Positions 1 through 64,000 of a stretch of 64,000 nt of DNA are shown one piece after another. Origin of the DNA: Stigmatella aurantiaca (GTDB lineage: Bacteria > Myxococcota > Myxococcia > Myxococcales > Myxococcaceae); contig NZ_FOAP01000002.1 in NCBI RefSeq assembly GCF_900109545.1, positions 186,001-250,000 of the forward strand, written 5' to 3'. The translations under genes were made by a program, and so were the position numbers. A model generated the notes under the pieces. The model did not search any database. It worked only from the letters and a program-made list of their open reading frames with translations, and was not told the DNA's origin. Numbering within the stretch: the first letter of the stretch is position 1; each line of letters starts with the position of its first letter.

Positions 1-2
1 TC

Positions 3-1556
3 TGGAAGAGCAACGCGCGCGTGCGCGGGACGTCCCGGGTGAAGGACCTGGCCCCAGGCGAGGCGAGCAGCACCCCGGAGGCGCTGGTCTCCTTCCAGGG
101 ACAGCTCTTCTTCAGCGCGTCCGATGGCAAGCAGGCGGGCCTGTGGAAGAGCGACGGCACGGACGCGGGCACCGTGCGGGTGAAGGACGTGCAGGTGTTC
201 GTGGATCCCCGGGGCCGCAGCTCCCTGGTGGTGCGCGGTGGCGAGCTGTTCTTCTTCGGCCACCGGGCCGGCGAGCCGCTGAGCCTCTGGACGAGTGATG
301 GCACCGAAGCGGGCACCGTGCCGGTGAAGGCGTTCGGTGCGGAGTCCGATCGCCTCGAGCCCGCAGGGCTGACGGCAGTGGGCACGCGCGTGTTCTTCAC
401 CGTCTGGGAGTCCGCCAGCGCCGGCCGCGAGCTGTGGAAGACTGACGGCACGGAGGCCGGCACCGTGCGCGTCAAGGACATCGCCCCGGGCGAGGCGAGC
501 TCGGACCCCACCGCCCTGGTGGGGGTGGGCGACACGCTCTTCTTCGCCGCTCAGAATGAGCGCGACGGCCAGGAGCTGTGGAAGAGCGATGGCACGGAAG
601 CCGGCACCGTGCGCGTCAAGGACATCGCCCCGGGAGATGCCAGCGCATACCCCTCACAGCTCGTGGGCATGGGCGGCACGCTCTTCTTCTCGGCGAACGA
701 CGGCAACGGCCTGGCGCTCTGGAAGAGCGATGGTACGGAGCGCGGCACGGTGGAGGTGAAGGATCTCTTCGTGGGCTCCGGAGAGCCGGTGCTCAATGAG
801 CTGACCGTGGTGGGCTCCACGCTCTTCTTCGCGGGCTCGAACGGCCTCAATGGCATCGAGCTGTGGAAGAGCAACGGGACGAGCGCGGGCACGCTGCGCG
901 TGAAGGACATCTCCCCGGGCCCTGGAGACTCGCTGCCCCAGGGGCTGCGCGCGGTGGGCAACCGGCTCTACTTCGCGGCCTCGGATGGCGAGAGCTCGCT
1001 GGAGCCCTGGACCAGCGATGGAACGGAAGGCGGCACCCTGCGGGTGGCGGACCTGGCCCCGGGCAATGACAGCTCCGAGCCCCAGGGCTTCACCGGCGCG
1101 GGAAACTTCGTGTTCTTCACGGCCCAGGTGGCCCCCTCGGGAACGGAGCTCTGGGCCATCGGGGACAATGGCTTCCGGGACACGGTGGCGCCCAAGCTGA
1201 CGTGCCCCACGGAGACCACGCGGGAGATCTCCGAAGGCACCTCCACGCTGGTGAATTACAGCGAGGCCCAGGCCGAGGACGAGTTCTCGGAGGTGAAGCT
1301 CACCTACACCAAGGCCCCAGGGTCCTCCTTTGACGTGGGCTCGACGCCGGTGAAGGTGACCGCGGAGGATGCCGCGGGGAACGTGGCCTCCTGCACGTTC
1401 TTCGTCACGGTGAAGGTGGCGGCCACCGAGCCTCCGCCCGAGCCCGAGCCCGAGAAGCCGGAGAAGTCGGGCTGCACCGCCTCGCCGGGAAGCTTCCTGG
1501 GGTGGATGGCGCTGGCCCTGCTGCCGCTGCTGCGGCGGCGCCAATCGAATCTGTGA
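3..1556 (+). CDS. ELWxxDGT-repeat surface protein with HYR domain and MYXO-CTERM tail (5' partial)
   Basis: The reading frame is already open at the window edge, so the N-terminus is missing; 517 residues are visible. About eight copies of a ~47-residue repeat are seen, each centred on LWKSDGTEAGTVRVKDI-like text, typical of ELWxxDGT beta-propeller-like repeats. Near the C-terminus a HYR-like domain follows (TCPTETTREIS through VASCTFFVTV). The protein ends in a Pro/Glu spacer, a Gly-Cys pair, a hydrophobic segment and RRR, matching the MYXO-CTERM sorting signal that anchors proteins in the myxobacterial outer envelope. I infer a cell-surface adhesive or scaffold role; no catalytic motif is visible. 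Confidence 0.85.
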   Translation, partial: WKSNARVRGTSRVKDLAPGEASSTPEALVSFQGQLFFSASDGKQAGLWKSDGTDAGTVRVKDVQVFVDPRGRSSLVVRGGELFFFGHRAGEPLSLWTSDGTEAGTVPVKAFGAESDRLEPAGLTAVGTRVFFTVWESASAGRELWKTDGTEAGTVRVKDIAPGEASSDPTALVGVGDTLFFAAQNERDGQELWKSDGTEAGTVRVKDIAPGDASAYPSQLVGMGGTLFFSANDGNGLALWKSDGTERGTVEVKDLFVGSGEPVLNELTVVGSTLFFAGSNGLNGIELWKSNGTSAGTLRVKDISPGPGDSLPQGLRAVGNRLYFAASDGESSLEPWTSDGTEGGTLRVADLAPGNDSSEPQGFTGAGNFVFFTAQVAPSGTELWAIGDNGFRDTVAPKLTCPTETTREISEGTSTLVNYSEAQAEDEFSEVKLTYTKAPGSSFDVGSTPVKVTAEDAAGNVASCTFFVTVKVAATEPPPEPEPEKPEKSGCTASPGSFLGWMALALLPLLRRRQSNL

Positions 1557-1681
1557 TTGGCCGCGACGGAAATTCGAGGTGCGCTCTCCAAGGACGGACG
1601 CCAAGTCCTTGGAGTTCCTGAGGCTTCCGGCCAGCATGCCCCTTGCTTTCTGGCGGGGGCACCCGCTGTCACGAGGAAGAC

Positions 1682-2986
1682 ATGGCCTCATCCCGGAAAT
1701 GGCTCGCTCCGCTGTTCACCGCCGCCCTGGCGCTCACACACTGCTCTGACTCCGGCACACCGGAAGGTCCCTTGCAGGAAGCGCCCACGGGGGCTGCCCC
1801 GGGAGATTTCATCTCCTCGGACAAGGAGCGGGTGGTGTCTCCCGAGGTGCAGGCCGGGGACCTCGCGGCGCTCGTCACCGGAAACACCGACTTCGGGGCC
1901 TCCGTGTACCGGAAGATCGCGAAGCCGGGACAGAACCTCTTCTTCTCCCCGTTCAGCATCTCCCAGGTGCTGTCGATGGTGTACGTGGGCGCCCGCAGCC
2001 AGACCGAGACGGAGATGGCCCAGGCGCTCCACTTCTCGCTGCCCCAGGCCCGGCTGCATCCCGCCACCAATGCGCTCAACCTGAAGCTCGACGCGCAGGC
2101 GGAAGCGACGGTGGGCGGGGAGGGCACGCCGACCCAGTTCCGCCGGGTGAACGCCACCTGGAGCCAGCAGGGGATGACGTTCGAGCCCACGTTCCTCGAT
2201 GTGCTCGCCCTCCACTATGGCAATGGCGTGCACGTGGTGGACTTCTCCACCCAGGCCTCCGCCATTCGCGACGACATCAACGGGTGGGTCGCGGAGCAGA
2301 CGGGGGACCGCATCCAGGATCTCCTCCCGGAAGACGCGGTGACCCGGAGCACGCGGCTGCTGCTCGTCAACGCGCTCTACTTCAAGGGCGCCTGGCAGCA
2401 GCCGTTCAGCCCGAACTCGACCAGCAGCGCCCCGTTCCACCTGCTGGACGGAAGCACGCAACCGGTCCAGATGATGCGCTCCCGCATGAACGTCGATTAC
2501 CTGCGAGGGGAGGGCTTCGAGGCGGTGGGCCTGCCGTTCATGAAGGGCACCTACCGCATGCTGTTCATCGTCCCCAGTGCGGGGCGGTTCGCGGAGGTGG
2601 AGTCCCGGCTCTCGGCGGACTTCCTGGCGAATGTCCGGGGGAGCCTGGTGCGCAAGGACGTGAGCTTCGGCCTGCCACGCTTCCAGGTCGAGCAGTCGTT
2701 CTCCCTGGCCGAGACGCTGAAGGAGCTGGGAATGGCCCAGGCGTTCACAGAGTGGGCCGATTTCTCGGGCCTGACGCAGCAGGAGCAATTGGCCATTGCT
2801 CGCGTCGAGCACAAGGCCTTCGTGTCCGTGGACGAGAAGGGCGCCGAGGCCGCGGCGGCCACGGCCGTCATCGTGGCGCCTCCCTCTGTTCCCGAGCCGC
2901 TCACCGTGAACCGCCCCTTCCTCTTCCTCATCGAGGATGAGGAGACGAAGACCGTGCTCTTCCTGGGCCGCTTCGTGAAGCCCTAG
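1682..2986 (+). CDS. serpin family lipoprotein (serine protease inhibitor)
   Basis: A 434-residue protein with full-length serpin fold signatures: NLFFSPFSIS near the N-terminus, LVNALYFKGAW in the middle and NRPFLFLIEDEETKTVLFLGR at the end. The reactive-centre hinge GAEAAAATAV has the small residues expected of an inhibitory serpin. By the usual spacing P1-P1' falls at Pro-Ser in VAPPSVPEP, so the target protease is unclear. I start at 1682 because MASSRKWLAPLFTAALALTHC is a lipoprotein-like signal preceded by GAGGAAG; the residue before the Cys is His, which is unusual for a lipobox. Probably acts in the periplasm or outer envelope. Confidence 0.88.
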   Translation: MASSRKWLAPLFTAALALTHCSDSGTPEGPLQEAPTGAAPGDFISSDKERVVSPEVQAGDLAALVTGNTDFGASVYRKIAKPGQNLFFSPFSISQVLSMVYVGARSQTETEMAQALHFSLPQARLHPATNALNLKLDAQAEATVGGEGTPTQFRRVNATWSQQGMTFEPTFLDVLALHYGNGVHVVDFSTQASAIRDDINGWVAEQTGDRIQDLLPEDAVTRSTRLLLVNALYFKGAWQQPFSPNSTSSAPFHLLDGSTQPVQMMRSRMNVDYLRGEGFEAVGLPFMKGTYRMLFIVPSAGRFAEVESRLSADFLANVRGSLVRKDVSFGLPRFQVEQSFSLAETLKELGMAQAFTEWADFSGLTQQEQLAIARVEHKAFVSVDEKGAEAAAATAVIVAPPSVPEPLTVNRPFLFLIEDEETKTVLFLGRFVKP

Positions 2987-2993
2987 GCAGACC

Positions 2994-3602
2994 GTGAGCC
3001 AGGCGGGCACCGTCCTCTACCTGGTCCTGCTGGCCCTCCTGCTGGGGGGCATGCTGTCCATCGTCCTCTTCACGCTGCGGACGGGCATCTCTCCCATGCC
3101 CACCTCGGGCCGGGTGCGCCGGGAGCTGCTGGCGCTCCTTCCCGAGGGCCTGGAGGGGACGGTGCTGGAGCTTGGCTCAGGGTGGGGAACGCTGGCCTTC
3201 GCGCTGGCGGATGCGTGCCCCCAGGCCCAGGTGGTGGGCTTCGAGCTTTCGCCCCTGCCCTATGCCTTCGGCCGGTTGCGCCAGTGGCTGGCCCCCCGCC
3301 GCAACCTCCGGCTCGTGCGCCGGGACTTCTTTCACGCGTCCTTCGCGGAGGCCTCGCTCGTGGTCTGCTACCTCTTTCCCGAGGCCATGCGGCGCCTGGC
3401 GCCCAAGCTGACCCAGGAGCTGCCCCGGGGCGCCTTCATCCTCAGCCACACGTTCGCGTTGAGAGGCTGGACGCCCCGCCGCACCGCCGTGACCGCGGAT
3501 CTCTACCGCACGCCGGTCTACCTCTACGCGGCGCCCGGCACGTCACCCCAGGGGGCTTCGCCAGGCCTGCCTCAACATGTTGAGGAGCAGGTCCCCGAAT
3601 GA
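2994..3602 (+). CDS. membrane-anchored class I SAM-dependent methyltransferase
   Basis: A 202-residue protein starting at GTG seven bases after the serpin stop. Residues ~5-28 form one hydrophobic transmembrane segment. The rest is a short class I methyltransferase core: motif I is LELGSGWGTLA (about residue 60), the acidic residue after beta-2 lies in VVGFELSP, and LVVCYLFPEAM is the motif IV region. The substrate cannot be told. The 3' end overlaps the convergent ATP-grasp gene by 60 bp. Co-transcription with the serpin is possible from the spacing. Confidence 0.75.
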   Translation: MSQAGTVLYLVLLALLLGGMLSIVLFTLRTGISPMPTSGRVRRELLALLPEGLEGTVLELGSGWGTLAFALADACPQAQVVGFELSPLPYAFGRLRQWLAPRRNLRLVRRDFFHASFAEASLVVCYLFPEAMRRLAPKLTQELPRGAFILSHTFALRGWTPRRTAVTADLYRTPVYLYAAPGTSPQGASPGLPQHVEEQVPE

Positions 3603-4694
3603 CCAGCCGAGGGCGCGGGCCGCGAGACACGTGAGGCTGTCCTGCTGTTCGCGCCCGGGCCGTCCCGCCCCGGTCATGTTCGGCTTCATGTTCAGATCGA
3701 AGAGCTGAAACTGCCCCTGCGCATCCCCCCGGCAATCGATGCGGATCGGCGCCCGCGCGCCCACCAACGCCGCCGCGCGGATGCAATCCTGGATCATCGC
3801 CTGCACCGGCGGCTCCGCTTGCCGGGAGGCCTCCAGCGCCTCGCTGTTGTTCACCACCGCGACGATGCCGTTGTAAGGGGCCACGCCGCCGTGGTGGTTG
3901 AAGCGGCGGACGGGCGGCAAGGCCCAGTGCCGTGGCTGGTGAACCGCCTCCCCCTGAAGGAGGTAATGGCCCGGGGGCATGACCGTCAGGGTGAGCTCCT
4001 CTCCCGCGAGGAACTGCTCGACGATCGCGGTGTCCCCGTACAGGGGAACCTCGGGGGCACCGTCCACCCGGGCCGCGAACAGCCCGTGGGCCGCCTGGAG
4101 CAGGCCGGGGAAGTCCTCGACCCGCACGACGCCCTGGCTGCCACGTCCCCGGACGGGCTTGAGGATGAGCGGAAAGCGCAGCCCGCGGGCGGTCAGGTCT
4201 TGCTCGCCCAGCCGGTCCAAGGCCAGTGCCCCGGCCCGGGGCGTGGCGCTCACCAACAGCGAAGCGGCCACGCGGCATCCGGCCCGGCGCAGGGTCTCAT
4301 TGGTGGCCCACTTGTCGTCGAAGGTCTCCGTGAGGCGGGGAAGTTGGCCGACGATCCACGTGTCGCGCATGGCGCGCTCCACGGGGTGGCCCTGAAAGAG
4401 CACCGTGTTGGCCCAGAGCAGCCGCGCGCCCTGGGCGCGGGCGGCGGCGATCCCCTCTTCATCCTCGGCGAAGACCCAGTCCAGGTGCGTGTTCACGTCG
4501 GGCTGGGCCCGGGGTGTGAGCACGGGCACGCCCTGCTGGCGCAGCACGTAGGCGATGTCGGCCCCGCTGTCGGCGTAGCCGCCCGGCTTCATGGGCTTGC
4601 GGAGCCCGTCCCTCAGCGGGGGAGGGAGCACTTGGTAGAGAACGGCGACGGGCTGCCCGTCCGCCAAGGCGGCCAGATGTTCAAAGGTGCTCAT
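3543..4694 (-). CDS. ATP-grasp ligase (glutathione synthetase / D-Ala ligase-like)
   Basis: A 383-residue protein of the ATP-grasp fold. LRFPLILKPVRGRGSQGVVRV is the lysine and glycine-rich ATP loop, VEQFLAGEELTL is the central strand, and IRIDCRG...FQLFDLNMKPNMTG holds the acidic and Asn residues that bind the metal ions. It should join a carboxylate to an amine or thiol using ATP, but the substrate is unknown. I start at Met 4694 (MSTFEHLAAL); an in-frame ATG at 4718 is possible and neither has a strong Shine-Dalgarno. It is divergent from the histidine kinase at 4758 and overlaps the methyltransferase tail by 60 bp. Confidence 0.75.
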   Translation of the reverse strand: MSTFEHLAALADGQPVAVLYQVLPPPLRDGLRKPMKPGGYADSGADIAYVLRQQGVPVLTPRAQPDVNTHLDWVFAEDEEGIAAARAQGARLLWANTVLFQGHPVERAMRDTWIVGQLPRLTETFDDKWATNETLRRAGCRVAASLLVSATPRAGALALDRLGEQDLTARGLRFPLILKPVRGRGSQGVVRVEDFPGLLQAAHGLFAARVDGAPEVPLYGDTAIVEQFLAGEELTLTVMPPGHYLLQGEAVHQPRHWALPPVRRFNHHGGVAPYNGIVAVVNNSEALEASRQAEPPVQAMIQDCIRAAALVGARAPIRIDCRGDAQGQFQLFDLNMKPNMTGAGRPGREQQDSLTCLAARALGWSFGDLLLNMLRQAWRSPLG

Positions 4695-4757
4695 GTCCAA
4701 GATTGAGCGTCGTATCACCAGGGTTGAGGAAGAGACGATACCGGCCCTGACTCAACC

Positions 4758-7307
4758 ATGTCCCACATCGACTTCGAGACGCTGTTCAAACACTCCCCCA
4801 ATCCGTACATGGTGCTGGATCGCGAGTTCCGGTACGTCTCGGCCAACGAGGCCTATTTGCGGCTCACCGCGAGCCGCTTCGAGGAGCTGCGGGGCCGCAA
4901 CGTCTTCGAGGCTTTCCCGCACGATCCCGACAACCGCGACAACCAGCACGTTCGCCAGCTCCGGGATTCCTTTGTCCGTGTCCTGACCCAGCGGGCCCCG
5001 GACGTCCTGGCGCTGATCCTCTACCGGGTGCCCAAGGAGGTGGACGGCAGGACGGTCGTCGAGGATCGCTACTGGAGCGCGACCCACACCCCGTTGTTCG
5101 ACGCTGCGGGAGAGGTCGCCTACATCCTCCAGCACACCATGGACGTCACGGAGCTCCAGCAGCTCAAGCAGGCCGTCAGGGCCTCACAGGAGCCTCGCTC
5201 GACGCAGATGGAGGCCAACGTCCTGCTCCGGGCGCAGGCCGTCCAAGAAGCCAACCGGATGCTGGACGCGGATCGCCGCCACCTGCTCCGGCTGTTCGAG
5301 CAATCCCCGGGCTTCATGGCGTTCCTGCGGGGACAGCATCACGTGTTCGAGATGGCCAACGCCGCATACCTGCAGGTGGTCGGCCACCGGGACATCACCG
5401 GAAAGACCGTCCGGGACGCGCTTCCCGAGCTCGTGGGGCAGGGCTACTACGAGTTGCTCGACCGGGTGTTCTCCTCGGGAGAGCCCTTCGTTGGCCGGGC
5501 CATGGAGCTGCACGTGCAGCGGCACCCGGGGGCCCCCTTGGAGCAGGCGTGGGTCGATTTCGTGTACCAGCCCATCCGCGACGCCGATGGGACGGTCTCG
5601 GGGATCTTCGTCCAGGGCCACGACATCACCGAGCAGAAGCGCGCTCAGGATGAGCTGCGCAGGTACCGGGAGCACCTGGAAGAGCTGGTTCAGGAGCGCA
5701 CCCACGAGCTGGCACAGAGCGAGGCGGAACGGCAGAAGACCGAGGCCGCGCTGCACCAGGCCCAGAAGATGGAGGCGGTCGGCAAGCTCACCGGCGGGGT
5801 GGCCCACGACTTCAACAACCTGCTCCAGGTCATCAGCGGCAACCTCCAGCTCCTGTACCGGGATGTGACGGGCAACGAGCGGGCCCAGCGGCGCGTGCAG
5901 ACCGCCATTGGCGCGGTGGATCGAGGCGCCCGGCTGGCCTCCCAGCTGCTCGCCTTCGCGCGGCGGCAGCCTCTCGAACCCAAGGTGCTCCACCTGGGCC
6001 GGTTGGTGCGCAGCATGGACGAGCTGCTGCGGCGCGCGCTCGGTGAGAGCATCGAGCTGGAGACGGTCATCGGCGGGGGGCTGTGGAACACCCTGGTGGA
6101 TCCCAACCAGCTCGAGAACGTCCTCTTGAACCTGGCCATCAACGCCCGGGATGCCATGGAAGGGGAGGGCAAGCTCACCATCGAGGCGGGCAACGCCATG
6201 CTGGATGACCACTACGCCCTGCTGCATCCGGATGTGACGCCGGGCCAGTACGTGGTCCTGGCCGTCTCGGACACGGGCTGCGGCATGTCCCCCGAGATCC
6301 TGGAGCGGGCCTTCGAGCCGTTCTTCACCACCAAGACGGAAGGGCGCGGCACGGGCCTCGGGCTGAGCATGGTGTATGGCTTCGTCAAGCAGACCGGGGG
6401 CCACATCAAGATCTACAGCGAGGTCGGCCACGGGACGACGATCCGCATCTACCTGCCGCGCACGCTCCAGGCCGAGGTGAGCCTGCCGGAGATCGTCACC
6501 GGCCCCATCGAGGGCGGCTCCGAGACAATCCTGGTGGTCGAGGACGACGCGGAGGTGCGCACCACCGTGGTGGAGCTGCTGACGGAGCTGGGCTACCGCG
6601 TGCTCAAGGCCAACGATGGCCAGATGGCGCTGGCGGTCCTCCAGAGCGGGATGCCCATCGATCTGGTGTTCACGGACGTGGTCATGCCCGGCCCGGTGCG
6701 CAGCCCCGAGCTGGCCCGGCAGGCCAAGGCGCTCTTCCCGAACATCCAGGTGCTGTTCACCTCGGGCTACACGGAGAACGCCATCGTCCACGGCGGACGG
6801 CTGGACCCGGGCGTCAGCCTGCTGAGCAAGCCCTACCGGAAGGAGGATCTCGCCCGGAAGCTGCGCCAGATGTTCCGGCAGCCCCCGCTGGTGGCGCCCA
6901 CCCCAGCCACCTCCCCCCAGGCGAAGGCGTCCCATCGCGTGCTGCTCGTGGAGGATGACGAGGCCATCCGGTCCTCCGCGCTGGAGCTGCTGGATGGGTT
7001 GGGGCACCGCGTGCTGGCCGTCGAGAGCGCGGAGCAAGCCCGCGAGATGCTCGCCACGGACCACTTCGACATCCTGTTCACGGATGTGAGCCTGCCAGGC
7101 CAGTCCGGCGTGGATCTGGCCCGGGAGGCGGTTCACCGCGCCCCGGGCCTGAAGGTCATCATCGCCTCGGGGTACGGCATGTCCCTGACGCCCGAGCAGG
7201 AGACCGGGATGGGCCGCGCCGTGCTGCTGCCCAAGCCGTATGACCTGGCCGGGATTGGCCGGGCGCTGGCCCAGCTCGACGGCGCGGACGCCATGGCCGC
7301 GGGCTAA
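4758..7307 (+). CDS. PAS-PAS hybrid sensor histidine kinase with two C-terminal receivers
   Basis: An 849-residue soluble hybrid kinase with no membrane segment. Order: PAS ~5-130 (SPNPYMVLDREFRYVSANEAYLR), PAS ~175-300, coiled linker, HisKA with phospho-accepting His in GVAHDFNNLLQ (~355), HATPase_c ~470-580 (N box NLAINARDAM, G boxes DTGCGMS and GRGTGLGLS), receiver 1 ~590-710 (VVEDD, phospho-site D in VFTDVVMPG), and receiver 2 ~730-845 (VEDDEA, FTDVSLPG, LLPKPYD). Autophosphorylation with internal phosphorelay is expected; the signal is unknown. Its stop overlaps the stop of convergent mltG by four bases. Confidence 0.9.
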   Translation: MSHIDFETLFKHSPNPYMVLDREFRYVSANEAYLRLTASRFEELRGRNVFEAFPHDPDNRDNQHVRQLRDSFVRVLTQRAPDVLALILYRVPKEVDGRTVVEDRYWSATHTPLFDAAGEVAYILQHTMDVTELQQLKQAVRASQEPRSTQMEANVLLRAQAVQEANRMLDADRRHLLRLFEQSPGFMAFLRGQHHVFEMANAAYLQVVGHRDITGKTVRDALPELVGQGYYELLDRVFSSGEPFVGRAMELHVQRHPGAPLEQAWVDFVYQPIRDADGTVSGIFVQGHDITEQKRAQDELRRYREHLEELVQERTHELAQSEAERQKTEAALHQAQKMEAVGKLTGGVAHDFNNLLQVISGNLQLLYRDVTGNERAQRRVQTAIGAVDRGARLASQLLAFARRQPLEPKVLHLGRLVRSMDELLRRALGESIELETVIGGGLWNTLVDPNQLENVLLNLAINARDAMEGEGKLTIEAGNAMLDDHYALLHPDVTPGQYVVLAVSDTGCGMSPEILERAFEPFFTTKTEGRGTGLGLSMVYGFVKQTGGHIKIYSEVGHGTTIRIYLPRTLQAEVSLPEIVTGPIEGGSETILVVEDDAEVRTTVVELLTELGYRVLKANDGQMALAVLQSGMPIDLVFTDVVMPGPVRSPELARQAKALFPNIQVLFTSGYTENAIVHGGRLDPGVSLLSKPYRKEDLARKLRQMFRQPPLVAPTPATSPQAKASHRVLLVEDDEAIRSSALELLDGLGHRVLAVESAEQAREMLATDHFDILFTDVSLPGQSGVDLAREAVHRAPGLKVIIASGYGMSLTPEQETGMGRAVLLPKPYDLAGIGRALAQLDGADAMAAG

Positions 7308-8320
7308 TAGACGTTGTACTTGGCCCGCAGCTGCTCGTGCTCCTGGGCGTTGCGCGAGGGGCGGAGCTTCCGCTGCGCGTCGTGCAGGTAGTACCAGTAG
7401 TCGCTGGCCTGGGGGCGGAGCGCCGCGAGGAGCGAGTCCACGGTGGGCGCGCCAATGGGGCCCGGGGGCAGCCCGGGGCGGGTGCGGGTGTTCCAGGCGT
7501 CCGTGTTGTCGCGCAGCTTCTTCAGGAACTCCTTGCGATCATTCCACTCCACGAGCTCGTAGCGGCTCGTGGCATCGACGCCCAGGGGAAAGCCCTTGTC
7601 GATGCGCTTCCAGAGAATCCCGGCCACCAGGGGCCGCTGCTCCGGCAGGGGCTCCTCGCGCTCCAGCATGGAGGCCATCACGACGATGTCGTGCAGGCTG
7701 CGCTTGCCCGCTTCGATCTCGGTCTTGTGCACGTCATAGAAGCGCACCCCGAAGGTGTTGAGCTGCCGCTGGATGAAGTCGTGCACGTTGAACCCCTCGG
7801 GCACCACCCCGTAGGTCTCCGGGTAGAGGTAGCCCTCCAGGGTGCGCGTGGGCAGCGGGAACGAGGCCTGGAAGCGCGCGGGGCGGCTCGCCGCGGCGAT
7901 GTACTCGCCCGCCTTGATGAGCCCCTTGGCGGTGAGCGCCTCGTCGGTGTCCCGCAGCCGCCACCCTTCGATCATGACGAACGGGATGTCCTCGGGGAGC
8001 GGGGGGCTCTCCAGCACGTTGGCGATCTCCACGATGGGCATGGAGGCGCGCAGCTTGAAGCGGCCGGCCTTCAGCGCCAGGCCCCCGCGCCGCCAGAGGT
8101 GGTAGCGCCACAGCCGCGGATCATCGATGAAGCCCTGCGCCTGGAGCTCCGGACCGAGCGCCCGGGCCGTCGTCCCTTTCTTCACCACAAAGACGACCTC
8201 GGGCGCGCCGCTGGCGAGCTTCGGCGTCTTCGTCCCACGCTCCGCCCACAGGTACGCACCCGCGACGGCGGCAACCCCCAGGACGGCGAGCCCAAGAACC
8301 ACGATGAGGAGCTTCTTCAT
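7304..8320 (-). CDS. mltG: endolytic murein transglycosylase MltG (YceG-like)
   Basis: A 338-residue inner-membrane lytic transglycosylase that cuts nascent glycan strands and ends their elongation. It begins MKKLLIVVLGLAVLGVAAVAG, a single N-terminal anchor, which fixes the start at 8320; upstream in-frame codons lack sense. A LysM-like region follows (VVFVVKKGTTARALGPEL). The YceG core has the catalytic Glu in VMASMLEREE, then GILWKRIDKGFPLGVDATSRY and PGLPPGPIGAPTVDSLLAAL. Length and motifs fit the family well. In many genomes it sits near fatty-acid or thymidylate genes, but here it stands alone. Confidence 0.93.
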   Translation of the reverse strand: MKKLLIVVLGLAVLGVAAVAGAYLWAERGTKTPKLASGAPEVVFVVKKGTTARALGPELQAQGFIDDPRLWRYHLWRRGGLALKAGRFKLRASMPIVEIANVLESPPLPEDIPFVMIEGWRLRDTDEALTAKGLIKAGEYIAAASRPARFQASFPLPTRTLEGYLYPETYGVVPEGFNVHDFIQRQLNTFGVRFYDVHKTEIEAGKRSLHDIVVMASMLEREEPLPEQRPLVAGILWKRIDKGFPLGVDATSRYELVEWNDRKEFLKKLRDNTDAWNTRTRPGLPPGPIGAPTVDSLLAALRPQASDYWYYLHDAQRKLRPSRNAQEHEQLRAKYNVY

Positions 8321-8444
8321 GCGCCGGAAGCTACCAAAGCTCCGCCAGGGCGGGCGCACCGTCGTGCCTCCCCGTGTCCCCCCCAGGAAGGCGCCGGCCA
8401 TCCACCTCTTGACTCCCGGTACGGCCTCCAGGCATCATGATTTC

Positions 8445-8463
8445 GATTTTGATTATCGATATC
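8445..8463 (+). promoter_or_regulatory. Fur-box-like operator upstream of the heme-oxygenase-like gene
   Basis: The 19-mer GATTTTGATTATCGATATC agrees at 14 of 19 positions with the E. coli Fur box (GATAATGATAATCATTATC), in an AT-rich patch inside GC-rich DNA. It overlaps a perfect 12-bp palindrome, ATCGATATCGAT, at 8455-8466. It lies 16 bp before the start codon and 31 bp after a TTGACT hexamer at 8409. Iron control would make sense for a gene related to heme degradation. Fur binding itself is inferred. Confidence 0.45.
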
Positions 8464-8479
8464 GATTCCTGGAGGTCTC

Positions 8480-9259
8480 ATGTCCGCCACCGCCCTGCTG
8501 CGAATCCCTACCGCGTTCACCTCGGGGGTTGAGACTCCCACCGCCCCGGTCCGGGAGGCAGAGCCCCCCCGGCTGCCCTTGTCCAAGCGCCTGGAGGAGG
8601 GGACGGCGGCGCCTCGCCGGGAAGCCGAGCAGACGCTGTTCATGAAGGGGCTGTTCCGGGGGGCGTGGGGCACAGGCGTGTACGGCCAGTTCGTCCGCGG
8701 CCGCCACTACATCACCTACCTCCAGTGCCTGCTGGAGGTGTACGAGGCGCTGGAAGAGGCGCTGGAGTCTCAGCGCACGCACGCGGCGGTGGGCGGGTTC
8801 GTGTTCCCCGAGCTGTGGCGCTCCCACGCCATCCAGGAGGACCTGACGTGCTTCCTGGGTGAGGACTGGCGGGACACGCCGAGGCCGCTGCACCTGACCA
8901 CTACCCACGTGACGCGCATCCAGGAGCTGGTGGAGGAGGCCCCCCACCTGCTCGTGGCGCATGCCTATGTGCGGTACATCCGCGACATCCTGTCGGGGCC
9001 CATGCTGGGCAACATGGTGGCGCGGGCGTTCGATCTCACCGACGGGGAGGGGATTGCCCTGTACCAGTCGGTGGGGCCGAGTTCCTTGGAGATCTTCCAG
9101 CGCCGGGTGAGCCGCAACATGGACGCGCTCAACCTCTCCGATGACCAGATGCGCGAGGTGGTCCAGGAAGCGCGGCTCGCCTTCCGGATGGAGATCCAGC
9201 TCTCCGACGCGCTGTCGCGGGGGGCCCTCGGCATGAGGAGCCCCGATCTGGGCCGGTAG
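8480..9259 (+). CDS. heme-oxygenase-like protein with non-canonical heme site
   Basis: A 259-residue protein that lines up with biliverdin-producing heme oxygenases: AEQTLFMKGLFRG near residue 50, YLQCLLEVYEALEEAL, LLVAHAYVRYIRDILSG and AFRMEIQLSDAL. Two hallmarks are altered. The proximal heme-ligand His (H in TKEVHTQAE of the human enzyme) aligns with Arg in APRREAEQ. The distal helix GDLSGG reads RDILSG. About nine extra residues sit between the first two helices. The start has GGAGG four bases upstream. It may be a diverged heme-binding or HO-fold protein rather than a classic enzyme. A Fur-like site precedes it. Confidence 0.72.
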   Translation: MSATALLRIPTAFTSGVETPTAPVREAEPPRLPLSKRLEEGTAAPRREAEQTLFMKGLFRGAWGTGVYGQFVRGRHYITYLQCLLEVYEALEEALESQRTHAAVGGFVFPELWRSHAIQEDLTCFLGEDWRDTPRPLHLTTTHVTRIQELVEEAPHLLVAHAYVRYIRDILSGPMLGNMVARAFDLTDGEGIALYQSVGPSSLEIFQRRVSRNMDALNLSDDQMREVVQEARLAFRMEIQLSDALSRGALGMRSPDLGR

Positions 9260-9260
9260 C

Positions 9261-10544
9261 TCAGTACGGATAGAGCTCCGAGGCCGCCTGCGCGTCACAG
9301 GACGTCACGGCGGCCGCACACGCGGTGGGTTGGGAGTACATGATCGAGTTGCAGTCCCGGTGGTGGTTGAAGCCGAGGCTGTGCCCGATTTCGTGGATGG
9401 TGACGGTCTTCGTGTGGTGCGCGCCCGCGCGGTACGTCTCGTTCAACTGGATGGTGCTCTTGGTCATGCAGGTGCCCGACCAGTTGTTGTACGCGTACCC
9501 GTACCAGCCGTTGTAGCCATACGCGGCCGCGTAGACCATGACGTCAGAGGTGCCGCTGGCACGCCAGTGGAGGTACAGGCTGTTCGAGACGTTCGTGTAC
9601 ATCCACGCGTTCATGGAGTCGCCGACGGGCCAGTTCGGGCCCGTGAGGTCCGTGAAGGTGATGTTCGCGGGCTTCCGGCACCACTTGTAGCCAAAGAGGG
9701 GAATCCCGCACCAGCTCTGGGCGGACGGCCCCTGGGGCTCTTCCTTCAACTGGGGCACCGGGCGTGACTCGGGGCTCACGTACGCGACGGTCCGCGCTCG
9801 GGCCGCGACCTGTTCGAGCAGCGCGTCGACCGGCTGTCCCACGTGCGCTTCAATTGCGGAGGCATGCCGCGGCACGCTCGCGCCCTGGACAAGGTTGCCC
9901 TCCACGAGGATCCGGCCCCGGGGGCCGCCCGTCACGGCGTAGAGGCCCGCCGTGGCGCTCGCGGCCAGGGGCTGGGTGCCGCCTTGCGGCGTGAGGAAGA
10001 GGACCGACTGCTCGCCCACCTTCGGCAGCGGCTGGTCCTCTGGCGCGAGCGTGCAGCCGTCGGCGAGCAGGCCGCCCGGGAAGATGACGTCCACGGTAGC
10101 GCCCTGCGCGAGCGTGCCGCCCGAGCTCGTCTTGAGCCCCTGCGAGGAGCGCGCCAGGCCGCCAATCCGCACCGTCGCGATGGTCACCGGCAGATCATTA
10201 TAGAGGCCGCTCGCCTCTCCGGTGGGCTGTCCCTCCAGCTTGGACTGCGCATAGGCACGGACGACGTCGAAGCGCGTGGACTCCACCCGGCCGTTGATGA
10301 CCAGCGCGGAGTGGTCGGTCAGCTCCTCGACGGAATCCTCTTCGAGAATCCAGTCGACGGTCAGCGCGTGAGACGTTCCCTCGGCGTGCGTGTGGGAGGG
10401 CACCGGCGTCCCAGGGACCCACGCCGCCACGTGAGCGTCGTCCGGGGTGATGGCGAGCGCCTCATCGCCTTCGGTCTTGGCACATCCCACCACACCCAAG
10501 AGCGCCAACGGCACGGCCCAGGAACGCATGTAGCTCTTCGTCAT
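9261..10544 (-). CDS. secreted matrixin-like zinc metalloprotease (lipoprotein)
   Basis: A 427-residue protein. The signal MRSWAVPLALLGVVGCAK has a good lipobox (VVGC). The C-terminal ~120 residues hold the extended zinc motif HEIGHSLGFNHHRD followed by the Met-turn text SIMYSQP, as in M10-type metzincins: three His bind zinc and the Glu is the catalytic base. The ~260-residue middle region has no recognised domain and may act as a propeptide. I start at 10544; the internal ATG at 10529 is an alternative. It lies 91 bp downstream of the sigma factor on the same strand, and a GGGGAAA/TTTCCCC hairpin occupies the leader. Confidence 0.82.
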   Translation of the reverse strand: MTKSYMRSWAVPLALLGVVGCAKTEGDEALAITPDDAHVAAWVPGTPVPSHTHAEGTSHALTVDWILEEDSVEELTDHSALVINGRVESTRFDVVRAYAQSKLEGQPTGEASGLYNDLPVTIATVRIGGLARSSQGLKTSSGGTLAQGATVDVIFPGGLLADGCTLAPEDQPLPKVGEQSVLFLTPQGGTQPLAASATAGLYAVTGGPRGRILVEGNLVQGASVPRHASAIEAHVGQPVDALLEQVAARARTVAYVSPESRPVPQLKEEPQGPSAQSWCGIPLFGYKWCRKPANITFTDLTGPNWPVGDSMNAWMYTNVSNSLYLHWRASGTSDVMVYAAAYGYNGWYGYAYNNWSGTCMTKSTIQLNETYRAGAHHTKTVTIHEIGHSLGFNHHRDCNSIMYSQPTACAAAVTSCDAQAASELYPY

Positions 10545-10556
10545 GATTGTCTCCGA

Positions 10557-10580
10557 GGGGAAACGCTGCGGTATTTCCCC
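10557..10580 (-). promoter_or_regulatory. Inverted repeat in the metalloprotease leader
   Basis: GGGGAAA (10557-10563) and TTTCCCC (10574-10580) form a perfect 7-bp stem with a 10-base loop, 12 bases before the metalloprotease start codon. It could be an operator, a leader hairpin near the ribosome site, or a weak terminator for the sigma gene; there is no T-run. Confidence 0.35.
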
Positions 10581-10635
10581 TTGGACGAGAACTGGGGAAT
10601 TTCGTCCCACCCGGGAAGTCCGAATTCGAGATCCG

Positions 10636-11517
10636 TCAGTCCGTCATGAGCTGGCGCAGGCTGACGTCGAGCTGGCTGCTCACGAGGCGCAGCATGCTGT
10701 CCAACTCGTCGGGGGTAAGCCCCAACCTCGCCGTCAGCTCCTCGCGGGTGAGCGCCAGCAACCGTTCCCGGGCCTGGGCAATCCAGCGCGCCACGGTGGA
10801 GCGGGGTGCTTGGTAAGTGGCGCCCACCGAGTCCATGGACAGCCCGTGCACGTGGTGCAACCGCAGCAGGTTGCGCTCCCGGGCATCCAGCCGGCCCAGC
10901 GCGGCGCGGAAGGCCACGCGGAAGTCGGCCTGGTGCCGCTCGCGGATGAAGGCCAGCTCCGGGTCCGCGCTCAGCCGCTCCGCCAACTCCACCGGGGCCT
11001 CTCCCACGGGCTGCTCGCGCGGTGCGGCGCGCTGCTGATCGATGTGGAGCCGCAGCACCACCGCCCGCACCCACTGTCCCAGCGGCCCGCGACCGGAATA
11101 GGAGGCCAGCTTCGGCGGCGCCCCGTCCACCGGAACGAGCAGCCGCTGGCGCAACACCTGACGCAGCTCGTCCACCGCGGAGGGCGCCTCGCGGGGCAGC
11201 CATGTCCCCACCTGCGACAGCACATGCGCGTCGAGTGCCTCAAGCGCCCGCGCATCCCCCCGCGCACAGGCGAAGGCGAGGAAGAGCTCCCCCGCGCGCA
11301 GGCTCGCGAGCACCTCACCGGCCTCGCCCGTGGAGGGAAGCCGACCGGCCACGTGTGCCAGGAAGGCCTCCGCGTCCATGGGCACCTGGGGCCACGCCTC
11401 GCGTGCCTCTCGCACCAGGCCCGCGAGCGCTTCCTCCAGGCCTGCATGGGCTCGCAGCGCTGGGGCGAGCGCGCGCGGCGCCCGCGACAGGAAGGACTCG
11501 GTTTGCTCGGACGCCAC
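10636..11517 (-). CDS. sigma-70 family RNA polymerase sigma factor (kinase-partnered ECF-like)
   Basis: A 293-residue protein with GTG start. The first ~110 residues are specific to this myxobacterial group. Region 2 is short (LRQRLLVPVDGAPPKLASYSGRG, WVRAVVLRLHIDQQR). Region 4 is clear: LGRLDARERNLLRLHHVHGLSMDSVGATYQAPRSTVARWI is a helix-turn-helix that would read the -35 element. The protein kinase gene lies directly upstream on the same strand, 58 bp away, and carries an anti-sigma-like zinc finger. I infer that the kinase controls this sigma factor and that the metalloprotease downstream may be in the same unit. Confidence 0.82.
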   Translation of the reverse strand: MASEQTESFLSRAPRALAPALRAHAGLEEALAGLVREAREAWPQVPMDAEAFLAHVAGRLPSTGEAGEVLASLRAGELFLAFACARGDARALEALDAHVLSQVGTWLPREAPSAVDELRQVLRQRLLVPVDGAPPKLASYSGRGPLGQWVRAVVLRLHIDQQRAAPREQPVGEAPVELAERLSADPELAFIRERHQADFRVAFRAALGRLDARERNLLRLHHVHGLSMDSVGATYQAPRSTVARWIAQARERLLALTREELTARLGLTPDELDSMLRLVSSQLDVSLRQLMTD

Positions 11518-11575
11518 GAAACACCTCTACCTACGAGCCCGCCCATTCGGGCGGGAGTGAAACACGGCGCCCGCC

Positions 11576-14500
11576 TCAGGAAGGGCCGTGCGTGGACAGC
11601 CAGGCCTGCACCTCGCGCGCCTGGGACGCGTAGGTGGGCGCACTACGGGCATAGGCCTGCTGGGCCTCCCGCGCCAGGGCGAGCGCCCGGGGACGCTCGC
11701 CTCTCGATGGCCAGAGGACGCGGGCGAGGGCGAAGAGTGACCGGGCCCGATCGGAAGGCGCCAGCTCTATCCGCAAGGAGAGCGCCACCGCCCGCTCCAA
11801 CGGCGCGCGGGCCTCGTGCAGTTGGCCACCCTTCACCAGCGCCTCCCCCAGCAGCCCGAGCGTCTGCACCACCCGGGGGTGCTCCGCCCCGAGCGCCTGC
11901 TCGCGCACCTCCAGCGAACGCCGCAGGTGGACGAGCGCCGGGCCCACCCGGCCCAGGCGCAGCTCCACGTGGCCCAGGCTGTACAGCGCGCTGGCCACCT
12001 TCGGGTGGCGGGGGCCCAGCGTGGACTCCCACAGCGCGCGCGCCGCCTCGAAATGGGCACGCGCCTCCTTCAGGCGGCCCGCGTCCATGGCCACCCAGCC
12101 CAGGTTGTTACGCGACAGGGCCACGTCCGGGTGCTGGGCACCGAGCAGCGCCTCCTGGATCGCGAGCGCCTCGCGGTAGGCTGCCTCCGCCTGCACGAGC
12201 TGTCCCAGGTCTGTCTGAACATTGCCCAGGCTCAGCAGCACGTTGGCAACCCGCAGCCGTCCCCCGTCTCCACTGTTGCGCAGGCTCGCCAGGGCGCGCT
12301 CATAGTGGGGCAGGGCTTCTGCGAGCTGGCCCTGCCGCGAGAGCGCGTCGCCCAGGTTCACCCGGATCATGTTGGTGCTGGCGTGCTCCGGCCCCAGGAG
12401 GCGCTCGCCCAGGGCGAGGGCCTCGCTGTAGCGTGTCACCGCCTCGGCCACCTTGCCCTGAAGCCGCAGCGCGGTGGCCACGTTGTTGAGGTGCGCGGCA
12501 CGCAGCGGGTGCTCGAGGCCATACACCGCCTCCACCAGCGCCAGGGCGCGCGCATGGTGCTGCTCCGCCTCGGCGTAGCGCCCCAGGCCGTTGAGCGCCA
12601 GGCCCATGCCGATGAGCGTGTCGGCGAGCGCCACATCCCGCGGTCCGCGTGCCTTCTCCAGCAGGGAGAGGGACTGGCTGGCGTCGGTGAGCGCCCGCGC
12701 ATAGTCGCCCTGCCGGTAACTGAGGCTGCTGCGGACGCGGTGCAGCTCCGCGGCCACCTCCAGGGAGGCCTCGGGCCCGAGCCGCTCCAGGGCCGCCTCC
12801 GCCATGCGGGCGGTGCGCTCGGCCTCCTTGGTCAGGCCCATGCCCTCGGTTTCGGTATAGAGGAGGCGGTTCCACGCGCGCGCGGCCGTCTCGTCGTCGT
12901 GCCCAGCCTCCGCGACGCGCACGGCCTCCTCCAGCGCCTCGCGTGCCGGCACGAAGCCCCCGGCGGTGCCCCTCAGCTCCCCCAGCAGCAGCAGGGCCCG
13001 CGCCAGCGTGGGCCGGTGCCCCAGCCCGCGCAGCGCCGCCACCACGGCCTCCAGCCGGGGCAGCGCGCGTTCATGGAGCCCCGCCGCGCCCTGCACGCGC
13101 AGTCCGTCCAGCTCCCGGCCCAGCGCCGCCAGCTCCTCCCGGGCCTCCGGGGAGGGGGGCAACGGGTCCACGCGGGCAAGGGCGTCCCGGTCCGCGCACG
13201 CCGCCAGAGAGGGGAGCTGCCGCGCGGCCTCGGGTGCCCGGGTGAGCGCCTCGCGGTCGCCTGCTTCCAGCAACTCCACCAGGACGCTCAGCGCCTGGCG
13301 CCGGCCATCCAGGCACACGGCGCGCAGATCCATCAACTGTTCGGACTGTGAGTGCCGCACGCGTGTGTCCTCGCAGGACTGACGCTCCTGGGCCACCAGC
13401 GCCTGGGCATAGGCGTCCAGCGCTCGCGCGGTGGAGGCGAAGGCGTCCCCGGGCGTCGGCAGCGAGCCCTGGCGGAAGCGCTGCTCAAGCTGGGCCCGGC
13501 GCGCCGCGTCCCAGATGCCCTCCAGCCGGGCCTCCAGACCGGTACACACCCGCGAGGCGTTCCCCCGGGCCAGCGCGAAGCCCACGGCGGCGCTCGCCAC
13601 CACCCCCAGGGCCAGCGCCGCGGCGGCCTGGCGCCTGCGGTGCGCGCGGGGGCCCGACTCGAGCCGGGCCAGCAACGCGTCCAGGGAAGGGTGGCGCGAG
13701 GCCGGCTGAGCGGCCAGGCCTCGCAGGACGGCGTCACGCACGGCACCGGGCACGCGCGAACCTCGGGGCGGCGGCATCACCCGCCCTTCGCGCGAGGCCT
13801 GGATGCGCTCTGCAGGCGTCTCCCCGGCGAAAGGCCGCTGGCCGAAGAGGCCCTCGTACAGCGCGACGCAGAAGCTGAACTGGTCGCTGTGCGCGGACGC
13901 GCGTTGACCCTCCCACTGCTCCGGAGACATGTACGCGGGGGTGCCCTGCCGAACGCCGGAGAGGGTGCCGCCTTCCTTCGGCGGGTCACCCCGGGTGGGG
14001 CCGTCCCCGGTCTCCGGCGGAGCGGGGCCCAAGCGCACGAGGCCAAAGTCGGTGACGCGCACCTGGCCATCGTCTCCCAGCAGTATGTTGTCCGGCTTGA
14101 AGTCGCGGTGCACCAGCCCCACCGCGTGCGCGGCCGCCAGGCCTTGACCTGCCTGGAGGAAGCGCACGAGCACCTCGCGCCATGGCCGAGGCGCCTCTGC
14201 CAGCCAGTGGCGCAGCGTCCGCCCTCGCACCAGCTCCATGGCAAGGAAGACGGTGTCGCCATCCGAACCCACGTCATGAACGATGACGACATGGGGGTGG
14301 GAGAGCCGCGCCAGGGCCTGGGCCTCGCGCACCAGCCGGCCGCGTGCCTCCGCATCGGCGACTACCCCGGGCTTGAGCAGCTTGAGCGCCACCTCCCGGT
14401 CCAGGTTCGGGTCATACGCGGCGAAGACTACCCCCATGCCCCCTTCGCCCACGCGGCGCAGCAGCACATAACGCCCCACGCGCATTCCAGGCTGCGGAGG

Positions 14501-14683
14501 TGCACCCGGCCCGGGCGGCTCCGGGGGCTCCTCGGCTGGAGGCTCCTGGGCCTTGAGGCCCGCCACCACCGTGCAACACGCCGCGCACCGGTCCAGGTGG
14601 GCCTCCAGCCGCGCCACGGCGTCCACGGACAGGCGCCCTTGCTCCCACTCCAGCAGCTCGTTCTCGTCAGGGCACGGGGGCAT
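11576..14683 (-). CDS. Ser/Thr protein kinase with N-terminal zinc finger and C-terminal TPRs
   Basis: A 1035-residue membrane kinase. Residues ~1-45 form an anti-sigma-type zinc finger (AHLDRCAACC). The kinase domain spans ~70-340: GEGGMGVVF glycine loop, VALKLL lysine, VHRDFKPDNILL catalytic loop, DFG, and GTPAYMSPEQW in the activation segment, so it looks active. One transmembrane helix lies at ~355-375 (AAAALALGVVASAAVGFAL). The outside part is a long array of tetratricopeptide repeats (for example ALADTLIGMGLALNGLGRYAEAEQHHARAL) that should bind a partner or signal. The sigma factor gene follows 58 bp downstream, as in other myxobacterial kinase/sigma pairs. Confidence 0.92.
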   Translation of the reverse strand: MPPCPDENELLEWEQGRLSVDAVARLEAHLDRCAACCTVVAGLKAQEPPAEEPPEPPGPGAPPQPGMRVGRYVLLRRVGEGGMGVVFAAYDPNLDREVALKLLKPGVVADAEARGRLVREAQALARLSHPHVVIVHDVGSDGDTVFLAMELVRGRTLRHWLAEAPRPWREVLVRFLQAGQGLAAAHAVGLVHRDFKPDNILLGDDGQVRVTDFGLVRLGPAPPETGDGPTRGDPPKEGGTLSGVRQGTPAYMSPEQWEGQRASAHSDQFSFCVALYEGLFGQRPFAGETPAERIQASREGRVMPPPRGSRVPGAVRDAVLRGLAAQPASRHPSLDALLARLESGPRAHRRRQAAAALALGVVASAAVGFALARGNASRVCTGLEARLEGIWDAARRAQLEQRFRQGSLPTPGDAFASTARALDAYAQALVAQERQSCEDTRVRHSQSEQLMDLRAVCLDGRRQALSVLVELLEAGDREALTRAPEAARQLPSLAACADRDALARVDPLPPSPEAREELAALGRELDGLRVQGAAGLHERALPRLEAVVAALRGLGHRPTLARALLLLGELRGTAGGFVPAREALEEAVRVAEAGHDDETAARAWNRLLYTETEGMGLTKEAERTARMAEAALERLGPEASLEVAAELHRVRSSLSYRQGDYARALTDASQSLSLLEKARGPRDVALADTLIGMGLALNGLGRYAEAEQHHARALALVEAVYGLEHPLRAAHLNNVATALRLQGKVAEAVTRYSEALALGERLLGPEHASTNMIRVNLGDALSRQGQLAEALPHYERALASLRNSGDGGRLRVANVLLSLGNVQTDLGQLVQAEAAYREALAIQEALLGAQHPDVALSRNNLGWVAMDAGRLKEARAHFEAARALWESTLGPRHPKVASALYSLGHVELRLGRVGPALVHLRRSLEVREQALGAEHPRVVQTLGLLGEALVKGGQLHEARAPLERAVALSLRIELAPSDRARSLFALARVLWPSRGERPRALALAREAQQAYARSAPTYASQAREVQAWLSTHGPS

Positions 14684-14757
14684 GGAAAGAGTCCCAAGGC
14701 GGCATCGCCCGGAAAAGATAACCCAGCGAAATCCCTGGATGAAGCTAGGGTCATGGG

Positions 14758-15264
14758 ATGACGTCGCAGCAGAGATTTGAGGACCCAGGGCAGTCCATTT
14801 ACGACTTCATGGACGAGATCCTGGTCGTGTGCCCCAGGTGCAACGGCTGCGCGCGTACGTTCCGTATCGACTCAAGCAGCAAGGACTGGTTCGCGCCTCG
14901 TCGCCTCGTATGCGCGAACTGTGGCCAGACCAAGGATTGGGCAAAGCGAGAGATCGCGCGGCAGTGGCAGGGTGAGCCAAGGGACGATTACTTTGAACTT
15001 CCGCTATGGCTTCAGGTTCCCTGCGCTGGAGAGACGCTCTGGGCTTACAATCGCGGCCACCTTGCGTTTATTGAATCGTTCGTGAGGGCAAAACACCGGG
15101 AACGGACTCGCGATCCACAGTACGGCTGGAAGAACAGCAGTCTCGCCAGCCGGGTCCCGAAGTGGATTCAGCTCGCCAAGAACAGAGCGGCACTCCTTCA
15201 AGCAATGACAAAGCTCAAGGAAAAGCTTCCTTTGGCGTGCGAAACTCGAACGAAGCTCCCTTGA
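14758..15264 (+). CDS. zinc-ribbon protein of unknown function
   Basis: A 168-residue soluble protein. VCPRCNGCARTF and VCANCGQTKDW supply two CxxC knuckles about 28 residues apart, as in a TFIIB-type zinc ribbon. The rest is basic and helical (IQLAKNRAALLQAMTKLKEKL). No enzymatic motif is visible. An internal ATG at 14809 (MDEILVVCPRC) is a possible alternative start. It diverges from the kinase gene with 74 bp between them. Its base composition is lower in GC than its neighbours, which hints at acquisition. Confidence 0.6.
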   Translation: MTSQQRFEDPGQSIYDFMDEILVVCPRCNGCARTFRIDSSSKDWFAPRRLVCANCGQTKDWAKREIARQWQGEPRDDYFELPLWLQVPCAGETLWAYNRGHLAFIESFVRAKHRERTRDPQYGWKNSSLASRVPKWIQLAKNRAALLQAMTKLKEKLPLACETRTKLP

Positions 15265-15353
15265 ATGGACCGGGAGGGCTCAACTGCTGAGAGTGCAGCG
15301 TGGTGTTCCCCCAAGCGGCCTGGGCCGCACGACGGTGTAGTACGGTGTTCCTT

Positions 15354-17432
15354 ATGCACGCCACAATCACCGAAGACCCAGGAGCGACAGTCGTGCGGAG
15401 CGTGTGCCCGCACAACTGCCCGGACACCTGTTCCATGCTGACCACGGTCAAGGCTGGCCGAGCTGTCGAGGTACGAGGCAATCCCGACCATCCGACGACT
15501 CGGGGCTTCCTCTGCGCGAAGGTCTCCCGGTACCTGGAGCGTACCTATCATGCCGGCCGCGTGCTCCACCCGATGCGCCGCGTGGGCGCGAAAGGGGAGG
15601 GGCGCTTCGAGCCGATCTCCTGGAAGGAGGCGCTCGACGAGATCGCGCGCCGGTTCAAGGAGATCATCGCGGAGTGGGGGGCGCAGGCAATCCTGCCGTA
15701 CTCGTTCAGCGGCACGCTCGGGCTCCTGCACGGCAGTTCGATGGATCGACGGTTCTTCCACAAGCTCGGCGCCTCGCTCCTCGATCGCACGATCTGCGGC
15801 TCCGCCGGCATGGCCGGCATGGCCTACAGTCTGGGTAGTTCCATGGGCATGGATACAGAGTGCTTCGAGGGAGCGCGCACGATCCTCCTGTGGGGCACCA
15901 ACACGCTGACCTCGAACCCCCACCTCTGGCCGTTCGTCACTGCGGCGCGCAAGAGAGGGGCGAGGGTGATAGCGATTGATCCACGGCGGACGCGGACCGC
16001 AGAGCAGTGCGATGAGCATATCGCGCTGCTGCCGGGAACTGACGCGGCGCTGGCGCTCGGGATGATGCACGTCATCTTCCGCGACGGCCTAGGCGACGAG
16101 GATTATATGGACCGATACTGCGTGGGCCGGACCGAGCTGGCAGAGCGCGCCGCCGAGTACCCGCCTGAGCGTGTGGCGGCCATCTGCGGGATCCCAGCGG
16201 CGTCGGTCGAGGCCCTCGCGGTTGAATACGCGACGTGCAAGCCTGCAGCCATCCGCCTGAATTTCGGGATGCAGCGCCACGCCGGCGGAGGGATGGCGGT
16301 GCGCGCCATCTCGTGCTTGCCAGCGGTGACCGGCGCATGGCGCTCCGCCTCTGGCGGTGTCCAGCTATGGACCTACGAAACTTACCCGGTCAATCATGCC
16401 GCGTTGCAGCGTTTTGAGCTGATCCCGCCCGGTACCCGCACTCTCAACATGGTCGAGCTTGGGCGGAGCCTCACGGAGGTCACCGGCCCACCCGTCAAGG
16501 CCCTCTTTGTCTACAATTCGAATCCAGCCAGTGTGGCTCCCGACCTGGAGCGCGTCAAGGCCGGGCTCCGGCGCGAGGATCTCTTCACGGTCGTTCACGA
16601 GCAGTTCCACACGGACACGGCCAACTTCGCGGATCTCCTCCTGCCGGCGACCACGCAGCTCGAGCACGTGGATCTGCACATCGGTTACGGTCACTTGTAT
16701 GTCATGTGGAACGCGGCGGCAATCGCGCCGCTCGGCGAGGCCGTCCCGAATACGGAACTCTTCCGGAGGCTCGCGGCGCACATGGGCTTCAGCGACCCGT
16801 GCTTCCAGGACAGTGACGAGTCCATGGCGCGGCAGGCGCTGCAGAGCGAGCACCCATGGCTCGCGGGGATCACCCTCGAGCGCGTTCAAGCCGAGGGAGC
16901 GGTGCGCCTGAATGTTCCGACGCCGTTCGCGCCGTACGCCCAAGGAGGCTTCTCGACGCCCTCCGGCAAGTGCGAGCTCTTCTCCGCGAGGATGGCCCGC
17001 GACGGCCATGACCCGCTGCCGGCATGGACTCCCCCACGGGAGAGCAGCGCATCGAGCCCTGAGCTCTTTGCACGTTATCCGCTGGCGCTGATCTCACCGC
17101 CCGGTCATTACTTCTTGAACAGCACGTTTAGCAATGTGCTGACGCGCTTCGAGAAGGGCCCGCACCTGGAGATCCACCCCATCGACGCGGCGGCGCGCTC
17201 GATCATCAGCGGCCAGAGGGTACGTATCCGGAACGATCGCGGCGCGTTCCTGGCCGATGCCATCGTGACGGAGAGGGCTCGACCGGGGGTGGTCGTCGCT
17301 CCGTCGCTCTGGTTGAGTTCGCTCACACCTGATGGGCGGAACGTGAACCACACGACCTCTCAGGCGGTGACCGACATGGGCGGCGGGGCGACGTTCTACG
17401 ATAACCTCGTGGAGGTCGAGGGAGCGGGCTGA
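15354..17432 (+). CDS. molybdopterin-dependent oxidoreductase (formate dehydrogenase-like)
   Basis: A 692-residue member of the DMSO-reductase superfamily. The N-terminus binds a [4Fe-4S] cluster through VCPHNCPDTC plus a distal Cys in GFLCAKV. The Mo-bis-MGD domains follow: GSAGMAG, ILLWGTNTLTSNPH, IAIDPRRTRTAEQCDEHIALLPGTDAALALG, and a C-terminal molydopterin-binding domain (INS..., HPIDAAARSIISGQRVRIRNDRG, NHTTSQAVTDMGGGATFYDN). No Tat signal is seen, so it is probably cytoplasmic. No beta subunit or chaperone gene lies nearby, so the electron partner and substrate are unknown. A GTG at 15300 is an alternative start. Confidence 0.85.
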   Translation: MHATITEDPGATVVRSVCPHNCPDTCSMLTTVKAGRAVEVRGNPDHPTTRGFLCAKVSRYLERTYHAGRVLHPMRRVGAKGEGRFEPISWKEALDEIARRFKEIIAEWGAQAILPYSFSGTLGLLHGSSMDRRFFHKLGASLLDRTICGSAGMAGMAYSLGSSMGMDTECFEGARTILLWGTNTLTSNPHLWPFVTAARKRGARVIAIDPRRTRTAEQCDEHIALLPGTDAALALGMMHVIFRDGLGDEDYMDRYCVGRTELAERAAEYPPERVAAICGIPAASVEALAVEYATCKPAAIRLNFGMQRHAGGGMAVRAISCLPAVTGAWRSASGGVQLWTYETYPVNHAALQRFELIPPGTRTLNMVELGRSLTEVTGPPVKALFVYNSNPASVAPDLERVKAGLRREDLFTVVHEQFHTDTANFADLLLPATTQLEHVDLHIGYGHLYVMWNAAAIAPLGEAVPNTELFRRLAAHMGFSDPCFQDSDESMARQALQSEHPWLAGITLERVQAEGAVRLNVPTPFAPYAQGGFSTPSGKCELFSARMARDGHDPLPAWTPPRESSASSPELFARYPLALISPPGHYFLNSTFSNVLTRFEKGPHLEIHPIDAAARSIISGQRVRIRNDRGAFLADAIVTERARPGVVVAPSLWLSSLTPDGRNVNHTTSQAVTDMGGGATFYDNLVEVEGAG

Positions 17433-17442
17433 GCGGGGAACT

Positions 17443-17640
17443 CGGCGACGCGAGCACAGCCCCGGCAGCCCCGGCTTCGGCCCCTCGGGGAAGCGGATGT
17501 TCCCAGGGTGAAGCTGCGAGGCCCCTGCGCCTCCCAGGGCTTGAGCGTACAGGGGCAAGCAACCTTTCCCGGCTCCCGCTCAGTACCCAGCACCACGTTG
17601 CCCTCGTTATCAGGGCGGAGAACCGGAGCCTTGACCCGCA
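17443..17640 (-). other. unexplained coding-like relic
   Basis: Between the molybdopterin enzyme and the toxin gene the minus strand can be read as a protein-like passage (VKAPVLRPDNEGNVVLGTER, then KVACPCTLKPWEAQGP) with no start codon or ribosome site. I do not recognise it. It may be the remnant of a decayed gene at this turnover-prone site. Confidence 0.25.
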
Positions 17641-17669
17641 GCACCTTGCTTGATTGAAAAGCCGTGGCC

Positions 17670-18587
17670 ATGCGTTCGCGAACTTGCAGCGCCCCCCTGC
17701 TCCTGCTCCTGCTCTCGGCCTGCGCCACGATGGATCCGAGCATGGGAGAGCTGGAGGACCCGAGCCCCCCGCGTCCGAGATTCGCAAACCTTCAGCGGGC
17801 GGCGCAGTACCCGTGGACGGATGATGGGAAATGCGTGGTGCGAGAAGCCTCCAACGAGTGGCCAATCCTTGCGGAGCGGTGCTTTCATGCTCTCGATCGC
17901 GACAGGGTCAGGTTCAGGGATGTCACCAAAAGATGCGCTGTTGCCTACGCGGATGCAGCCGCTCCCGCAGTCGTGGCCCTCTGTGTTTTTGCGGCACCCG
18001 AAATCATCGTCGGCACAGTGATTGTTATTGGCGCGGTGGTGGTGGCAGCCGCCATCCACGAGGGGATTGATGTTTATCAACGGAACGCATCCCGCGAGCA
18101 CGCGAAGCCCAAGGCTCAAACGCAGCCCGCTCAGGAACCGTTAGCGAACCGAACGCCAAAGCCAAAGGGGTCGAACACCGGAGACATCTTCCCCTCACCG
18201 CCAGAAACCACGCCGCGCCATCCGTCGTGCGAGCCCATCCCGGTACGGCACGCGGGCGAAGATGTCCCGCATAACGAGTGCGCCGATAAGTTTCCGCCCA
18301 ACCGTTATCCAGGCATGGACGTATTGGTGGGCGGTGAGCGCTTCGATGCGCTGCAAGTCGGCGTACGTGTGCTGTGGGAGATCAAGACCCACCGGTTTGA
18401 CACCTACTCTGACTTTATCCAAGAGCGGGAGATTGAGAAGGAGGTGGCGCAATTGATCAAGGAACTCGCCGCTGCGCGGGCCTGTGGATACGACTTCGTC
18501 GTTGGGGTGAGCACGCAAGCGCACAGACTCGCGCTGCTCGCCCGGATTCCCACCCTCCATGTCGTTGTCACGGGATGCACACGATGA
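17670..18587 (+). CDS. lipoprotein with C-terminal nuclease-like domain; candidate contact-dependent toxin
   Basis: A 305-residue protein. The signal MRSRTCSAPLLLLLLSACAT has a good lipobox (LSAC). Residues ~90-130 are strongly hydrophobic (VVALCVFAAPEIIVGTVIVI). A Pro/Lys-rich linker follows, then a C-terminal domain with FDALQ...VLWEIKTHRF, a D...ExK pattern of the restriction-endonuclease fold. It resembles a myxobacterial family annotated as DUF6310. The next gene overlaps it and looks like an immunity protein. The layout (lipoprotein, linker, toxin domain, immunity gene) recalls SitA toxins passed between myxobacteria by outer-membrane exchange; this is inference. The start could also be GTG 17664. 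Confidence 0.65.
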   Translation: MRSRTCSAPLLLLLLSACATMDPSMGELEDPSPPRPRFANLQRAAQYPWTDDGKCVVREASNEWPILAERCFHALDRDRVRFRDVTKRCAVAYADAAAPAVVALCVFAAPEIIVGTVIVIGAVVVAAAIHEGIDVYQRNASREHAKPKAQTQPAQEPLANRTPKPKGSNTGDIFPSPPETTPRHPSCEPIPVRHAGEDVPHNECADKFPPNRYPGMDVLVGGERFDALQVGVRVLWEIKTHRFDTYSDFIQEREIEKEVAQLIKELAAARACGYDFVVGVSTQAHRLALLARIPTLHVVVTGCTR

Positions 18588-19342
18588 TCATTCCTAGAGT
18601 CCTCGTCTTCATCGCCTACGCGCCTGCGCTCGTGGGCAAAGACGGCCGCGCGCTCGATGTCATCCATGGGATGGAAAAGGCCCTTCCCGGTTTGCGCCTA
18701 GCGTGGAGGATCTCCGAAAGCGGGCGCCCCATCGCCTTGCCGCAGCGCGACGCGTGGCTCATAGAAAGGATTAAGGACGGGAGAATCCCTCTTCTGTGCA
18801 ACGGGGACGAGAGTTACCCCGTGACGGTTTCGGGGAGACAGAGTCCAGCACTCCTCAGCCCGGGCGGTCAGCCGCAACTCGACGTTCATGCGAAGTTGCC
18901 ACTGGACGAGGCTGTTATCTCGGCAGCGGCGGCCATGCTCGAGGCCATGGCGGAGGGGGCGCGCGCGTTCTGGGGGCATGCGTCACGGTATAGTTACGGC
19001 GCGGAAGTCTCGGAGCAGTTTCGTCGCTCGCCTCATGGCCCGGAGCGCTCACCCCGAGGACTTCCCATGCTCAATCTTCCAGAAAACCTCCCCGCACCTG
19101 AGATTCCCTGTTTCCTCGGGTGGTTGAACTATTGGTCTGCTGCTGCCGCGCAGGCCATCGGGTTCCCGGACCCGGCCCGCGACGCCGAACTGCTCACGCG
19201 GGCGCGGCGCACGCCGTCAGGCGGATGGGTTGTGAAGCTCACTGATGCGCCGCTCGATTATGACAACCCCGCCCACCTGGACGCGCTCAATCGGGCCTAC
19301 GAGCGCTTCCCGGTGATCGGCGGGCGCGACTCTCCACGCTGA
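18584..19342 (+). CDS. candidate immunity protein (DUF5953 / Imm52-like)
   Basis: A 252-residue soluble protein starting in an ATGA overlap with the toxin stop, so the two are translationally coupled; an in-frame ATG at 18575 is also possible. It begins IIPRVLVFIAYAPALVGKDG and ends with a segment I associate with Imm52-type immunity proteins of myxobacteria: CFLGWLNYWSAAAAQAIGF, then SGGWVVKLTDAPLDYDNPAH and YERFPVIGGR. It has no signal peptide, as expected for cytoplasmic protection against a toxin delivered from a neighbour. I infer that it neutralises the adjacent lipoprotein. Confidence 0.62.
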   Translation: MIIPRVLVFIAYAPALVGKDGRALDVIHGMEKALPGLRLAWRISESGRPIALPQRDAWLIERIKDGRIPLLCNGDESYPVTVSGRQSPALLSPGGQPQLDVHAKLPLDEAVISAAAAMLEAMAEGARAFWGHASRYSYGAEVSEQFRRSPHGPERSPRGLPMLNLPENLPAPEIPCFLGWLNYWSAAAAQAIGFPDPARDAELLTRARRTPSGGWVVKLTDAPLDYDNPAHLDALNRAYERFPVIGGRDSPR

Positions 19343-19464
19343 AGGAGGCTGCCTCGCGTCTCCTGGCACATTCCACCCGCCCCGAGCTGGCACTGTCGGA
19401 CGCGCTCTGCACCCGGGCCGAGCTGGACGCAGCGACGATGGCGCCGGGTGTTGGCATCCATGAA

Positions 19465-19990
19465 GGGAGCACGAGGGGTGCGCGCGATTCTGAAGCACCT
19501 GGGACTGCCTGGCCACTGCAGGTGTGAGGCTGGCCCCGGCGCGCGGGCCACGTAAGGCAGCGTGGTGTTGAAGCGCTCAAGACAACCCACAGGCCCAGCC
19601 CAGGCTCTTGCCGCGCCCTGATGGGAGGGCAGCCTGGGCAGCAGTGTGCCCTATGGGAGTGCTCGGCCCCCTACACCGGCCTGGCACACAGCCCGGGCGG
19701 CTCCTGTCCACTGCGCCTTCCTGGAGGGCTTCTCCCTGCACGCCAATACGCACCTGCCTGCGAACGACAGGCAGGGGCTGGAGCGGCTATTCCGCTACGG
19801 GCACGCGGTGCGCTGGCGCTGGCGCGTTTGTCACGAGTGGAGGACGGCCGCATCGCTTGGCGGTAGAGATGGCCGCCATGCATCGCGACCGCAGGACTGG
19901 GCGTGAACCGCTGCTCCTCCATGCGAGCTTGTGCAGCCTGTACGAATGGAGGGGCCATTGGGTTGCAGGGATATACCGCCGCTCTTCGAG
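19465..19990 (+). pseudogene. decayed IS91-type (Y2) transposase fragments
   Basis: This ~690-bp stretch between the immunity gene and the amidohydrolase has no intact gene. GVRAILKHLGLPGH (from ~19478) resembles the C-terminus of myxobacterial IS91-like transposases. At ~19720 [20 protein letters not shown] and LERLFRYG match an internal part; the match then jumps by one base near 19800 into [20 protein letters not shown] before a stop. The frame change and the order of fragments show a dead, rearranged element. Nothing else is visible from 19343 to 20033. Confidence 0.55.
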
Positions 19991-20033
19991 GCCACGGTGA
20001 GAACGGCGGGAAGCCTCTGCGGATGACGCCGTT

Positions 20034-22043
20034 CTAGTTCGGCCAGATCAGCGGATTGCTGCCGGTGGGATCCGAGTAGACGATCTTGCCGTTGTGCACG
20101 GTGTAGAGCACCTTCACGGTGGAGAGGTCCGTCGCAGGGTTCAGCGGGTCGGCCGAGAAGACGACGAGGTCGCCCGCATACTGATTCTGCAGCGACCCGA
20201 TGGGCGTGACGCCCTTGCTCGGCGCATCACGGTTGTACAACCACGCCGCGTCGCTGGTGTAAGCCTTGAGAGCCTGCAAGCGCGAGATGAGCTGGTTGGA
20301 CCGGTTCTGTTGGCACTCCGGGAGCAGGGCGGGCATCCACGCCGGTGCCTGGACGCTGCGGGACGAGGCAACCCACATGCTGAACAGCGGCGACGGCGGC
20401 GTGACAGGGGTATCCGAGTGCAGGCCCATGTGGAGGCCGGAAGAGGCAGCCCACGCGGCGGGGTACATGTTGGCGGTCCCGGACGGCTGGAGCAGCTGCT
20501 CACAGAGCGGCTGGTAGTAGTAATAGAAGTCGTTCATCAGGAAGGTGACGCCGATGCTGCTGGCCTTCGCGACGCTCTGGACCTGCTCCTGGGTGGGCAT
20601 GGTGAAGTGGACGATGACGTCGCGGATCCCGGCCTGCGAGTTCCCGGTCAGCGCGCTGATGGAGTGCGCCTGCGCCAGATTGCCGTTCGTGTGGATGAAG
20701 ACGGGCAGTCCCTTCTCGTGCGACCACTGGACGGCCTGGCTGAGGCTGTTCGCGTCCATATCGGCCTCGCCGTTGTAGGGCTGCTGCGGGAAGCACGCCG
20801 TGTCGGTGAACGGCTTGTTCACGTTGGTGTACTGGACGGGGCTCGTCATCGCGCCCGTGTAGCCTTGGTTGCTGCCATCGGCGAAGAGCTTGATGCCGGC
20901 AAGGAACATGTCGGAGTGGGCAAGGCCTTCGCGCAGGTCTGCCGCGATGGCGATCTGTTTCTGGTAGGTGGAGCCGCTGAGGGGTTGCTGGATGAAATTG
21001 AGGAACGCCATGCGCACCGGCAGCGGGGCGGCTTTGGCCACGGCGAGATAGATGGCGATCACATCGGAGCTGGCAGCGCCTTCCTGGACGGTGGTGAATC
21101 CCAGCTGGCTGTACTTCTGCGTCGACGCGGTGATCAACTGCCGGAACACCGGCAGAGGATCTTCTTGGGTCCGCATGTGTGTGTTCATCAGACCAAGGAT
21201 GTAGCTGACCGCATAAACCGCGAGGTCCTCGTTCAACTGGCCTTGCTTGGCGACGCACTGCTCGGCTTGGGGACTGAAGATGGGGGCGTAGCACTTCGCT
21301 GAGCCGTTGCCCGGAAGGCAGAGGTTCAGCTGCTCGAGGCCCTTCGTATTCACATAGACGATGTGGCCGGATTCGCTGGTGACCATCATGGGAACGTCGT
21401 CACGGATCGCGTCCATCTGCGCCAAGGCCGTTTGACTGTTGGCGTTCTCGAAGTTGTTCGGGCAGAGAAAGCCGTAACTTGCGTTGTTACAGGACAGGCG
21501 CGAGGGCTCGTAACTCCAGCCGAGCACCCAGCCAAGGGCGTTGGGCTTGGCATTCTTGAGGACGTTGATGACCTGGTCCTGCGTGGTCATGGGAGAGAAG
21601 CAGCTGTTTGACTGCACCGTGCAGTTCTGCTGCTGCGGTGGGCAGGACGGCGGCGGGCAGAGCGGCTGCAACATCACGTTGACGCTCGCGAGATTGAGCC
21701 AGAAAGGGTTCCCGGTCGAGTCGTTGATGGTGGGGACGAAGAGGCTGATCGCGTGGGAGTGGCTGTCGATGAGACCCGGGTAGATGGCCGCGCCCTCGGG
21801 GAGCTGGATGGCGTTGGCCGGGGGAGTGCCGGTGCCGAGCCCGGAAATGACGCCGTCGGTGATGGCGACGTAGCTGTAAGTGGTCAGGTTGGCATCCATG
21901 CTCTGAACGCTTCCCGGGGGACCGGCGAAAGCGATGGTGCCGCTCTGCACGCCCGGGGTGTCCTGCCCGGGCCGTGGCTTCACGGAACGACACGAGGTGA
22001 GTAGAAGGATGAAGAGTAATGCCGAGAGAGCTTGCGAACGCAT
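20034..22043 (-). CDS. lipoprotein amidohydrolase (amidohydrolase family 3-like)
   Basis: A 669-residue metal-dependent hydrolase. MRSQALSALLFILLLTSC is a lipoprotein signal (LTSC); an ATG at 22070 would add nine residues. The amidohydrolase barrel shows YPGLIDSHSHAISLF (metal-binding His pair), GLPVFIHTNGNLAQAHS, VIVHFTMPTQEQV and LHSDTPVTP. The C-terminal text QYAGDLVVFSADPLNPATD...VLYTVHNGKIVY is the usual beta-sandwich return of urease-like hydrolases. Closest in style to YtcJ-like family 3 enzymes; substrate unknown. Its location would be the periplasm or outer membrane. It diverges from the RCC1 lipoprotein. Confidence 0.83.
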   Translation of the reverse strand: MRSQALSALLFILLLTSCRSVKPRPGQDTPGVQSGTIAFAGPPGSVQSMDANLTTYSYVAITDGVISGLGTGTPPANAIQLPEGAAIYPGLIDSHSHAISLFVPTINDSTGNPFWLNLASVNVMLQPLCPPPSCPPQQQNCTVQSNSCFSPMTTQDQVINVLKNAKPNALGWVLGWSYEPSRLSCNNASYGFLCPNNFENANSQTALAQMDAIRDDVPMMVTSESGHIVYVNTKGLEQLNLCLPGNGSAKCYAPIFSPQAEQCVAKQGQLNEDLAVYAVSYILGLMNTHMRTQEDPLPVFRQLITASTQKYSQLGFTTVQEGAASSDVIAIYLAVAKAAPLPVRMAFLNFIQQPLSGSTYQKQIAIAADLREGLAHSDMFLAGIKLFADGSNQGYTGAMTSPVQYTNVNKPFTDTACFPQQPYNGEADMDANSLSQAVQWSHEKGLPVFIHTNGNLAQAHSISALTGNSQAGIRDVIVHFTMPTQEQVQSVAKASSIGVTFLMNDFYYYYQPLCEQLLQPSGTANMYPAAWAASSGLHMGLHSDTPVTPPSPLFSMWVASSRSVQAPAWMPALLPECQQNRSNQLISRLQALKAYTSDAAWLYNRDAPSKGVTPIGSLQNQYAGDLVVFSADPLNPATDLSTVKVLYTVHNGKIVYSDPTGSNPLIWPN

Positions 22044-22200
22044 GGGTCCGTCTCCGTGCCTGTTTTTCATTCCGTATGCTCCTGCGCGGGTCTTCAGGGA
22101 GCGACACGCTACTACTCGACCTTGCCGCCACGCTCCACCATCACATCTAGACGGTGAATAACCTTCCGGTTCTCGCGTATTTGTCCTCCCTCGGCGCAAT

Positions 22201-22226
22201 GGCGGGCTGTCCCGAACAAGCCCGCC
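22201..22226 (+). promoter_or_regulatory. Hairpin in the RCC1-protein leader
   Basis: GGCGGGCT (22201-22208) and AGCCCGCC (22219-22226) make a perfect 8-bp stem with a 10-base loop, 20 bp before the RCC1 start codon and just ahead of its GGAGG. No T-run follows, so it is more likely a leader or operator element than a terminator. Confidence 0.4.
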
Positions 22227-22246
22227 ATCCCTCTTGGAGGCAGCAC

Positions 22247-23965
22247 ATGCACGCGAATCGGAACGGGTTTCGAACGATGAAGAAGTGGGCGGGGATGCTG
22301 GGAGGATTTCTCCTGGTGGCCTGCGGTGGTGAGTCAGGGCCCGATGCGCCAGGTGCCGCCCGGGCGCCGCTCACCCAGACGATCTACGCGGCGTACGATC
22401 CCACGTTGAAGACGGTGCGATGCGAAGGACAGACCTGGAACTGTGATGCGTCGCGGGAGCTGGATGGCCGCGGGCAGGTCATCACCGAATACAACGCGCC
22501 CAACACGCTGGGGGGCACGTGCCTGGATGGCAACGAGGGCTCCTCTTCGAGCGATGAGTGGGTGCGCGCCGTGCGCATCTTCACCCAGGACCAGACCCCG
22601 TTGACGCAGGGCCGGCCGGCGAGCATCGAGGTGACGGTCCACATGCCTCAGCTGCCGCAGGGCAACGTCCTGGACCTGTACTCCGCCACGTCGGTGACCA
22701 GCCCGGTGTGGACGTGGATCACCTCCCTGACGCCGGCGGGTGCCGGGCCGCAGTCCGTCCTCAAGGCCACCTTCACGCTTCCGGCGGGCTCGGGACGGCA
22801 GGCCATCCGCGCGGCCCTGCGCCGGGGAGGAACCGCGAGTCCCTGCACCCCCGGCGGCTACGATGATCGCGACGACCTCGTCTTCACGGCGGCTCCAGCG
22901 TATGTGAGCGGTTCGAAGGCCTTGAGCGTCGCGGCGGGGTTGTCCCACTCGCTCGCCGTGCGCGCGGATGGGACCCTCTGGGGCTGGGGTGCCAATTTCA
23001 ATGACCAGTTGGGCACGGGCGTCGGCCGCTACCAGGTCACGAAGGCGCCGGCCCAGGCCACGCTCCTGTCCAACGTGAAGTCGGTGCATGCGACGTCCGA
23101 CTCCTCCCTGGTGCTGCGCACGGATGGGACCGTGTGGGGCTGGGGCGGCAACAGCGCGGGCGTGCTGGGCAACGGAACCACCACCTCGAGCGCGACGCCG
23201 GTCCAGGTGGTGGGCCTGACGGGCGTAACGGCCCTGGCGACAGGCCCCAGGCACGTCCTGGCCCTCAAGAGCAACGGGACGGTCTGGGCCTGGGGAGACA
23301 GCTCCGCCGTGCACCTCGGGACCAGCGCGACCACCCTGCCGGTGCAGGCAGGGAACCTGACGCAGGTGACGGCGATCGCCGCGGGACGGGGCCATTCGGC
23401 CGTGCTCAAGAGCGACGGAACGGTCTGGACCTGGGGTGACGGGACCGCGGGGAACCTGGGCAATGGGCCGGCGAATCAAGGCAGCACCGTCCCCATCCGG
23501 GTGCCGGGCCTGACGGGCGTGAGCTCCATCGCCGCGGGCCATGACTTTACCCTGGCCATTCGCGCGAATCGGCAACTGTGGGCCTGGGGCATGGGCCCGC
23601 TGGGGGATGCCCACGTCAGCCAGTACGCCTATCCGACGCGGACGTACCTGTGGTCCTCGGGGAACTTCCGTGTGTTCGCGGGCAAGCGCCACGCGGTGGC
23701 GGTGGAGACCACGCAGGGCACGCCCTGGACCTGGGGGGACCTCGACACGGGGGACAGCTGCGGGCCCTCGGCGGTGAACTTCGGCGCCCTCCCAGCGCCC
23801 GTCACGGGCCTGACCGGGGTGTCGGAGGCGAGCATCGGTGAGTCGTATGCCCACGTCTTCCTGACGGACGGCACGGTCTGGGGGTGGGGTGACAGCATGT
23901 TCCAGACAGGCACGGAGCTACCGGGCTCGCTCGTCTGCAATCCCTTGAAGGTCGCGCTGCCCTGA
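22247..23965 (+). CDS. RCC1-repeat lipoprotein
   Basis: A 572-residue protein starting at ATG 22247, six bases after GGAGG. The signal ends in the lipobox LLVACGG. Residues ~35-210 form an uncharacterised beta-rich domain. About seven RCC1 repeats follow from ~220, each with a core such as HSLAVRADGTLWGWGANFND or VLRTDGTVWGWGGNSAGVLG, predicting a seven-bladed beta-propeller. Bacterial RCC1 proteins of this kind are usually surface binding modules, not GTPase exchange factors. The function is unknown. Confidence 0.83.
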   Translation: MHANRNGFRTMKKWAGMLGGFLLVACGGESGPDAPGAARAPLTQTIYAAYDPTLKTVRCEGQTWNCDASRELDGRGQVITEYNAPNTLGGTCLDGNEGSSSSDEWVRAVRIFTQDQTPLTQGRPASIEVTVHMPQLPQGNVLDLYSATSVTSPVWTWITSLTPAGAGPQSVLKATFTLPAGSGRQAIRAALRRGGTASPCTPGGYDDRDDLVFTAAPAYVSGSKALSVAAGLSHSLAVRADGTLWGWGANFNDQLGTGVGRYQVTKAPAQATLLSNVKSVHATSDSSLVLRTDGTVWGWGGNSAGVLGNGTTTSSATPVQVVGLTGVTALATGPRHVLALKSNGTVWAWGDSSAVHLGTSATTLPVQAGNLTQVTAIAAGRGHSAVLKSDGTVWTWGDGTAGNLGNGPANQGSTVPIRVPGLTGVSSIAAGHDFTLAIRANRQLWAWGMGPLGDAHVSQYAYPTRTYLWSSGNFRVFAGKRHAVAVETTQGTPWTWGDLDTGDSCGPSAVNFGALPAPVTGLTGVSEASIGESYAHVFLTDGTVWGWGDSMFQTGTELPGSLVCNPLKVALP

Positions 23966-24062
23966 CAAGGAACGGCGGCGCACGTCTACGGTTGTGAAAC
24001 ACTGGACGTGCGCCAGCCCCGCGGTCCTTGCCTCGTGCGCGCAGCGTCCCCAGGTTCGGCGC

Positions 24063-24383
24063 ATGGTGGACCTCTATACGGTGCTTGGGGTGGCGGCGAC
24101 GGCGGACGCGAGGGACATCCGGAGGGCCTACTTGCGCCTCGTGCAGCAGTACCACCCGGACCGGGATGCGCGCCCGGAGTCCACGGAGCGCTTCCTCCAG
24201 CTCCAAGCCGCCTACGAGGAGCTGGGGGACCCGGAGAAGCGCCAGCGCTACGACGCCCGGCGTCCGGGCTTCTCGGTACCTACGTCACCGCAGCGAAGTT
24301 CCGAGGCCTCCCGAAACACAGCGCCAAGGCCTGCGGTGCATGGCCCCTGGGTAAGCGTGAGCGTGAAGGTGCGGATCCACTGA
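24063..24383 (+). CDS. short J-domain protein (DnaJ-like)
   Basis: A 106-residue protein. MVDLYTVLGVAATADARDIR through DPEKRQRYDARRPG is a complete J domain with the HPD tripeptide (QYHPDRD) needed to stimulate Hsp70 ATPase. The remaining ~35 residues are Ser/Pro-rich with no Gly/Phe or zinc-finger region, so it is not DnaJ itself. An in-frame upstream start would add a poor sequence; ATG 24063 begins exactly at the domain. No dnaK-like partner is nearby. It may steer a DnaK to a specific client. Confidence 0.75.
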   Translation: MVDLYTVLGVAATADARDIRRAYLRLVQQYHPDRDARPESTERFLQLQAAYEELGDPEKRQRYDARRPGFSVPTSPQRSSEASRNTAPRPAVHGPWVSVSVKVRIH

Positions 24384-24390
24384 GGTCTCC

Positions 24391-25476
24391 CTACCTGGGG
24401 GAAGCAGGGGGTTCCACCAGCTTCAGGTCGAGCTCGTTCAGCTTGGAGAGCACCCGGTCGAACCGGAAGGGCGGCGGTGTCTGCGGGTACACGTATCCGG
24501 CGTAAGGGTCTCCCAGGGTACGGAAGAAGGGCTCGAACACCCCCGGCGTGAGCAAGCCGACCATGCGCGTGTAGTGGCTCGTGAGCTGGTAGGCGTGGAT
24601 CGTGCGGGCAGGGGCGTGGACGAAGTCCCCTGGAGCCAACGTCAGCGTCTCGTTGTTGACCCGCATCGTCATGGAGCCATCCAGGCACAGGAAGGTCTCC
24701 GTGTGCTTCTCGTGGTAGTGCGCGGGGATCATCTTCCCGGCGGGCCCCTCGGTCATGACGACGAGGAACTTGCCGTCACTGGTGCTTGAGTCCCCCAGGA
24801 AGGAGAAGAGCTGGTCCCCCGCGACCAGCCGCTGGCCTTCACCCGCGGCGAGCACATAGGGAACCTTCTTGTTGGGCACCGTGCCATTGCGCACGCGCTG
24901 CGCGGGGCTCTTGCCCGGTGCCTTGCCCTTGAACTGGACGTCGGCGCGGGCCTCGGCCTGCTTCAGCAGCTCCTTGCGAATCTCGGGGTGGGCGTCCGGT
25001 GGCTGCACATAGCCCGCGTAGGGCTGGCCCAGCGCCGGGTAGAGCGCGCCCGCCTCGCCGCCCAGGGTCCATGAAATCAACTGGGTCCGGTGGCTGCGCA
25101 TCGTGAAGGCATGCGGCGTCCCCTCCGGGATGCTGGCGTAGTCGCCCCGGATGAGGAGGTAGTGCTCCTGCCCGAGCCAGAGCTCCACCTCCCCGTCGAG
25201 GACGAAGAGCGCTTCATGGGAGCGGGCATGGGTGTGCAGCGGAAGGTTCGCGCCGCGTCCTCCCGTGAGGACCGTGGCCTCGAAGAGTTCCTGGGTGTCC
25301 TCGCCCCGGGCAATCCGTGCCGCCACCATCCCGCCCACGAGGTACCGCTCACCCTCGCCGTTGCGGATGGAATAGGGCACGGACGTGCCTGGCAGCTTGC
25401 CCTGTGGAGTCTGCGCCTGGGCACCCCGGCTCAAGCCGAGCACCGCCACAACGAGCGCCGCCAACGTGTGTCTCAT
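24391..25476 (-). CDS. secreted bicupin, quercetin 2,3-dioxygenase-like
   Basis: A 361-residue protein with an N-terminal signal peptide (MRHTLAALVVAVLGLSRGAQAQ). It has two cupin domains. The first carries LPLHTHARSHEALF and GTPHAF, the second IPAHYHEKHTETFL and ARTIHAY; both keep the HxH-x4-E...H metal set seen in the Bacillus enzyme QdoI. The end of each half has the repeated text DPYAGYV/QPYAGYV. Quercetinase-type oxygenolysis of flavonols is the family activity; the true substrate is not shown. It diverges from a LysR gene with 112 bp between, a classic regulator-target arrangement. Confidence 0.8.
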   Translation of the reverse strand: MRHTLAALVVAVLGLSRGAQAQTPQGKLPGTSVPYSIRNGEGERYLVGGMVAARIARGEDTQELFEATVLTGGRGANLPLHTHARSHEALFVLDGEVELWLGQEHYLLIRGDYASIPEGTPHAFTMRSHRTQLISWTLGGEAGALYPALGQPYAGYVQPPDAHPEIRKELLKQAEARADVQFKGKAPGKSPAQRVRNGTVPNKKVPYVLAAGEGQRLVAGDQLFSFLGDSSTSDGKFLVVMTEGPAGKMIPAHYHEKHTETFLCLDGSMTMRVNNETLTLAPGDFVHAPARTIHAYQLTSHYTRMVGLLTPGVFEPFFRTLGDPYAGYVYPQTPPPFRFDRVLSKLNELDLKLVEPPASPR

Positions 25477-25588
25477 GAATTCCTGCCTTGCCGATGGGAT
25501 GAGTCCGAAAGGACAGAGCAAGAATGCGGAGCCAGACTCATCACGTCCAATCGATTAAAAAGGCTCTTTTCATCAACGGGAGTGATGA

Positions 25589-26476
25589 ATGGAGCTGCGA
25601 CACCTTCGCTACTTCGCCGTCCTGGCCGAGGAGCTGCACTTCGCCCGAGCCGCCAAGCGGCTGCGGATCGGCCAGCCCGCGTTGAGCATGCAGCTCAAGG
25701 CCCTGGAGGAGGAGCTGGAGACACGGCTGCTGGAGCGCACCCGGCGCCATGTGGCGCTCACCGAGGCGGGAAGGCTCTTCCTGGAGCAGGCCCGCCAGCT
25801 CCTGGAACACGCCGAGCGGGCCGCCCAGATCGCGAAGCGGGCAGGGCGGGGCGAGCTGGGGCGCATCGGGATTGGCTACTCCGTCAACGCCGCCTACTCG
25901 GGCATCCTGGCCAAGACGCTCAAGGCGTTCCGCCAACGTGCGCCGGACGTCGAGCTGCTGCTCCACGAGCTGCACCCCCACGACCAGATCGAGGCCCTGC
26001 TGGAAGGCCGCATCCAGGCGGGCTTCATCACCGCCCCCAGCCAGCGCCTTCCCCCGGAGCTGACCGCCGTGAGGGTAGGGGCCTGGCCCTTGAGGGTGGC
26101 CGTGCCCTCGGGGCATCCGCTCGCCCAGCGAGACCGGGTCTCCCCCAGCACGCTGCGGGAGGAGTCCTTCATCGACTACGCCGGCTCCAAGGACGAGCAG
26201 GGGCTTCCCGCGCTGCAGCGCATCATGGGCTTTGCCCCCCACATCCGCTACCGCGGCACCAGCATCATGGCGGTGATCAGCCTGGTGGCCGCGGGGCTCG
26301 GGGCCGCCCTGGTCCCGTCCTCCATCGTCACCCTCCACCTGGATGACAACGTTGTCTTTCTTCCGCTCACCGGCGTCACCGAAATGATGGAAATGATTGT
26401 CGCGTACCGGCGCGACGAGCGGGCTCCCGCCGTCCGGGCCTTCTGTGAAATCGTTTCCGGCGCCACACGGGCTTGA
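25589..26476 (+). CDS. LysR-family transcriptional regulator
   Basis: A 295-residue protein. The N-terminal winged helix-turn-helix is typical (MELRHLRYFAVLAEELHFAR, then IGQPALSMQLKALEEELETRLLER), and residues ~90-290 form the substrate-binding-like effector domain. It is divergent from the bicupin gene and probably controls it, sensing a small aromatic or related molecule. The 112-bp region between them is AT-rich near 25540-25570, as expected for the shared promoter. Confidence 0.9.
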   Translation: MELRHLRYFAVLAEELHFARAAKRLRIGQPALSMQLKALEEELETRLLERTRRHVALTEAGRLFLEQARQLLEHAERAAQIAKRAGRGELGRIGIGYSVNAAYSGILAKTLKAFRQRAPDVELLLHELHPHDQIEALLEGRIQAGFITAPSQRLPPELTAVRVGAWPLRVAVPSGHPLAQRDRVSPSTLREESFIDYAGSKDEQGLPALQRIMGFAPHIRYRGTSIMAVISLVAAGLGAALVPSSIVTLHLDDNVVFLPLTGVTEMMEMIVAYRRDERAPAVRAFCEIVSGATRA

Positions 26477-26679
26477 CGCACGACGTCATTGAACTGTGTA
26501 CAAAACAGTTTTACGCCCCTGGCGTGATAACAAGATAAGACTTTACTTCCCGGATAACCTAATCTAAGTCTGCCATTAGGTCCGCACTTCTTGCTGGAAA
26601 CGCCGCGCGTCGCGCGCCCGGGCCCCTTCCCACAGCCTGAAACAGTCTCACCCTGAGTCATCCCCCAAGGAGACGCCGT
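26477..26679 (+). promoter_or_regulatory. AT-rich leader of the secreted beta-helix enzyme
   Basis: About 200 bp with no gene. The first ~110 bp is AT-rich and holds AACTGT (26492-26497) facing ACAGTT (26505-26510), followed by TTT, which could be a weak terminator for the LysR gene or an operator. AAGGAG sits just before the ATG at 26680. I cannot assign a convincing -35/-10 pair. Confidence 0.35.
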
Positions 26680-29049
26680 ATGAATAAACGTTTGTCGTCC
26701 ACACTTTCCGCGCTGACCGCGGCCGCGGGCCTGTGCGCCTTCCCGCCGGGGACGGCCGGGGCCGCCACGCCGATCTCCCAGGCGAACACCACCATCTTCG
26801 GCCCCCGCGTCTACGTCTTCGATCCCGACATGGCGGCGGCGGACGTCAACAACGTCGCCAACACCGTGTTCACCAAGCAGGAGTCCAACCAGTTCGGCAC
26901 GGACCGGTACGCCCTGTTCTTCAAGCCGGGCGCCTACAACGTCACCTTCAACGTCGGCTTCTACACGCACGTCGCCGGTCTGGGGCAGAACCCCGACGAC
27001 GTGAACATCAACGGCGGGGTGAACGTCAACGCCAAGTGGATGCCCGCCGCCAACTCGACCTGCAACTTCTGGCGGACGTTCGAGAACTTCGCCGTCACCC
27101 CCTCCAACGGCATCACCCGCATCGCCGTGTCCCAGGCCGCCCCGCTGCGGCGCCTGCACGTCAAGGGTGAGCTGGACCTGTTCGAGTTCGACGAGAACTG
27201 GAACGCCGGCTGGGCCAGCGGTGGATTCCTCGCGGACTCCCTCGTGGACGGCGCCGTCGTGCCCGCCTCGCAGCAGCAGTGGCTCTCGCGCAACAGCAAG
27301 TGGGCCAGCTGGTCCAACGCCGTGTGGAACATGGTGTTCGTGGGCAGCGTGAACACGCCCTCCGGCGCCACCTTCCCGGAGCCGCCCTACACGGTCATCG
27401 ACCGGACGCCCATCATCCGTGAGAAGCCCTACCTCTATACGAGCGGCGGCCAGTACTACGTCTTCGTCCCGGCGCTGCAGACGAACACCCAGGGCATCAG
27501 CTGGGCCAACGGCCCCACGCCGGGCCAGTCCCTGCCCATCTCCCAGTTCCACATCGCCCGCCCGGAGACGGACACCGCCGCCACCCTCAACACCGCGCTG
27601 TCCCAGGGCAAGCACATCGTGTTCACCCCGGGCGTGTACCCGCTCAATGACACCCTGCGCGTCAACAACGCCAACACCATCCTCCTGGGCCTGGGCGTCC
27701 CGTCGCTGACCCCGACGACCGGCAAGGCGGTCATCGCGGTCGCCGACGTGCCCGGCGTGAAGATCGCCGGCCTCATCCTTGAGGCGGGCGCGGTCAACTC
27801 CCCGAGCATCCTGGAAGTCGGCCCCACGGGCAGCTCGGCCGACCACTCGGCCAACCCCACCTTCCTCTATGACTTGACGGTCCGCACCGGCGGCTCGTGG
27901 GTGGGCCGCAACGACGTGGGCATCAAGATCAACAGCAACCACGTGGTGGGTGACCAGCTCTGGCTGTGGCGCGCGGATCACGGCGAAGGCGCCGAGTGGA
28001 CCACCAACCCCACGAAGAACGGCCTGGTCGTCAACGGCCGGAACGTCACCATCTACGGCCTCTTCAACGAGCACCACAACGAGTACCAGACGCTGTGGAA
28101 CGGCAACGGCGGCCGCGTCTACTTCTACCAGTCGGAGATCCCCTACGACATCCCCAGCCAGGCGGCCTGGATGAACGGCTCGTCCAACGGCTACGCCTCG
28201 TACAAGGTGGCCAACAACGTCACCAGCCACGAGGCGTGGGGCGTGGGCGTGTACTCGTACTTCCGCGACGCGCCCGTCAAGCTGAGCACGGCCATCGAGG
28301 TGCCCAATGTCACGGGCGTGAAGATCCACCACATGACCACCATCTGGCTGAACGGCGTGGCCGGCAGTGAGATCACCTCCGTCATCAACGGCACGGGTGG
28401 CCGCGTCTATGGCAGCACCCCCGCCACCGCCATGCGGCAGACCGTCTCCGAGTTCGCGGGCACCGGCAACCCGGTGGTGGACACCCAGGCGCCCACCACG
28501 CCGGCGAACCTGTCCGCCACGGCCAGCTCCAGCAGCCAGATCAACCTCACCTGGAGCCCCTCGTCGGACAACGTGGGCGTGACGGGCTACACCATCTACC
28601 GCGGCGGCACGGCGGTGGGCTCCTCCGGCTCGGCGTCGTACAGCGACACGGGGCTGGCGGCCTCCACGGCCTACAGCTACACCGTCCGGGCGCGGGATGC
28701 GGCCGGGAACACCTCGGGCGCCAGCAACACCGCCAGCGCCACCACGCAGGCGGGCGGCGGCACCAACCCCCCGGGCGCGGAGTTCACCACCGGCGCGGTC
28801 AACGTCAACACCACCCAGGCGCTCCTGTGGTTCAAGACGGCGGGCTTCACGGCCAGCTACGTCATCCTGCACTACAGCTACCCGGGCCTCGGCCAGCAGA
28901 ACCTCAACGCCACGTACAACAGCAGCACGGGCCGCTGGGAGTACACCGTGCCCAACCTGAGCGCGGGCAAGGTGCTCACGTACTCGTTCACCTACAACAA
29001 GAACGGCGCGCAGTACGACACCCCGAACTACACCTGGACCAAGCCCTGA
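26680..29049 (+). CDS. secreted parallel-beta-helix glycan-active protein with FN3 and CBM56-like domain
   Basis: A 789-residue secreted protein with a signal peptide ending near GTAGAATP and strong AAGGAG ribosome site. Residues ~35-600 resemble secreted proteins of Streptomyces and relatives with a pectate-lyase-3-like beta-helix (text such as RYALFFKPGAYNVTFNVGFY and WRTFENFAV, VSQAAPLRRLHVKGEL), related to GH55-type beta-1,3-glucanases. A fibronectin type III domain follows at ~605-690 (PANLSATASSSSQINLTWSP), then a ~95-residue C-terminal module I read as CBM56-like, a beta-1,3-glucan binder (VILHYSYPGLGQQNLN, SFTYNKNGAQYDTPNY). A role in attacking fungal or algal glucan is inferred. Confidence 0.75.
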   Translation: MNKRLSSTLSALTAAAGLCAFPPGTAGAATPISQANTTIFGPRVYVFDPDMAAADVNNVANTVFTKQESNQFGTDRYALFFKPGAYNVTFNVGFYTHVAGLGQNPDDVNINGGVNVNAKWMPAANSTCNFWRTFENFAVTPSNGITRIAVSQAAPLRRLHVKGELDLFEFDENWNAGWASGGFLADSLVDGAVVPASQQQWLSRNSKWASWSNAVWNMVFVGSVNTPSGATFPEPPYTVIDRTPIIREKPYLYTSGGQYYVFVPALQTNTQGISWANGPTPGQSLPISQFHIARPETDTAATLNTALSQGKHIVFTPGVYPLNDTLRVNNANTILLGLGVPSLTPTTGKAVIAVADVPGVKIAGLILEAGAVNSPSILEVGPTGSSADHSANPTFLYDLTVRTGGSWVGRNDVGIKINSNHVVGDQLWLWRADHGEGAEWTTNPTKNGLVVNGRNVTIYGLFNEHHNEYQTLWNGNGGRVYFYQSEIPYDIPSQAAWMNGSSNGYASYKVANNVTSHEAWGVGVYSYFRDAPVKLSTAIEVPNVTGVKIHHMTTIWLNGVAGSEITSVINGTGGRVYGSTPATAMRQTVSEFAGTGNPVVDTQAPTTPANLSATASSSSQINLTWSPSSDNVGVTGYTIYRGGTAVGSSGSASYSDTGLAASTAYSYTVRARDAAGNTSGASNTASATTQAGGGTNPPGAEFTTGAVNVNTTQALLWFKTAGFTASYVILHYSYPGLGQQNLNATYNSSTGRWEYTVPNLSAGKVLTYSFTYNKNGAQYDTPNYTWTKP

Positions 29050-29074
29050 GCGCTTGAAGACGTCCTGAGGTGAG

Positions 29075-29121
29075 CGGCCCTCTCTCCCGGCAACTGGCGG
29101 GGGAGGGGGCCGTTGCCTTTT
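29075..29121 (+). terminator. Rho-independent terminator of the beta-helix enzyme gene
   Basis: CGGCCCTCTCTCCCG pairs with CGGGGGAGGGGGCCG around a short loop, followed by TTGCCTTTT. It begins 25 bp after the stop codon. Confidence 0.75.
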
Positions 29122-29151
29122 CAGAGGGGCCGCCGGGCGCCCCAAAGACAA

Positions 29152-29180
29152 CGGGCGGGCTCCCCAAGGGAACCCGCCCG
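29152..29180 (-). terminator. Terminator-like hairpin downstream of lon
   Basis: CGGGCGGG (29152-29159) and CCCGCCCG (29173-29180) form a perfect 8-bp stem 28 bp past the lon stop codon. On the minus strand it is followed by TTGTCTTT, a poor but acceptable T-tract. Confidence 0.6.
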
Positions 29181-29207
29181 CGTCACATCCAGAGGCTTCC
29201 GGGAGGC

Positions 29208-31715
29208 CTAGTTGCGGTTCTCGCCCGCCCGGATCTCCGGAGCGTTGCCGTCCGCCGGGGTGGCCGGCAGCGGCGTCTGGGGCTGCTCGCCGCCCGAGGA
29301 GGAGCCCGCCGGGGTCTTGAACGGAGGCGTCTCCAGCGCGGCCTTCAGCACGTCATCCATGTGGGTGACGAAGATGAACTCCAGCTCCTTCTTGGCCTGC
29401 TCCGGCACGTCGACCAGGTCCTTGCGGCAGCGCTCGGGCAGGATGACCCGCTTGATGCCGGCGCGGTGCGCCGCGAGCACCTTCTCCTTGATGCCGCCCA
29501 CCGGCAGCACCAGGCCACGCAGCGTGGCCTCACCCGTCATCGCCGTGTCACTGCGCACCCGGATGCCCGTCATGAGGCTGGTGAGCGCCGTGAGGATGGT
29601 GACGCCGGCCGAGGGGCCGTCCTTCGGGATGGAGCCCGCGGGGAAGTGCAGGTGCAGGTCCGTCTTCTCGAGGAAGTTCGGGCTGATGCCCAGCGCGTCC
29701 GCCTTGCTGCGCAGGTAGCTCAGGGCCGCCGCGGCGCTCTCCTTCATCACGTCGCCGAGCTGACCGGTGAGCGTCATGCCGCCCTTGCCGGCCATCTTCG
29801 TCGCCTCGATGAAGAGCAGGTCGCCACCGGCCGCCGTCCAGGCCAGACCCGTGGCCACGCCCGGAACCTCGGTGCGCTCGGCCACCTCGGAGTAGTAGGT
29901 CTCAGGCCCGAGGATCTCCTTGACGCGCTCGGCGTTGACGGTCTGCTTGTCCGTCTTTCCACCGGCCACCTCCACCGCCACCGCGCGGCACAGGTCCGCG
30001 ATGCGGCGCTCGAGGTTACGCACACCGGCCTCGCGGGTGTACGAGGTGGTGAGCGTGAGCAGCGCGTCGTCGGTCACCTCGATGTGGTCCGTCGACAGCC
30101 CGTGCTCCTTGAGCTGCTTGGGCACGAGGTGGATGCGCGCGATGCTCTGCTTCTCCTCGAACGTGTAGCCGGTCAGCTCGATGATCTCCATGCGGTCCCG
30201 GAGCGGCCCGGGGATGGGATCCAGCTGGTTGGCGGTGGCGATGAACATCACCTTGGAGAGGTCGAACGGCACATCCAGGTAGTGGTCGCTGAACGTGTTG
30301 TTCTGCTCCGGGTCCAGCACCTCCAGCAGCGCCGCGCTCGGGTCGCCGCGGAAGTCCGCGCCCAGCTTGTCGATCTCGTCCAGCATCATGACCGGGTTCT
30401 TCATCCCGGACTTCTTCATGCTCTGGATGAAACGGCCCGGCAGCGCGCCGACGTAGGTGCGCCGGTGGCCGCGGATCTCCGCCTCGTCACGCACGCCGCC
30501 CAGGGACAGGCGAACGAACTTGCGGCCGGTGGCCTTGGCGACGCTCTGGCCGAGCGACGTCTTACCGACACCCGGGGGGCCCACCAGGCAGAGGATGGGG
30601 CCGCGCATGTCGTTCTTCAGCTTGCGGACGGCCAGGTACTCCAGGATGCGCTTCTTGACCTTCTTGATGCCGTAGTGGTCCTTGTCCAGGACCTGGCGCG
30701 CGTTCTCGATGTCGAGGTTGTCCTCGGAGATCTTCGCCCACGGCAGGTCGGCGATCCAATCGAGGTAGGTGCGCGCGACGGTGTACTCGCTGGAGGCCGC
30801 CGGAATCGTCTTCAGGCGGTTGAGCTCCTTCTGGGCCACCTTCTCGACTTCAGGGGGCAGGCCGGCCTTCTTCAGGCGCTCCTGCAGCTCGTCGAGCTCC
30901 TCCTCCTCCTCGCCCATCTCGCCGAGCTCTTCCTTGATCGCCTTGAGCTGCTGGCGCAGGTAGTACTCGCGCTGGGTCTTCGACATCTCGCCCTTCACGG
31001 CGGAGTCGATCTTGTTGGAGAGCTTGAGGATCTCGCGCTTGCGGTTGAGCAGCTCCAGCACGAGCTTCATGCGCGCCTTGAGGTCCACCGTCTCCAGGAC
31101 GGCCTGCTTCTCCTCGATGGGCACATCCACGTTGGCGGCGATGAGGTCGGCCAGGTGGCCCGGGTGGGTGATGGACTCCACCAGCTCGGTGGCCGCCGCG
31201 GGCAGCTCCGGCATCAGCTCGATGACTTCGCGCGCCAGCTTCTTCAGGTTGATGCCGAGCGCCTCGACTTCGACGTTCTCCGCCGACGTCTTGTCCTCGA
31301 CCGCGTCCACGCGGGCCTTGAGGTAGGGGGCCTCCTGCACCAGCTCCAGCACGCGGAAGCGCGCCAGGCCCTGGACGACGAGCGAGTAGTTGTCCTCGCC
31401 CATCTTCAAGAGTTTCACGATCCGGGCGACGGTGCCCATCGTGTAGAGATCAGAAGAGCCCGGATCCTCTTCCTCGGCGCGGCGCTGGGTGACGACGCCG
31501 ATGACCTGGTCATCGCGCACCGCGTCCTTGATGAGCGCGATGGTCTTCTGGCGGCCGACCGCCAGCGGGAGCACGCCGCCGGGGAAGAAAACGGAGTTGC
31601 GCAGGGGGAGGATGGGGAGAACCTGGGGAATGTCCTCCTTGTTGATGAGGCCCGGGGGGGCCATGGCCGTCGGCATGGCGCTGGCCGATGCGCCTTTCTT
31701 CTTGTCGTCAGACAT
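29208..31715 (-). CDS. lon: ATP-dependent protease Lon (LonV type)
   Basis: An 835-residue full-length Lon. The N-terminal substrate domain begins [20 protein letters not shown]. The AAA module has Walker [10 protein letters not shown], Walker [11 protein letters not shown] and sensor residues in [20 protein letters not shown]. The protease domain has the Ser/Lys dyad in [12 protein letters not shown] and [15 protein letters not shown]. It degrades misfolded and regulatory proteins in the cytoplasm. The N-terminus ([20 protein letters not shown]) resembles LonV of Myxococcus xanthus, not the developmental LonD/BsgA. The C-terminal ~40 residues are a Pro/Gly-rich tail typical of the group. A leader hairpin lies just upstream. 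Confidence 0.96.
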
Positions 31716-31734
31716 TCGGTTCGTTCCTCAAAGC

Positions 31735-31753
31735 GTCCGATGGGGTATCGGAC
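31735..31753 (-). promoter_or_regulatory. Leader hairpin upstream of lon
   Basis: GTCCGAT (31735-31741) and ATCGGAC (31747-31753) form a perfect 7-bp stem with a 5-base loop, 19 bp before the lon start codon. It is not a CIRCE element. The rest of 31716-31960, between lon and the VWA gene, holds only their promoters. Confidence 0.4.
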
Positions 31754-31960
31754 TGTTGAACACCTTAGATGTTCTTCTGTGACGGTTGACCCAACGTAGC
31801 AACCAAAACGCTCATGGCAAACGCGGCGTGCACTTTTCCACCCGGGAGTCGGGTGTCAGACGGTTGTTCGCGGCCGGATGGCAGGTGGGGCATGCTTCCG
31901 CGCCACCATCTTTCTTAATGCGGCGCGTCCAGTCGCGCCGCGCCTGCCGGAGGAGCCCAC

Positions 31961-33178
31961 GTGAGGGTCCATAAGCCTGCTCGAATCGTCCTGTTGTCCG
32001 CCCTCTTGGGATGGGGGGCGGCGTGCGACTCCCCGGTGGACCGGCCCGGCTCGGGGGTTCCCGGCCGCTGCCAGGCCGAGGCGCCGGTCATCCCTCCTCA
32101 GAAGACGGACATCCTCTTCGTCATCGACAACTCGGGCTCGATGTCCGAGGAGCAGGCGGCCATCGCCACCGAGCTGCCGGCCTTCCTGGAGCAGCTGCGC
32201 CAGGGCGGCGGGGTGGCCCAGGACTTCCGGGTGGGGGTCATCACCACGTCCGTGTATCTGCGGACCCGGGGAGGGGTCGACTACTTCTCGGAGGAGGGGG
32301 GGCGCCTGAGGACCGTTCCCCCCCGCCCGGGCGGTGAGCCCATGGCCGAGAAGTACATCGAGGGCACGGATCCGGAGCTGCTGGAGAAGTTCCGCCGGTT
32401 GGTGGTCCAGGGGGTGAGTGGCAGCGGCCAGGAGACCCCCTTCGAGGCCGTCCGGCTGGCGGTGGCCGACCCGGCGCTGGCCGATCTCCCGCTGGAGCAG
32501 GGGGGGAACAAGGGGTTCCTGAGGGACGGAGCCCGGCTGCTCGTGGTGGTGGTGACGGACGAGGAGGACTGCAGCTCCACCCAGCGTCCACCCCCGGTCA
32601 TCCTCACGGCGGATGCTTCGAAGGACCTGTGCTCGGAGCAGGCGGATCAGCTCACGTCCGTGGGCGAGTACTTCGACATCTTCCAGTCGCTCAAGGACGG
32701 GCGGGGGGCATCGCGGGAGGTGCTGTGGGCCACCATCGGCCCGGTGGGGCTGAGCAATAAGGAGGTAGGGCTGATCCAGGTCACCACGCCGCAGGGGGAA
32801 GCCCACGTGAGCAACGTGGACTGTCCGACCTCCTATGGGCCTGGCTTCCGTCAACGCGCCATGGCCGAGCGCTTCAACCGCTCGCTGGCGAACCTGGACT
32901 CCATCTGCAAGCCGGACTACCGCGAGTCGCTGGTATCCATCGCGGCGCTGGCCGCCATCTCCCAGAGCGTGGAGGTGATGAACATCCCGGATCCGATGCT
33001 GGCCCAGGTGCGGGTGACCCGGCAGGACGGCACGGTTCAGACGTGCAGCGTGGCCGGGGGAGACCTGCGCTACGACGCCTCCGGCGAGGACCGGCCCGCG
33101 CGCCTCTTCTTCCTGGGCAGCTGCCTGCGCCAGCCCGGAGACCAAGCGGTGGAAGTCAAACTTTTGTGCGCCGAGTAA
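31961..33178 (+). CDS. VWA-domain lipoprotein
   Basis: A 405-residue protein with GTG start eight bases after GGAGGAG. The signal MRVHKPARIVLLSALLGWGAAC ends in a lipobox-like GAAC. From ~45 it has a von Willebrand factor A domain: TDILFVIDNSGSMSEEQ carries the MIDAS DxSxS, the Thr is in GQETPFEAV and the Asp in VVVVTDEEDCSS, so metal binding looks intact. The remaining ~180 residues contain paired Cys and no recognised domain. Similar lipoproteins occur in many copies in myxobacteria, and are thought to mediate surface protein contacts. Confidence 0.83.
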   Translation: MRVHKPARIVLLSALLGWGAACDSPVDRPGSGVPGRCQAEAPVIPPQKTDILFVIDNSGSMSEEQAAIATELPAFLEQLRQGGGVAQDFRVGVITTSVYLRTRGGVDYFSEEGGRLRTVPPRPGGEPMAEKYIEGTDPELLEKFRRLVVQGVSGSGQETPFEAVRLAVADPALADLPLEQGGNKGFLRDGARLLVVVVTDEEDCSSTQRPPPVILTADASKDLCSEQADQLTSVGEYFDIFQSLKDGRGASREVLWATIGPVGLSNKEVGLIQVTTPQGEAHVSNVDCPTSYGPGFRQRAMAERFNRSLANLDSICKPDYRESLVSIAALAAISQSVEVMNIPDPMLAQVRVTRQDGTVQTCSVAGGDLRYDASGEDRPARLFFLGSCLRQPGDQAVEVKLLCAE

Positions 33179-33180
33179 CC

Positions 33181-33212
33181 GCTCCGGCGGGGTGATCCAC
33201 GCCGTTTGGAGC
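33181..33212 (+). terminator. Terminator-like hairpin after the VWA gene
   Basis: GCTCCGGCG pairs with CGCCG...GGAGC through a three-base bulge, starting two bases after the VWA stop. There is no clear T-run. Confidence 0.35.
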
Positions 33213-33346
33213 GCAGATCCACCGTGAAAGGTTGGCCTGCGCTTCCCCCGGGCCCGTGATCCCGCACGGATCCCGTGAGCCCCCCTGGATTCTCGCAGGA
33301 CCACCGCCGTGGGTCCTTCGAGGCGCTTGTCAGATCCCCGAGCATA

Positions 33347-33362
33347 CTGAACGAGCGTGTAG
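33347..33362 (+). promoter_or_regulatory. LexA (SOS) box upstream of imuA
   Basis: CTGAACGAGCGTGTAG agrees at all 16 positions with the reverse complement of the Myxococcus xanthus LexA consensus as I recall it (CTRHAMRYBYGTTCAGS, ignoring the last base). It lies 32 bp before the imuA start. A second copy sits in front of dnaE2, which makes chance unlikely. Confidence 0.65.
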
Positions 33363-33394
33363 GCGCTGGGTTCCAGGTTCGTGGAGGAGGGGAG

Positions 33395-34276
33395 ATGAGC
33401 GCGGCAGCGGAGGAGCGGACGGGGGCGGTGGTGGAGCAGCTGCGCGAGCGGATCCGCCAGCTCCAGGCGGCGCCGCGGGGCTATCTGGCCACGCTGCGCA
33501 CTGGGGTCGCGGAGGTTGACGCACTCTTGCCCTCGGGGGGCTTTCCCCTGGGCCAGGCCCTGGAGCTGTGCGGGGAGATGGCCTCCGGGCGCACCAGCCT
33601 GGCGCTGCGCGCGGTGGCGGCGGCGCACCAGGAGCGCCGGTTATGCGCCTGGGTGGATGGCCCCAAGGAGCTCTATCCCCCCGCCGCGGCGGCAATGGGG
33701 GTGGACCTGTCGCGGCTGCTCATCGTGCGTCCCAAGGTACCGGCCCAGCTGGCCTGGACGGCGGTGCAGCTCGCCCGGAGCGGGGCCTTCGCCTGCGTGG
33801 TGCTGGACCTGTCCCAGGGACTGGCGGCGGGGGGCACGGGGAAGGCGCCGGGCGTGCGCCTGTCGTTGGCGGAGGGCAAGAAGCTGGCGGACGCCGCCTT
33901 CCGGGGAGGAAGCCTCCTGCTGTTGCTGTCCTCTCCCAGCGCCCCGGCGGATGGCGTGACGCGGCTCCGGACCGAGTCCGAGGGGGCCGAGCGGCTCTCG
34001 GTGGAGGTGGTGCGCAGCCGGCAGGGGGGCCTGGGCACCCGGGCCGTGTTGCCGTGGCAGGCGCTCTACCCGGCGCTGGGGACGGAGGAGGCCGCGGCCC
34101 TGCGGCTCGCGGAGGAGTTGCCCACCGGCGAGGAGGACAGCATGCCGGAGTTCTACCGGGGACGGTCCTGGGAGCGCCGCAACGGGGTGTGCGGCATCCA
34201 GGGACAGCGCCCGGGGCGGGATGCGGCGATGCCTTCCTTCCGCTCGCGCCTGGGCGGAAGCCCGCCGTCGAGCTGA
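33395..34276 (+). CDS. imuA: ImuA-like RecA-fold mutasome protein
   Basis: A 293-residue protein starting at ATG 33395 behind GGAGGAGG. RTGVAEVDALLPSGGFPLGQ, then LELCGEMASGRTSLALRA, is a RecA-like Walker A region in which the usual GKT is GRT, as expected for ImuA/SulA-like proteins that have lost normal ATP binding. It is the first gene of a pair with imuB, 12 bp apart, and is preceded by a LexA-box-like site. ImuA with ImuB and DnaE2 forms the mutagenic translesion synthesis complex induced by DNA damage. dnaE2 is separate here, 4.2 kb after imuB. Confidence 0.78.
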   Translation: MSAAAEERTGAVVEQLRERIRQLQAAPRGYLATLRTGVAEVDALLPSGGFPLGQALELCGEMASGRTSLALRAVAAAHQERRLCAWVDGPKELYPPAAAAMGVDLSRLLIVRPKVPAQLAWTAVQLARSGAFACVVLDLSQGLAAGGTGKAPGVRLSLAEGKKLADAAFRGGSLLLLLSSPSAPADGVTRLRTESEGAERLSVEVVRSRQGGLGTRAVLPWQALYPALGTEEAAALRLAEELPTGEEDSMPEFYRGRSWERRNGVCGIQGQRPGRDAAMPSFRSRLGGSPPSS

Positions 34277-34288
34277 GGGGCTGGGCTC

Positions 34289-35800
34289 ATGCGGTGGGGA
34301 TACCTGCACTTCACGCGCTTTCCGGCACAGCGGAAGGTCATCGAGTCGCCCAGCCTGGCGGGCAAGCCCTTCGTGCTCGTGGAGGAGGTGCGCGGCCAAC
34401 GCAAGGTGGCCTTCGGCTCCACGAGCGCCCTGAAGGCGGGGGTCCGGCCGGACATGACGCTGACGGCCGCCAGCGCCCTGGAGCCCTCGCTTCAGCATTT
34501 TCCCTACCGCGCCGAGGAGGAGGCGAGGGCGCTGAGCTCCCTGGGGGAGGCGCTGCTGTGTGTCGCCCCGGCCTTTCAGCTCGCCTCGCCCGAGGGCCTG
34601 TGGTTCGACGCGGGCGCCGCGCACCTGTTTGGCGGGGAGGAGGGCCTGTGCGCCAGGGCCCTGGAGGTGTGCTCGGATCATGGGTACCGGGGCCGGGCGG
34701 TGGTGGCCTCGGAGCTGTTCACCGGCCAGGCCCTGGCCCGTCATGGCAAGAGCCCCGTGCGGGTCATCCCCGAGGGCGGGAGTGCCGCGGCGCTGGCCCC
34801 GCTGCCCCTCCTGTCCCTGGAGGCGCCGGCTCGCGCCCCCTTCCTGGCGCTCGGCTTCAGCACCCTGGGTGAGGTGGCGGCGTTGCCCGTGGGGGCTGTG
34901 ACGGCACGGGGTGGGGCCGCCAGCCTGCGGGCGCACCAGCTGTGCCAGGGCCGGGATGACACGCGCTTCGTGGCGGCGGTGCTGGAGGAGGTGCTGGAGG
35001 AGCGCATGACGCTGGAGTGGCCCGCCGAGTCCTTCGAGCCCCTTCAGTTCGCGCTCAAGACGGTGCTGGACCGGCTCTGTGCGCGGCTCGCCGGGCGGCG
35101 CCGGGCCGCGGTGCAGCTCACCTTCACCTTGCAGTTGGATCCCAGGGGGCACGTCGAGCTGCCGCTCACCCTGGCCCGGCCCACGGCCCGCTCGAAGCTC
35201 CTGTTGGATCTGGCCCGGCACCGGCTGTCCGACCTGAAGCTGGAGAACCCGGTGGCCGCGCTCTCCATCCGGGTGGACGAGCACAGCGAGGACCGGGGGC
35301 AGCAACTGGCCCTGGGAGATGCTCCGGAAGGAGATGCGGCCCTGGAGGTGGTGCTGTCGCGGCTGGCCACGACGCTGGGGGAGGACGCGCTCTTCTGCGC
35401 GGCCCTGGAGACCGTCCACCGGCCCGAGCAGGCCTATGCGGCCCGGGCCTTCCGGCCGCCTCCCGCCACGCGAGCCATGGCCGGGGAGCTGCTTCCGCAA
35501 GAGGAGCGGGAGGTGTCCGTGGAGGAGGCGTTGCGCGAGCGGCCCTCGCGCCTCCTGGAAGCGCCCACCCCGCTGGAGGCGGAAATCACGGAGTCTGGGG
35601 AGCTGCTCGCCGCGTGGTTGCTGGGCCGCAGGCGCCGGGTGACGGCGATGGCCGGTCCCGAGCGCTTGAGCGGGGAGTGGTGGGCGGAGACGCCCTTCAG
35701 CCGGGACTACTACCGGGTGCATGTCGAAGGGCTGGGCCCCGCGTGGGTCTTCCGGGATGCGCGGGATGGCCGCTTCTATCTCCAGGGGCTCTTCGACTGA
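34289..35800 (+). CDS. imuB: ImuB, inactive Y-family polymerase-like mutasome adaptor
   Basis: A 503-residue Y-family polymerase homologue. The first strand reads WGYLHFTRFPAQRKV where active enzymes have an acidic metal ligand, so it is probably catalytically dead, as is normal for ImuB. The palm and fingers (KVAFGSTSALKAGVRPDMTL), little-finger region and C-terminal ~120 residues are present. GQQLALGDAP near residue 335 is a weakened version of the QLxLF clamp-binding motif. ImuB links the beta clamp, ImuA and DnaE2. Translated right after imuA, under the same SOS control. Confidence 0.8.
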   Translation: MRWGYLHFTRFPAQRKVIESPSLAGKPFVLVEEVRGQRKVAFGSTSALKAGVRPDMTLTAASALEPSLQHFPYRAEEEARALSSLGEALLCVAPAFQLASPEGLWFDAGAAHLFGGEEGLCARALEVCSDHGYRGRAVVASELFTGQALARHGKSPVRVIPEGGSAAALAPLPLLSLEAPARAPFLALGFSTLGEVAALPVGAVTARGGAASLRAHQLCQGRDDTRFVAAVLEEVLEERMTLEWPAESFEPLQFALKTVLDRLCARLAGRRRAAVQLTFTLQLDPRGHVELPLTLARPTARSKLLLDLARHRLSDLKLENPVAALSIRVDEHSEDRGQQLALGDAPEGDAALEVVLSRLATTLGEDALFCAALETVHRPEQAYAARAFRPPPATRAMAGELLPQEEREVSVEEALRERPSRLLEAPTPLEAEITESGELLAAWLLGRRRRVTAMAGPERLSGEWWAETPFSRDYYRVHVEGLGPAWVFRDARDGRFYLQGLFD

Positions 35801-35805
35801 CCGTG

Positions 35806-35821
35806 TCCGCCGGAGGGCGGA
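35806..35821. terminator. Hairpin between convergent imuB and the small secreted protein gene
   Basis: TCCGCC and GGCGGA form a 6-bp stem with a GGAG loop in the 26-bp gap between two convergent genes, placed to serve both. No T-run. Confidence 0.35.
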
Positions 35822-35826
35822 GGGGC

Positions 35827-36204
35827 TCACGCCCCGGTGGGCTCTCCCATGGCGGCCTTCACCTTCTGCTTCAGGGCCTGGCGGCGCTGCTTGAACTGCT
35901 CTTTCTGCGCGTCGGAGAGCTGGCCGCCGCTGGCCTGGCGCTGGGCCTTCATCTCCTCGCGGAGCTGGCGGCGCTCGGCCTTGAAAGCATCCGCCTGGGC
36001 CTGGGTGAGGCGGCCCTCCTGGACCGCGCGATCCAGGTGGCGGCCCTTGTGGCCCCACCGGCCGTGGTGCTTCTTGCCGTCCTTGCCGCCGTGGCACTCG
36101 CCCGCGGGGGCCTGCGCCGAGGGCGCGGTCTCGGCGGCAAGCACCGGGGCGGAGATCAGCAGCGACGCAACGAGGGAAGCCATCAGGGAGGACTGAATGC
36201 GCAT
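35827..36204 (-). CDS. small secreted His/Lys-rich helical protein (Spy/CpxP-like appearance)
   Basis: A 125-residue protein with a signal peptide (SLMASLVASLLISAPVLAAE). A histidine-rich patch (GGKDGKKHHGRWGHKGRH) could bind metal ions. The rest is charged helix containing LTQAQADAF and LSDAQKEQF, which recall the LTxxQ motifs of periplasmic stress proteins Spy and CpxP. I infer a periplasmic chaperone or metal-binding role; similarity is by appearance only. A second start at 36183 is possible. Confidence 0.6.
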   Translation of the reverse strand: MRIQSSLMASLVASLLISAPVLAAETAPSAQAPAGECHGGKDGKKHHGRWGHKGRHLDRAVQEGRLTQAQADAFKAERRQLREEMKAQRQASGGQLSDAQKEQFKQRRQALKQKVKAAMGEPTGA

Positions 36205-36270
36205 GAACGAGGTTCCTGGGTTGGGGACGAATCGCCGTCCTGCAGAGAGAACCCCGGGGCCGGAGGAAGG

Positions 36271-37770
36271 TTAATTCGAAGAGGAAATCTGGCCTCCTTC
36301 CACGAGCCACCGCTCCGTGGTGCACTGGAGCGCGAAGTGTGTGTCATGTGTCACCAGCACCAGGGCCCCCGGGTAGTTGGCCAGGGCGGCTTCCAGGCGT
36401 TCGATGGAGGGCAGGTCCAGGTGGTTGGTGGGCTCATCCAGCACCAGCGCCCAGGCATGCTGTCCCAGGCCCCGGGCGATGAGCAGCTTGCGCGCCTCGC
36501 CGGGCGAGGGCTGCTCCGAGGCCAGGAGCCGCTCCGGATCCACCCCCAGCGCGGAGACCAGGGACAACACCCGCCCACGCTCCTCGGGGGGCAGCGCCCG
36601 CACCGCTTCGAGCGCCTCCTGGCCCTCCGCTGGGCTCACGTCCTGCGGAAGGGAGAGCACCCGGTCCCGGGGGATGCGGGCATGCGCCAGCAGGGCCTTG
36701 AGCAGCGTCGTCTTTCCCGCGCCGTTGGGCCCCTCGATGCGGATGCGGCTCTCCCGGCCCACGCCCAGGGTCACGGGTCCGAGCAGCGCCACCTCTCCGG
36801 CACGCAGGGTGAAGTCCTCCAGGGTGAACAGCCACGGATTGGGCGAGCGCACGTAGTCCACGAAGACCGAACGCCCCAGCGTCTTGTCGGCCTGGAACTC
36901 GCCGATGGCCTCGGCGGCCCGCTCCGCCTCGTCCCGGAGCACGCCCACGCGCCGGCCCGCGCGCGCCTCCGCCCAGCCCGCGACGACCTTCGCGCCCATG
37001 GAGCGCGCGTCGTTGTCGTACTTGTCCTTGATGCGCCGGCCCGTGTGGCGTGAGGCGTTGGCGGCCTGGTGCTCCCGCCGGGCCTGGTCGAGCTGCTGGC
37101 GCACCTTCCGGTGGGCCTCCTGGGCTTGCTGCCGGCCCGCGAGTTCGCCTTCGCGCTCGGCCTCCCAGGCCTGCCGGGCGGCGGCATAGGCACCGGGCCA
37201 CAGCCGGGCCTCGCCCGCGTGAACGCGCAGCGTGTGGGTGGTCAGCGTCTCCAGCAGCTCCCGGTCGTGGGAGACGAGGATGCCGATGCCCCGGAACCGG
37301 TGCAGCGCGGAGATGAGCCACTGGCGTGCCTCCGCATCCAGGTGGTTGGTGGGCTCATCGAGCAGCAAGACATCGGGCTCGCTCGCCAGCGCCGCGCCCA
37401 CCTGCCAGCGCTTGCGCTCCCCGGGAGACAGGGTGGGCCAGCGCTCGAGCGCGCCCGGCTCCAGGCCGAGCTGTCCGAGCACCCGCCGCGCCACCGCGTC
37501 CCAGGATTCGGCGAAGGCGGTGATGTCACCGGTCAGGGCTTCGACGCCCTGAGGACAGAAGCACACGAGGGGCGTGCGCGGCTCGAATTGCAGATGCCCC
37601 TCGGTGGGTGTCAGCGCTCCGGCCAGCAGGCGAAGGAGGGTGGACTTACCGGCGCCATTGGCACCGACAAGGCCCGTCCAGCCAGGCGAGAGGTGAAACT
37701 CCACTTCGGAGAGCAGGGGAACAGCGTCTGAAAAGGCGAAGGACACGCCATGGGCGCGAAGGGACGGCAT
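36271..37770 (-). CDS. ABC-F family ATPase
   Basis: A 499-residue protein with two ABC domains and no membrane segment. Domain 1: Walker [10 protein letters not shown], signature LSPGERKRW, Walker [14 protein letters not shown] long charged linker (~190-290, [20 protein letters not shown]) matches the P-site tRNA interaction motif region. Domain 2: [33 protein letters not shown] proteins act on ribosomes, either as housekeeping factors or as antibiotic protection. The class cannot be decided here, but a short leader hairpin and isolation from other genes are compatible with regulated resistance. Start at 37770. Confidence 0.88.
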
Positions 37771-37789
37771 GAAGCGACTCCTGAATCCG

Positions 37790-37806
37790 GCCGAGCAGAA
37801 CTCGGC
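37790..37806 (-). promoter_or_regulatory. Short leader hairpin of the ABC-F gene
   Basis: GCCGAG (37790-37795) and CTCGGC (37801-37806) pair perfectly around a five-base loop, 19 bases upstream of the ABC-F start codon and just before its CAGGAG. Confidence 0.35.
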
Positions 37807-37965
37807 TTGAAAAGCACCGGGGCTTTGGATTTCAGGCGTTCAGCTTCACTGGCGTTTCCGACCTCGCGTCAGGGTTTAAGCGGTTCAAAGCATACGGATG
37901 GAGCCTCCCGCGCGCAAGAGAGACTTCCTTGCAGCGATGGCCCACGCCATGGGACGGAGGGGCGG

Positions 37966-38298
37966 ATGTTCGTCCTCCTGCGGGCCTTGGGCCTCTTCGT
38001 GCTGACGGCAGTGGCGGAGATCGTGGGCTGCTACTTGCCCTACCTCTGGCTCCGCGAGGGCAAGTCTCCGCTGCTCCTCGTGCCAGCCACCATGAGCCTC
38101 GGCGCCTTCGCCTGGCTTCTGACGCTCCACCCCACGGGGGCCTCGCGCACCTACGCCGCCTACGGCGGCGTCTACATCGCGGCGGCGTTGATGTGGTTGT
38201 GGGCCGTGGAGGGGGAGCGGCCCAGCGTCTGGGACATCGTAGGGGCCCTGGTGGCCTTGGCGGGGATGGCGATCATCGTGCTGGCGCCCCGCAGGTAG
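37966..38298 (+). CDS. YnfA / UPF0060 small membrane protein
   Basis: A 110-residue protein made almost wholly of four transmembrane helices: [60 protein letters not shown] and [20 protein letters not shown]. The order and the conserved [18 protein letters not shown] and [15 protein letters not shown] text are diagnostic of YnfA, a relative of small multidrug-resistance transporters. Transport function is poorly known. Start at 37966 behind GGAGGGG. Confidence 0.9.
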
Positions 38299-38311
38299 TT
38301 CTGGAAGGCGT

Positions 38312-39385
38312 CTACTCGTCCTGGGCTGGAGAGGCCCCCCGGCGCACGGGCTGAGCCTGCGGGGGCTGCATCACGCTGCGCGCCAGGGACTGGGCGCTCA
38401 GGGCGGCGGCGGACGGGGCCGGCTTGCCCGCCGGGGTGGCGGCGGTGCCTTCCTTGGCGAACAGCTCCTTGAGCATGCCCACGCTGCCCAGGGCCGCGGA
38501 GGCCTCGTAGGGGACGAACACCTTGTTGTCCCCCTTGCCCAGCTCCTGCAGCGTCTCCAGGTAGCGCAGCGCGAGGATCTCCGGCGTGGCCCGGCCCGAG
38601 TGCACCGCCTCGAACACCAGCCGCGTAGCCTCCGCCTTCGCCTCCGCCTCCAGCACCACCGCGCGCTTGTGGCCCTCCGCGCGGGCCACCTCCGCGTCAC
38701 GCTCGGCCTCGGCGCGCAAGATGCGGGAGATCTTCTCACCCTCGGCCTGGAGAATGGCCGCCGCCTTGTCGCCCTCGGCCTTCGTCACCTCGGCGCGGCG
38801 CTCGCGCTCGGCCGTCATCTGCTTGGCCATCGCGTCCTTGATGGCCTGAGGGGGTTCAATTTCGCGCAGCTCCACGCGCGTCACCTTCACGCCCCACTTC
38901 TCCGTGGCCTCGTCCAGCACGATGCGCAGCTTGGTGTTCACCGTCTCGCGGCTGGTCAGCGTCTGGTCCAGCGTCAGCCCGCCCATGATGTTGCGCAGGT
39001 TCGTCATCGTCAGCTGCTCGATGGCCAGCGCCAGGTTCTCCACCTGGTAGAGCGTCTTCGCCGGATCGGTGATCTGGTAATAGATGACCGAGCCCACCTC
39101 CATCGTCACGTTGTCGTGGGTGATGACCTGCACGGTGTCGAAGCCCATCACCTGCTCGCGCAGGTCCACCGTGTTGCTGCGCAGGTAGCGGTTGCCCGTG
39201 CGCATCTCGATGGCGCGGGGGCTGTCCATGAGGGGGATGAGGACGTTCAGTCCACTGTGGGCCACATGGTGGAACCGCCCCAGCCGCTCCACCACCATGA
39301 CCTTCGCCTGGGGGACGATCCGCAGACCGGTCATGAGGCCCACGCCCACCACCAACGCCGCGACAATGAGCAATACGGTCAACAT
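38312..39385 (-). CDS. SPFH / band-7 membrane protein (QmcA-like)
   Basis: A 357-residue protein with one N-terminal membrane anchor (MLTVLLIVAALVVGVGLMTG). The SPFH domain follows (VPQAKVMVVERLGRFHHVAH, TVQVITHDNVTMEVGSVIYY), then an Ala/Glu-rich coiled coil (AERERRAEVTKAEGDKAAAI). The C-terminus is a Pro/Ala tail. It forms ring-like assemblies in membrane microdomains. It overlaps the upstream NfeD gene by one base (TGATG), the usual NfeD-stomatin operon in which NfeD is the partner. Confidence 0.9.
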   Translation of the reverse strand: MLTVLLIVAALVVGVGLMTGLRIVPQAKVMVVERLGRFHHVAHSGLNVLIPLMDSPRAIEMRTGNRYLRSNTVDLREQVMGFDTVQVITHDNVTMEVGSVIYYQITDPAKTLYQVENLALAIEQLTMTNLRNIMGGLTLDQTLTSRETVNTKLRIVLDEATEKWGVKVTRVELREIEPPQAIKDAMAKQMTAERERRAEVTKAEGDKAAAILQAEGEKISRILRAEAERDAEVARAEGHKRAVVLEAEAKAEATRLVFEAVHSGRATPEILALRYLETLQELGKGDNKVFVPYEASAALGSVGMLKELFAKEGTAATPAGKPAPSAAALSAQSLARSVMQPPQAQPVRRGASPAQDE

Positions 39386-39870
39386 CAGCCTGTCCCTTCT
39401 TCTGAATGGAGGAGAACCTCATGCCGCGCCGTTGAACGCCGCACCCACAGCTTCAACCCTTCGATCTGCTCCACGGTGACGCGCTCGCCTTCGCCCACCG
39501 GCCCCGACAGCGAGCGGGCCGCCCACAGCTCACCGTTGATCCGCACCGTACCGCCCTGCGGGTCCATGACGGCCTCGATGACCACCGCCTCCTGTCCCAG
39601 CATCGCCTCCACCCCCGTCCGCAGCGGGGTGGCCTTGCGCATGAACGCCTTTTTGAAAAGCGTGCGCGAGGAGAAGAACAGGGCGCCGGTCGTGGCGATG
39701 AACAGCAGCAACTGCCCGTTAATCCCCAGCCCCAGCGCCGAGGCGAGCGCAGCCACGAGCGCTCCCAGCGCGAACCACAGCGTCACGAAGCCGGAGAGCG
39801 ACATCTCCAGGCCTCCGAAGACGAGCGCCGCGACGAGCCAGAGCTGCCAGGCGGTAGGGGTCAGGTCCAT
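39385..39870 (-). CDS. NfeD-like membrane protein
   Basis: A 161-residue protein, short form of NfeD. Two or three transmembrane helices occupy ~8-75 (WQLWLVAALVFGGLEMSLSG, LLLFIATTGALFF). The C-terminal ~75 residues form the OB-fold domain (MLGQEAVVIEAVMDPQGGTV, RINGELWAARS, GERVTVEQIEGLKLWVR). It lacks the ClpP-like protease domain of long NfeD. It is the first gene of the pair with the SPFH protein and is divergent from dnaE2. Confidence 0.88.
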   Translation of the reverse strand: MDLTPTAWQLWLVAALVFGGLEMSLSGFVTLWFALGALVAALASALGLGINGQLLLFIATTGALFFSSRTLFKKAFMRKATPLRTGVEAMLGQEAVVIEAVMDPQGGTVRINGELWAARSLSGPVGEGERVTVEQIEGLKLWVRRSTARHEVLLHSEEGTG

Positions 39871-39980
39871 ACGTCTTTCTGTCTGTCACCCCGCTTGCTG
39901 TCATGTCAAACCACCGGCGAGCCGTTCGAAACCCGCGAATTCTCGATGATCCGACACTTTCGGCGCATTCGAGCTGACGT

Positions 39981-39996
39981 CTGAACGCCCGTCCAG
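39981..39996 (+). promoter_or_regulatory. LexA (SOS) box upstream of dnaE2
   Basis: CTGAACGCCCGTCCAG shares 12 of 16 bases with the imuA site and fits 14 of 16 positions of the recalled M. xanthus LexA consensus. It ends 12 bp before the dnaE2 GTG, so a bound repressor would cover the start region. Confidence 0.55.
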
Positions 39997-40008
39997 TAGC
40001 TTGGTGGT

Positions 40009-43000
40009 GTGTACGCCGAGCTGGTCTGCCGCTCCAACTTCTCGTTTCTCCGAGGCGCCTCGCATCCCGAGGAGCTGGTGGCCACGGCCGCCCGGCTGGG
40101 CCTGCCCGCCCTGGCGCTGACGGATGGAGATGGGCTGTACGGGGTGGTGAAGGCCCACCTGGCCGCCCGGGAGCACGGCCTGAAGCTCCTGCTCGGCACC
40201 GAGCTGACGCTGACCGACGGTCCGCCCGTGGTGGTGTACGCCATGAACGCGGGCGGCTACGCCAACATGTGCCGCCTGGTGTCCGCCAGCCGGATGGCCC
40301 ACCCCAAGGGCCAGACGGGGCTGCCCTGGCGGGAGGTGGCCGAGCGCGCCGAGGGGCTCCTCGCGCTGCTGCCCCATCCGGCCCCCCTCGAACAGGTGGC
40401 GGGCCTCGCCGAGGCCTTCCCAGGGCGCTTCCACGTCGGGCTGTGCCGCACCCTGTCCGCGGGGGACGGCCCCCGGGAGGCCAAGGCCGAGGCCCTGGCA
40501 CGGGCGCTGGGTGTGCCGCTGTGCGCGCACAACGACGTCCACGTCCACCACCGGCGCCGCCAGCCGCTCCAGGACGTGCTCACCGCCATCCGCCACAAGA
40601 CGACGGTGGACAAGGCGGGCACGCGGTTGATGCCCAACGCGGAGCGGACGCTGAAGTCCCCCCACGAGATGGCGCGGCTGTTCCACGACCGGCCCGAGGC
40701 GCTGGAGCGCACCCTGGAGATCGCCGGCCGGTGCCACGCCACGCTGGAGGATCTGCGCTACCACTTCTCCGAGGAGGACCTGCCCCCGGGGCTCACCGCC
40801 ATGGGACACCTGCGAGGGCTCACCGAGGAGGGGCTCACCGTGCGCTACCCCTCGGGCGTGCCCCCCGAGGTGCGCAAGCAGGTGGAGCATGAGCTGAAGC
40901 TCATCGAGGCGCTGGACTTCCCCGGCTACTTCCTGGCGCTCTGGGACATCGTCCGCTTCGCGCGCTCCCGGGGCATCCTCTGCCAGGGCCGGGGCAGCGC
41001 GGCCAACTCGGTGGTCTGCTACGCGCTGCAGCTCACCGCGATTGATCCGGTGCGCATGGGGCTGCTCTTCGAGCGCTTCCTGAGCATGGAGCGCAAGGAG
41101 CCCCCGGACATCGACGTGGACTTCGAGCACGAGCGCCGCGAGGAGGTGCTCCAGTACGTCTACGAGAAGCACGGCCGGCACCGGGCCGGCATGGTGTGCG
41201 AGTTCATCTGCTACCGGGGGCGGCTGGCGCTGCGCGAGGTGGGCAAGTCCCTGGGGCTGTCGCTCGACCAGGTGGACCGGCTCTCCAAGGTGGCGGCGGC
41301 CTCCGGCTTCGACGTCACCCCGGAAGTCCTCGTCGAGGCGGGGCTGTCCGCGTTCGACCGGCGGGTGCGGCAGACGCTCACGCTCGCCAAGGAGATGGAG
41401 GGCTTTCCGCGCCACGTCTCCATCCACGTGGGCGGCTTCGTCATCACCCGCGAGCCGCTGGTGGACCTCATCCCCGTGGAGAACGCGGCGATGAAGGGCC
41501 GCACCGTCATCCAGTGGGAGAAGGACGACACCAACGCCCTGGGCGTGCTGAAGGTGGACCTGCTGGCGCTGGGCATGCTCACCGCGGTGTCCAAGTGCCT
41601 GGCGTTCATCCGCGAGCACTTCGGGCGGGAGCTGTCCCTGGCCACCATCCCCGCGGAGGACCCCCAGGTCTACGACATGCTGTGCGAGGCGGACACCGTG
41701 GGGGTGTTCCAGATCGAAAGCCGGGCGCAGATGAACATGCTGCCGCGCCTCAAGCCCCGCACCTTCTATGACCTGGTGATTGAGATCGCCCTCATCCGCC
41801 CCGGCCCCATCGTGGGCAACATGGTCCACCCCTACCTGCGGCGGCGCAACGGCGAGGAGGTGCCCACGTACCCCACGGACGAGGTGCGGGCCATCCTCGA
41901 GAAGACGCTGGGGGTGCCGCTCTTCCAGGAGCAGGCCATGAAGCTGGCCATGGTGGCCGCGGGCTTCACGGCGGGGGAGGCGGACGGACTGCGGCGGGCC
42001 CTGGGCCACAAGCGCGCCGAGCAGCTCCTGGAGCCCTACCGCCTGCGCTTCGTGGCGGGCGGCGTGAAGCGGGGCTACCCGTCCCCTTATATGGAGGAGC
42101 TGTTCGAGCAGTTCCGGGGCTTCGCGCACTACGGCTTTCCCGAGTCGCACTCGGCCTCGTTCGCGCTCATCGCCTATGCCTCCTCGTGGCTCAAGTGCCA
42201 CTACCCTCAGGCCTTCACCGCCGCGCTGCTCAACTCCCAGCCCATGGGCTTCTACGCGCCGCACACGCTGGTGGCCGACGCGCGCCGGCACGGGGTGGAG
42301 GTGCGGCCGGTGGACGTGCGCCACTCGGGGTGGGACTGCACGCTGGAGGAGGGCGGGGCGCTGCGCCTGGGGCTGCGCATGGTGCGCGGCCTGGGCGAGG
42401 CGGCGGGCCGGCGCGTGGCGGCCTCCCGGGGCGAGGGCTACACGTGCCTGGCGGACGTGGCCCGGCGCACGCGCATTCCCCGCCACGAGCTGACGCGGCT
42501 GGCGCTGGCCGGGGCCCTGGCCTCGCTGTGCGGCTCCCGGCGGCAGGCGCTGTGGGAGATTCAAGCCCTGGGGCCGCTGGACGCGGATGACCTGTTCTTC
42601 GGAATGCCCATGGACGGCACCCAGGTGGCGCTGCCGCCCATGAGCGTGGCGGAGCGGGTGTCGGCGGACTACGAGACGGTGGGGCTGTCGCTGGAGAAAC
42701 ATCCGCTGGAGCTGCTGCGGCCGGCGCTGCGCAAGCGGGGCGCCGTCTCCGCCGAGGGGCTCCAGCGAGTGTCCGCTGGAAGACGCGTGGCCGTGGGCGG
42801 CATGCTCATCTGCCGGCAGCGGCCTCCCACCGCCAAGGGCATGTGCTTCCTCTCCCTGGAGGATGAGACGGGCATCGCCAACCTGGTGGTGCCACCGGAC
42901 GTCTACGAGCGCTCCCGCCGGGACATCCACGGCGCACTCTTCCTGGTGGGAGAGGGCATCCTGGAGCGCTCGGGCAAGGTGCTCAACGTCAAGACGCAGT

Positions 43001-43032
43001 GGATTCACGCCCTGGAAGGGGCCGTGGGTTAA
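40009..43032 (+). CDS. dnaE2: error-prone DNA polymerase DnaE2
   Basis: A 1007-residue C-family polymerase beginning at GTG. The PHP domain is at the N-terminus (YAELVCRSNFSFLRGASHPE). The catalytic Asp residues are in PPDIDVDFEHERREEVLQYV and LKVDLLALGMLT. The GRGSAANSVVCYAL and FPESHSASFALIAYASSWLK motifs, the HhH region and the C-terminal OB domain (GGMLICRQRPPTAKGMCFLS) follow. Length and the short start distinguish DnaE2 from the replicative DnaE1. With ImuA and ImuB it carries out mutagenic bypass of DNA damage. A LexA-box-like site overlaps its promoter. Confidence 0.93.
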   Translation: MYAELVCRSNFSFLRGASHPEELVATAARLGLPALALTDGDGLYGVVKAHLAAREHGLKLLLGTELTLTDGPPVVVYAMNAGGYANMCRLVSASRMAHPKGQTGLPWREVAERAEGLLALLPHPAPLEQVAGLAEAFPGRFHVGLCRTLSAGDGPREAKAEALARALGVPLCAHNDVHVHHRRRQPLQDVLTAIRHKTTVDKAGTRLMPNAERTLKSPHEMARLFHDRPEALERTLEIAGRCHATLEDLRYHFSEEDLPPGLTAMGHLRGLTEEGLTVRYPSGVPPEVRKQVEHELKLIEALDFPGYFLALWDIVRFARSRGILCQGRGSAANSVVCYALQLTAIDPVRMGLLFERFLSMERKEPPDIDVDFEHERREEVLQYVYEKHGRHRAGMVCEFICYRGRLALREVGKSLGLSLDQVDRLSKVAAASGFDVTPEVLVEAGLSAFDRRVRQTLTLAKEMEGFPRHVSIHVGGFVITREPLVDLIPVENAAMKGRTVIQWEKDDTNALGVLKVDLLALGMLTAVSKCLAFIREHFGRELSLATIPAEDPQVYDMLCEADTVGVFQIESRAQMNMLPRLKPRTFYDLVIEIALIRPGPIVGNMVHPYLRRRNGEEVPTYPTDEVRAILEKTLGVPLFQEQAMKLAMVAAGFTAGEADGLRRALGHKRAEQLLEPYRLRFVAGGVKRGYPSPYMEELFEQFRGFAHYGFPESHSASFALIAYASSWLKCHYPQAFTAALLNSQPMGFYAPHTLVADARRHGVEVRPVDVRHSGWDCTLEEGGALRLGLRMVRGLGEAAGRRVAASRGEGYTCLADVARRTRIPRHELTRLALAGALASLCGSRRQALWEIQALGPLDADDLFFGMPMDGTQVALPPMSVAERVSADYETVGLSLEKHPLELLRPALRKRGAVSAEGLQRVSAGRRVAVGGMLICRQRPPTAKGMCFLSLEDETGIANLVVPPDVYERSRRDIHGALFLVGEGILERSGKVLNVKTQWIHALEGAVG

Positions 43033-43055
43033 TCCAGACACCCGGATGCCTGGCC

Positions 43056-43109
43056 TGACGCGTTGCATGGCCGTTGCGGTCTGAACGATTTTTTCCGCGC
43101 AACGCGTCA
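43056..43109 (+). repeat. 11-bp inverted repeat between dnaE2 and the first GDSL gene
   Basis: TGACGCGTTGC (43056-43066) and GCAACGCGTCA (43099-43109) are perfect reverse complements separated by 32 bases that include a T6 run. It may act as dnaE2 terminator or as a binding site upstream of the GDSL promoter block. Confidence 0.45.
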
Positions 43110-43131
43110 ATACACGTTTGATTTGTTTTCA

Positions 43132-43167
43132 CTGGAATGGCGGCGAAGGTTGCCCTTACCCTGCGCG
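43132..43167 (+). promoter_or_regulatory. Promoter-like block of GDSL gene 1
   Basis: A 36-bp block that matches the block before GDSL gene 2 at 28 positions with no gaps, while flanking DNA does not align. It opens with CTGGAATGG and closes with TACCCTGCGCG. The GGAA core followed about 20 bp later by TACCCT resembles an ECF-type promoter. It ends 31 bp before the start codon. Confidence 0.5.
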
Positions 43168-43198
43168 CCCCGATTCCAGGCAGTTCCGGAGGTAGTCC

Positions 43199-44275
43199 AT
43201 GTTCCTTCGTCTCAACGTGCGTGATGTGTCCCTGGCGTGTGCGTTCGCGGCCAGCGTGGTGAGCGGTTCCACGTTCGCGAGCACCATCAATCAGAACACC
43301 TCGTGGACCATCACGCGCAGCGGCTCCTCCAGCACCTACCGGGTGGTGGCTTACGGCGACTCCATCTTCGCGGGCTACAACGGGAGCCTGTTCAACGTGG
43401 CCCGCCGCGCCTCGCCCTATACCAGCGGCGAGTACCTGGCCCACAAGTGGAACGCCAACGTGGAAGTGGTCCGCCGCACCAAGTCCGGCGCCAGGGCCGA
43501 CGACATCTACAACAACAAGATCATCTCCGAGCGCTCGTACATGCAGGACGCGAAGACGCGCGTCGTGATGTTCGAGATGTGTGGCAATGACTACCTGCAG
43601 GCCCGCAGCGCGTTCTCCGAGCAGACGGGGACCTGTAGCTACAGCGGGCTGGACACGGCGCTGGCCAACTGCACCACGTACATGGAGCGGGGCATGCAGG
43701 CCATCAACCAGTACGCCACCTCCGCCAAGTCCAAGATCATCATGAACATCTACTACCCGGGCTACAACGCGGACAACGTGCAGACGGCCTGCACGGATGC
43801 GTCCACCGGGACGAAGGTGAACCGCCAGCAGAAGTTCCTGCCCTATCTGGCCAAGAGCAACTGGCGCGCGTGCAACCTGGCCGAGAAGTATGGCTTCAAG
43901 TGCGCGGACGCCTTCGCCGAGATGATGGGCTCGGACTACGACTCCAACGGCGACGGCCTGAACGACGTGGACGGGCTGCGCTACAAGAGCGGTGAGTCCG
44001 AGGCCGCCTACGTCACCCGCATCACCACCACCCTGCGCTCGACGCTCCGCGACGCCAACACGCACTACGCCAACAGCAGCACGAGCTTCGACTACATCCA
44101 GTCGGACAACACGCACCCCACCTACTTCAAGTCCACCATCGGCACGGGCTCGGGCTCGGGCGCCTCGGACTTCGCTGACAGCGCCATCTCCGGCGGCAAG
44201 CAGGCCGAGTGGAACAAGTGGGGCCACGAGAAGTCTGGCTGGTCCATCTCCACGTACAACCCGGCCACGCCGTAG
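43199..44275 (+). CDS. secreted SGNH/GDSL hydrolase (tandem copy 1)
   Basis: A 358-residue protein with a signal peptide (SLACAFAASVVSGSTFAS) and GGAGG ribosome site. SGNH blocks are clear: RVVAYGDSIFAGYNG holds the nucleophile Ser, EMCGNDYLQ the block III Asn, and SDNTHPTYF the catalytic Asp/His pair. Six or more Cys suggest disulfides outside the cell. DYDSNGDGLNDVDG looks like a calcium-binding loop. It should be an esterase or lipase-like enzyme with unknown substrate. The next gene is a close duplicate. Confidence 0.85.
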   Translation: MFLRLNVRDVSLACAFAASVVSGSTFASTINQNTSWTITRSGSSSTYRVVAYGDSIFAGYNGSLFNVARRASPYTSGEYLAHKWNANVEVVRRTKSGARADDIYNNKIISERSYMQDAKTRVVMFEMCGNDYLQARSAFSEQTGTCSYSGLDTALANCTTYMERGMQAINQYATSAKSKIIMNIYYPGYNADNVQTACTDASTGTKVNRQQKFLPYLAKSNWRACNLAEKYGFKCADAFAEMMGSDYDSNGDGLNDVDGLRYKSGESEAAYVTRITTTLRSTLRDANTHYANSSTSFDYIQSDNTHPTYFKSTIGTGSGSGASDFADSAISGGKQAEWNKWGHEKSGWSISTYNPATP

Positions 44276-44304
44276 TTCCCGGGCTGGCCCTCACGGACAT
44301 GGTG

Positions 44305-44346
44305 CAATGCGTCAGTGTTTCACGTGTGTGACACGCTGGCGCATTG
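44305..44346 (+). terminator. Long hairpin between the two GDSL genes
   Basis: A 19-bp stem beginning CAATGCGTCAGTG and ending CACGCTGGCGCATTG, with a single mismatch and a few G:T pairs, around a four-base loop. It starts 29 bp after the first stop codon. There is only a weak T-tract (TTAATTT), so it may end transcription or protect the upstream mRNA. Confidence 0.55.
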
Positions 44347-44383
44347 CGTTAATTTCCGGAAGAGACATTTTTACCCGCTTCCC

Positions 44384-44419
44384 CTGGAAAGGGGATGAAG
44401 TTCGCCGGTACCCTGCGCG
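44384..44419 (+). promoter_or_regulatory. Promoter-like block of GDSL gene 2
   Basis: Counterpart of the block at 43132-43167: it opens CTGGAAAGG and closes TACCCTGCGCG at the same spacing. It ends 40 bp before the start codon. An additional AAGGGGATGAAG...CTTCATCCCCC inverted repeat overlaps it. Confidence 0.5.
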
Positions 44420-44459
44420 GCTTCATCCCCCTTCTTAGGAACACCAAGGAGTCGGTTTC

Positions 44460-45557
44460 ATGTCTCTTCGTCTCAACGTGCGTGATGTGTCCCTGGCCTG
44501 CGTGACCGCGGCCTCTCTGGTGGGCAGCTCCGCGTTCGCGAGCACCATCAATCAGAACACCTCGTGGACCATCAAGCGCACCAACGCCACCAGCACCTAC
44601 CGGGTGGTGGCTTACGGCGACTCCATCTTCGCGGGCTACAACGGTGGCCTGTTCAGCGTGGCCCGCCGCGCCTCGCCCTACACCAGCGGCGAGTACCTGG
44701 CCCATCAGTGGAACGCCAACGTGGAAGTGGTCCGCCGCACCAAGTCCGGTGCCAAGGCCGATGACATCTACAACAACAAGATCATTGGAGATCGCTCGTA
44801 CATGCAGGACGCGAAGACCCGCGTCGTGATGTTCGAGATGTGTGGCAATGACTACTTGCAGGCCCGCAGCGCATTCTCCGAGCAGACCGGCACGTGTAAC
44901 TACAGCGGGCTGGACACGGCGTTGGCCAACTGCACCACGTACATGGAGAAGGGCATGCAGGCCATCAACCAGTACGCCACCTCCGCCAAGTCCAAGATCA
45001 TCATGAACATCTACTACCCGGGCTACGACGCGGACAACGTGCAGACGGCCTGCACGGACGCGGCCACCGGGACGGCGGTGAACCGCCAGCAGAAGTTCCT
45101 GCCCTATCTGGCCAAGAGCAACTGGCGCACCTGCAACCTGGCCGAGAAGTACGGCTTCAAGTGCGCCGATGCCTTCGCCGAGATGATGGGCTCGGAGTAT
45201 GACTCCAACGGCGACGGCCTGAACGACGTGGACGGGCTGCGCTACAAGAGCGGCGAGTCCGAGGCGGCCTACGTCAACCGGATCACCACCGCCCTGCGCT
45301 CGACGATCCGCGACGCCAACACGCACTACGTCAACAGCAGCACGAGCTTCGACTACATCCAGTCGGACAACACGCACCCCACCTACTTCAACTCCTCCAC
45401 CATCAGCGTGAACATCTTCTCGGGCAGCGGCTCGGGCTCGGGCGCCTCGGATTTCGCCGACAGCGCCGTCTCCGGCGGCAAGCAGGCCGAGTGGAACAAG
45501 ACGGGCCACGAGAAGTCCGGCTGGTCCATCTCCACGTACAACCCGGTGGCCCCGTAG
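44460..45557 (+). CDS. secreted SGNH/GDSL hydrolase (tandem copy 2)
   Basis: A 365-residue paralogue of the preceding gene; about nine of ten residues are the same by eye. Catalytic blocks are intact (VVAYGDSIFAGYNG, EMCGNDYLQ, SDNTHPTYF). The main differences are in the signal peptide and in a seven-residue insertion that lengthens the Gly/Ser loop after the catalytic His (STISVNIFSGSGSGSGAS). The near identity shows a recent duplication or gene conversion, with both copies kept functional and each with its own promoter block. Confidence 0.85.
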   Translation: MSLRLNVRDVSLACVTAASLVGSSAFASTINQNTSWTIKRTNATSTYRVVAYGDSIFAGYNGGLFSVARRASPYTSGEYLAHQWNANVEVVRRTKSGAKADDIYNNKIIGDRSYMQDAKTRVVMFEMCGNDYLQARSAFSEQTGTCNYSGLDTALANCTTYMEKGMQAINQYATSAKSKIIMNIYYPGYDADNVQTACTDAATGTAVNRQQKFLPYLAKSNWRTCNLAEKYGFKCADAFAEMMGSEYDSNGDGLNDVDGLRYKSGESEAAYVNRITTALRSTIRDANTHYVNSSTSFDYIQSDNTHPTYFNSSTISVNIFSGSGSGSGASDFADSAVSGGKQAEWNKTGHEKSGWSISTYNPVAP

Positions 45558-45589
45558 TCCGCTGACGCGCTCTCCGCGCCGCCGCACCC

Positions 45590-45618
45590 GGGCGCGCCTT
45601 GGCTTCCAGGGCGCGCCC
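45590..45618. terminator. Bidirectional terminator-like hairpin
   Basis: GGGCGCGCC (45590-45598) and GGCGCGCCC (45610-45618) form a perfect 9-bp stem followed by TTCT, placed between the convergent second GDSL gene and the membrane protein gene. Confidence 0.6.
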
Positions 45619-45626
45619 TTCTGTGG

Positions 45627-46490
45627 TCAGGAGAGAAAGCGCCAGGCGAGGAGCGCGGGGATGCCCACGAAGTAGACGAGCCGGCAGATCCACTCCAGCG
45701 ACTGCCGCACGCCGTGCGCCCGCGAGGGCATCAGCCACGTGAGGGCGAACGCCAGCCCCTCGGCGAGCAGCCGCCAGACCCCGGCATACAGCACGAGGGT
45801 GGTGGTGAAGAGCAGCCAGTAGCCCGCGAAGGTCTTCAGGTACGAGGCCAGCCCGAACATCCGGTACTGCCCGAAGGGCCCTCCGAAGGTGATGTACTGG
45901 TGCGCCCGGAACATCACCCCCGTGGGGATGAGCGGGAACAGGCCGAACTTGATGGCCACCGAGTCCCAGAACCACCGCCGCGAATCCTGCTTGGCCTGGC
46001 TGAAGCGCGAGGGAGGGTGTGCCGCCGCCTCCGCCACGCCGGGGAGCCCTTCACCGAGCGCGGCGAGCAGGGGCAACGGGCGGGGGATTTCGAGGACATG
46101 CGAGAAGAAGCGCCCGGAGTTCATCCGCAACCGGAGCCCCGCGCCCGGCAGGGGGAACTTCCAGGGCTGGACGCCCGCGAGGGACCCCCGGGGGATCTCG
46201 AACCGCGCATCCCGCAGGTGCAGCACGAGCTGCTCCGGGGCCACTTCGAGCGTGCCCAGCGACAGGCGGCGCAGCAGCCGGACGAGGAGGATGGGCAGGA
46301 ACGAGAACGCCACGAGCTGGAGCCCCGCGCCCAGGGGTGTCGTCAGCTCCTCGCCTTGAAAGGCGCCGAGGACGAACTGCCCCACGAGCAGGAGCAGGTT
46401 CGCCGCGCTCACGGCCTGGGCGGCCGCGGTGAGCCACCGGAGGGCAGGCTTCCAGGCATGGACGGGGAAGCAGGGGGCGGCTGCGGACAT
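45627..46490 (-). CDS. integral membrane protein of unknown function
   Basis: A 287-residue protein with about four to five hydrophobic helices: ~22-45, ~52-72 (GLQLVAFSFLPILLVRLL), ~178-195, ~215-245 (YWLLFTTTLVLYAGVWRLLA) and the C-terminus. Residues ~75-125 form a soluble PH-like stretch (LEVAPEQLVLHLRDARFEIP). I do not recognise a family. It is divergent from the proline-rich anchor protein at 46578. Confidence 0.6.
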   Translation of the reverse strand: MSAAAPCFPVHAWKPALRWLTAAAQAVSAANLLLLVGQFVLGAFQGEELTTPLGAGLQLVAFSFLPILLVRLLRRLSLGTLEVAPEQLVLHLRDARFEIPRGSLAGVQPWKFPLPGAGLRLRMNSGRFFSHVLEIPRPLPLLAALGEGLPGVAEAAAHPPSRFSQAKQDSRRWFWDSVAIKFGLFPLIPTGVMFRAHQYITFGGPFGQYRMFGLASYLKTFAGYWLLFTTTLVLYAGVWRLLAEGLAFALTWLMPSRAHGVRQSLEWICRLVYFVGIPALLAWRFLS

Positions 46491-46577
46491 GGGGCTTGGG
46501 GGAGGGCGCCCGGGTGGGGCGGTTGGCCTCGGCGAGAGGGGCCGGTACTATACGAAGCCTGGAGGTCACGAGCGAGC

Positions 46578-47246
46578 ATGTCGGCGCAGCACCCGGCTCC
46601 TGAGCGGCGCGTCGACAGCGATGGGGTCGTCCGGATCGAACACCGGCGCTCCAGCGGAGCCTCGTGGGTCCTCCGGCTCGGGCTGGTGTTGACCTGCCTC
46701 TGTCTGGCCCTGAGCGCGTGGCTGGTCTTCGACCGTCCCGCGGTCGAGAGCCTGCCGGTGTTCGCCCAGGAAGAACCACCGCCGCCACCCCCGGCCAGTC
46801 CGGCGCCTCCGGTGCGCACGGTGCGCCCCGCAGCCCGGCCCGCCGTACCCAAGCACCTGGAGGCCGAGATAGCGGCCATTCCCGAGGAAGTGCTGGAGCA
46901 GATCCCCGAGGGAGTCTTCGAGATGCCCAAACCCGGCGAGGCGCCCACCGGCCTCATGTTGTTTCCCGCTCCCGGGACGGATCCCCTCAAGACGGGCATC
47001 CTCGTTCCGGAGGACTTCGAGCTGCCCCCGGGCTACGTGCGCCACTACCAGGCCACCGATGACGGCGAGCGCGTTCCCGCCATCCTGATGTTCAGCCCGG
47101 ATGGTCCGCCCCTCGATGCGAATGGCCAGCCGATGCAGGTGACGGCGAACGGGATTGTTCCTCCCGAGCTGGCGCCGCCGGGCATGCCCATCCAGCTCCT
47201 GGAGGTTCCGAAGTCCGGTGGCGGGACGGAGGAGCCGGAGCCATGA
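46578..47246 (+). CDS. single-pass membrane protein with proline-rich exterior
   Basis: A 222-residue protein. One transmembrane helix lies at ~30-50 (VLRLGLVLTCLCLALSAWLV), followed by a Pro-rich spacer (EEPPPPPPASPAPPVR) and a ~140-residue extracytoplasmic domain rich in Pro (EDFELPPGYVRHYQAT, ANGIVPPELAPPGMPI). No family recognised. Its stop overlaps the lnt start (ATGA), so the two are translationally coupled, which suggests a link to lipoprotein maturation or the cell envelope. Confidence 0.62.
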   Translation: MSAQHPAPERRVDSDGVVRIEHRRSSGASWVLRLGLVLTCLCLALSAWLVFDRPAVESLPVFAQEEPPPPPPASPAPPVRTVRPAARPAVPKHLEAEIAAIPEEVLEQIPEGVFEMPKPGEAPTGLMLFPAPGTDPLKTGILVPEDFELPPGYVRHYQATDDGERVPAILMFSPDGPPLDANGQPMQVTANGIVPPELAPPGMPIQLLEVPKSGGGTEEPEP

Positions 47247-48892
47247 GCGCGGCGCCGTCCCTGGCGCGCCGGTCCGGGGAGATGCTCCTCGGGGCCGTGG
47301 CGGTCGCGTGGATGGTCCGGGTGTATGGGCGGATGGAGCCAGCCTGGGTGGGGCTGTGCTTCGTGGCGCTGGTGCCCTGGCTGGCCGTGCTCGACCGGCT
47401 TCGCACGGCCGCGCAGGCGCTCGTGGCGGGGCTGGTGCTCAGCGCCGTCTTCACCGGAGTGGTGCTGGGGTGGTTCGCGGATTCTCTGCGCGCGTACGCC
47501 CAATCCTCTAACGCGTGGGCCTACTGGCTCGTGTTGCTGCTGTGCTCCCCGGTGCTTCAGCCGCAGTTCATCACCGCTGCCCTGGCCCGGCACCTGGCGC
47601 GGCGGGCCGCCCCTCCGGGGGCGTTCCTGCGCGTGGGGCTGACGGCGGCCCTGGTCTATGTCGGCACCGAGTGGGCCTGGCCCAAGCTGCTCGCGGACAC
47701 GCTGGGCCATGGCCTGTATGCCTCCGTCTGGTGGCGGCAGAGCGCGGACCTTGCCGGGGCGCATGGGCTGACCTTCCTGCTCATCCTCATCAATGAGTGC
47801 GTGCTCGCGGCGCTGCGCGCCTTCGCGGCCCGGGGCTGGAAGTGGCCCGGCTTCACGGCCCTGCGCGCCCCTCTGGGGGTGGCGGGGGCCCTGCTGGCGG
47901 CGCTCACGGGGTATGGCGCGCTCCGGTACCAGCAGGTGAGCGCGCAGACCGGGTCCGGCCCGGAGCTGACCGTGGGCGTGGTGCAGGCCAACATCACCAA
48001 CTACGGCCAGCTCGCGGCGGAGCTGGGGACGTTCGATGCGCTCCGGATGATCCTCGACACGCACTACGCGCTGTCCGATGCGCTGATGAAGGACGCCCGG
48101 CCGGATCTGCTCGTCTGGCCGGAGACGGTGTACCCGACGACGTTCCGCTCGCCGAAGAGCCAGGAGGGCGAGGCGTTCGACAACGAGCTGGCCGCCTTCG
48201 TGGGCGAGCGCCAGATGCCGCTCATCTTCGGCGCCTATGAGCTGGACCAGGAGCGTGAGTTCAACGCGGCGATGTTCCTGGGGCCCGTGGGCCGCGAGGA
48301 GGAGCGCCGCCTGGGGTTCGCCTCGTACCGCAAGACGCTGCTGTTCCCGCTGACGGAGTGGATCCCCGACCTGGTGGACACCCCTTCGCTCCGGGGCTTT
48401 CTGCCCTGGCTGGGCACCTGGAAGCGGGGGCCCGGCCCGCGCACGGTGGACTTCCCGTTGCGCGGGGGGCGGGTGCTCAAGGTGGCGCCGCTCATCTGCT
48501 ACGAGGCCATCTTCCCGGCCTACGTGGCACAGGCGGTGGGGAAGGGCGCGGAGCTCATCGTGACGCTCTCGAATGACTCCTGGTTTGGAACGAGCGCCGG
48601 GCCGAAGCTGCACCTGACGTTGGCGGCGTTCCGGAGCATCGAGACGCGGCTGCCCCAGGTGCGGGCCACCAACTCGGGCATCTCCGCGTTCATCACCCCC
48701 ACCGGCGACATCCTCCGGGAAACGGGCGTGGGTCAGCGCGCCGGGGTGTTGATGCGGGTGCCTTTCACCGGGCACCTCGGCACGCTGATGGTGGCGTGGG
48801 GGGACTGGTTTGGCCCCACGGCATTATTGGTAGGCGTAGTGTTGTTGGCTCAGGTAATGCTTCACTCAAGTAAACGGCATTCCCAACGATGA
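47243..48892 (+). CDS. lnt: apolipoprotein N-acyltransferase Lnt
   Basis: A 549-residue inner-membrane enzyme that adds the third acyl chain to lipoproteins. About seven N-terminal transmembrane helices are followed by a periplasmic nitrilase-fold domain from ~235. The catalytic triad is visible: Glu in LLVWPETVYP, Lys in SYRKTLLFPLTEW and Cys in APLICYEAIFP. Later markers are LSNDSWFGTSAGP and ATNSGISAFITPTGDIL. A last helix (TALLVGVVLLAQVML) closes the protein. This fits a genome rich in lipoproteins. Confidence 0.92.
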   Translation: MSAAPSLARRSGEMLLGAVAVAWMVRVYGRMEPAWVGLCFVALVPWLAVLDRLRTAAQALVAGLVLSAVFTGVVLGWFADSLRAYAQSSNAWAYWLVLLLCSPVLQPQFITAALARHLARRAAPPGAFLRVGLTAALVYVGTEWAWPKLLADTLGHGLYASVWWRQSADLAGAHGLTFLLILINECVLAALRAFAARGWKWPGFTALRAPLGVAGALLAALTGYGALRYQQVSAQTGSGPELTVGVVQANITNYGQLAAELGTFDALRMILDTHYALSDALMKDARPDLLVWPETVYPTTFRSPKSQEGEAFDNELAAFVGERQMPLIFGAYELDQEREFNAAMFLGPVGREEERRLGFASYRKTLLFPLTEWIPDLVDTPSLRGFLPWLGTWKRGPGPRTVDFPLRGGRVLKVAPLICYEAIFPAYVAQAVGKGAELIVTLSNDSWFGTSAGPKLHLTLAAFRSIETRLPQVRATNSGISAFITPTGDILRETGVGQRAGVLMRVPFTGHLGTLMVAWGDWFGPTALLVGVVLLAQVMLHSSKRHSQR

Positions 48893-48920
48893 AGCGGAAG
48901 CCGTAGTTTGAAATCAGAAT

Positions 48921-49850
48921 TCACCCCTGAGTTAAAGCTCCACCCACAGAGACAGTACTGTTGCTAACTTGCAATTCTGTCTTTCGACGCTCAGAAGCAT
49001 CATTAAAAATTGCTTGCAAAAGGCTTGGCAGGTCTAATGATTCCGAACTTCTCTGTTGCCTTATTATTAACATAGCCGCAGCGACGTCAATAGGAGTCTT
49101 AAGGCCTAGGTTTACTAAGAGTTCTTGGGCATTAACCGGAAGCGCATCAGCCATCAAGGCAAGAACATCAGACTCAATACGACAAGTCAATAGTCGCTCA
49201 ATGGCGAAATCCTCTGTTGTTGCCACTAACTTGCGCCAGCTATCAAGATGACGCTTACGGAAGCTAACAACATCGATACCTTGGAATCCCAACTGGGTCA
49301 TTGCTTTGTGGACGTACGCGTCAAATCGAAAAGCCTCCCAATTGCGATTCAACCTCAACTGCAATGATTCGACCAAACGTGGGCCATCAATCTCTGAATC
49401 AAGTGCATCACAGGCTGAAATGGCACCCGTAAGCACTGCAAGAACGTCCCCACTGAGTTGATTAAAGCACGCTTCCCAGTGGACTGGAGAATGGGGTGTA
49501 CCAGTCCCACAATACTGTTTGAACCATGCTTGGGCACCTCTTAGTATCTTGAGGTCGTGATCTTTCGAAAAATATAGGTTGTGGCTCGTCCATGTTCGCA
49601 ATCGCTCTACTTGTGGGAGAAGTTTATCCGAACTGCTCATGGGAGGCAGTTCTTTCAGGAAGTTCAATGGCACCTTCCCTGTTTCTTGCAGAAGCACATA
49701 AGCCCAACCTACAAGGCGAATGAACGATAGTTCATCATCTGTTCCTGCAGGTGGAAGAATCGTGATATCTGGCAATACGTTTGAACCTATATGTACGGCC
49801 AACCGTTGCCTTAACTGTATGTGCTTCACGCTAATTGCCCCGAAAGTCAT
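48921..49850 (-). CDS. 309-residue partner protein of the SIR2/STAND NTPase (unknown function)
   Basis: A soluble, mostly helical protein with no recognised domain, signal peptide or membrane segment. It starts in an ATGA overlap with the stop of the STAND gene, so translation is coupled and the two probably act together. It shares the lower GC content and codon use of that gene and differs strongly from lnt downstream. Visible text includes MTFGAISVKHIQLRQRLAVH, FRFDAYVHKAMTQLGFQGID and CRIESDVLALMADALPVNAQ. It could be a regulator, target-recognition or effector subunit of a defence system; this is inference from context. Confidence 0.65.
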   Translation of the reverse strand: MTFGAISVKHIQLRQRLAVHIGSNVLPDITILPPAGTDDELSFIRLVGWAYVLLQETGKVPLNFLKELPPMSSSDKLLPQVERLRTWTSHNLYFSKDHDLKILRGAQAWFKQYCGTGTPHSPVHWEACFNQLSGDVLAVLTGAISACDALDSEIDGPRLVESLQLRLNRNWEAFRFDAYVHKAMTQLGFQGIDVVSFRKRHLDSWRKLVATTEDFAIERLLTCRIESDVLALMADALPVNAQELLVNLGLKTPIDVAAAMLIIRQQRSSESLDLPSLLQAIFNDASERRKTELQVSNSTVSVGGALTQG

Positions 49851-51757
49851 AACTGGCCCCCATAGCGCGAAGCTAAATCGGCGATCGGCCCAAGATAGTT
49901 AAACGCTATTGCAAAGCCCTTAATCTCTCGGCCAGGCTGAAGATCCTCATTCCTGAACTCACGTTCGGCCAGATTTACGTAGCCATGTAAGCCTTCTACT
50001 CTGAGTTGCCAATGCCCCTTGCTGCGCTGCTTTTCTAAGCGGCCACGGTATAGAACAGGCTTGCCATTGGCGTTTGCTATAAAGAGTCGACGCATCATAC
50101 GAGATGCATCCTCGTACTCTGTTTCTCGTTCAAGCGCTCGCCAGAGGTCTACCGCCCTGTCTACGTCTCCACCTATCCAAGTCAGCGTTGCTTCAAGGTA
50201 GCGAAAAACGAAACGCGCACCTTCATCTGCCGCACGATTAAGCTCACGAACACTCTCAAGTATGTCTGTGCGGTTCTTGGACTCGCTTGGCAGAGGCCGA
50301 CGTTCGCCGTGCAACAGCCTACCTCCAGTTGCTGCAGCCCACTCAAGCTGTAAAAGCAAGTGCAGGCACCGAGTGTCCAAAGCTATCGCTTGGGTCCGCT
50401 CCTTGAGGAACTTTGCAGCGCTCCGGGCTCTTTGACGTGTATTCTCGGAGAACGGTTCCTTTGCCTTGCCCCCAAAGATATTGGGGCACATGGAGCGGGC
50501 TTGAAGGAAGTAGGCCACAGGTGGGTTTGAGGCTTCCAAGCGTTGGTAAGCATCTTTACCTAATTCTTCATCGCCTAACGCTGAGCCAACCTTGAACCTT
50601 CGGTTATTGAATTTCTCCTGCTGCGAAGGAGGAAGCGTGTCTATATCAACTTGATCTAGAACAGCATATATATCAGCGCGCATTTCGGAACGTCGTTCTT
50701 CAGACAAATCACTTCCGTCTTCCTCAAGAATGTCAAAAGGCGTCCAAAGGCCAACATCAAAAGGGAAGTAACTGTCAGCAATAGCCATTGCCCGAGCGAT
50801 AGCTGTCCGGGCTGCAAGGTAATCAGACCATACCGCGTCCGGTACTCCATGCGCTTTCGCTCGGCCAACCGCCAGAAATCCATAGATAGAGGCTCGCTCG
50901 ACATACAAATTTTCCTTCGTTCTACGCCCGGCCCATAGCTTTCCCTCAGAAATCTCTTGGATGGCAACTTCCACAACTTCCCGCGCATCATTTAAAACAC
51001 GATCACGCTCAGCATCATTTAACAGGATAATCGACTTATCTGAGTTGTCCTTAGTACGCAAAGCGGCTCGCCTAAACGACGATTCCTGCAACATAAGGCT
51101 CGCATCGCGCACTTGATGCCGGATGCGTAGCTTCGTAAGGGCTTCTGCGACTTTGAGGTATCCTGTAGCGTAGGCTGCACCACGAGGACCATTCCTATCA
51201 AGTTTCTGCAACAAATCTAGTAGGAACCTAATCTCAGCAGATTTGTCCACACCCTTAGGTTGTACCCCCTCAATCAATTCGATGAGGCAGGTGATCTCAC
51301 GGCCTGTATCGGCTAGGCGCCGACGGCAGAGCAACTCTGCTTCAAGTTGAAGTCTAGGGGAAATGCAAAGCTCTGCTCCCTCTTCGTCGACAAATTCCCA
51401 CCGGAATAGATCGAGATCCCAAAAGAGATAGTGTATTTGTTCTAATGCCATCGGGCCCACACGAGAATTGAGAACCCGCACGACAAGACTCACCGGCACA
51501 GGACAGTTAAGCCGTCCTGCCGCCATAATATAGTCAATGAGGCGTCCTGAAGAGTCAGAGCCGAATTCTGCTCCCTCCTGATCGTCATCAAAGATTGAGA
51601 TCGTGCCGTTATGAAGGCCTGCTTCAATGAGCTGCTCAGCAAGCATTGACCTCACTTTATTGACTGGGATACTCTTTGCTCGCTTGCGCAGTTCCTCTTC
51701 TGTTGCACGAGCCTCGCTGCTCACCCCAGAGATAATACGTGGCCGACCGGCCGACAA
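49847..51757 (-). CDS. C-terminal part of the SIR2/STAND NTPase (frame-shifted segment)
   Basis: A 636-residue frame whose only possible start is TTG with no ribosome site. In the same frame the sequence continues upstream as KKDTHVLALLYRILSAGRPR, which reads as the natural continuation of the NTPase domain of the preceding frame. I therefore treat it as the C-terminal two-thirds of one gene. It is alpha-helical throughout, with TPR-like pairs (AEAEQ-type helices such as FVFRYLEATLTWIGGDVDRA), and ends in a ~70-residue beta-rich cap (RGRLEKQRSKGHWQLRVEGL). In STAND proteins this region senses the trigger and drives assembly. Confidence 0.7.
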   Translation of the reverse strand: MSAGRPRIISGVSSEARATEEELRKRAKSIPVNKVRSMLAEQLIEAGLHNGTISIFDDDQEGAEFGSDSSGRLIDYIMAAGRLNCPVPVSLVVRVLNSRVGPMALEQIHYLFWDLDLFRWEFVDEEGAELCISPRLQLEAELLCRRRLADTGREITCLIELIEGVQPKGVDKSAEIRFLLDLLQKLDRNGPRGAAYATGYLKVAEALTKLRIRHQVRDASLMLQESSFRRAALRTKDNSDKSIILLNDAERDRVLNDAREVVEVAIQEISEGKLWAGRRTKENLYVERASIYGFLAVGRAKAHGVPDAVWSDYLAARTAIARAMAIADSYFPFDVGLWTPFDILEEDGSDLSEERRSEMRADIYAVLDQVDIDTLPPSQQEKFNNRRFKVGSALGDEELGKDAYQRLEASNPPVAYFLQARSMCPNIFGGKAKEPFSENTRQRARSAAKFLKERTQAIALDTRCLHLLLQLEWAAATGGRLLHGERRPLPSESKNRTDILESVRELNRAADEGARFVFRYLEATLTWIGGDVDRAVDLWRALERETEYEDASRMMRRLFIANANGKPVLYRGRLEKQRSKGHWQLRVEGLHGYVNLAEREFRNEDLQPGREIKGFAIAFNYLGPIADLASRYGGQL

Positions 51758-53304
51758 AATACGATAAAGCAGCGCAAGTACGTGGGTGTCTTTTTTGTAG
51801 TAGCCAGTGAACTCTGGACAAGACTTGATCCGCCGAAATTCTTAACGAGCGACTGAAGTGAACTCCGCTCTTGCGGGGATACTTCGGATTGTGCTTCCAC
51901 TATGTCTGGATTAGACGTAAGCTTATCTTTGCTGATTTCGAACCTATAGCTTGTTCCGATCACAACGATTCTGCGACCTCGACTTCGGAGCGAGTTTGCC
52001 AGATCGTAATACCGATTCGGCGCTTGATTGCTATCACAAAGAATCACCGTGACTGCTGCCTTAGCCTGCTCCGCTTCGATGCAAAACTCGTCTATGTCGG
52101 TTGCTTGAGGGATGCGGCCATTGGAATAAAGAACCGGAACTTTCACCTCTTTCCTCAGTTCATAAGCAAGCCTTGCGATAGCCACGCTTTTACCTGTTCC
52201 GGATTGTCCATGTAAAACGATGACCCGATTGCTATCGCCGTGCTTCTTTAGCGCAACCTCAAAACGCTCTCGCAGTTTTGATTCAAAGTCTCGCCGGATG
52301 GCAAATCCTCTTGCGATTCCCTCAACAAGGGTACGAGAACTCCCTAACCCGCCATGAAAGCGTTGGAATGCCTCTTGTTCTGATTCTTTGATAGGGGGCA
52401 AAAAACTAGTCCAAGTATCATCAACTACAGCAGCCGAGGCTTCAACTCTCAATCTCAGAGACGGCGAGATGACGATGAAATCTCCGTTAGCGAGAGATAC
52501 TGTGCCAGGCTCTTCCGAAGATACAATTCGCTCTAGCCCTAATACCTTTCTCGCATTCAGTTCGGCTACTACATCCACAAGCCGTCGCTCATCTATATGC
52601 AAAACACCCTTTTTCAGGAGTTCGTTAAAGAACTCAGAATTGGGAACACTTGAGAGACCGAACCAGAGAATCTGAATCTCACCAGTCATCGAAATAGGAG
52701 CAAGAAGGTCATCAATAGCCAACCAATCGCACCCGGGCACGTAGCCTTCCAGCACAAGAAGGCCAAGTGGAGTCGTAGTTTCAGCCACACGATTGACCAT
52801 GTCGGCCGCATGAACGGCCCGTTGACGCAACTCCATTCTCGATCGAGGAACTCGTGCATCAACCGTCATTTCGTCGGAGCGTCCGAAGAGATAATGGACT
52901 GGAGGACGAGAACGGCTACGCGGAACACGAGCGAAGTGCCCTTTTGAGAGTATTACTTCAGGCTGCCGCCCTCGGGTTTCTAGATGTCGAGTTAACTGAG
53001 GATCGATAGATGTGGTAAAAACGGCACTCCAAGAGAGGTCAAGTAGATCCTGCATAGCTTCAGACTGAACATTGCGGTTAAACCGTTCAGAAAGCCAATG
53101 CATATTCTCGGCGGCGAGTGTGTCGGAATCGATCAACGCAGGCCAACCGCGTGCAATCTGGTCTAAGCGGCCAAGCCGATCCAAAACCGCTGCTAAAATA
53201 GAATCCTTTTTTTCAGAAGACGACCATGCGCTCTGACCCAAAAAAAGCACGACTGGCCGTTCTTGTTCGAACGCGTTCACCAATAGCTGTTCGTTCTCTT
53301 TCAT
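51721..53304 (-). CDS. SIR2-like domain plus STAND P-loop NTPase (N-terminal segment), candidate anti-phage protein
   Basis: A 527-residue frame. Residues ~1-240 resemble defence SIR2-like domains: RPVVLFLGQSAWSSSEK in place of the GAGxS loop, LSWSAVFTTSIDPQL in place of TxNxD, and VHYLFGRSDE; the classic catalytic Asn is Ser, so NADase activity is uncertain. Residues ~345-490 are a STAND-type NTPase: Walker A VLHGQSGTGKSVAIARLAYE, Walker B TVILCDSNQ and sensor VVIGTSYRFE. The frame ends soon after an A AAA AAG heptamer, beyond which the -1 frame continues the protein to ~1150 residues. Domain order (SIR2, STAND, helical sensor) is that of known abortive-infection proteins. Confidence 0.72.
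   Translation of the reverse strand: MKENEQLLVNAFEQERPVVLFLGQSAWSSSEKKDSILAAVLDRLGRLDQIARGWPALIDSDTLAAENMHWLSERFNRNVQSEAMQDLLDLSWSAVFTTSIDPQLTRHLETRGRQPEVILSKGHFARVPRSRSRPPVHYLFGRSDEMTVDARVPRSRMELRQRAVHAADMVNRVAETTTPLGLLVLEGYVPGCDWLAIDDLLAPISMTGEIQILWFGLSSVPNSEFFNELLKKGVLHIDERRLVDVVAELNARKVLGLERIVSSEEPGTVSLANGDFIVISPSLRLRVEASAAVVDDTWTSFLPPIKESEQEAFQRFHGGLGSSRTLVEGIARGFAIRRDFESKLRERFEVALKKHGDSNRVIVLHGQSGTGKSVAIARLAYELRKEVKVPVLYSNGRIPQATDIDEFCIEAEQAKAAVTVILCDSNQAPNRYYDLANSLRSRGRRIVVIGTSYRFEISKDKLTSNPDIVEAQSEVSPQERSSLQSLVKNFGGSSLVQSSLATTKKTPTYLRCFIVFCRPVGHVLSLG
51790..51796 (-). other. A AAA AAG slippery heptamer at the STAND frame change
   Basis: On the minus strand ACA AAA AAG is read in the upstream frame, giving the classic X XXY YYZ arrangement of -1 frameshift sites such as dnaX. 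A -1 slip here continues as GAC ACC CAC, exactly the downstream frame. The downstream frame is closed by TAA at about 51845, so the shift must occur between there and this site. One extra A would also join the frames, so an indel is the main alternative. Confidence 0.55.
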
Positions 53305-53359
53305 GTTGTTTTCTCGGCTTCTGTGATGTCTTGACGGAAATATTTTTCAGTTCAGCTGA

Positions 53360-53387
53360 CTCGTAATGAAATATTCACCATTACGAG
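53360..53387 (-). promoter_or_regulatory. Palindromic operator candidate of the STAND operon
   Basis: CTCGTAATG (53360-53368) and CATTACGAG (53379-53387) are perfect 9-bp reverse complements with a 10-base spacer, 56 bp before the STAND start codon, in AT-rich DNA where the operon promoter must be. A dimeric repressor site is the simplest reading. No repressor gene is seen in the operon. Confidence 0.5.
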
Positions 53388-53888
53388 TATCCAGATTTTC
53401 ACACTTTTTAGAGAGCGAGAAACTGTCCCTCAGGTGCGAGCCTATAGCAACTCATCCTTGGGGTCGAAGCATTCTCCCTCGGAGAGTGGCGCATCAAGGG
53501 AAAGCCACGCTGCGGAGAGCCACGCTTGCATCAATGCTACCCATTACCGGAGTTTCTGCGCACCTCATCGACTCCATTGAGACTCAGAAACCCCGCGTTC
53601 TTCTCCTTGGGAGGTCCACTTCTCCTCTGCGCGTCCTGAGGCATCCCTCATTTTCACAAGCGCCCATCATAATTACTGGGGATTTTGCAGTGTCTCCCGA
53701 GCCGTAAACTCTTGAGGTTACTGGGCTTCGTTGAAGTAAAGGGGATAGCTTAGCTGCGCGTCACCACTTTAAATGCGCTCAAAGTGCGAACATGGGTAAG
53801 AGCCCGACGGCCGAGCGAAAGTGGGCAGAACGCATCATCTTCTGGTAGATGCTCAGGGCCGCCCGCTGGCCGAGAGCCAGACTAGGGC
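53388..53888. other. Non-coding spacer at island edge
   Basis: About 500 bp without a convincing gene on either strand. Short open frames here have no ribosome site or coding character. A near-repeat of GAAAGCCACGCTGCGGAGAGCCACGCTTGC type lies near 53500. It may be scar DNA left by island insertion. Confidence 0.4.
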
Positions 53889-53891
53889 TAA

Positions 53892-53970
53892 GAGTTCCTA
53901 ACAACAATCGTTTCCGAGGGGGACTTTCCCTTTGAGTGAGGGCCCCAGTCCTTATTTTTGTTAGGAACTC
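53892..53970. mobile_element. MITE-like element 1 (79 bp)
   Basis: Terminal inverted repeats GAGTTCCTAACAA and TTGTTAGGAACTC are perfect over 13 bp (16 of 17 when extended). The element is flanked by TAA at 53889-53891 and 53971-53973, a 3-bp target duplication like those of IS5-group elements. It has no coding capacity. Confidence 0.65.
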
Positions 53971-53973
53971 TAA

Positions 53974-54052
53974 GAGCCTGTTCCGGTAAGGCCCCAGGCC
54001 CCTCCTCGCCCGAGGAGCGGCCTTCCAGAGATGGACCCTACCGAAATAGGCT

Positions 54053-54053
<1 letters not shown>
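53974..54053. mobile_element. MITE-like element 2 (80 bp)
   Basis: Terminal inverted repeats GAGCCTGTTCCGGTA and TACCGAAATAGGCTC (two mismatches) are flanked by TAA at 53971-53973 and 54054-54056. It abuts element 1 and shares the middle TAA. Its right end reaches into the stop codon of the acyl-CoA dehydrogenase gene. Confidence 0.65.
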
Positions 54054-55711
<1,658 letters not shown>

Positions 55712-55776
55712 GCGCCGAAAGTAACACCGGAAAGGGGCGTCGGAGAAAACCGGAAGAGTGGGGTAGGCTCGCCCCC

Positions 55777-57435
55777 ATGCCTGAGATGAAGAGGCCGGGC
55801 GCGCCCCCAGGATTCGAGCCCCCGGAGCTGGATACCGATCCCAACCGCAGCATCACGCCCAAGGAAATGCCGTCGGTCGTGGTCGAGCCCCAGCTCCCCC
55901 TGACGCCCCCGCCCGCCGCCTCCCAGCGGCTCCGCCCCCCGCCCGCCGCACCGCCGGTGCCTCCTCCCAGCGAGCCAGGCGCCGAGCGCCGTGCCCCCCT
56001 GCCTCCGGGATACAGCGGCCCGGATCGCCGGAGCACCGGCACCGCCTCCTACGCGGGCCTGGAGCGCCGCACGCCGGTCCAGGTGGCCGCCGTGCCCGAG
56101 CGCCGCGTGGGCGGCACCAGCCAGCGCCGGGCGCTCGAGCCCGCCACACCACCGCCCAGCCACCGCTTCTGGCCCCAGCAGCCCCGGACGCTCGAGGAGT
56201 GCGGCCTGACGGTCTCCATGGTGGAGGAGCTCATCCTCAAGGCCATCTTCTTCGCCGGCGAGATGCGGGGCATGGACATCGCCAACCGCCTCAAGCTGCC
56301 CACCCAGCTCGTGGATGAGATCATCGAGGGGCTGCGCCGCCAGAAGTACCTGGACATCCGCGGCGGCGGCGCCTCGGGCGTGGGCAAGTCCACGATGATC
56401 TACCAGCTCACGTCCTACGCCACGGACATGCTGCGGCAGATCCTCGACCGCAACCGCTACAACGGCCCGGCCCCCGTCACCGTCCAGGAGTGGGTCCAGG
56501 CCGTGCGCAAGCAGACCATCCGCGGCAACCGCATCACCCGCGAGCAGATGGAGGACAAGTTCAGCGACATCATCATCCGCGACTACATCTTCGACGGCAT
56601 TGGCCCCGCGATGAACTCGGGCCGCGCCATCTTCTTTTATGGCCCCCCGGGCAACGGCAAGACGGCCATCTGCCAGCGCATGGTCAACTGCTTCGAGGGG
56701 GACATCTTCGTTCCCCATGCCATCCTCATCGACGACTTCATCGTCCGCATCTACGACAACATCCTCCACCGTGCCATCGACGATGAGCCCGGCCAGCCGC
56801 CGTATGACCGGCGCTGGGTGCGCTGCCGCCGGCCCATGGTGGTGGTGGGCGGCGAGCTGACCATGGAGATGCTGGATCTCGTCTACTCGCCGGAGGTGAA
56901 GTACTACGAGGCGTCCTTCCAGATGAAGGCCACCAACGGCATCCTGCTCATCGACGACTTCGGGCGGCAGAAGGTGTCCCCGGTGGATCTGCTCAACCGG
57001 TGGATCGTCCCGCTGGAGAGCGACACGGACAACATCACCCTGCACACGGGCAAGAAGGTGCAGGTCCCCTTCGATGTGTTCGCCGCCTTCTCCACCAACC
57101 TGGATCCCTCGGATCTGGTGGACGACGCCTTCCTGCGCCGCGTGCGCTACAAGCTCGAAGTGCAGCGCCCGGACGAGGAGCAGTTCTTCCAGATCTTCGA
57201 GGACATCTGTCACAAGCGGGGGGTGCCCTATGACGCGGCCATGGTGGAGTACCTCATCGACAAGCACTACCGCGCCACGGGCCGCGTGTTCGCCGCCTGC
57301 CAGCCCCGCGACCTGCTGGATCAGGTCATCGACATGGCGAACTACCTGGGCATCCCGCCCCAGCTCAACCCCGTGCTGCTGGACCGCGCCGTGCGCAGCT
57401 ACTTCGTCCGCTTCGACCGGGACCCGGCCGTCTAG
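55777..57435 (+). CDS. AAA-type ATPase with proline-rich N-terminus
   Basis: A 552-residue protein. Residues ~1-145 are disordered and Pro/Arg-rich (PPPAASQRLRPPPAAPPVPP). A winged-helix-like region follows (LKAIFFAGEMRGMDIANRLK). The ATPase core has Walker A FYGPPGNGKTAICQRM and Walker B NGILLIDDFGRQ, then FAAFSTNLDPSDLVDDAFLR with a sensor/arginine-finger pattern. It looks like a cytoplasmic remodelling ATPase of a type common in myxobacteria and related bacteria near type II/IV secretion or regulatory genes; its client is unknown. Confidence 0.8.
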   Translation: MPEMKRPGAPPGFEPPELDTDPNRSITPKEMPSVVVEPQLPLTPPPAASQRLRPPPAAPPVPPPSEPGAERRAPLPPGYSGPDRRSTGTASYAGLERRTPVQVAAVPERRVGGTSQRRALEPATPPPSHRFWPQQPRTLEECGLTVSMVEELILKAIFFAGEMRGMDIANRLKLPTQLVDEIIEGLRRQKYLDIRGGGASGVGKSTMIYQLTSYATDMLRQILDRNRYNGPAPVTVQEWVQAVRKQTIRGNRITREQMEDKFSDIIIRDYIFDGIGPAMNSGRAIFFYGPPGNGKTAICQRMVNCFEGDIFVPHAILIDDFIVRIYDNILHRAIDDEPGQPPYDRRWVRCRRPMVVVGGELTMEMLDLVYSPEVKYYEASFQMKATNGILLIDDFGRQKVSPVDLLNRWIVPLESDTDNITLHTGKKVQVPFDVFAAFSTNLDPSDLVDDAFLRRVRYKLEVQRPDEEQFFQIFEDICHKRGVPYDAAMVEYLIDKHYRATGRVFAACQPRDLLDQVIDMANYLGIPPQLNPVLLDRAVRSYFVRFDRDPAV

Positions 57436-57436
57436 C

Positions 57437-58240
57437 TCACCCGGGTGGAAGGGCGAACGGCCCCCAGGGCGAGGGCTTCAGCCACTCGCGCACCTCGTCC
57501 AGGGGCACGTTGGACAGCACGTCCACGATGGACAGCCCCACCACGAAGCGCCCCTCGCGCCCCTGGGGGTAGGCCGGGTAGCGGAAGCGCTGCCAGAGCA
57601 GCCGCACCCCCACCTCGCGGAAGAAGCGGGGCTGGATGTACATGGAGCCTGTGGCCGAGTAGTACGCCTCGGCCCCCACCTGCGCGCAGTACGAGGCCAG
57701 GCGCCCCGTCCGGTCCGGGTGGGAGCGGTCCAGCGTGGAGGCCAGCACCACCCGGGGACTCAGGCCCAGCGGCCCGTAGAAGATCGCCATGCTGGCCAGC
57801 ACCGCGCGCAGCAACGAGCCGGGCCCGTGCGCCGCGCCCCACTCCGCATAGAAGGCCTCCAGGCCGGGCAGCACCTGACTGCGGAAGTAGGGCCGCCGCC
57901 CGTACAGCGTCTGGAACGTCTGCAAGTGCTTCCGGGCCCAGGGCTGCCGCGCATCCAGCGCCAGCTCCGACAGGAGGCTGTCCCGGTGGGCCCCTTCCAG
58001 CGGGAGGGTGAGCCACTGGTACCCGGGCTCGTGGGGCGCCGGGGTGGGCACATGGGGAGGCAGGGCGATGCGGGTGCGCCGCTGCCACCCCCGCCGCAGC
58101 CACTGCACGTTGTCCAGCACCACCAGCGTCTGGGCCCTCGCCACCTGCTCGTAGAAGTCCAACCACGGCAGGTAGTGAGGCTGCTCCGCCATGACGACGC
58201 CCGGGGTGCCCGACACGCCAGGGAGTATACCCTCCGACAT
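57437..58240 (-). CDS. WbqC-like family protein
   Basis: A 267-residue protein of the WbqC family, often found in O-antigen and glycolipid loci. Family markers are VVMAEQPHYLPWLDFYEQVA, VVLDNVQWLRRGWQRRTRIA, YQWLTLPLEGAHRDSLLSEL, ATGSMYIQPRFFREVGVRLL and GLSIVDVLSNVPLDEVREWL. The biochemical role is unsettled. It is convergent with the AAA ATPase (one base between stops). Start at 58240, or Met 58192 just before the first conserved block. Confidence 0.82.
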   Translation of the reverse strand: MSEGILPGVSGTPGVVMAEQPHYLPWLDFYEQVARAQTLVVLDNVQWLRRGWQRRTRIALPPHVPTPAPHEPGYQWLTLPLEGAHRDSLLSELALDARQPWARKHLQTFQTLYGRRPYFRSQVLPGLEAFYAEWGAAHGPGSLLRAVLASMAIFYGPLGLSPRVVLASTLDRSHPDRTGRLASYCAQVGAEAYYSATGSMYIQPRFFREVGVRLLWQRFRYPAYPQGREGRFVVGLSIVDVLSNVPLDEVREWLKPSPWGPFALPPG

Positions 58241-58342
58241 GGAGGGGACCCCCCAGAGCGAAAAATCACATTGGCATTGGACTTTTTCACTGTGAGCTGA
58301 AATGGTGGTGACACAACCGGCGAAGGGGGGACTTCCACAGCA

Positions 58343-60781
58343 ATGAGAATTCTTCTCGTCACCAGCGGCGCATACCCAGAACTCGTCGGGGAAATGACCC
58401 GGCTGGGCCATCACGCCCGCGTGGAGGCGGACCGGTTGGCCGCGGCCCGGGTGCTTGCCACGGAGGAGGTGGACGTGCTCGGCGTGGAGGCTTCGCCCCT
58501 GCTCCGCGATGTGCAGTGGCTGGAGCCGCTGCGGGCCAGCGCCGCCCCCGGGGTGCTCCTTTTGGGCCTGGCCCCCTCTCTGGACGAGGCCGTGCTGGCG
58601 CCCCTGCTGGCCGCCGGGGTGGATGAGTTCCTGGTGGCCCCCTTTGCCCCCGTGGAGGTGCGCAGCCGGCTGGCGCTGCTGGCGCACCGGCGGGCCGCGT
58701 TCGCCCGGCAGCAGGCCCTGGGGGTCTCCAGCCGCAACGAGCTGTCGCGCCTGGCGGACGTCATCCAGATCCAGAGCGACATCATGGGCGCGGGGTTGGA
58801 TCTGCACCGCGTCACGGAGCGCATCTGTGGGCAGGCCCGGGCCCTGTGCGAGGCGGAGGGCGCGGGCGTCGGCCGGCTGGAAGGCGACAGCGTGCACTAC
58901 CACGTCACCGTCGGGAGCATGGCGCCGTTCCGGGGCACCCGGCTCCTGGCCAGCCAGAGCCTCACGGGCTTCAGCCTCCTGCAAGGCGAAGTCACCCTCT
59001 GTGACGATACCGAGCTGGATCCGCGCGTGGACCGGGAGACGACCCGGCGGCTGGGCATCCGCTCGATGATCACCGTGCCCATGATGGCGGGTGGCCGCGT
59101 GGGCGGCATCCTCAACATCGTCTCCTCGCGGCCCCATGCCTTCGGCGAGCAGAGCCGGCGGGCCCTGGAGCTGCTGGCGGTGATGCTCGGGGCGGCCATG
59201 GCCAACGCCGCCGAGTACGAGGCCAAGCAGAAGCTGGTGGCCGAGCACAGCGCCGCGCTCTCCGCGCTCCAGGACACGCTGCGCATGTTCACGTCCTTCA
59301 TGGACAACAGCCCCGCGCTGGCCTTCGTGAAGGACGCCGAGGGCCGGCGCGTCTGGGCCAACGAGCCCTACCGGCGCTTCTACGGGCTGGACATGGACGC
59401 GCTGCACCACGTCCGGGACGAGGAGCTGATGCCGCCGGCCATGGCCCAGCGGATGCGCCAGCAGGATCTCGAGGTGCTCCAGACGGGGTGCTCCTCCGTG
59501 ACGGAGGCGATGATTCCGGGCCGGGACGGCACCGAGTACCATTGGATCACCTACCGCTTCCTCCTGAAGGACAACGAGGGCCAGACGATGCTGGCCCACG
59601 CGGCGCTGGACATCACCGAGCACACCCGGGCCGAGGTGGCGCTGCGCAACTCCGAGGAGAGCTTCCGCTCGCTCATCGAGCGCTCGCCCGAGGCCATCTT
59701 CGTCCACCGCGGGGGCCCGCTCGTCTATGTGAACCCGTCGGCGCTGGTGTTCCTGAAGCAGCCCGCCTCCCGGGTGGAGGGCGCGTCGCTGCTGGACTTC
59801 GTGCACCCGGAGGATCGCGCCCTGGCCCAGTCGATGCTGGGGCCGCCGGGGCGGGGCCTGGCCGGCGCGCGGGAGCTGCGCTTCCTGAGCGCCAACGGCC
59901 GGGTGCTGACGGCCGAGGTGAGCTGCCTGAGCCTCTCCTTCCTGGGGCAGCCGGCCACCGTCATCAGCGCGAGGGATCTCACCGAGCGCCGGCAGATGCA
60001 GACGCGGCTGGTGCTCTCGGACCGGCTCGTGGCCATGGGCACGCTGGCGGCCGGCGTGGCGCATGAAATCAATAACCCGCTCGCCTTCGTGGTCTCCAAC
60101 CTCAACTTCATGGCCTCGGAGCTGCAAGCGGTGGCGCGCGAGCTGCCCCCGGGGCGCGTGGCGGAGCTGGAGGAGGTGCTGCGCGAGGCGTCCATGGGCA
60201 CCACGCGCATGCGGCAGATCGTCGGGGACTTGAAGATGCTCTCCCGCGCGGACGACGAGGCGCGGGCCCCCGTCAACCTGCAGCACGTCATCGAGTCGGC
60301 GCTCACCATCGCCCGCGCCGAGCTGCGCCCCCGGGCCCGGGTGGTGCGGGACTACGCGGACGTGGCCCTGGTGGAGGGCAGCGAGGGCCGCTTCGCGCAG
60401 GTGTTCCTCAACCTCTTCATCAACGCGGCCCAGGCCATTCCGCAGGGGCAGCCCGAGAGCAACGAGATCCGCATCACGCTGCGCGCGGCCCAGGAGCACG
60501 TCATCGCCGAGGTGAGGGACACGGGCGCCGGCATTCCCTCGGAGCTGCGGGCCCGCATCTTCGATCCGTTCTTCACCACCAAGCCGGTGGGGGAGGGCAC
60601 CGGGCTGGGCCTCTTCGTCTGCCAGGGCATCGTCACGCGCTTCGGCGGGGAGATCTCCGTCGACAGCGAGGTGGGCCACGGGACGACGTTCCGGCTCGTC
60701 TTCCCCGCCGCGAAGGGCGCCCGCGAGCAGCCGCCTCAGTCCTCCTTGTCCGAGCGGCCGTCGTTCGTCCCCAGCGCCTGA
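58343..60781 (+). CDS. histidine kinase with degenerate receiver, GAF and PAS domains
   Basis: An 812-residue soluble sensor kinase. Residues ~1-120 look like a receiver but the phospho-acceptor Asp position reads VLGVEASPL, so it is probably a pseudo-receiver. A GAF domain is at ~145-295, PAS domains at ~315-430 and ~440-550. HisKA has its His in AAGVAHEINNPLAFVVSN (~570) and HATPase_c spans ~670-790 (NLFINAAQAI, DTGAGIPSELRARIFDPFFT, GEGTGLGLFV). No partner regulator is adjacent. The last 46 bp overlap the convergent PhyH gene. Confidence 0.88.
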   Translation: MRILLVTSGAYPELVGEMTRLGHHARVEADRLAAARVLATEEVDVLGVEASPLLRDVQWLEPLRASAAPGVLLLGLAPSLDEAVLAPLLAAGVDEFLVAPFAPVEVRSRLALLAHRRAAFARQQALGVSSRNELSRLADVIQIQSDIMGAGLDLHRVTERICGQARALCEAEGAGVGRLEGDSVHYHVTVGSMAPFRGTRLLASQSLTGFSLLQGEVTLCDDTELDPRVDRETTRRLGIRSMITVPMMAGGRVGGILNIVSSRPHAFGEQSRRALELLAVMLGAAMANAAEYEAKQKLVAEHSAALSALQDTLRMFTSFMDNSPALAFVKDAEGRRVWANEPYRRFYGLDMDALHHVRDEELMPPAMAQRMRQQDLEVLQTGCSSVTEAMIPGRDGTEYHWITYRFLLKDNEGQTMLAHAALDITEHTRAEVALRNSEESFRSLIERSPEAIFVHRGGPLVYVNPSALVFLKQPASRVEGASLLDFVHPEDRALAQSMLGPPGRGLAGARELRFLSANGRVLTAEVSCLSLSFLGQPATVISARDLTERRQMQTRLVLSDRLVAMGTLAAGVAHEINNPLAFVVSNLNFMASELQAVARELPPGRVAELEEVLREASMGTTRMRQIVGDLKMLSRADDEARAPVNLQHVIESALTIARAELRPRARVVRDYADVALVEGSEGRFAQVFLNLFINAAQAIPQGQPESNEIRITLRAAQEHVIAEVRDTGAGIPSELRARIFDPFFTTKPVGEGTGLGLFVCQGIVTRFGGEISVDSEVGHGTTFRLVFPAAKGAREQPPQSSLSERPSFVPSA

Positions 60782-61563
60782 CGGAAGACCGGGGGGAACA
60801 CCCGGGGCGCCTTCTTCTTGCGCACGCAGCGCGTGCTGGCGCTCATGTAGCAGACGGAGAAGGCCCGGCGGCGCTGGCCGGGCCGCCCCCGCCCGGAGCG
60901 GTGCCAGATGTGGTTGTGCACGAGCAGCACCTCACCGGCCCGCACCGGCAGGAGCACCCGGTGCGCCTCCGCCTGCCGGGCGGCCACCTGATCCGGGGGG
61001 ATGACGCCGCCCAGGGCGGTGACGAGCCCCTGATGGTGGGTGCCCGGCACCACCTCCAGGCAGCCGCCGTCCTCGGGGGCATCGTCCAGGGCGGTCCAGA
61101 TCTGCAGCTCCGGCTCCTGGGTGATGCCCCACAGCTTGCCGCCATCCTGGTGCCAGGGCAGGTTGCTGCCACCCGCCTGGCCCTTGTGAAAGAGGATGGA
61201 GCGGTAGAGGACGATGTCGCCGGGGATGCGGGCCCGGGCGATGCGCTCGAAGAGCGGGTTCTCCAGCCACGCGCGGAAGAGGGGATCCAGCTCCAGCTTC
61301 TCCAGCTTCCGGTAGTCCAGCGAGGGCCCCTGCCAGCCCAAGCCCAGGGGCGCATCCTCGTAGCGGCCCGTGGAGGCATCGAGCTGGAAGAAGAGCCCCG
61401 GGTAGCTCACCTGTCCGAGCATGAGCGCATCGGCGCGCTCGCGCAGGGCGGCGAGGCCCTCCTCGCTGAGCAGGACGCCCAGCCGCGCGTAGCCGTGCCC
61501 GGCATAGTGCGCGAGCGCCGTGTCCACATCGAAGTGAAGCGGATTCACGCTCAGCACGGTCAC
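60736..61563 (-). CDS. phytanoyl-CoA dioxygenase (PhyH) family protein
   Basis: A 275-residue Fe(II)/2-oxoglutarate oxygenase. The iron ligands are in NLPWHQDGGKLWG (HxD) and LLVHNHIWHRSGRG, and the Arg in GQRRRAFSVCYM should bind 2-oxoglutarate. GGCLEVVPGTHHQGL is the usual strand between. I start at GTG 61563, which overlaps the aldo/keto reductase stop (GTGA); upstream sequence in that frame is a shadow. The two genes form one operon. The hydroxylated substrate is unknown. Confidence 0.83.
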   Translation of the reverse strand: MTVLSVNPLHFDVDTALAHYAGHGYARLGVLLSEEGLAALRERADALMLGQVSYPGLFFQLDASTGRYEDAPLGLGWQGPSLDYRKLEKLELDPLFRAWLENPLFERIARARIPGDIVLYRSILFHKGQAGGSNLPWHQDGGKLWGITQEPELQIWTALDDAPEDGGCLEVVPGTHHQGLVTALGGVIPPDQVAARQAEAHRVLLPVRAGEVLLVHNHIWHRSGRGRPGQRRRAFSVCYMSASTRCVRKKKAPRVFPPVFRQALGTNDGRSDKED

Positions 61564-62552
61564 CTCGCGTAGCGCGCGTCCGTGCCGGTGAACGCCTGGA
61601 ACAGGTCCTCTACGCGCGCGAGCGTGTCCGGGGACAGGACCCGTGTCTGGGCCTCCAGCGCGGCGTCCAGGTGCTCGACGGAGCCGGGCCCCACCAGCAC
61701 GGAGTCCACGCCAGGCCGGGCCAGGAGCCACGCGTAGGCCAGCTCCACCCGCGTCATGCCCCCGTCCGAGGCCACGGCCCCCAGGGCCTCCACCTGCGCC
61801 AGCAGCCGCTCCGAGCCATAGCGGTTCTGGTACAGCCGGTTCGTGCCCAGCCGGGAGCCCCGGGGCGGCGCGGCGCCCGGAGCGTAGCGGCCCGTGAGCA
61901 CGCCGCCCGCGAGCGGATTGTAGACGGTGGTGTGCACAGGGTAGCGGCGGGTGAAGGGCAGGTACTCCAGCTCAATCTGGCGCACGAGCAGGTTGTACAT
62001 CACCTGGGAGACGGCGGGCCGGGGCATGCCGCGCGCGTCGCACAGCGTGTTCAGCTCCAGCACCTGCCACGCCGCGAAGTTGGACACCCCCCAGTGCCGC
62101 GCCTTCCCCGCGCGCAGCAGCCGCTCCACGGCCCCCAGCGTCTCTTCGAGGGGCACCGCCGGGTCCGGCTGGTGGAGGTAGAAGAGGTCCACGGCATCGG
62201 TGCCCAGGCGCTCCAGGCTCTGCTCCAGCGCGCGCTCCACGGTGGCGGCGGCGAGCCCCTCGGGCTTTCCCTGCACCCGGGCCAGGCCCGCCTTGGTGGC
62301 GATGCCCACCTGCGCCCGCCGGCCCTTCAAGGCCTGTCCCAGGATGCGCTCGGACTCGCCCGAGCCGTAGGCATTGGCCGTGTCGAACCAGAGGATGCCG
62401 CGCTCCTGGGCCCGGTGGACGATGCGGTGGGCCTCGGGGGCCGGGGTGCGCGCGCCGAAGTTCATCGTCCCCAAGGACAGGACCGGGGGACGAGGGGCCC
62501 CCTCGGGACGGGGGGCCAGCCAGGGGGCAAGGGGAGAATCCGCGAGGCGCAT
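61560..62552 (-). CDS. aldo/keto reductase
   Basis: A 330-residue NADP(H)-dependent oxidoreductase. The catalytic tetrad is present: Asp and Tyr in WFDTANAYGSGESERILG, Lys in GIATKAGLARV and His in DLFYLHQPDPAVP. Later text such as GVSNFAAWQV, YNPLAGGVLTGRY and DSVLVGPGSVEHL matches the YhdN/Tas-like branch. I start at 62552 (MRLADSPLAPW), since the upstream extension has no coding character. It is divergent from the alpha/beta hydrolase and coupled to the PhyH gene downstream. Confidence 0.9.
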   Translation of the reverse strand: MRLADSPLAPWLAPRPEGAPRPPVLSLGTMNFGARTPAPEAHRIVHRAQERGILWFDTANAYGSGESERILGQALKGRRAQVGIATKAGLARVQGKPEGLAAATVERALEQSLERLGTDAVDLFYLHQPDPAVPLEETLGAVERLLRAGKARHWGVSNFAAWQVLELNTLCDARGMPRPAVSQVMYNLLVRQIELEYLPFTRRYPVHTTVYNPLAGGVLTGRYAPGAAPPRGSRLGTNRLYQNRYGSERLLAQVEALGAVASDGGMTRVELAYAWLLARPGVDSVLVGPGSVEHLDAALEAQTRVLSPDTLARVEDLFQAFTGTDARYAR

Positions 62553-62652
62553 GGGCCCACTCTGGGTGGCCCGCGCCACGGCGTCCAGGGGGACGGCGGC
62601 CCGGGATGAGCTTGCGCGCCTGGAGGGCATGCACCATGTATGGGGCGATCCC

Positions 62653-63612
62653 ATGTCCTACCGCCGCCTCACCCGCTTCGTCGTTGCCCCGGATGGGAGC
62701 CGGATCGCCTACCACACGCACCACGGCAAGCTGCCCAGCGAGACCTTTCTGCAGGAGATGGCCGGCTGGCCGCCGGTTCTGTTGACCAACGGAATTGGTT
62801 CCTCGGAGAACTTCTGGCGCCACATCGTGGCCAACCTGGAGCAAGACCACCGGGTGGTGCACTGGAACTACCGCGGCCACGGCGAGAGCGGCGACTCGCT
62901 GAGCGGGGACTACGGCATCCCCACGCATGTGGAGGACCTGGAGCGGGTGACCGAGACCATGATGGCGGAGGGCAACGGCCGGGCGCCCCACCACATCGCC
63001 TTCTCCATGGGGGTGCGCGTCGTGCTGGAGCTGTACCGCCGGCGCCCCGAGCTCGTCCCCGCCATGACGCTCATCGCGGGGCCCGCGGGCGCCACCGGCG
63101 GGCAGGATGCGCGCTGGACCGGCCGGCTGGGGCAGGGGGCCCTGAAGCAGGTGCTGCGCGCGGCCACGCCCCTGGTGCCCCTGGCCTCCCCGGCCGTGCG
63201 GATGTTCCTGGGCAGCCCCCTGGCCTATTCCGTGGGCCGCCTCACCGGGGCCCTGCGGGCCCGGGCGCCCCGGGAGGACATCCAGGAGCTCTTCGTCGCG
63301 GTGCGCCAGATGAACCCCACCGCCTACTGGAGGACGCTCCAGGGGCTATTGGAGGGAGACGCCTGGGATGTGCTGTCCACGGTGAAAGTGCCCGTGCAGC
63401 TCATCGCGGCGGCCAATGATCAGCTCGTCCCCCTGCGCGAGATGCAGCGCATGCGGCGGCAGTTGCCCCACGCGCACTGGCTGCTGGTGGAGGACGCGGG
63501 CCACGCGGGGCTCGTGGAGGCCGGGGACGAGATCGCCGACGCGGTCCGGACCTTTCTTGTGGACCACTGTTTGGAACCCTCCGCTGGACCCGCCCGGCCA
63601 GACGCGCCATAA
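62653..63612 (+). CDS. alpha/beta-fold hydrolase
   Basis: A 319-residue enzyme. VLLTNGIGSSENFWRHIVAN is the oxyanion region, VVHWNYRGHGESGDSLSG the strand-4 turn, and HHIAFSMGVRVVLE the nucleophile elbow (Ser in xFSMG). The acid is in LIAAANDQLVPL and the base in EDAGHAGLVEAGDE. It should hydrolyse an ester or similar bond. An in-frame ATG at 62629 close to GGAGG is an alternative start. It precedes an acyltransferase gene by 14 bp, which suggests a shared lipid-related role. Confidence 0.85.
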   Translation: MSYRRLTRFVVAPDGSRIAYHTHHGKLPSETFLQEMAGWPPVLLTNGIGSSENFWRHIVANLEQDHRVVHWNYRGHGESGDSLSGDYGIPTHVEDLERVTETMMAEGNGRAPHHIAFSMGVRVVLELYRRRPELVPAMTLIAGPAGATGGQDARWTGRLGQGALKQVLRAATPLVPLASPAVRMFLGSPLAYSVGRLTGALRARAPREDIQELFVAVRQMNPTAYWRTLQGLLEGDAWDVLSTVKVPVQLIAAANDQLVPLREMQRMRRQLPHAHWLLVEDAGHAGLVEAGDEIADAVRTFLVDHCLEPSAGPARPDAP

Positions 63613-63626
63613 GGCACGCGGCTCCC

Positions 63627-64000
63627 ATGAACACCCTTCTTTCCGTCTGGACGTGGTTCGAAATCGGGCTGGTGACGCTGCTGGGGTTCATCCTCCAGGT
63701 GGCGCTGGCCCTCGTGACGTGGCCGTTCGACCGGCGCCGGTACGTCACGGGACGGTGCTTGCGGCTCACGGGGTGTATGGCCGCGAAGCTGACCCCCTTC
63801 TGGCGCTTCGGCGTCCATGGCCCGGTGCCCAAGCAGCTCTCCCCGCGCACCGTGGTGGTGAGCAACCACGAGTCCAACGCCGATCCGTTCCTCATCTCCC
63901 ACCTGCCGTGGGAGATGAAGTGGCTGAGCAAGGCGAGCCTCTTCAAGATTCCCGTGGTGGGCTGGGGCATGTGGCTCGCCGGGGACATTCCGGTGACGCG
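63627..64000 (+). CDS. lysophospholipid / 1-acylglycerol-3-phosphate acyltransferase (3' partial)
   Basis: The first 124 codons are inside the window. A hydrophobic N-terminal helix (IGLVTLLGFILQVALALVTW) is followed by the PlsC-type motif VVVSNHESNADPFLISHLP (NHxxxxD) and KWLSKASLFKIPVVGWGMWL, which matches block II. It would transfer an acyl chain to a lysophospholipid at the membrane. The active-site His and Asp are intact. The gene runs off the end of the window and follows the hydrolase by 14 bp. Confidence 0.85.
   Translation, partial: MNTLLSVWTWFEIGLVTLLGFILQVALALVTWPFDRRRYVTGRCLRLTGCMAAKLTPFWRFGVHGPVPKQLSPRTVVVSNHESNADPFLISHLPWEMKWLSKASLFKIPVVGWGMWLAGDIPVT

Follow-up and report, generated by a model that had tools for sequence, protein, structure and literature searches.

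A heme-oxygenase-fold protein lacking the proximal histidine, found behind a Fur-like operator and with a small partner protein in myxobacteria: a probable pseudo-heme-oxygenase

Results

The gene and its assignment to the heme oxygenases

The window considered here, which is the whole 64-kb stretch of DNA that was analyzed, contains a gene for a heme oxygenase (HO)-like protein preceded by a promoter and an operator (Table 1). The protein matches the heme oxygenase profile PF01126 over residues 33-242 (E 1.4e-40, 139.7 bits against a cut-off of 23), while NCBIfam holds no model for it. Its top sequence relative in the PDB is the Leptospira enzyme LepHO (5kzl, E 5.9e-29). An AlphaFold model (pLDDT 84, pTM 0.81) has the heme oxygenase fold and superimposes on rat HO-1 with a Z-score of 29.0 and an rmsd of 1.8 Å over 212 residues; profile match and predicted fold together place the protein within PF01126. 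The family assignment made by eye in a preliminary description of this DNA, which had also proposed a structure prediction, was therefore sound.

Table 1. Coordinates within the window of the HO-like gene and of the signals ahead of it
Feature	Position	Strand	Remarks
-35-like hexamer TTGACT	8409..8414	+	Position conserved upstream of the family's operon
-10-like hexamer CATCAT	8433..8438	+	18 bases past the -35; CATCAT, CATTAT or CATCTT in relatives
Fur-box-like operator	8439..8463		Overlapping 19-mers GATTTCGATTTTGATTATC (8439) and GATTTTGATTATCGATATC (8445)
Shine-Dalgarno-like TGGAGG	8470..8475	+	Read from the sequence
His-less heme-oxygenase-fold gene	8480..9259	+	Exact ORF, ATG start, 259 aa

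The divergent neighbor (7304-8401, minus strand) resembles, by eye, an MltG-type endolytic transglycosylase gene, and the promoter of the HO-like gene lies in the short intergenic gap. On the other side, the end of a convergent metalloprotease-like gene (9261-10610, minus strand), with a HEIGHSLGFNHH motif recognized by eye, is one base from the end of the HO-like gene. A conserved operon with these larger neighbors was considered and rejected, as the neighbors vary between genera.

A second PF01126 gene of the same genome (contig C19) has kept the proximal His and is followed directly by a gene judged by eye to be phytochrome-like; we therefore take this second gene to be BphO. Most relatives also have both the His-less protein and a BphO. 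In nine genomes with the His-less protein there is no second PF01126 match, which makes an accessory role to BphO a weak proposal.

Distribution and selection

Relatives of the protein were found in 66 of the 96 genomes of the window's family. The related loci were retrieved when an alignment was used as the query; a single-sequence query retrieved none. The preliminary description had also noted about nine extra residues between helices 1 and 2, and these proved to mark a clade: the insert (nine residues, about 63-71, W-x-x-G-x-Y-G-Q-x) is missing from canonical myxobacterial HOs and unites 51 sequences, the window's and 50 others, from four genera with one copy per genome. These genomes comprise 6 of 7 from the window's genus, 2 of 2 Citreicoccus, 16 of 16 Corallococcus and 27 of 27 Myxococcus/Pyxidicoccus (genus names follow GTDB, where the window's genus includes Hyalangium, one genome being Hyalangium versicolor). 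A sister clade of 11 sequences from three further genera has no insert. In a 71-sequence tree the two clades group together, apart from canonical HOs with His and GDLSGG; the support is moderate (SH-aLRT 85) because the tree search was quick and the branches are long. Searches of plasmids returned ordinary HOs and none of the His-less type. A record titled Comamonas sp. KCTC 72670 (L168) contains a Myxococcus-type copy and is probably mislabeled.

An alignment of 48 members has 44 invariant columns, and dN/dS ranged from 0.07 to 0.51 over 18 pairs, being below 0.3 in 16 of them, values which indicate that the family is under purifying selection. Residues H76, H143, R146, R209, R232, R236 and R247 are invariant in the insert clade. 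Arg146 and Arg247 are also invariant in the sister clade and rare among canonical relatives, Arg232 and Arg236 are nearly invariant family-wide, and the sister clade does not conserve H76 and H143.

The heme site

In the phmmer alignment with 5kzl, R46 occupies the column of the heme-ligand His, and R168 and S172 stand opposite both distal glycines of LepHO (G128 and G132), the whole RDILSG segment (residues 168-173) aligning with GDLSGG without gaps; D169 and G173 are retained, and E50 lies opposite Glu19. The two substitutions seen earlier by eye, proximal His to Arg and GDLSGG to RDILSG, are thus confirmed by alignment. HO-1 residue numbers and the general roles of Lys179, Arg183, Tyr58, Arg136 and Asp140 were mapped onto the family by alignment. 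The protein thus has neither the proximal His of a catalytic heme oxygenase nor the glycines corresponding to G139 and G143, while all seven canonical myxobacterial HOs (7/7) have His and Gly in the ligand and distal columns.

The preliminary description had raised conservation of the Arg in orthologues as a check, and orthologues do not conserve it. The insert clade has R at the proximal position in 30 of 51 sequences, H in 10, A in 8, L in 2 and V in 1; this column ranks 160th of 213 columns in conservation and has changed at least six times on the tree. Since so variable a column occurs in a protein under purifying selection, this distribution rules out Arg as a conserved replacement ligand, and among the family sequences no conserved substitute was seen on the proximal helix. 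On the distal side, the Gly139 column (168) is L, Q or R and never Gly (0/51), and the Gly143 column (172) is mostly T, S or A, with Gly in 1 of 51. This side is bulkier in every member of the insert clade: the residue volume summed over three distal positions is 429 Å3 in the window protein, 448 Å3 on average in the clade and 220 Å3 in canonical HOs.

Other parts of the site have been kept. The equivalents of Asp140, Arg136 and Tyr58 (D169, R165 and Y88) show no variation within the window's clade. All 11 sister-clade sequences have Leu at the Arg136 equivalent and are variable at the equivalents of Asp140 and Glu29. The propionate-contact positions 207 and 211 (Lys179 and Arg183 equivalents) are not conserved. 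Taken together, the sequences and the model indicate that the heme oxygenase fold is retained and the catalytic site lost. With the fold kept, the His ligand gone and the gene conserved, the protein has the characteristics of a pseudo-heme-oxygenase of the AtHO2/PfHO type.

Ten orthologues from a Myxococcus subclade (L035, L036, L041, L043, L044, L045, L048, L049, L050 and L051) have regained a proximal His and keep the bulky distal residues. BphO is absent from 5 of these 10 genomes vs 3 of the 41 others (Fisher one-sided p 0.0045); the genomes are clustered by kinship, so that the difference may reflect one event.

Promoter and operator

The operator ends 17 bases ahead of the start codon, and its two 19-mers match the E. 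coli Fur consensus at 14 (GATTTCGATTTTGATTATC) and 15 (GATTTTGATTATCGATATC) of 19 positions on the better strand. All 62 members of the two clades have a -35 element of the form TTGAC or TTGC and, some 18 bases on, a -10 element resembling CATCAT; in 62 of 62 an AT-rich palindrome that agrees with the E. coli consensus at 12-17 of 19 positions overlaps or follows the promoter. A Fur-box-like operator conserved over the promoter, as would be expected of a Fur-regulated gene, is thus present at the level of sequence. Within the 64-kb window the two overlapping sites are the sole ones with at least 14 of 19 matches, and all 26 sites of this quality (26/26) across 324 kb from 18 related 18-kb loci are at the promoter of the HO-like gene or its operon. 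No comparable site precedes the canonical HO genes of relatives or the BphO gene of the same genome (best 12/19), and no Fur-like box was found in the 200 bases upstream of the latter.

We sampled the Fur regulon of the genome by pattern search. The degenerate palindrome GAWWWTGAKWATCRWTWTC has exactly three matches in the 9.37-Mb genome, vs none for a reversed control pattern, and these lie at the HO-like gene, at an unlinked partner gene described below and at a gene for a HmuY-family (heme-binding) lipoprotein. A site with one mismatch lies at a TonB-receptor gene adjoining a nonribosomal-peptide-synthetase-like gene. Fur boxes have been reported on iron-uptake genes of M. xanthus (PMC9548883, PMC11388931); we found no mention of the HO-like gene in the main texts of these two papers.

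A small partner protein

The HO-like start codon shares bases with the stop codon of the gene before it (GTGA/ATGA) in 56 of the 62 genomes, 45 from the insert clade and 11 from the sister clade. This upstream gene encodes a partner protein of 74-90 residues, typically about 80, with the motif C-x-C-G-H-[ILF]-H-L. In the window's genus it is the HO-like gene that directly follows the operator, the partner being unlinked in all six genomes that have the HO-like gene (6/6); in the genome analyzed the partner is a small C-x-x-C-G protein behind the Fur box GAAAATGAGAATCGTTTTC (contig C6, about 44161-44382; L122 6107-6389). The seventh genome of the genus (G040) has neither the HO-like gene nor the partner nor HmuY. 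Across 195 genomes of the phylum the partner occurs in 62 of 62 with the His-less protein vs 11 of 133 without it, as raw counts that ignore kinship.

No family in Pfam or NCBIfam covers the partner. A beta-beta-beta-beta-alpha core is confidently predicted, for which Foldseek gave no convincing PDB fold (best E 0.79); the designed double-psi barrel 7dww is a weak sequence match (E 0.0016). Homologues in genomes without the HO-like gene lie directly upstream of imelysin (PF09375) and di-haem oxidoreductase (PF06537) genes in G046 and G171 (L214 and L221), and elsewhere beside imelysin (G182), fur (G191) or HmuY and a TonB receptor (G105). The partner is thus a candidate for a new iron-regulon family.

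The HmuY-family gene of the same genome (L233 3096-5344, contig C11) is followed by a gene for a 492-aa protein without a Pfam match, and the two stand behind an exact Fur-like palindrome. In G039 (L211 5090-7644) a pair of the same type comes after the partner gene, and the three genes, for the partner, HmuY and a 509-aa protein, run head to tail and overlap at their ends, an arrangement suggestive of joint action. We rejected HmuY as a specific associate of the HO-like gene because it is too common across the family. The family, the Fur-like promoter and the partner gene are points that go beyond the preliminary description.

Discussion

The loss of the His and Gly residues, set against selection on the gene, a Fur-box-like promoter and a partner, suggests that the fold is probably reused non-catalytically during iron or heme starvation. 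We thus regard the protein as probably a pseudo-heme-oxygenase that has lost catalysis and belongs to the iron-starvation response. At low iron, Fur would leave the promoter and the HO-like protein and its partner would both be made; the HO-fold protein would leave the heme ring unopened and may serve in iron or heme uptake as a binding partner of the small protein, as a protein that carries or senses heme or another tetrapyrrole, or as both. The preliminary description had left the choice between heme bound differently, a pseudo-enzyme and another ligand; the pseudo-enzyme is favored because the ligand column drifts among R, H, A, L and V and the distal side is filled, although action on another ligand is conceivable.

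The chief reservation is that Fur control alongside heme uptake is exactly what one would expect of a working heme oxygenase. These genomes have no HO besides BphO, and some lack BphO as well. The invariant equivalents of Tyr58, Arg136 and Asp140 and the ten Myxococcus sequences with a His also speak against a pseudo-enzyme, and the heme could be bound in an unusual way. An active heme-degrading enzyme might hold the heme through another residue, for example H76 or H143, in a shifted pocket; both are invariant in 51 of 51 clade members, the distal polar set Y88/R165/D169 is kept, and a working enzyme would fit the Fur-like promoter and the association with heme-uptake genes. We nevertheless consider this unlikely, as the two His vary in a sister clade that has the same promoter and partner, bulky residues fill the distal side and the proximal helix offers no conserved replacement ligand. 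Alternatively, and as a sub-case of the non-catalytic reading, the protein may carry or sense heme or biliverdin, binding the tetrapyrrole without iron ligation and handing it on or signaling its level. The top Foldseek match of the model is human HO-1 H25R, one structure of which (5btq) contains biliverdin, so that an Arg at this position is compatible with a tetrapyrrole, and the location among heme-uptake genes agrees with such a role. However, the rank of H25R reflects the common fold and is therefore no evidence of function, the substitutions fill the pocket and the propionate contacts are not conserved, and we hold a carrier or sensor to be doubtful.

Two further explanations appear far less probable. 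Metal-dependent HO-like oxidases (HDOs, di-iron) share the fold and use His and carboxylate ligands (PMC13108848), but the conserved buried polar residues here are the canonical HO set, and no new cluster of the HDO kind (three His and three carboxylates) was seen among the invariant residues at the sequence level. The structural matches listed are heme oxygenases, and we think it very improbable that the protein is an HDO or another HO-fold enzyme such as TenA. The missing active-site residues would also be expected if the gene of an iron-scavenging heme oxygenase were decaying into a pseudogene; yet the frame is open in 62 genomes, the dN/dS values given above are low, and new invariant residues and a conserved operator have been maintained, so that decay seems scarcely credible.

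A pseudo-enzyme of this kind has counterparts among known proteins. In AtHO2 (HO2 of Arabidopsis thaliana), as stated in PMC11634067, Arg replaces the proximal His and no HO activity is detectable. AtHO2 is, like the window protein, a member of the HO family with Arg in this place, whereas it is found in plant chloroplasts and has a part in photomorphogenesis, and we describe a bacterial clade with a variable Arg, a Fur-like promoter and a small-protein partner. PfHO of Plasmodium falciparum (8ZLD) has lost the His, has bulky residues in place of the distal Gly-Gly and is essential for apicoplast gene expression (PMC11634067). It resembles the window's family in its retained fold, lost ligand, bulky distal residues and conservation; it differs in its apicoplast role, its 15-20% identity to known HOs and its electropositive N-terminal extension, whereas the window protein is about 30% identical to canonical HOs and has the setting of an iron regulon. 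The iron-scavenging HOs, such as that of Leptospira interrogans (5kzl; roles of G128 and G132 in PMC5542595), share the fold, and the iron-starvation setting would lead one to expect the same role, but these enzymes have the proximal His and distal Gly that are both missing here. The BphO of the same genome is a PF01126 member in the same cell that, unlike the window protein, keeps the His, precedes a phytochrome-like sensor gene directly and has no Fur-like box. Human HO-1 H25R (4wd4, 5btq) has the same substitution at the ligand position, although it is a laboratory mutant with intact distal glycines.

More tentatively, the C-x-C-G-H protein and the dead HO might form a Fur-controlled two-protein module in which the surface of the latter (Arg146, Arg247, Arg232 and Arg236) would be a binding platform, an undescribed heme or iron-starvation system that would operate without heme ligation. 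Within the literature searched, whose coverage is incomplete, we found no description of a bacterial pseudo-HO family with such an operon, and papers linking heme oxygenase and Myxococcus concerned phytochromes or unrelated subjects. Members of the family should not be annotated as biliverdin-producing enzymes. Plants and malaria parasites (Plasmodium) are known to have pseudo-heme-oxygenases; with a family in the bacteria Myxococcus and Corallococcus, whose promoter is apparently iron-responsive and which comes with a partner, the use of the HO fold without heme chemistry would become testable by knock-out.

Follow-up and report, generated by a model that had tools for sequence, protein, structure and literature searches.

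Structure and surroundings of the locus

The window, that is, the whole stretch of 64,000 nucleotides analysed here (G000:C2:186001-250000, where G000 is the window's own genome of 9.37 Mb), contains at 53889-54056 two short inverted-repeat elements back to back, which direct reading resolves into TAA, 79 bp, TAA, 80 bp, and TAA; the original prediction of this order was correct to the base. From left to right, and without a strand being assigned, these are the outer TAA target repeat on the left side of element A (53889..53891), the 79-bp MITE-like element A (53892..53970), the TAA common to A and B (53971..53973), the 80-bp MITE-like element B (53974..54053), and the outer TAA target repeat on the right side of element B (54054..54056). 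All five were read directly; the common TAA was also recovered by abutment mapping, element A by an inverted-repeat finder and by its copies, and element B, which the finder missed, by its copies. Element A has the termini GAGTTCCTAACAA...TTGTTAGGAACTC, with ends of the form GAGTTCCTAAC... and terminal inverted repeats of 16/18, and element B has the termini GAGCCTGTTCCGGTA...TACCGAAATAGGCTC, with ends of the form GAGCCTRTTYCGGTA... and terminal inverted repeats of 15/18. The same TNA is found at a spacing of 79 bp at 8 places in the window, one of which, element A, has inverted ends of at least 15/18, and at a spacing of 80 bp at 13 places, one of which, element B, has inverted ends of at least 13/18. 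Moreover, whichever strand is folded, A and B form more stable structures than each of 200 dinucleotide-shuffled versions (z from -3.3 to -6.1). The sole ORF of at least 60 aa across the two elements (53779-54075, 98 aa) covers both of them and some flank.

The sequence directly left of A (53791..53882, plus strand) is a degraded fragment of a transposase gene of the type of IS-A, the full-length relative of A described below, with 78-81% identity to both full IS-A copies of G000 over 93-94 aligned positions. The non-coding sequence at 53635-53751, also left of A, recurs at C6, C23, and C43 of G000 with 71-75% identity. The gene right of B (54053..55711, minus strand) encodes an acyl-CoA dehydrogenase, and its TAG stop (54053-54055) takes one base, the last, from element B and the other two from the outer TAA. 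In the genus genomes G001, G002, and G003 the dehydrogenase gene has an lnt-like gene as its direct neighbour, whereas in the window the two genes are separated by about 5.2 kb (48893-54056) that are absent from G001-G003 and have element B as their right border; the locus thus coincides with one border of a strain-specific segment, and these three genomes do not show what the site looked like before insertion. The segment carries a three-gene minus-strand operon, one product of which has an nSTAND NTPase domain, and comparison of the operon with a defence library gave one weak match only (E 0.0067). Elsewhere in the window, two closely similar adjacent genes of 358 and 365 aa (43199-44275 and 44460-45557) form a tandem duplication.

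The original prediction had proposed to look for empty sites in close strains, and this check failed at the locus itself: in relatives the neighbour genes abut or the flank differs. With both flanks queried, neither an empty nor a half-filled version of the A-B locus was found in the genus genomes; the right flank was present in 7/7 of them, but the sequence past it differed, and the left flank gave matches only as repeats.

Copies and target duplications of A and B

Elsewhere in G000, element A recurs in five near-full-length copies (C42, C44, C15, C14, and C3, with 73-83% identity) and in partial matches, and element B recurs in six copies (C22, C35, C7, C6, C2:467393, and C3:249295). The A-B stretch was matched in 6/7 genus genomes at E values up to 1e-3. 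A scripted listing of end pairs printed 51 rows for A and B, with MITEs and full-length elements pooled. Identical flanking trinucleotides, that is, a perfect 3-bp duplication, were present in 32/51 rows and absent from the other 19, and the duplicated trinucleotide was TNA in 30 of the 32 (TTA 15, TAA 14, TCA 1), the two non-TNA flanks being TAG and TTG; this supports the proposal that A and B have the same TNA/TAA target preference. The preference appears to extend beyond the trinucleotide: the base after TNA was G in 18/26 duplicated copies and the base before it was C in 11/26, against a window background of about 0.24 in both cases, where the 26 copies leave out the four junction copies then known and include two (L004 and L005) that were later seen abutting element D (see below).

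As direct evidence for insertion, related unfilled sites were found for element B. Two B copies (G003 C5 and G000 C22) occupy the same point of one larger repeat, and 4/4 other fetched copies of that repeat, from G000 and G003, have no B insert there; these two B copies show no TNA duplication today (flanks TAA/TTG and TAG/TAG). When the flanks of eight other copies were joined and used as queries, and matches that ran from one joined query into the next were set aside as artefacts, unfilled versions were seen at one site only, the repeat family with the two B copies. A B MITE of G000 (L022, C35) and a full IS-B of G003 (L144, C24) have the same approximately 13 bases beside the left TTA and differ in their right flanks.

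Chance palindromes are ruled out by the copies, the duplications, and the related unfilled sites. A single-copy curiosity is likewise ruled out, both A and B being multicopy.

Full-length relatives and partner elements

Full-length IS5-type elements with A ends (IS-A) were found twice in G000, with lengths of 893 bp (C29) and 882 bp (C1), and additional 882-bp copies were present in G002. The transposase of the C29 copy is split in two frames (PF13340 and PF01609), and in the L050 copy of IS-A two frames overlap. The IS-A transposase scored 94.6 bits against PF13340 (cut-off 34.3) and 52.2 bits against PF01609 (cut-off 23), and for the first frame alone the best NCBIfam match was IS5_3 with 98.4 bits, below its cut-off of 110. 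The corresponding relative of B (IS-B) is 898 bp long with TNA flanks in G001 (L129, L134, L138, and L141) and G003 (L144) and 899 bp long in G002 (L149), and its transposase matched PF13340 above the cut-off. The start of the L134 copy of G001, GAGCCTATTTCGGTAGGG, has 18 identical terminal bases with one end of element B; further inward the two are divergent, the likeness being limited to about 18 terminal bases. No IS-B, the parent of B, was found in G000, where the B-end pattern with at most 3 mismatches gave 30 matches, a number exceeded by that of the reversed control pattern, and the B pairs among these matches lay about 80 bp apart.

Thus full-length parents with matching ends exist for A in G000 and for B in G001, G002, and G003. 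The outcome that would have refuted the original prediction, single copies with no IS of matching ends anywhere, therefore does not apply, and the claim of two different MITE-like elements was upheld: A and B are multicopy, carry no transposase, show TNA duplications, and have ends like those of full-length IS5-type elements. As far as sequence can tell, these data support A and B as MITEs, presumably non-autonomous derivatives of two different IS5-type insertion sequences.

We provisionally take IS-A and IS-B to be IS427-like, a name chosen from resemblance to Paracoccus elements rather than from ISfinder. In common with the IS427-like group of IS5, whose transposases are encoded in two frames, they have PF13340 followed by a PF01609 DDE transposase, GAG...CTC ends, a short duplication, and a length of 882-899 bp. 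They differ in the duplication, which is a 3-bp TNA here and mostly 2 bp in Paracoccus, where the accessible part of one report lists mostly 2-bp repeats for IS427-group elements of similar size (PMC3281130).

Two further elements take part in the junctions described below. Element C is another PF13340-type element of 932 bp with the ends GAGCGCGTGG. Element D has the ends GTTCGAGTTTCGCACTTTT and ranges from short forms of about 210 bp up to about 1.56 kb; the transposase of one full copy scored 388 bits against NCBIfam NF049999 IS701, passing the cut-off of 170, and also matched PF13546, so that D belongs to a transposase family other than that of A and B, yet is TNA-flanked. The flanks of D fit TNA but also a 4-bp repeat that overlaps it; in this D may differ from the IS701 family, for which the accessible text of PMC2266710 describes target duplications of precisely 4 bp in nearly all members. 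In the window, a D-like end (15/19 bases) at about 15233-15251 on the minus strand is preceded by TTC instead of TNA.

Recurrence of exact 3-bp abutments

Scripted end mapping in 266 kb located 90 ends of A, 64 of B, 32 of D, and 14 of C, 200 in all (counts that tolerate 2-4 mismatches and may include chance matches), the input being a hand-picked subset of loci fetched from seven genus genomes. Back-to-back end pairs at most 300 bp apart numbered 17, and the gap was exactly 3 bp in 11/17, the gaps of the remaining six pairs being all different. Seven of these 11 abutments join A and D (one each at G000 C14, G000 C15, and in G001, and four in G002), and the others join A with B (the window), C with B (G002), B with IS-B (G003), and D with a GAG-ended element (G000 C9), which matches B only at 3 mismatches and resembles another family on reading. 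The set of 11 includes loci fetched by junction-pattern searches: 10 abutments lie in the window or in loci from searches not asking for a junction, and the eleventh (G002 9691084) came from the A-TNA-D junction-pattern search. That pattern gave exact or near-exact junctions in G000 (2), G001 (1), and G002 (4) and a variant in G005, and its reversed control gave no match in any of 59 genomes.

Random choice of sites in five genomes would give 0.06 (TWA) to 0.97 (CTWAG) abutments against the 11 seen; this expectation uses the site density of the window only, takes the number of elements as half the end count, and leaves out the greater safety of non-coding sites, and the true value may be higher. 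The share of A-D among the abutments, 7/11, compares with 0.14 expected from end counts only and is unexplained by simple target regeneration, and we regard this excess as a lead.

Origin of the tandem

We consider it highly probable that A and B are MITEs moved in trans, that one of them lies in the TNA repeat made by the other, and that insertion doubles a C-TWA-G target. Element A would have been moved by the transposase of IS-A, which is present in G000, and element B by that of IS-B, which is known from sister genomes and was not seen in G000. The preferred target would be approximately C-TWA-G, and because G is the first base of the elements and C the last, C-TWA-G is recreated at both edges; insertion into C-TWA-G would therefore give C-TWA-G at both junctions, the target being doubled and not consumed. 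Such doubled targets may seed tandem nests of unrelated elements, including the IS701-type D, which also has G...C ends. In the window, one element, either A or B, would have used as its target the 3-bp TNA repeat that arose when the other inserted, as had been proposed, and this is the best reading of the locus, the arrangement recurring elsewhere at exact 3-bp gaps; the 11 abutments probably recur because every insertion leaves a restored target for a later one. The copies, the duplications, the relatives recognized by ends and transposase, and the recurrence of the 3-bp spacing are observed, and from these we infer the mobilisation in trans, the regeneration of the target as cause, and the existence of an order of insertion.

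Three identical TAA copies would also be expected if A-TAA-B had jumped or been copied jointly rather than by two separate insertions, and in pithoviruses two repeats with a common target dinucleotide are for the most part mobilised jointly, according to the accessible part of PMC10664404. Such a joint origin is very improbable here, since no second pair of A and B MITEs was found, either with A and B alone in G000 or with both together in the genus, the sole other A-B contact seen, in G002, pairs a full IS-A with a truncated B, and the A-D pairs differ among loci in element sizes, orientations, and D ends. We give slightly less credence still to a rearrangement in which recombination between mobile elements joined A and B at the edge of the strain-specific segment: the junction of the lnt-like and dehydrogenase genes in G001-G003, and its interruption up to B in the window, would fit, but both ends and the flanking TAA are intact on A and B, which is not usual after recombination, and the identical 3-bp spacing is found at unrelated loci.

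The A-D excess bears on a different explanation, in which the transposase of one family favours another family's ends, over and above a short target common to both. The A-TNA-D junctions in G000, G001, and G002, with the variant in G005 and the blank reversed control, point in this direction, and there is a precedent in Haloquadratum for one element class targeting others in the accessible part of PMC3119063; as an account of the locus we think it unlikely, because the window pair is A-B and not A-D and the end counts behind the excess may contain chance matches. We are similarly doubtful of a broader proposal, that the IS5-type A, B, and C and the IS701-type D have converged on one palindromic target and on ends by which it is restored, and use each other's edges as landing sites to form mixed tandem nests, with a specific partnership of A and D that exceeds the common short target.

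Comparison with known systems

The tandem of A and B is ordinary MITE biology, IS5-type MITEs at a shared target, and a new case of a known kind. Neighbouring unrelated short inverted-repeat elements with a common target repeat are described for the M1/M2 repeats of pithoviruses in the accessible part of PMC10664404, which also cites MITE multimers of rice (Jiang and Wessler 2001); the plant multimers and the pithovirus repeats have in common with our locus the adjacency of unrelated short inverted-repeat elements, and in pithoviruses the target is shared as well. The present case differs from both in that the host is a bacterium, full-length relatives have been identified, the target is a 3-bp TNA, and the partners come from two transposase families. 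Transposase-free mobile repeats of Haloquadratum walsbyi likewise insert into other mobile elements, with 192 such insertions listed, but the accessible part of that report describes insertions into elements and does not mention a target repeat shared at their edges (PMC3119063). A term search in the accessible text of the prokaryotic MITE review PMC10969869 gave neither 'tandem' nor 'nested', and literature searches in an open-access library turned up no report of bacterial MITEs in tandem at a shared target.

The noteworthy parts are the recurrence across families and the A-D excess, by which a single junction becomes a countable pattern: four families use one target sequence, and 11 junctions with a shared 3-bp sequence were counted within one genus. 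Should regeneration of the target be the cause, it would predict new insertion sites and why nests of mobile elements grow, and the pattern would be a bacterial counterpart of the MITE multimers of plants, one for which candidate source transposases are available.

Junction searches in further genomes

A pattern of a B end followed by TNA and GAG was noisy over the 59 genomes, with a similar number of matches from its reversed control. The corresponding pattern with an A end gave 40 stretches, some of which chance could give, in a scan of 84,980 named genomes. In three loci (L210, L220, and L241) the end of the second partner is matched 18/18 by an inverted mate with TAA behind it, so that this partner is apparently a complete second element. 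In other genera (L275, L282, and L274), element D abuts sequences ending GAGCTC, and in one of these loci (L282) the neighbour of D is a different short element, flanked on either side by TAA, whose ends resemble GTGCTCGTTTCAAAAATG.
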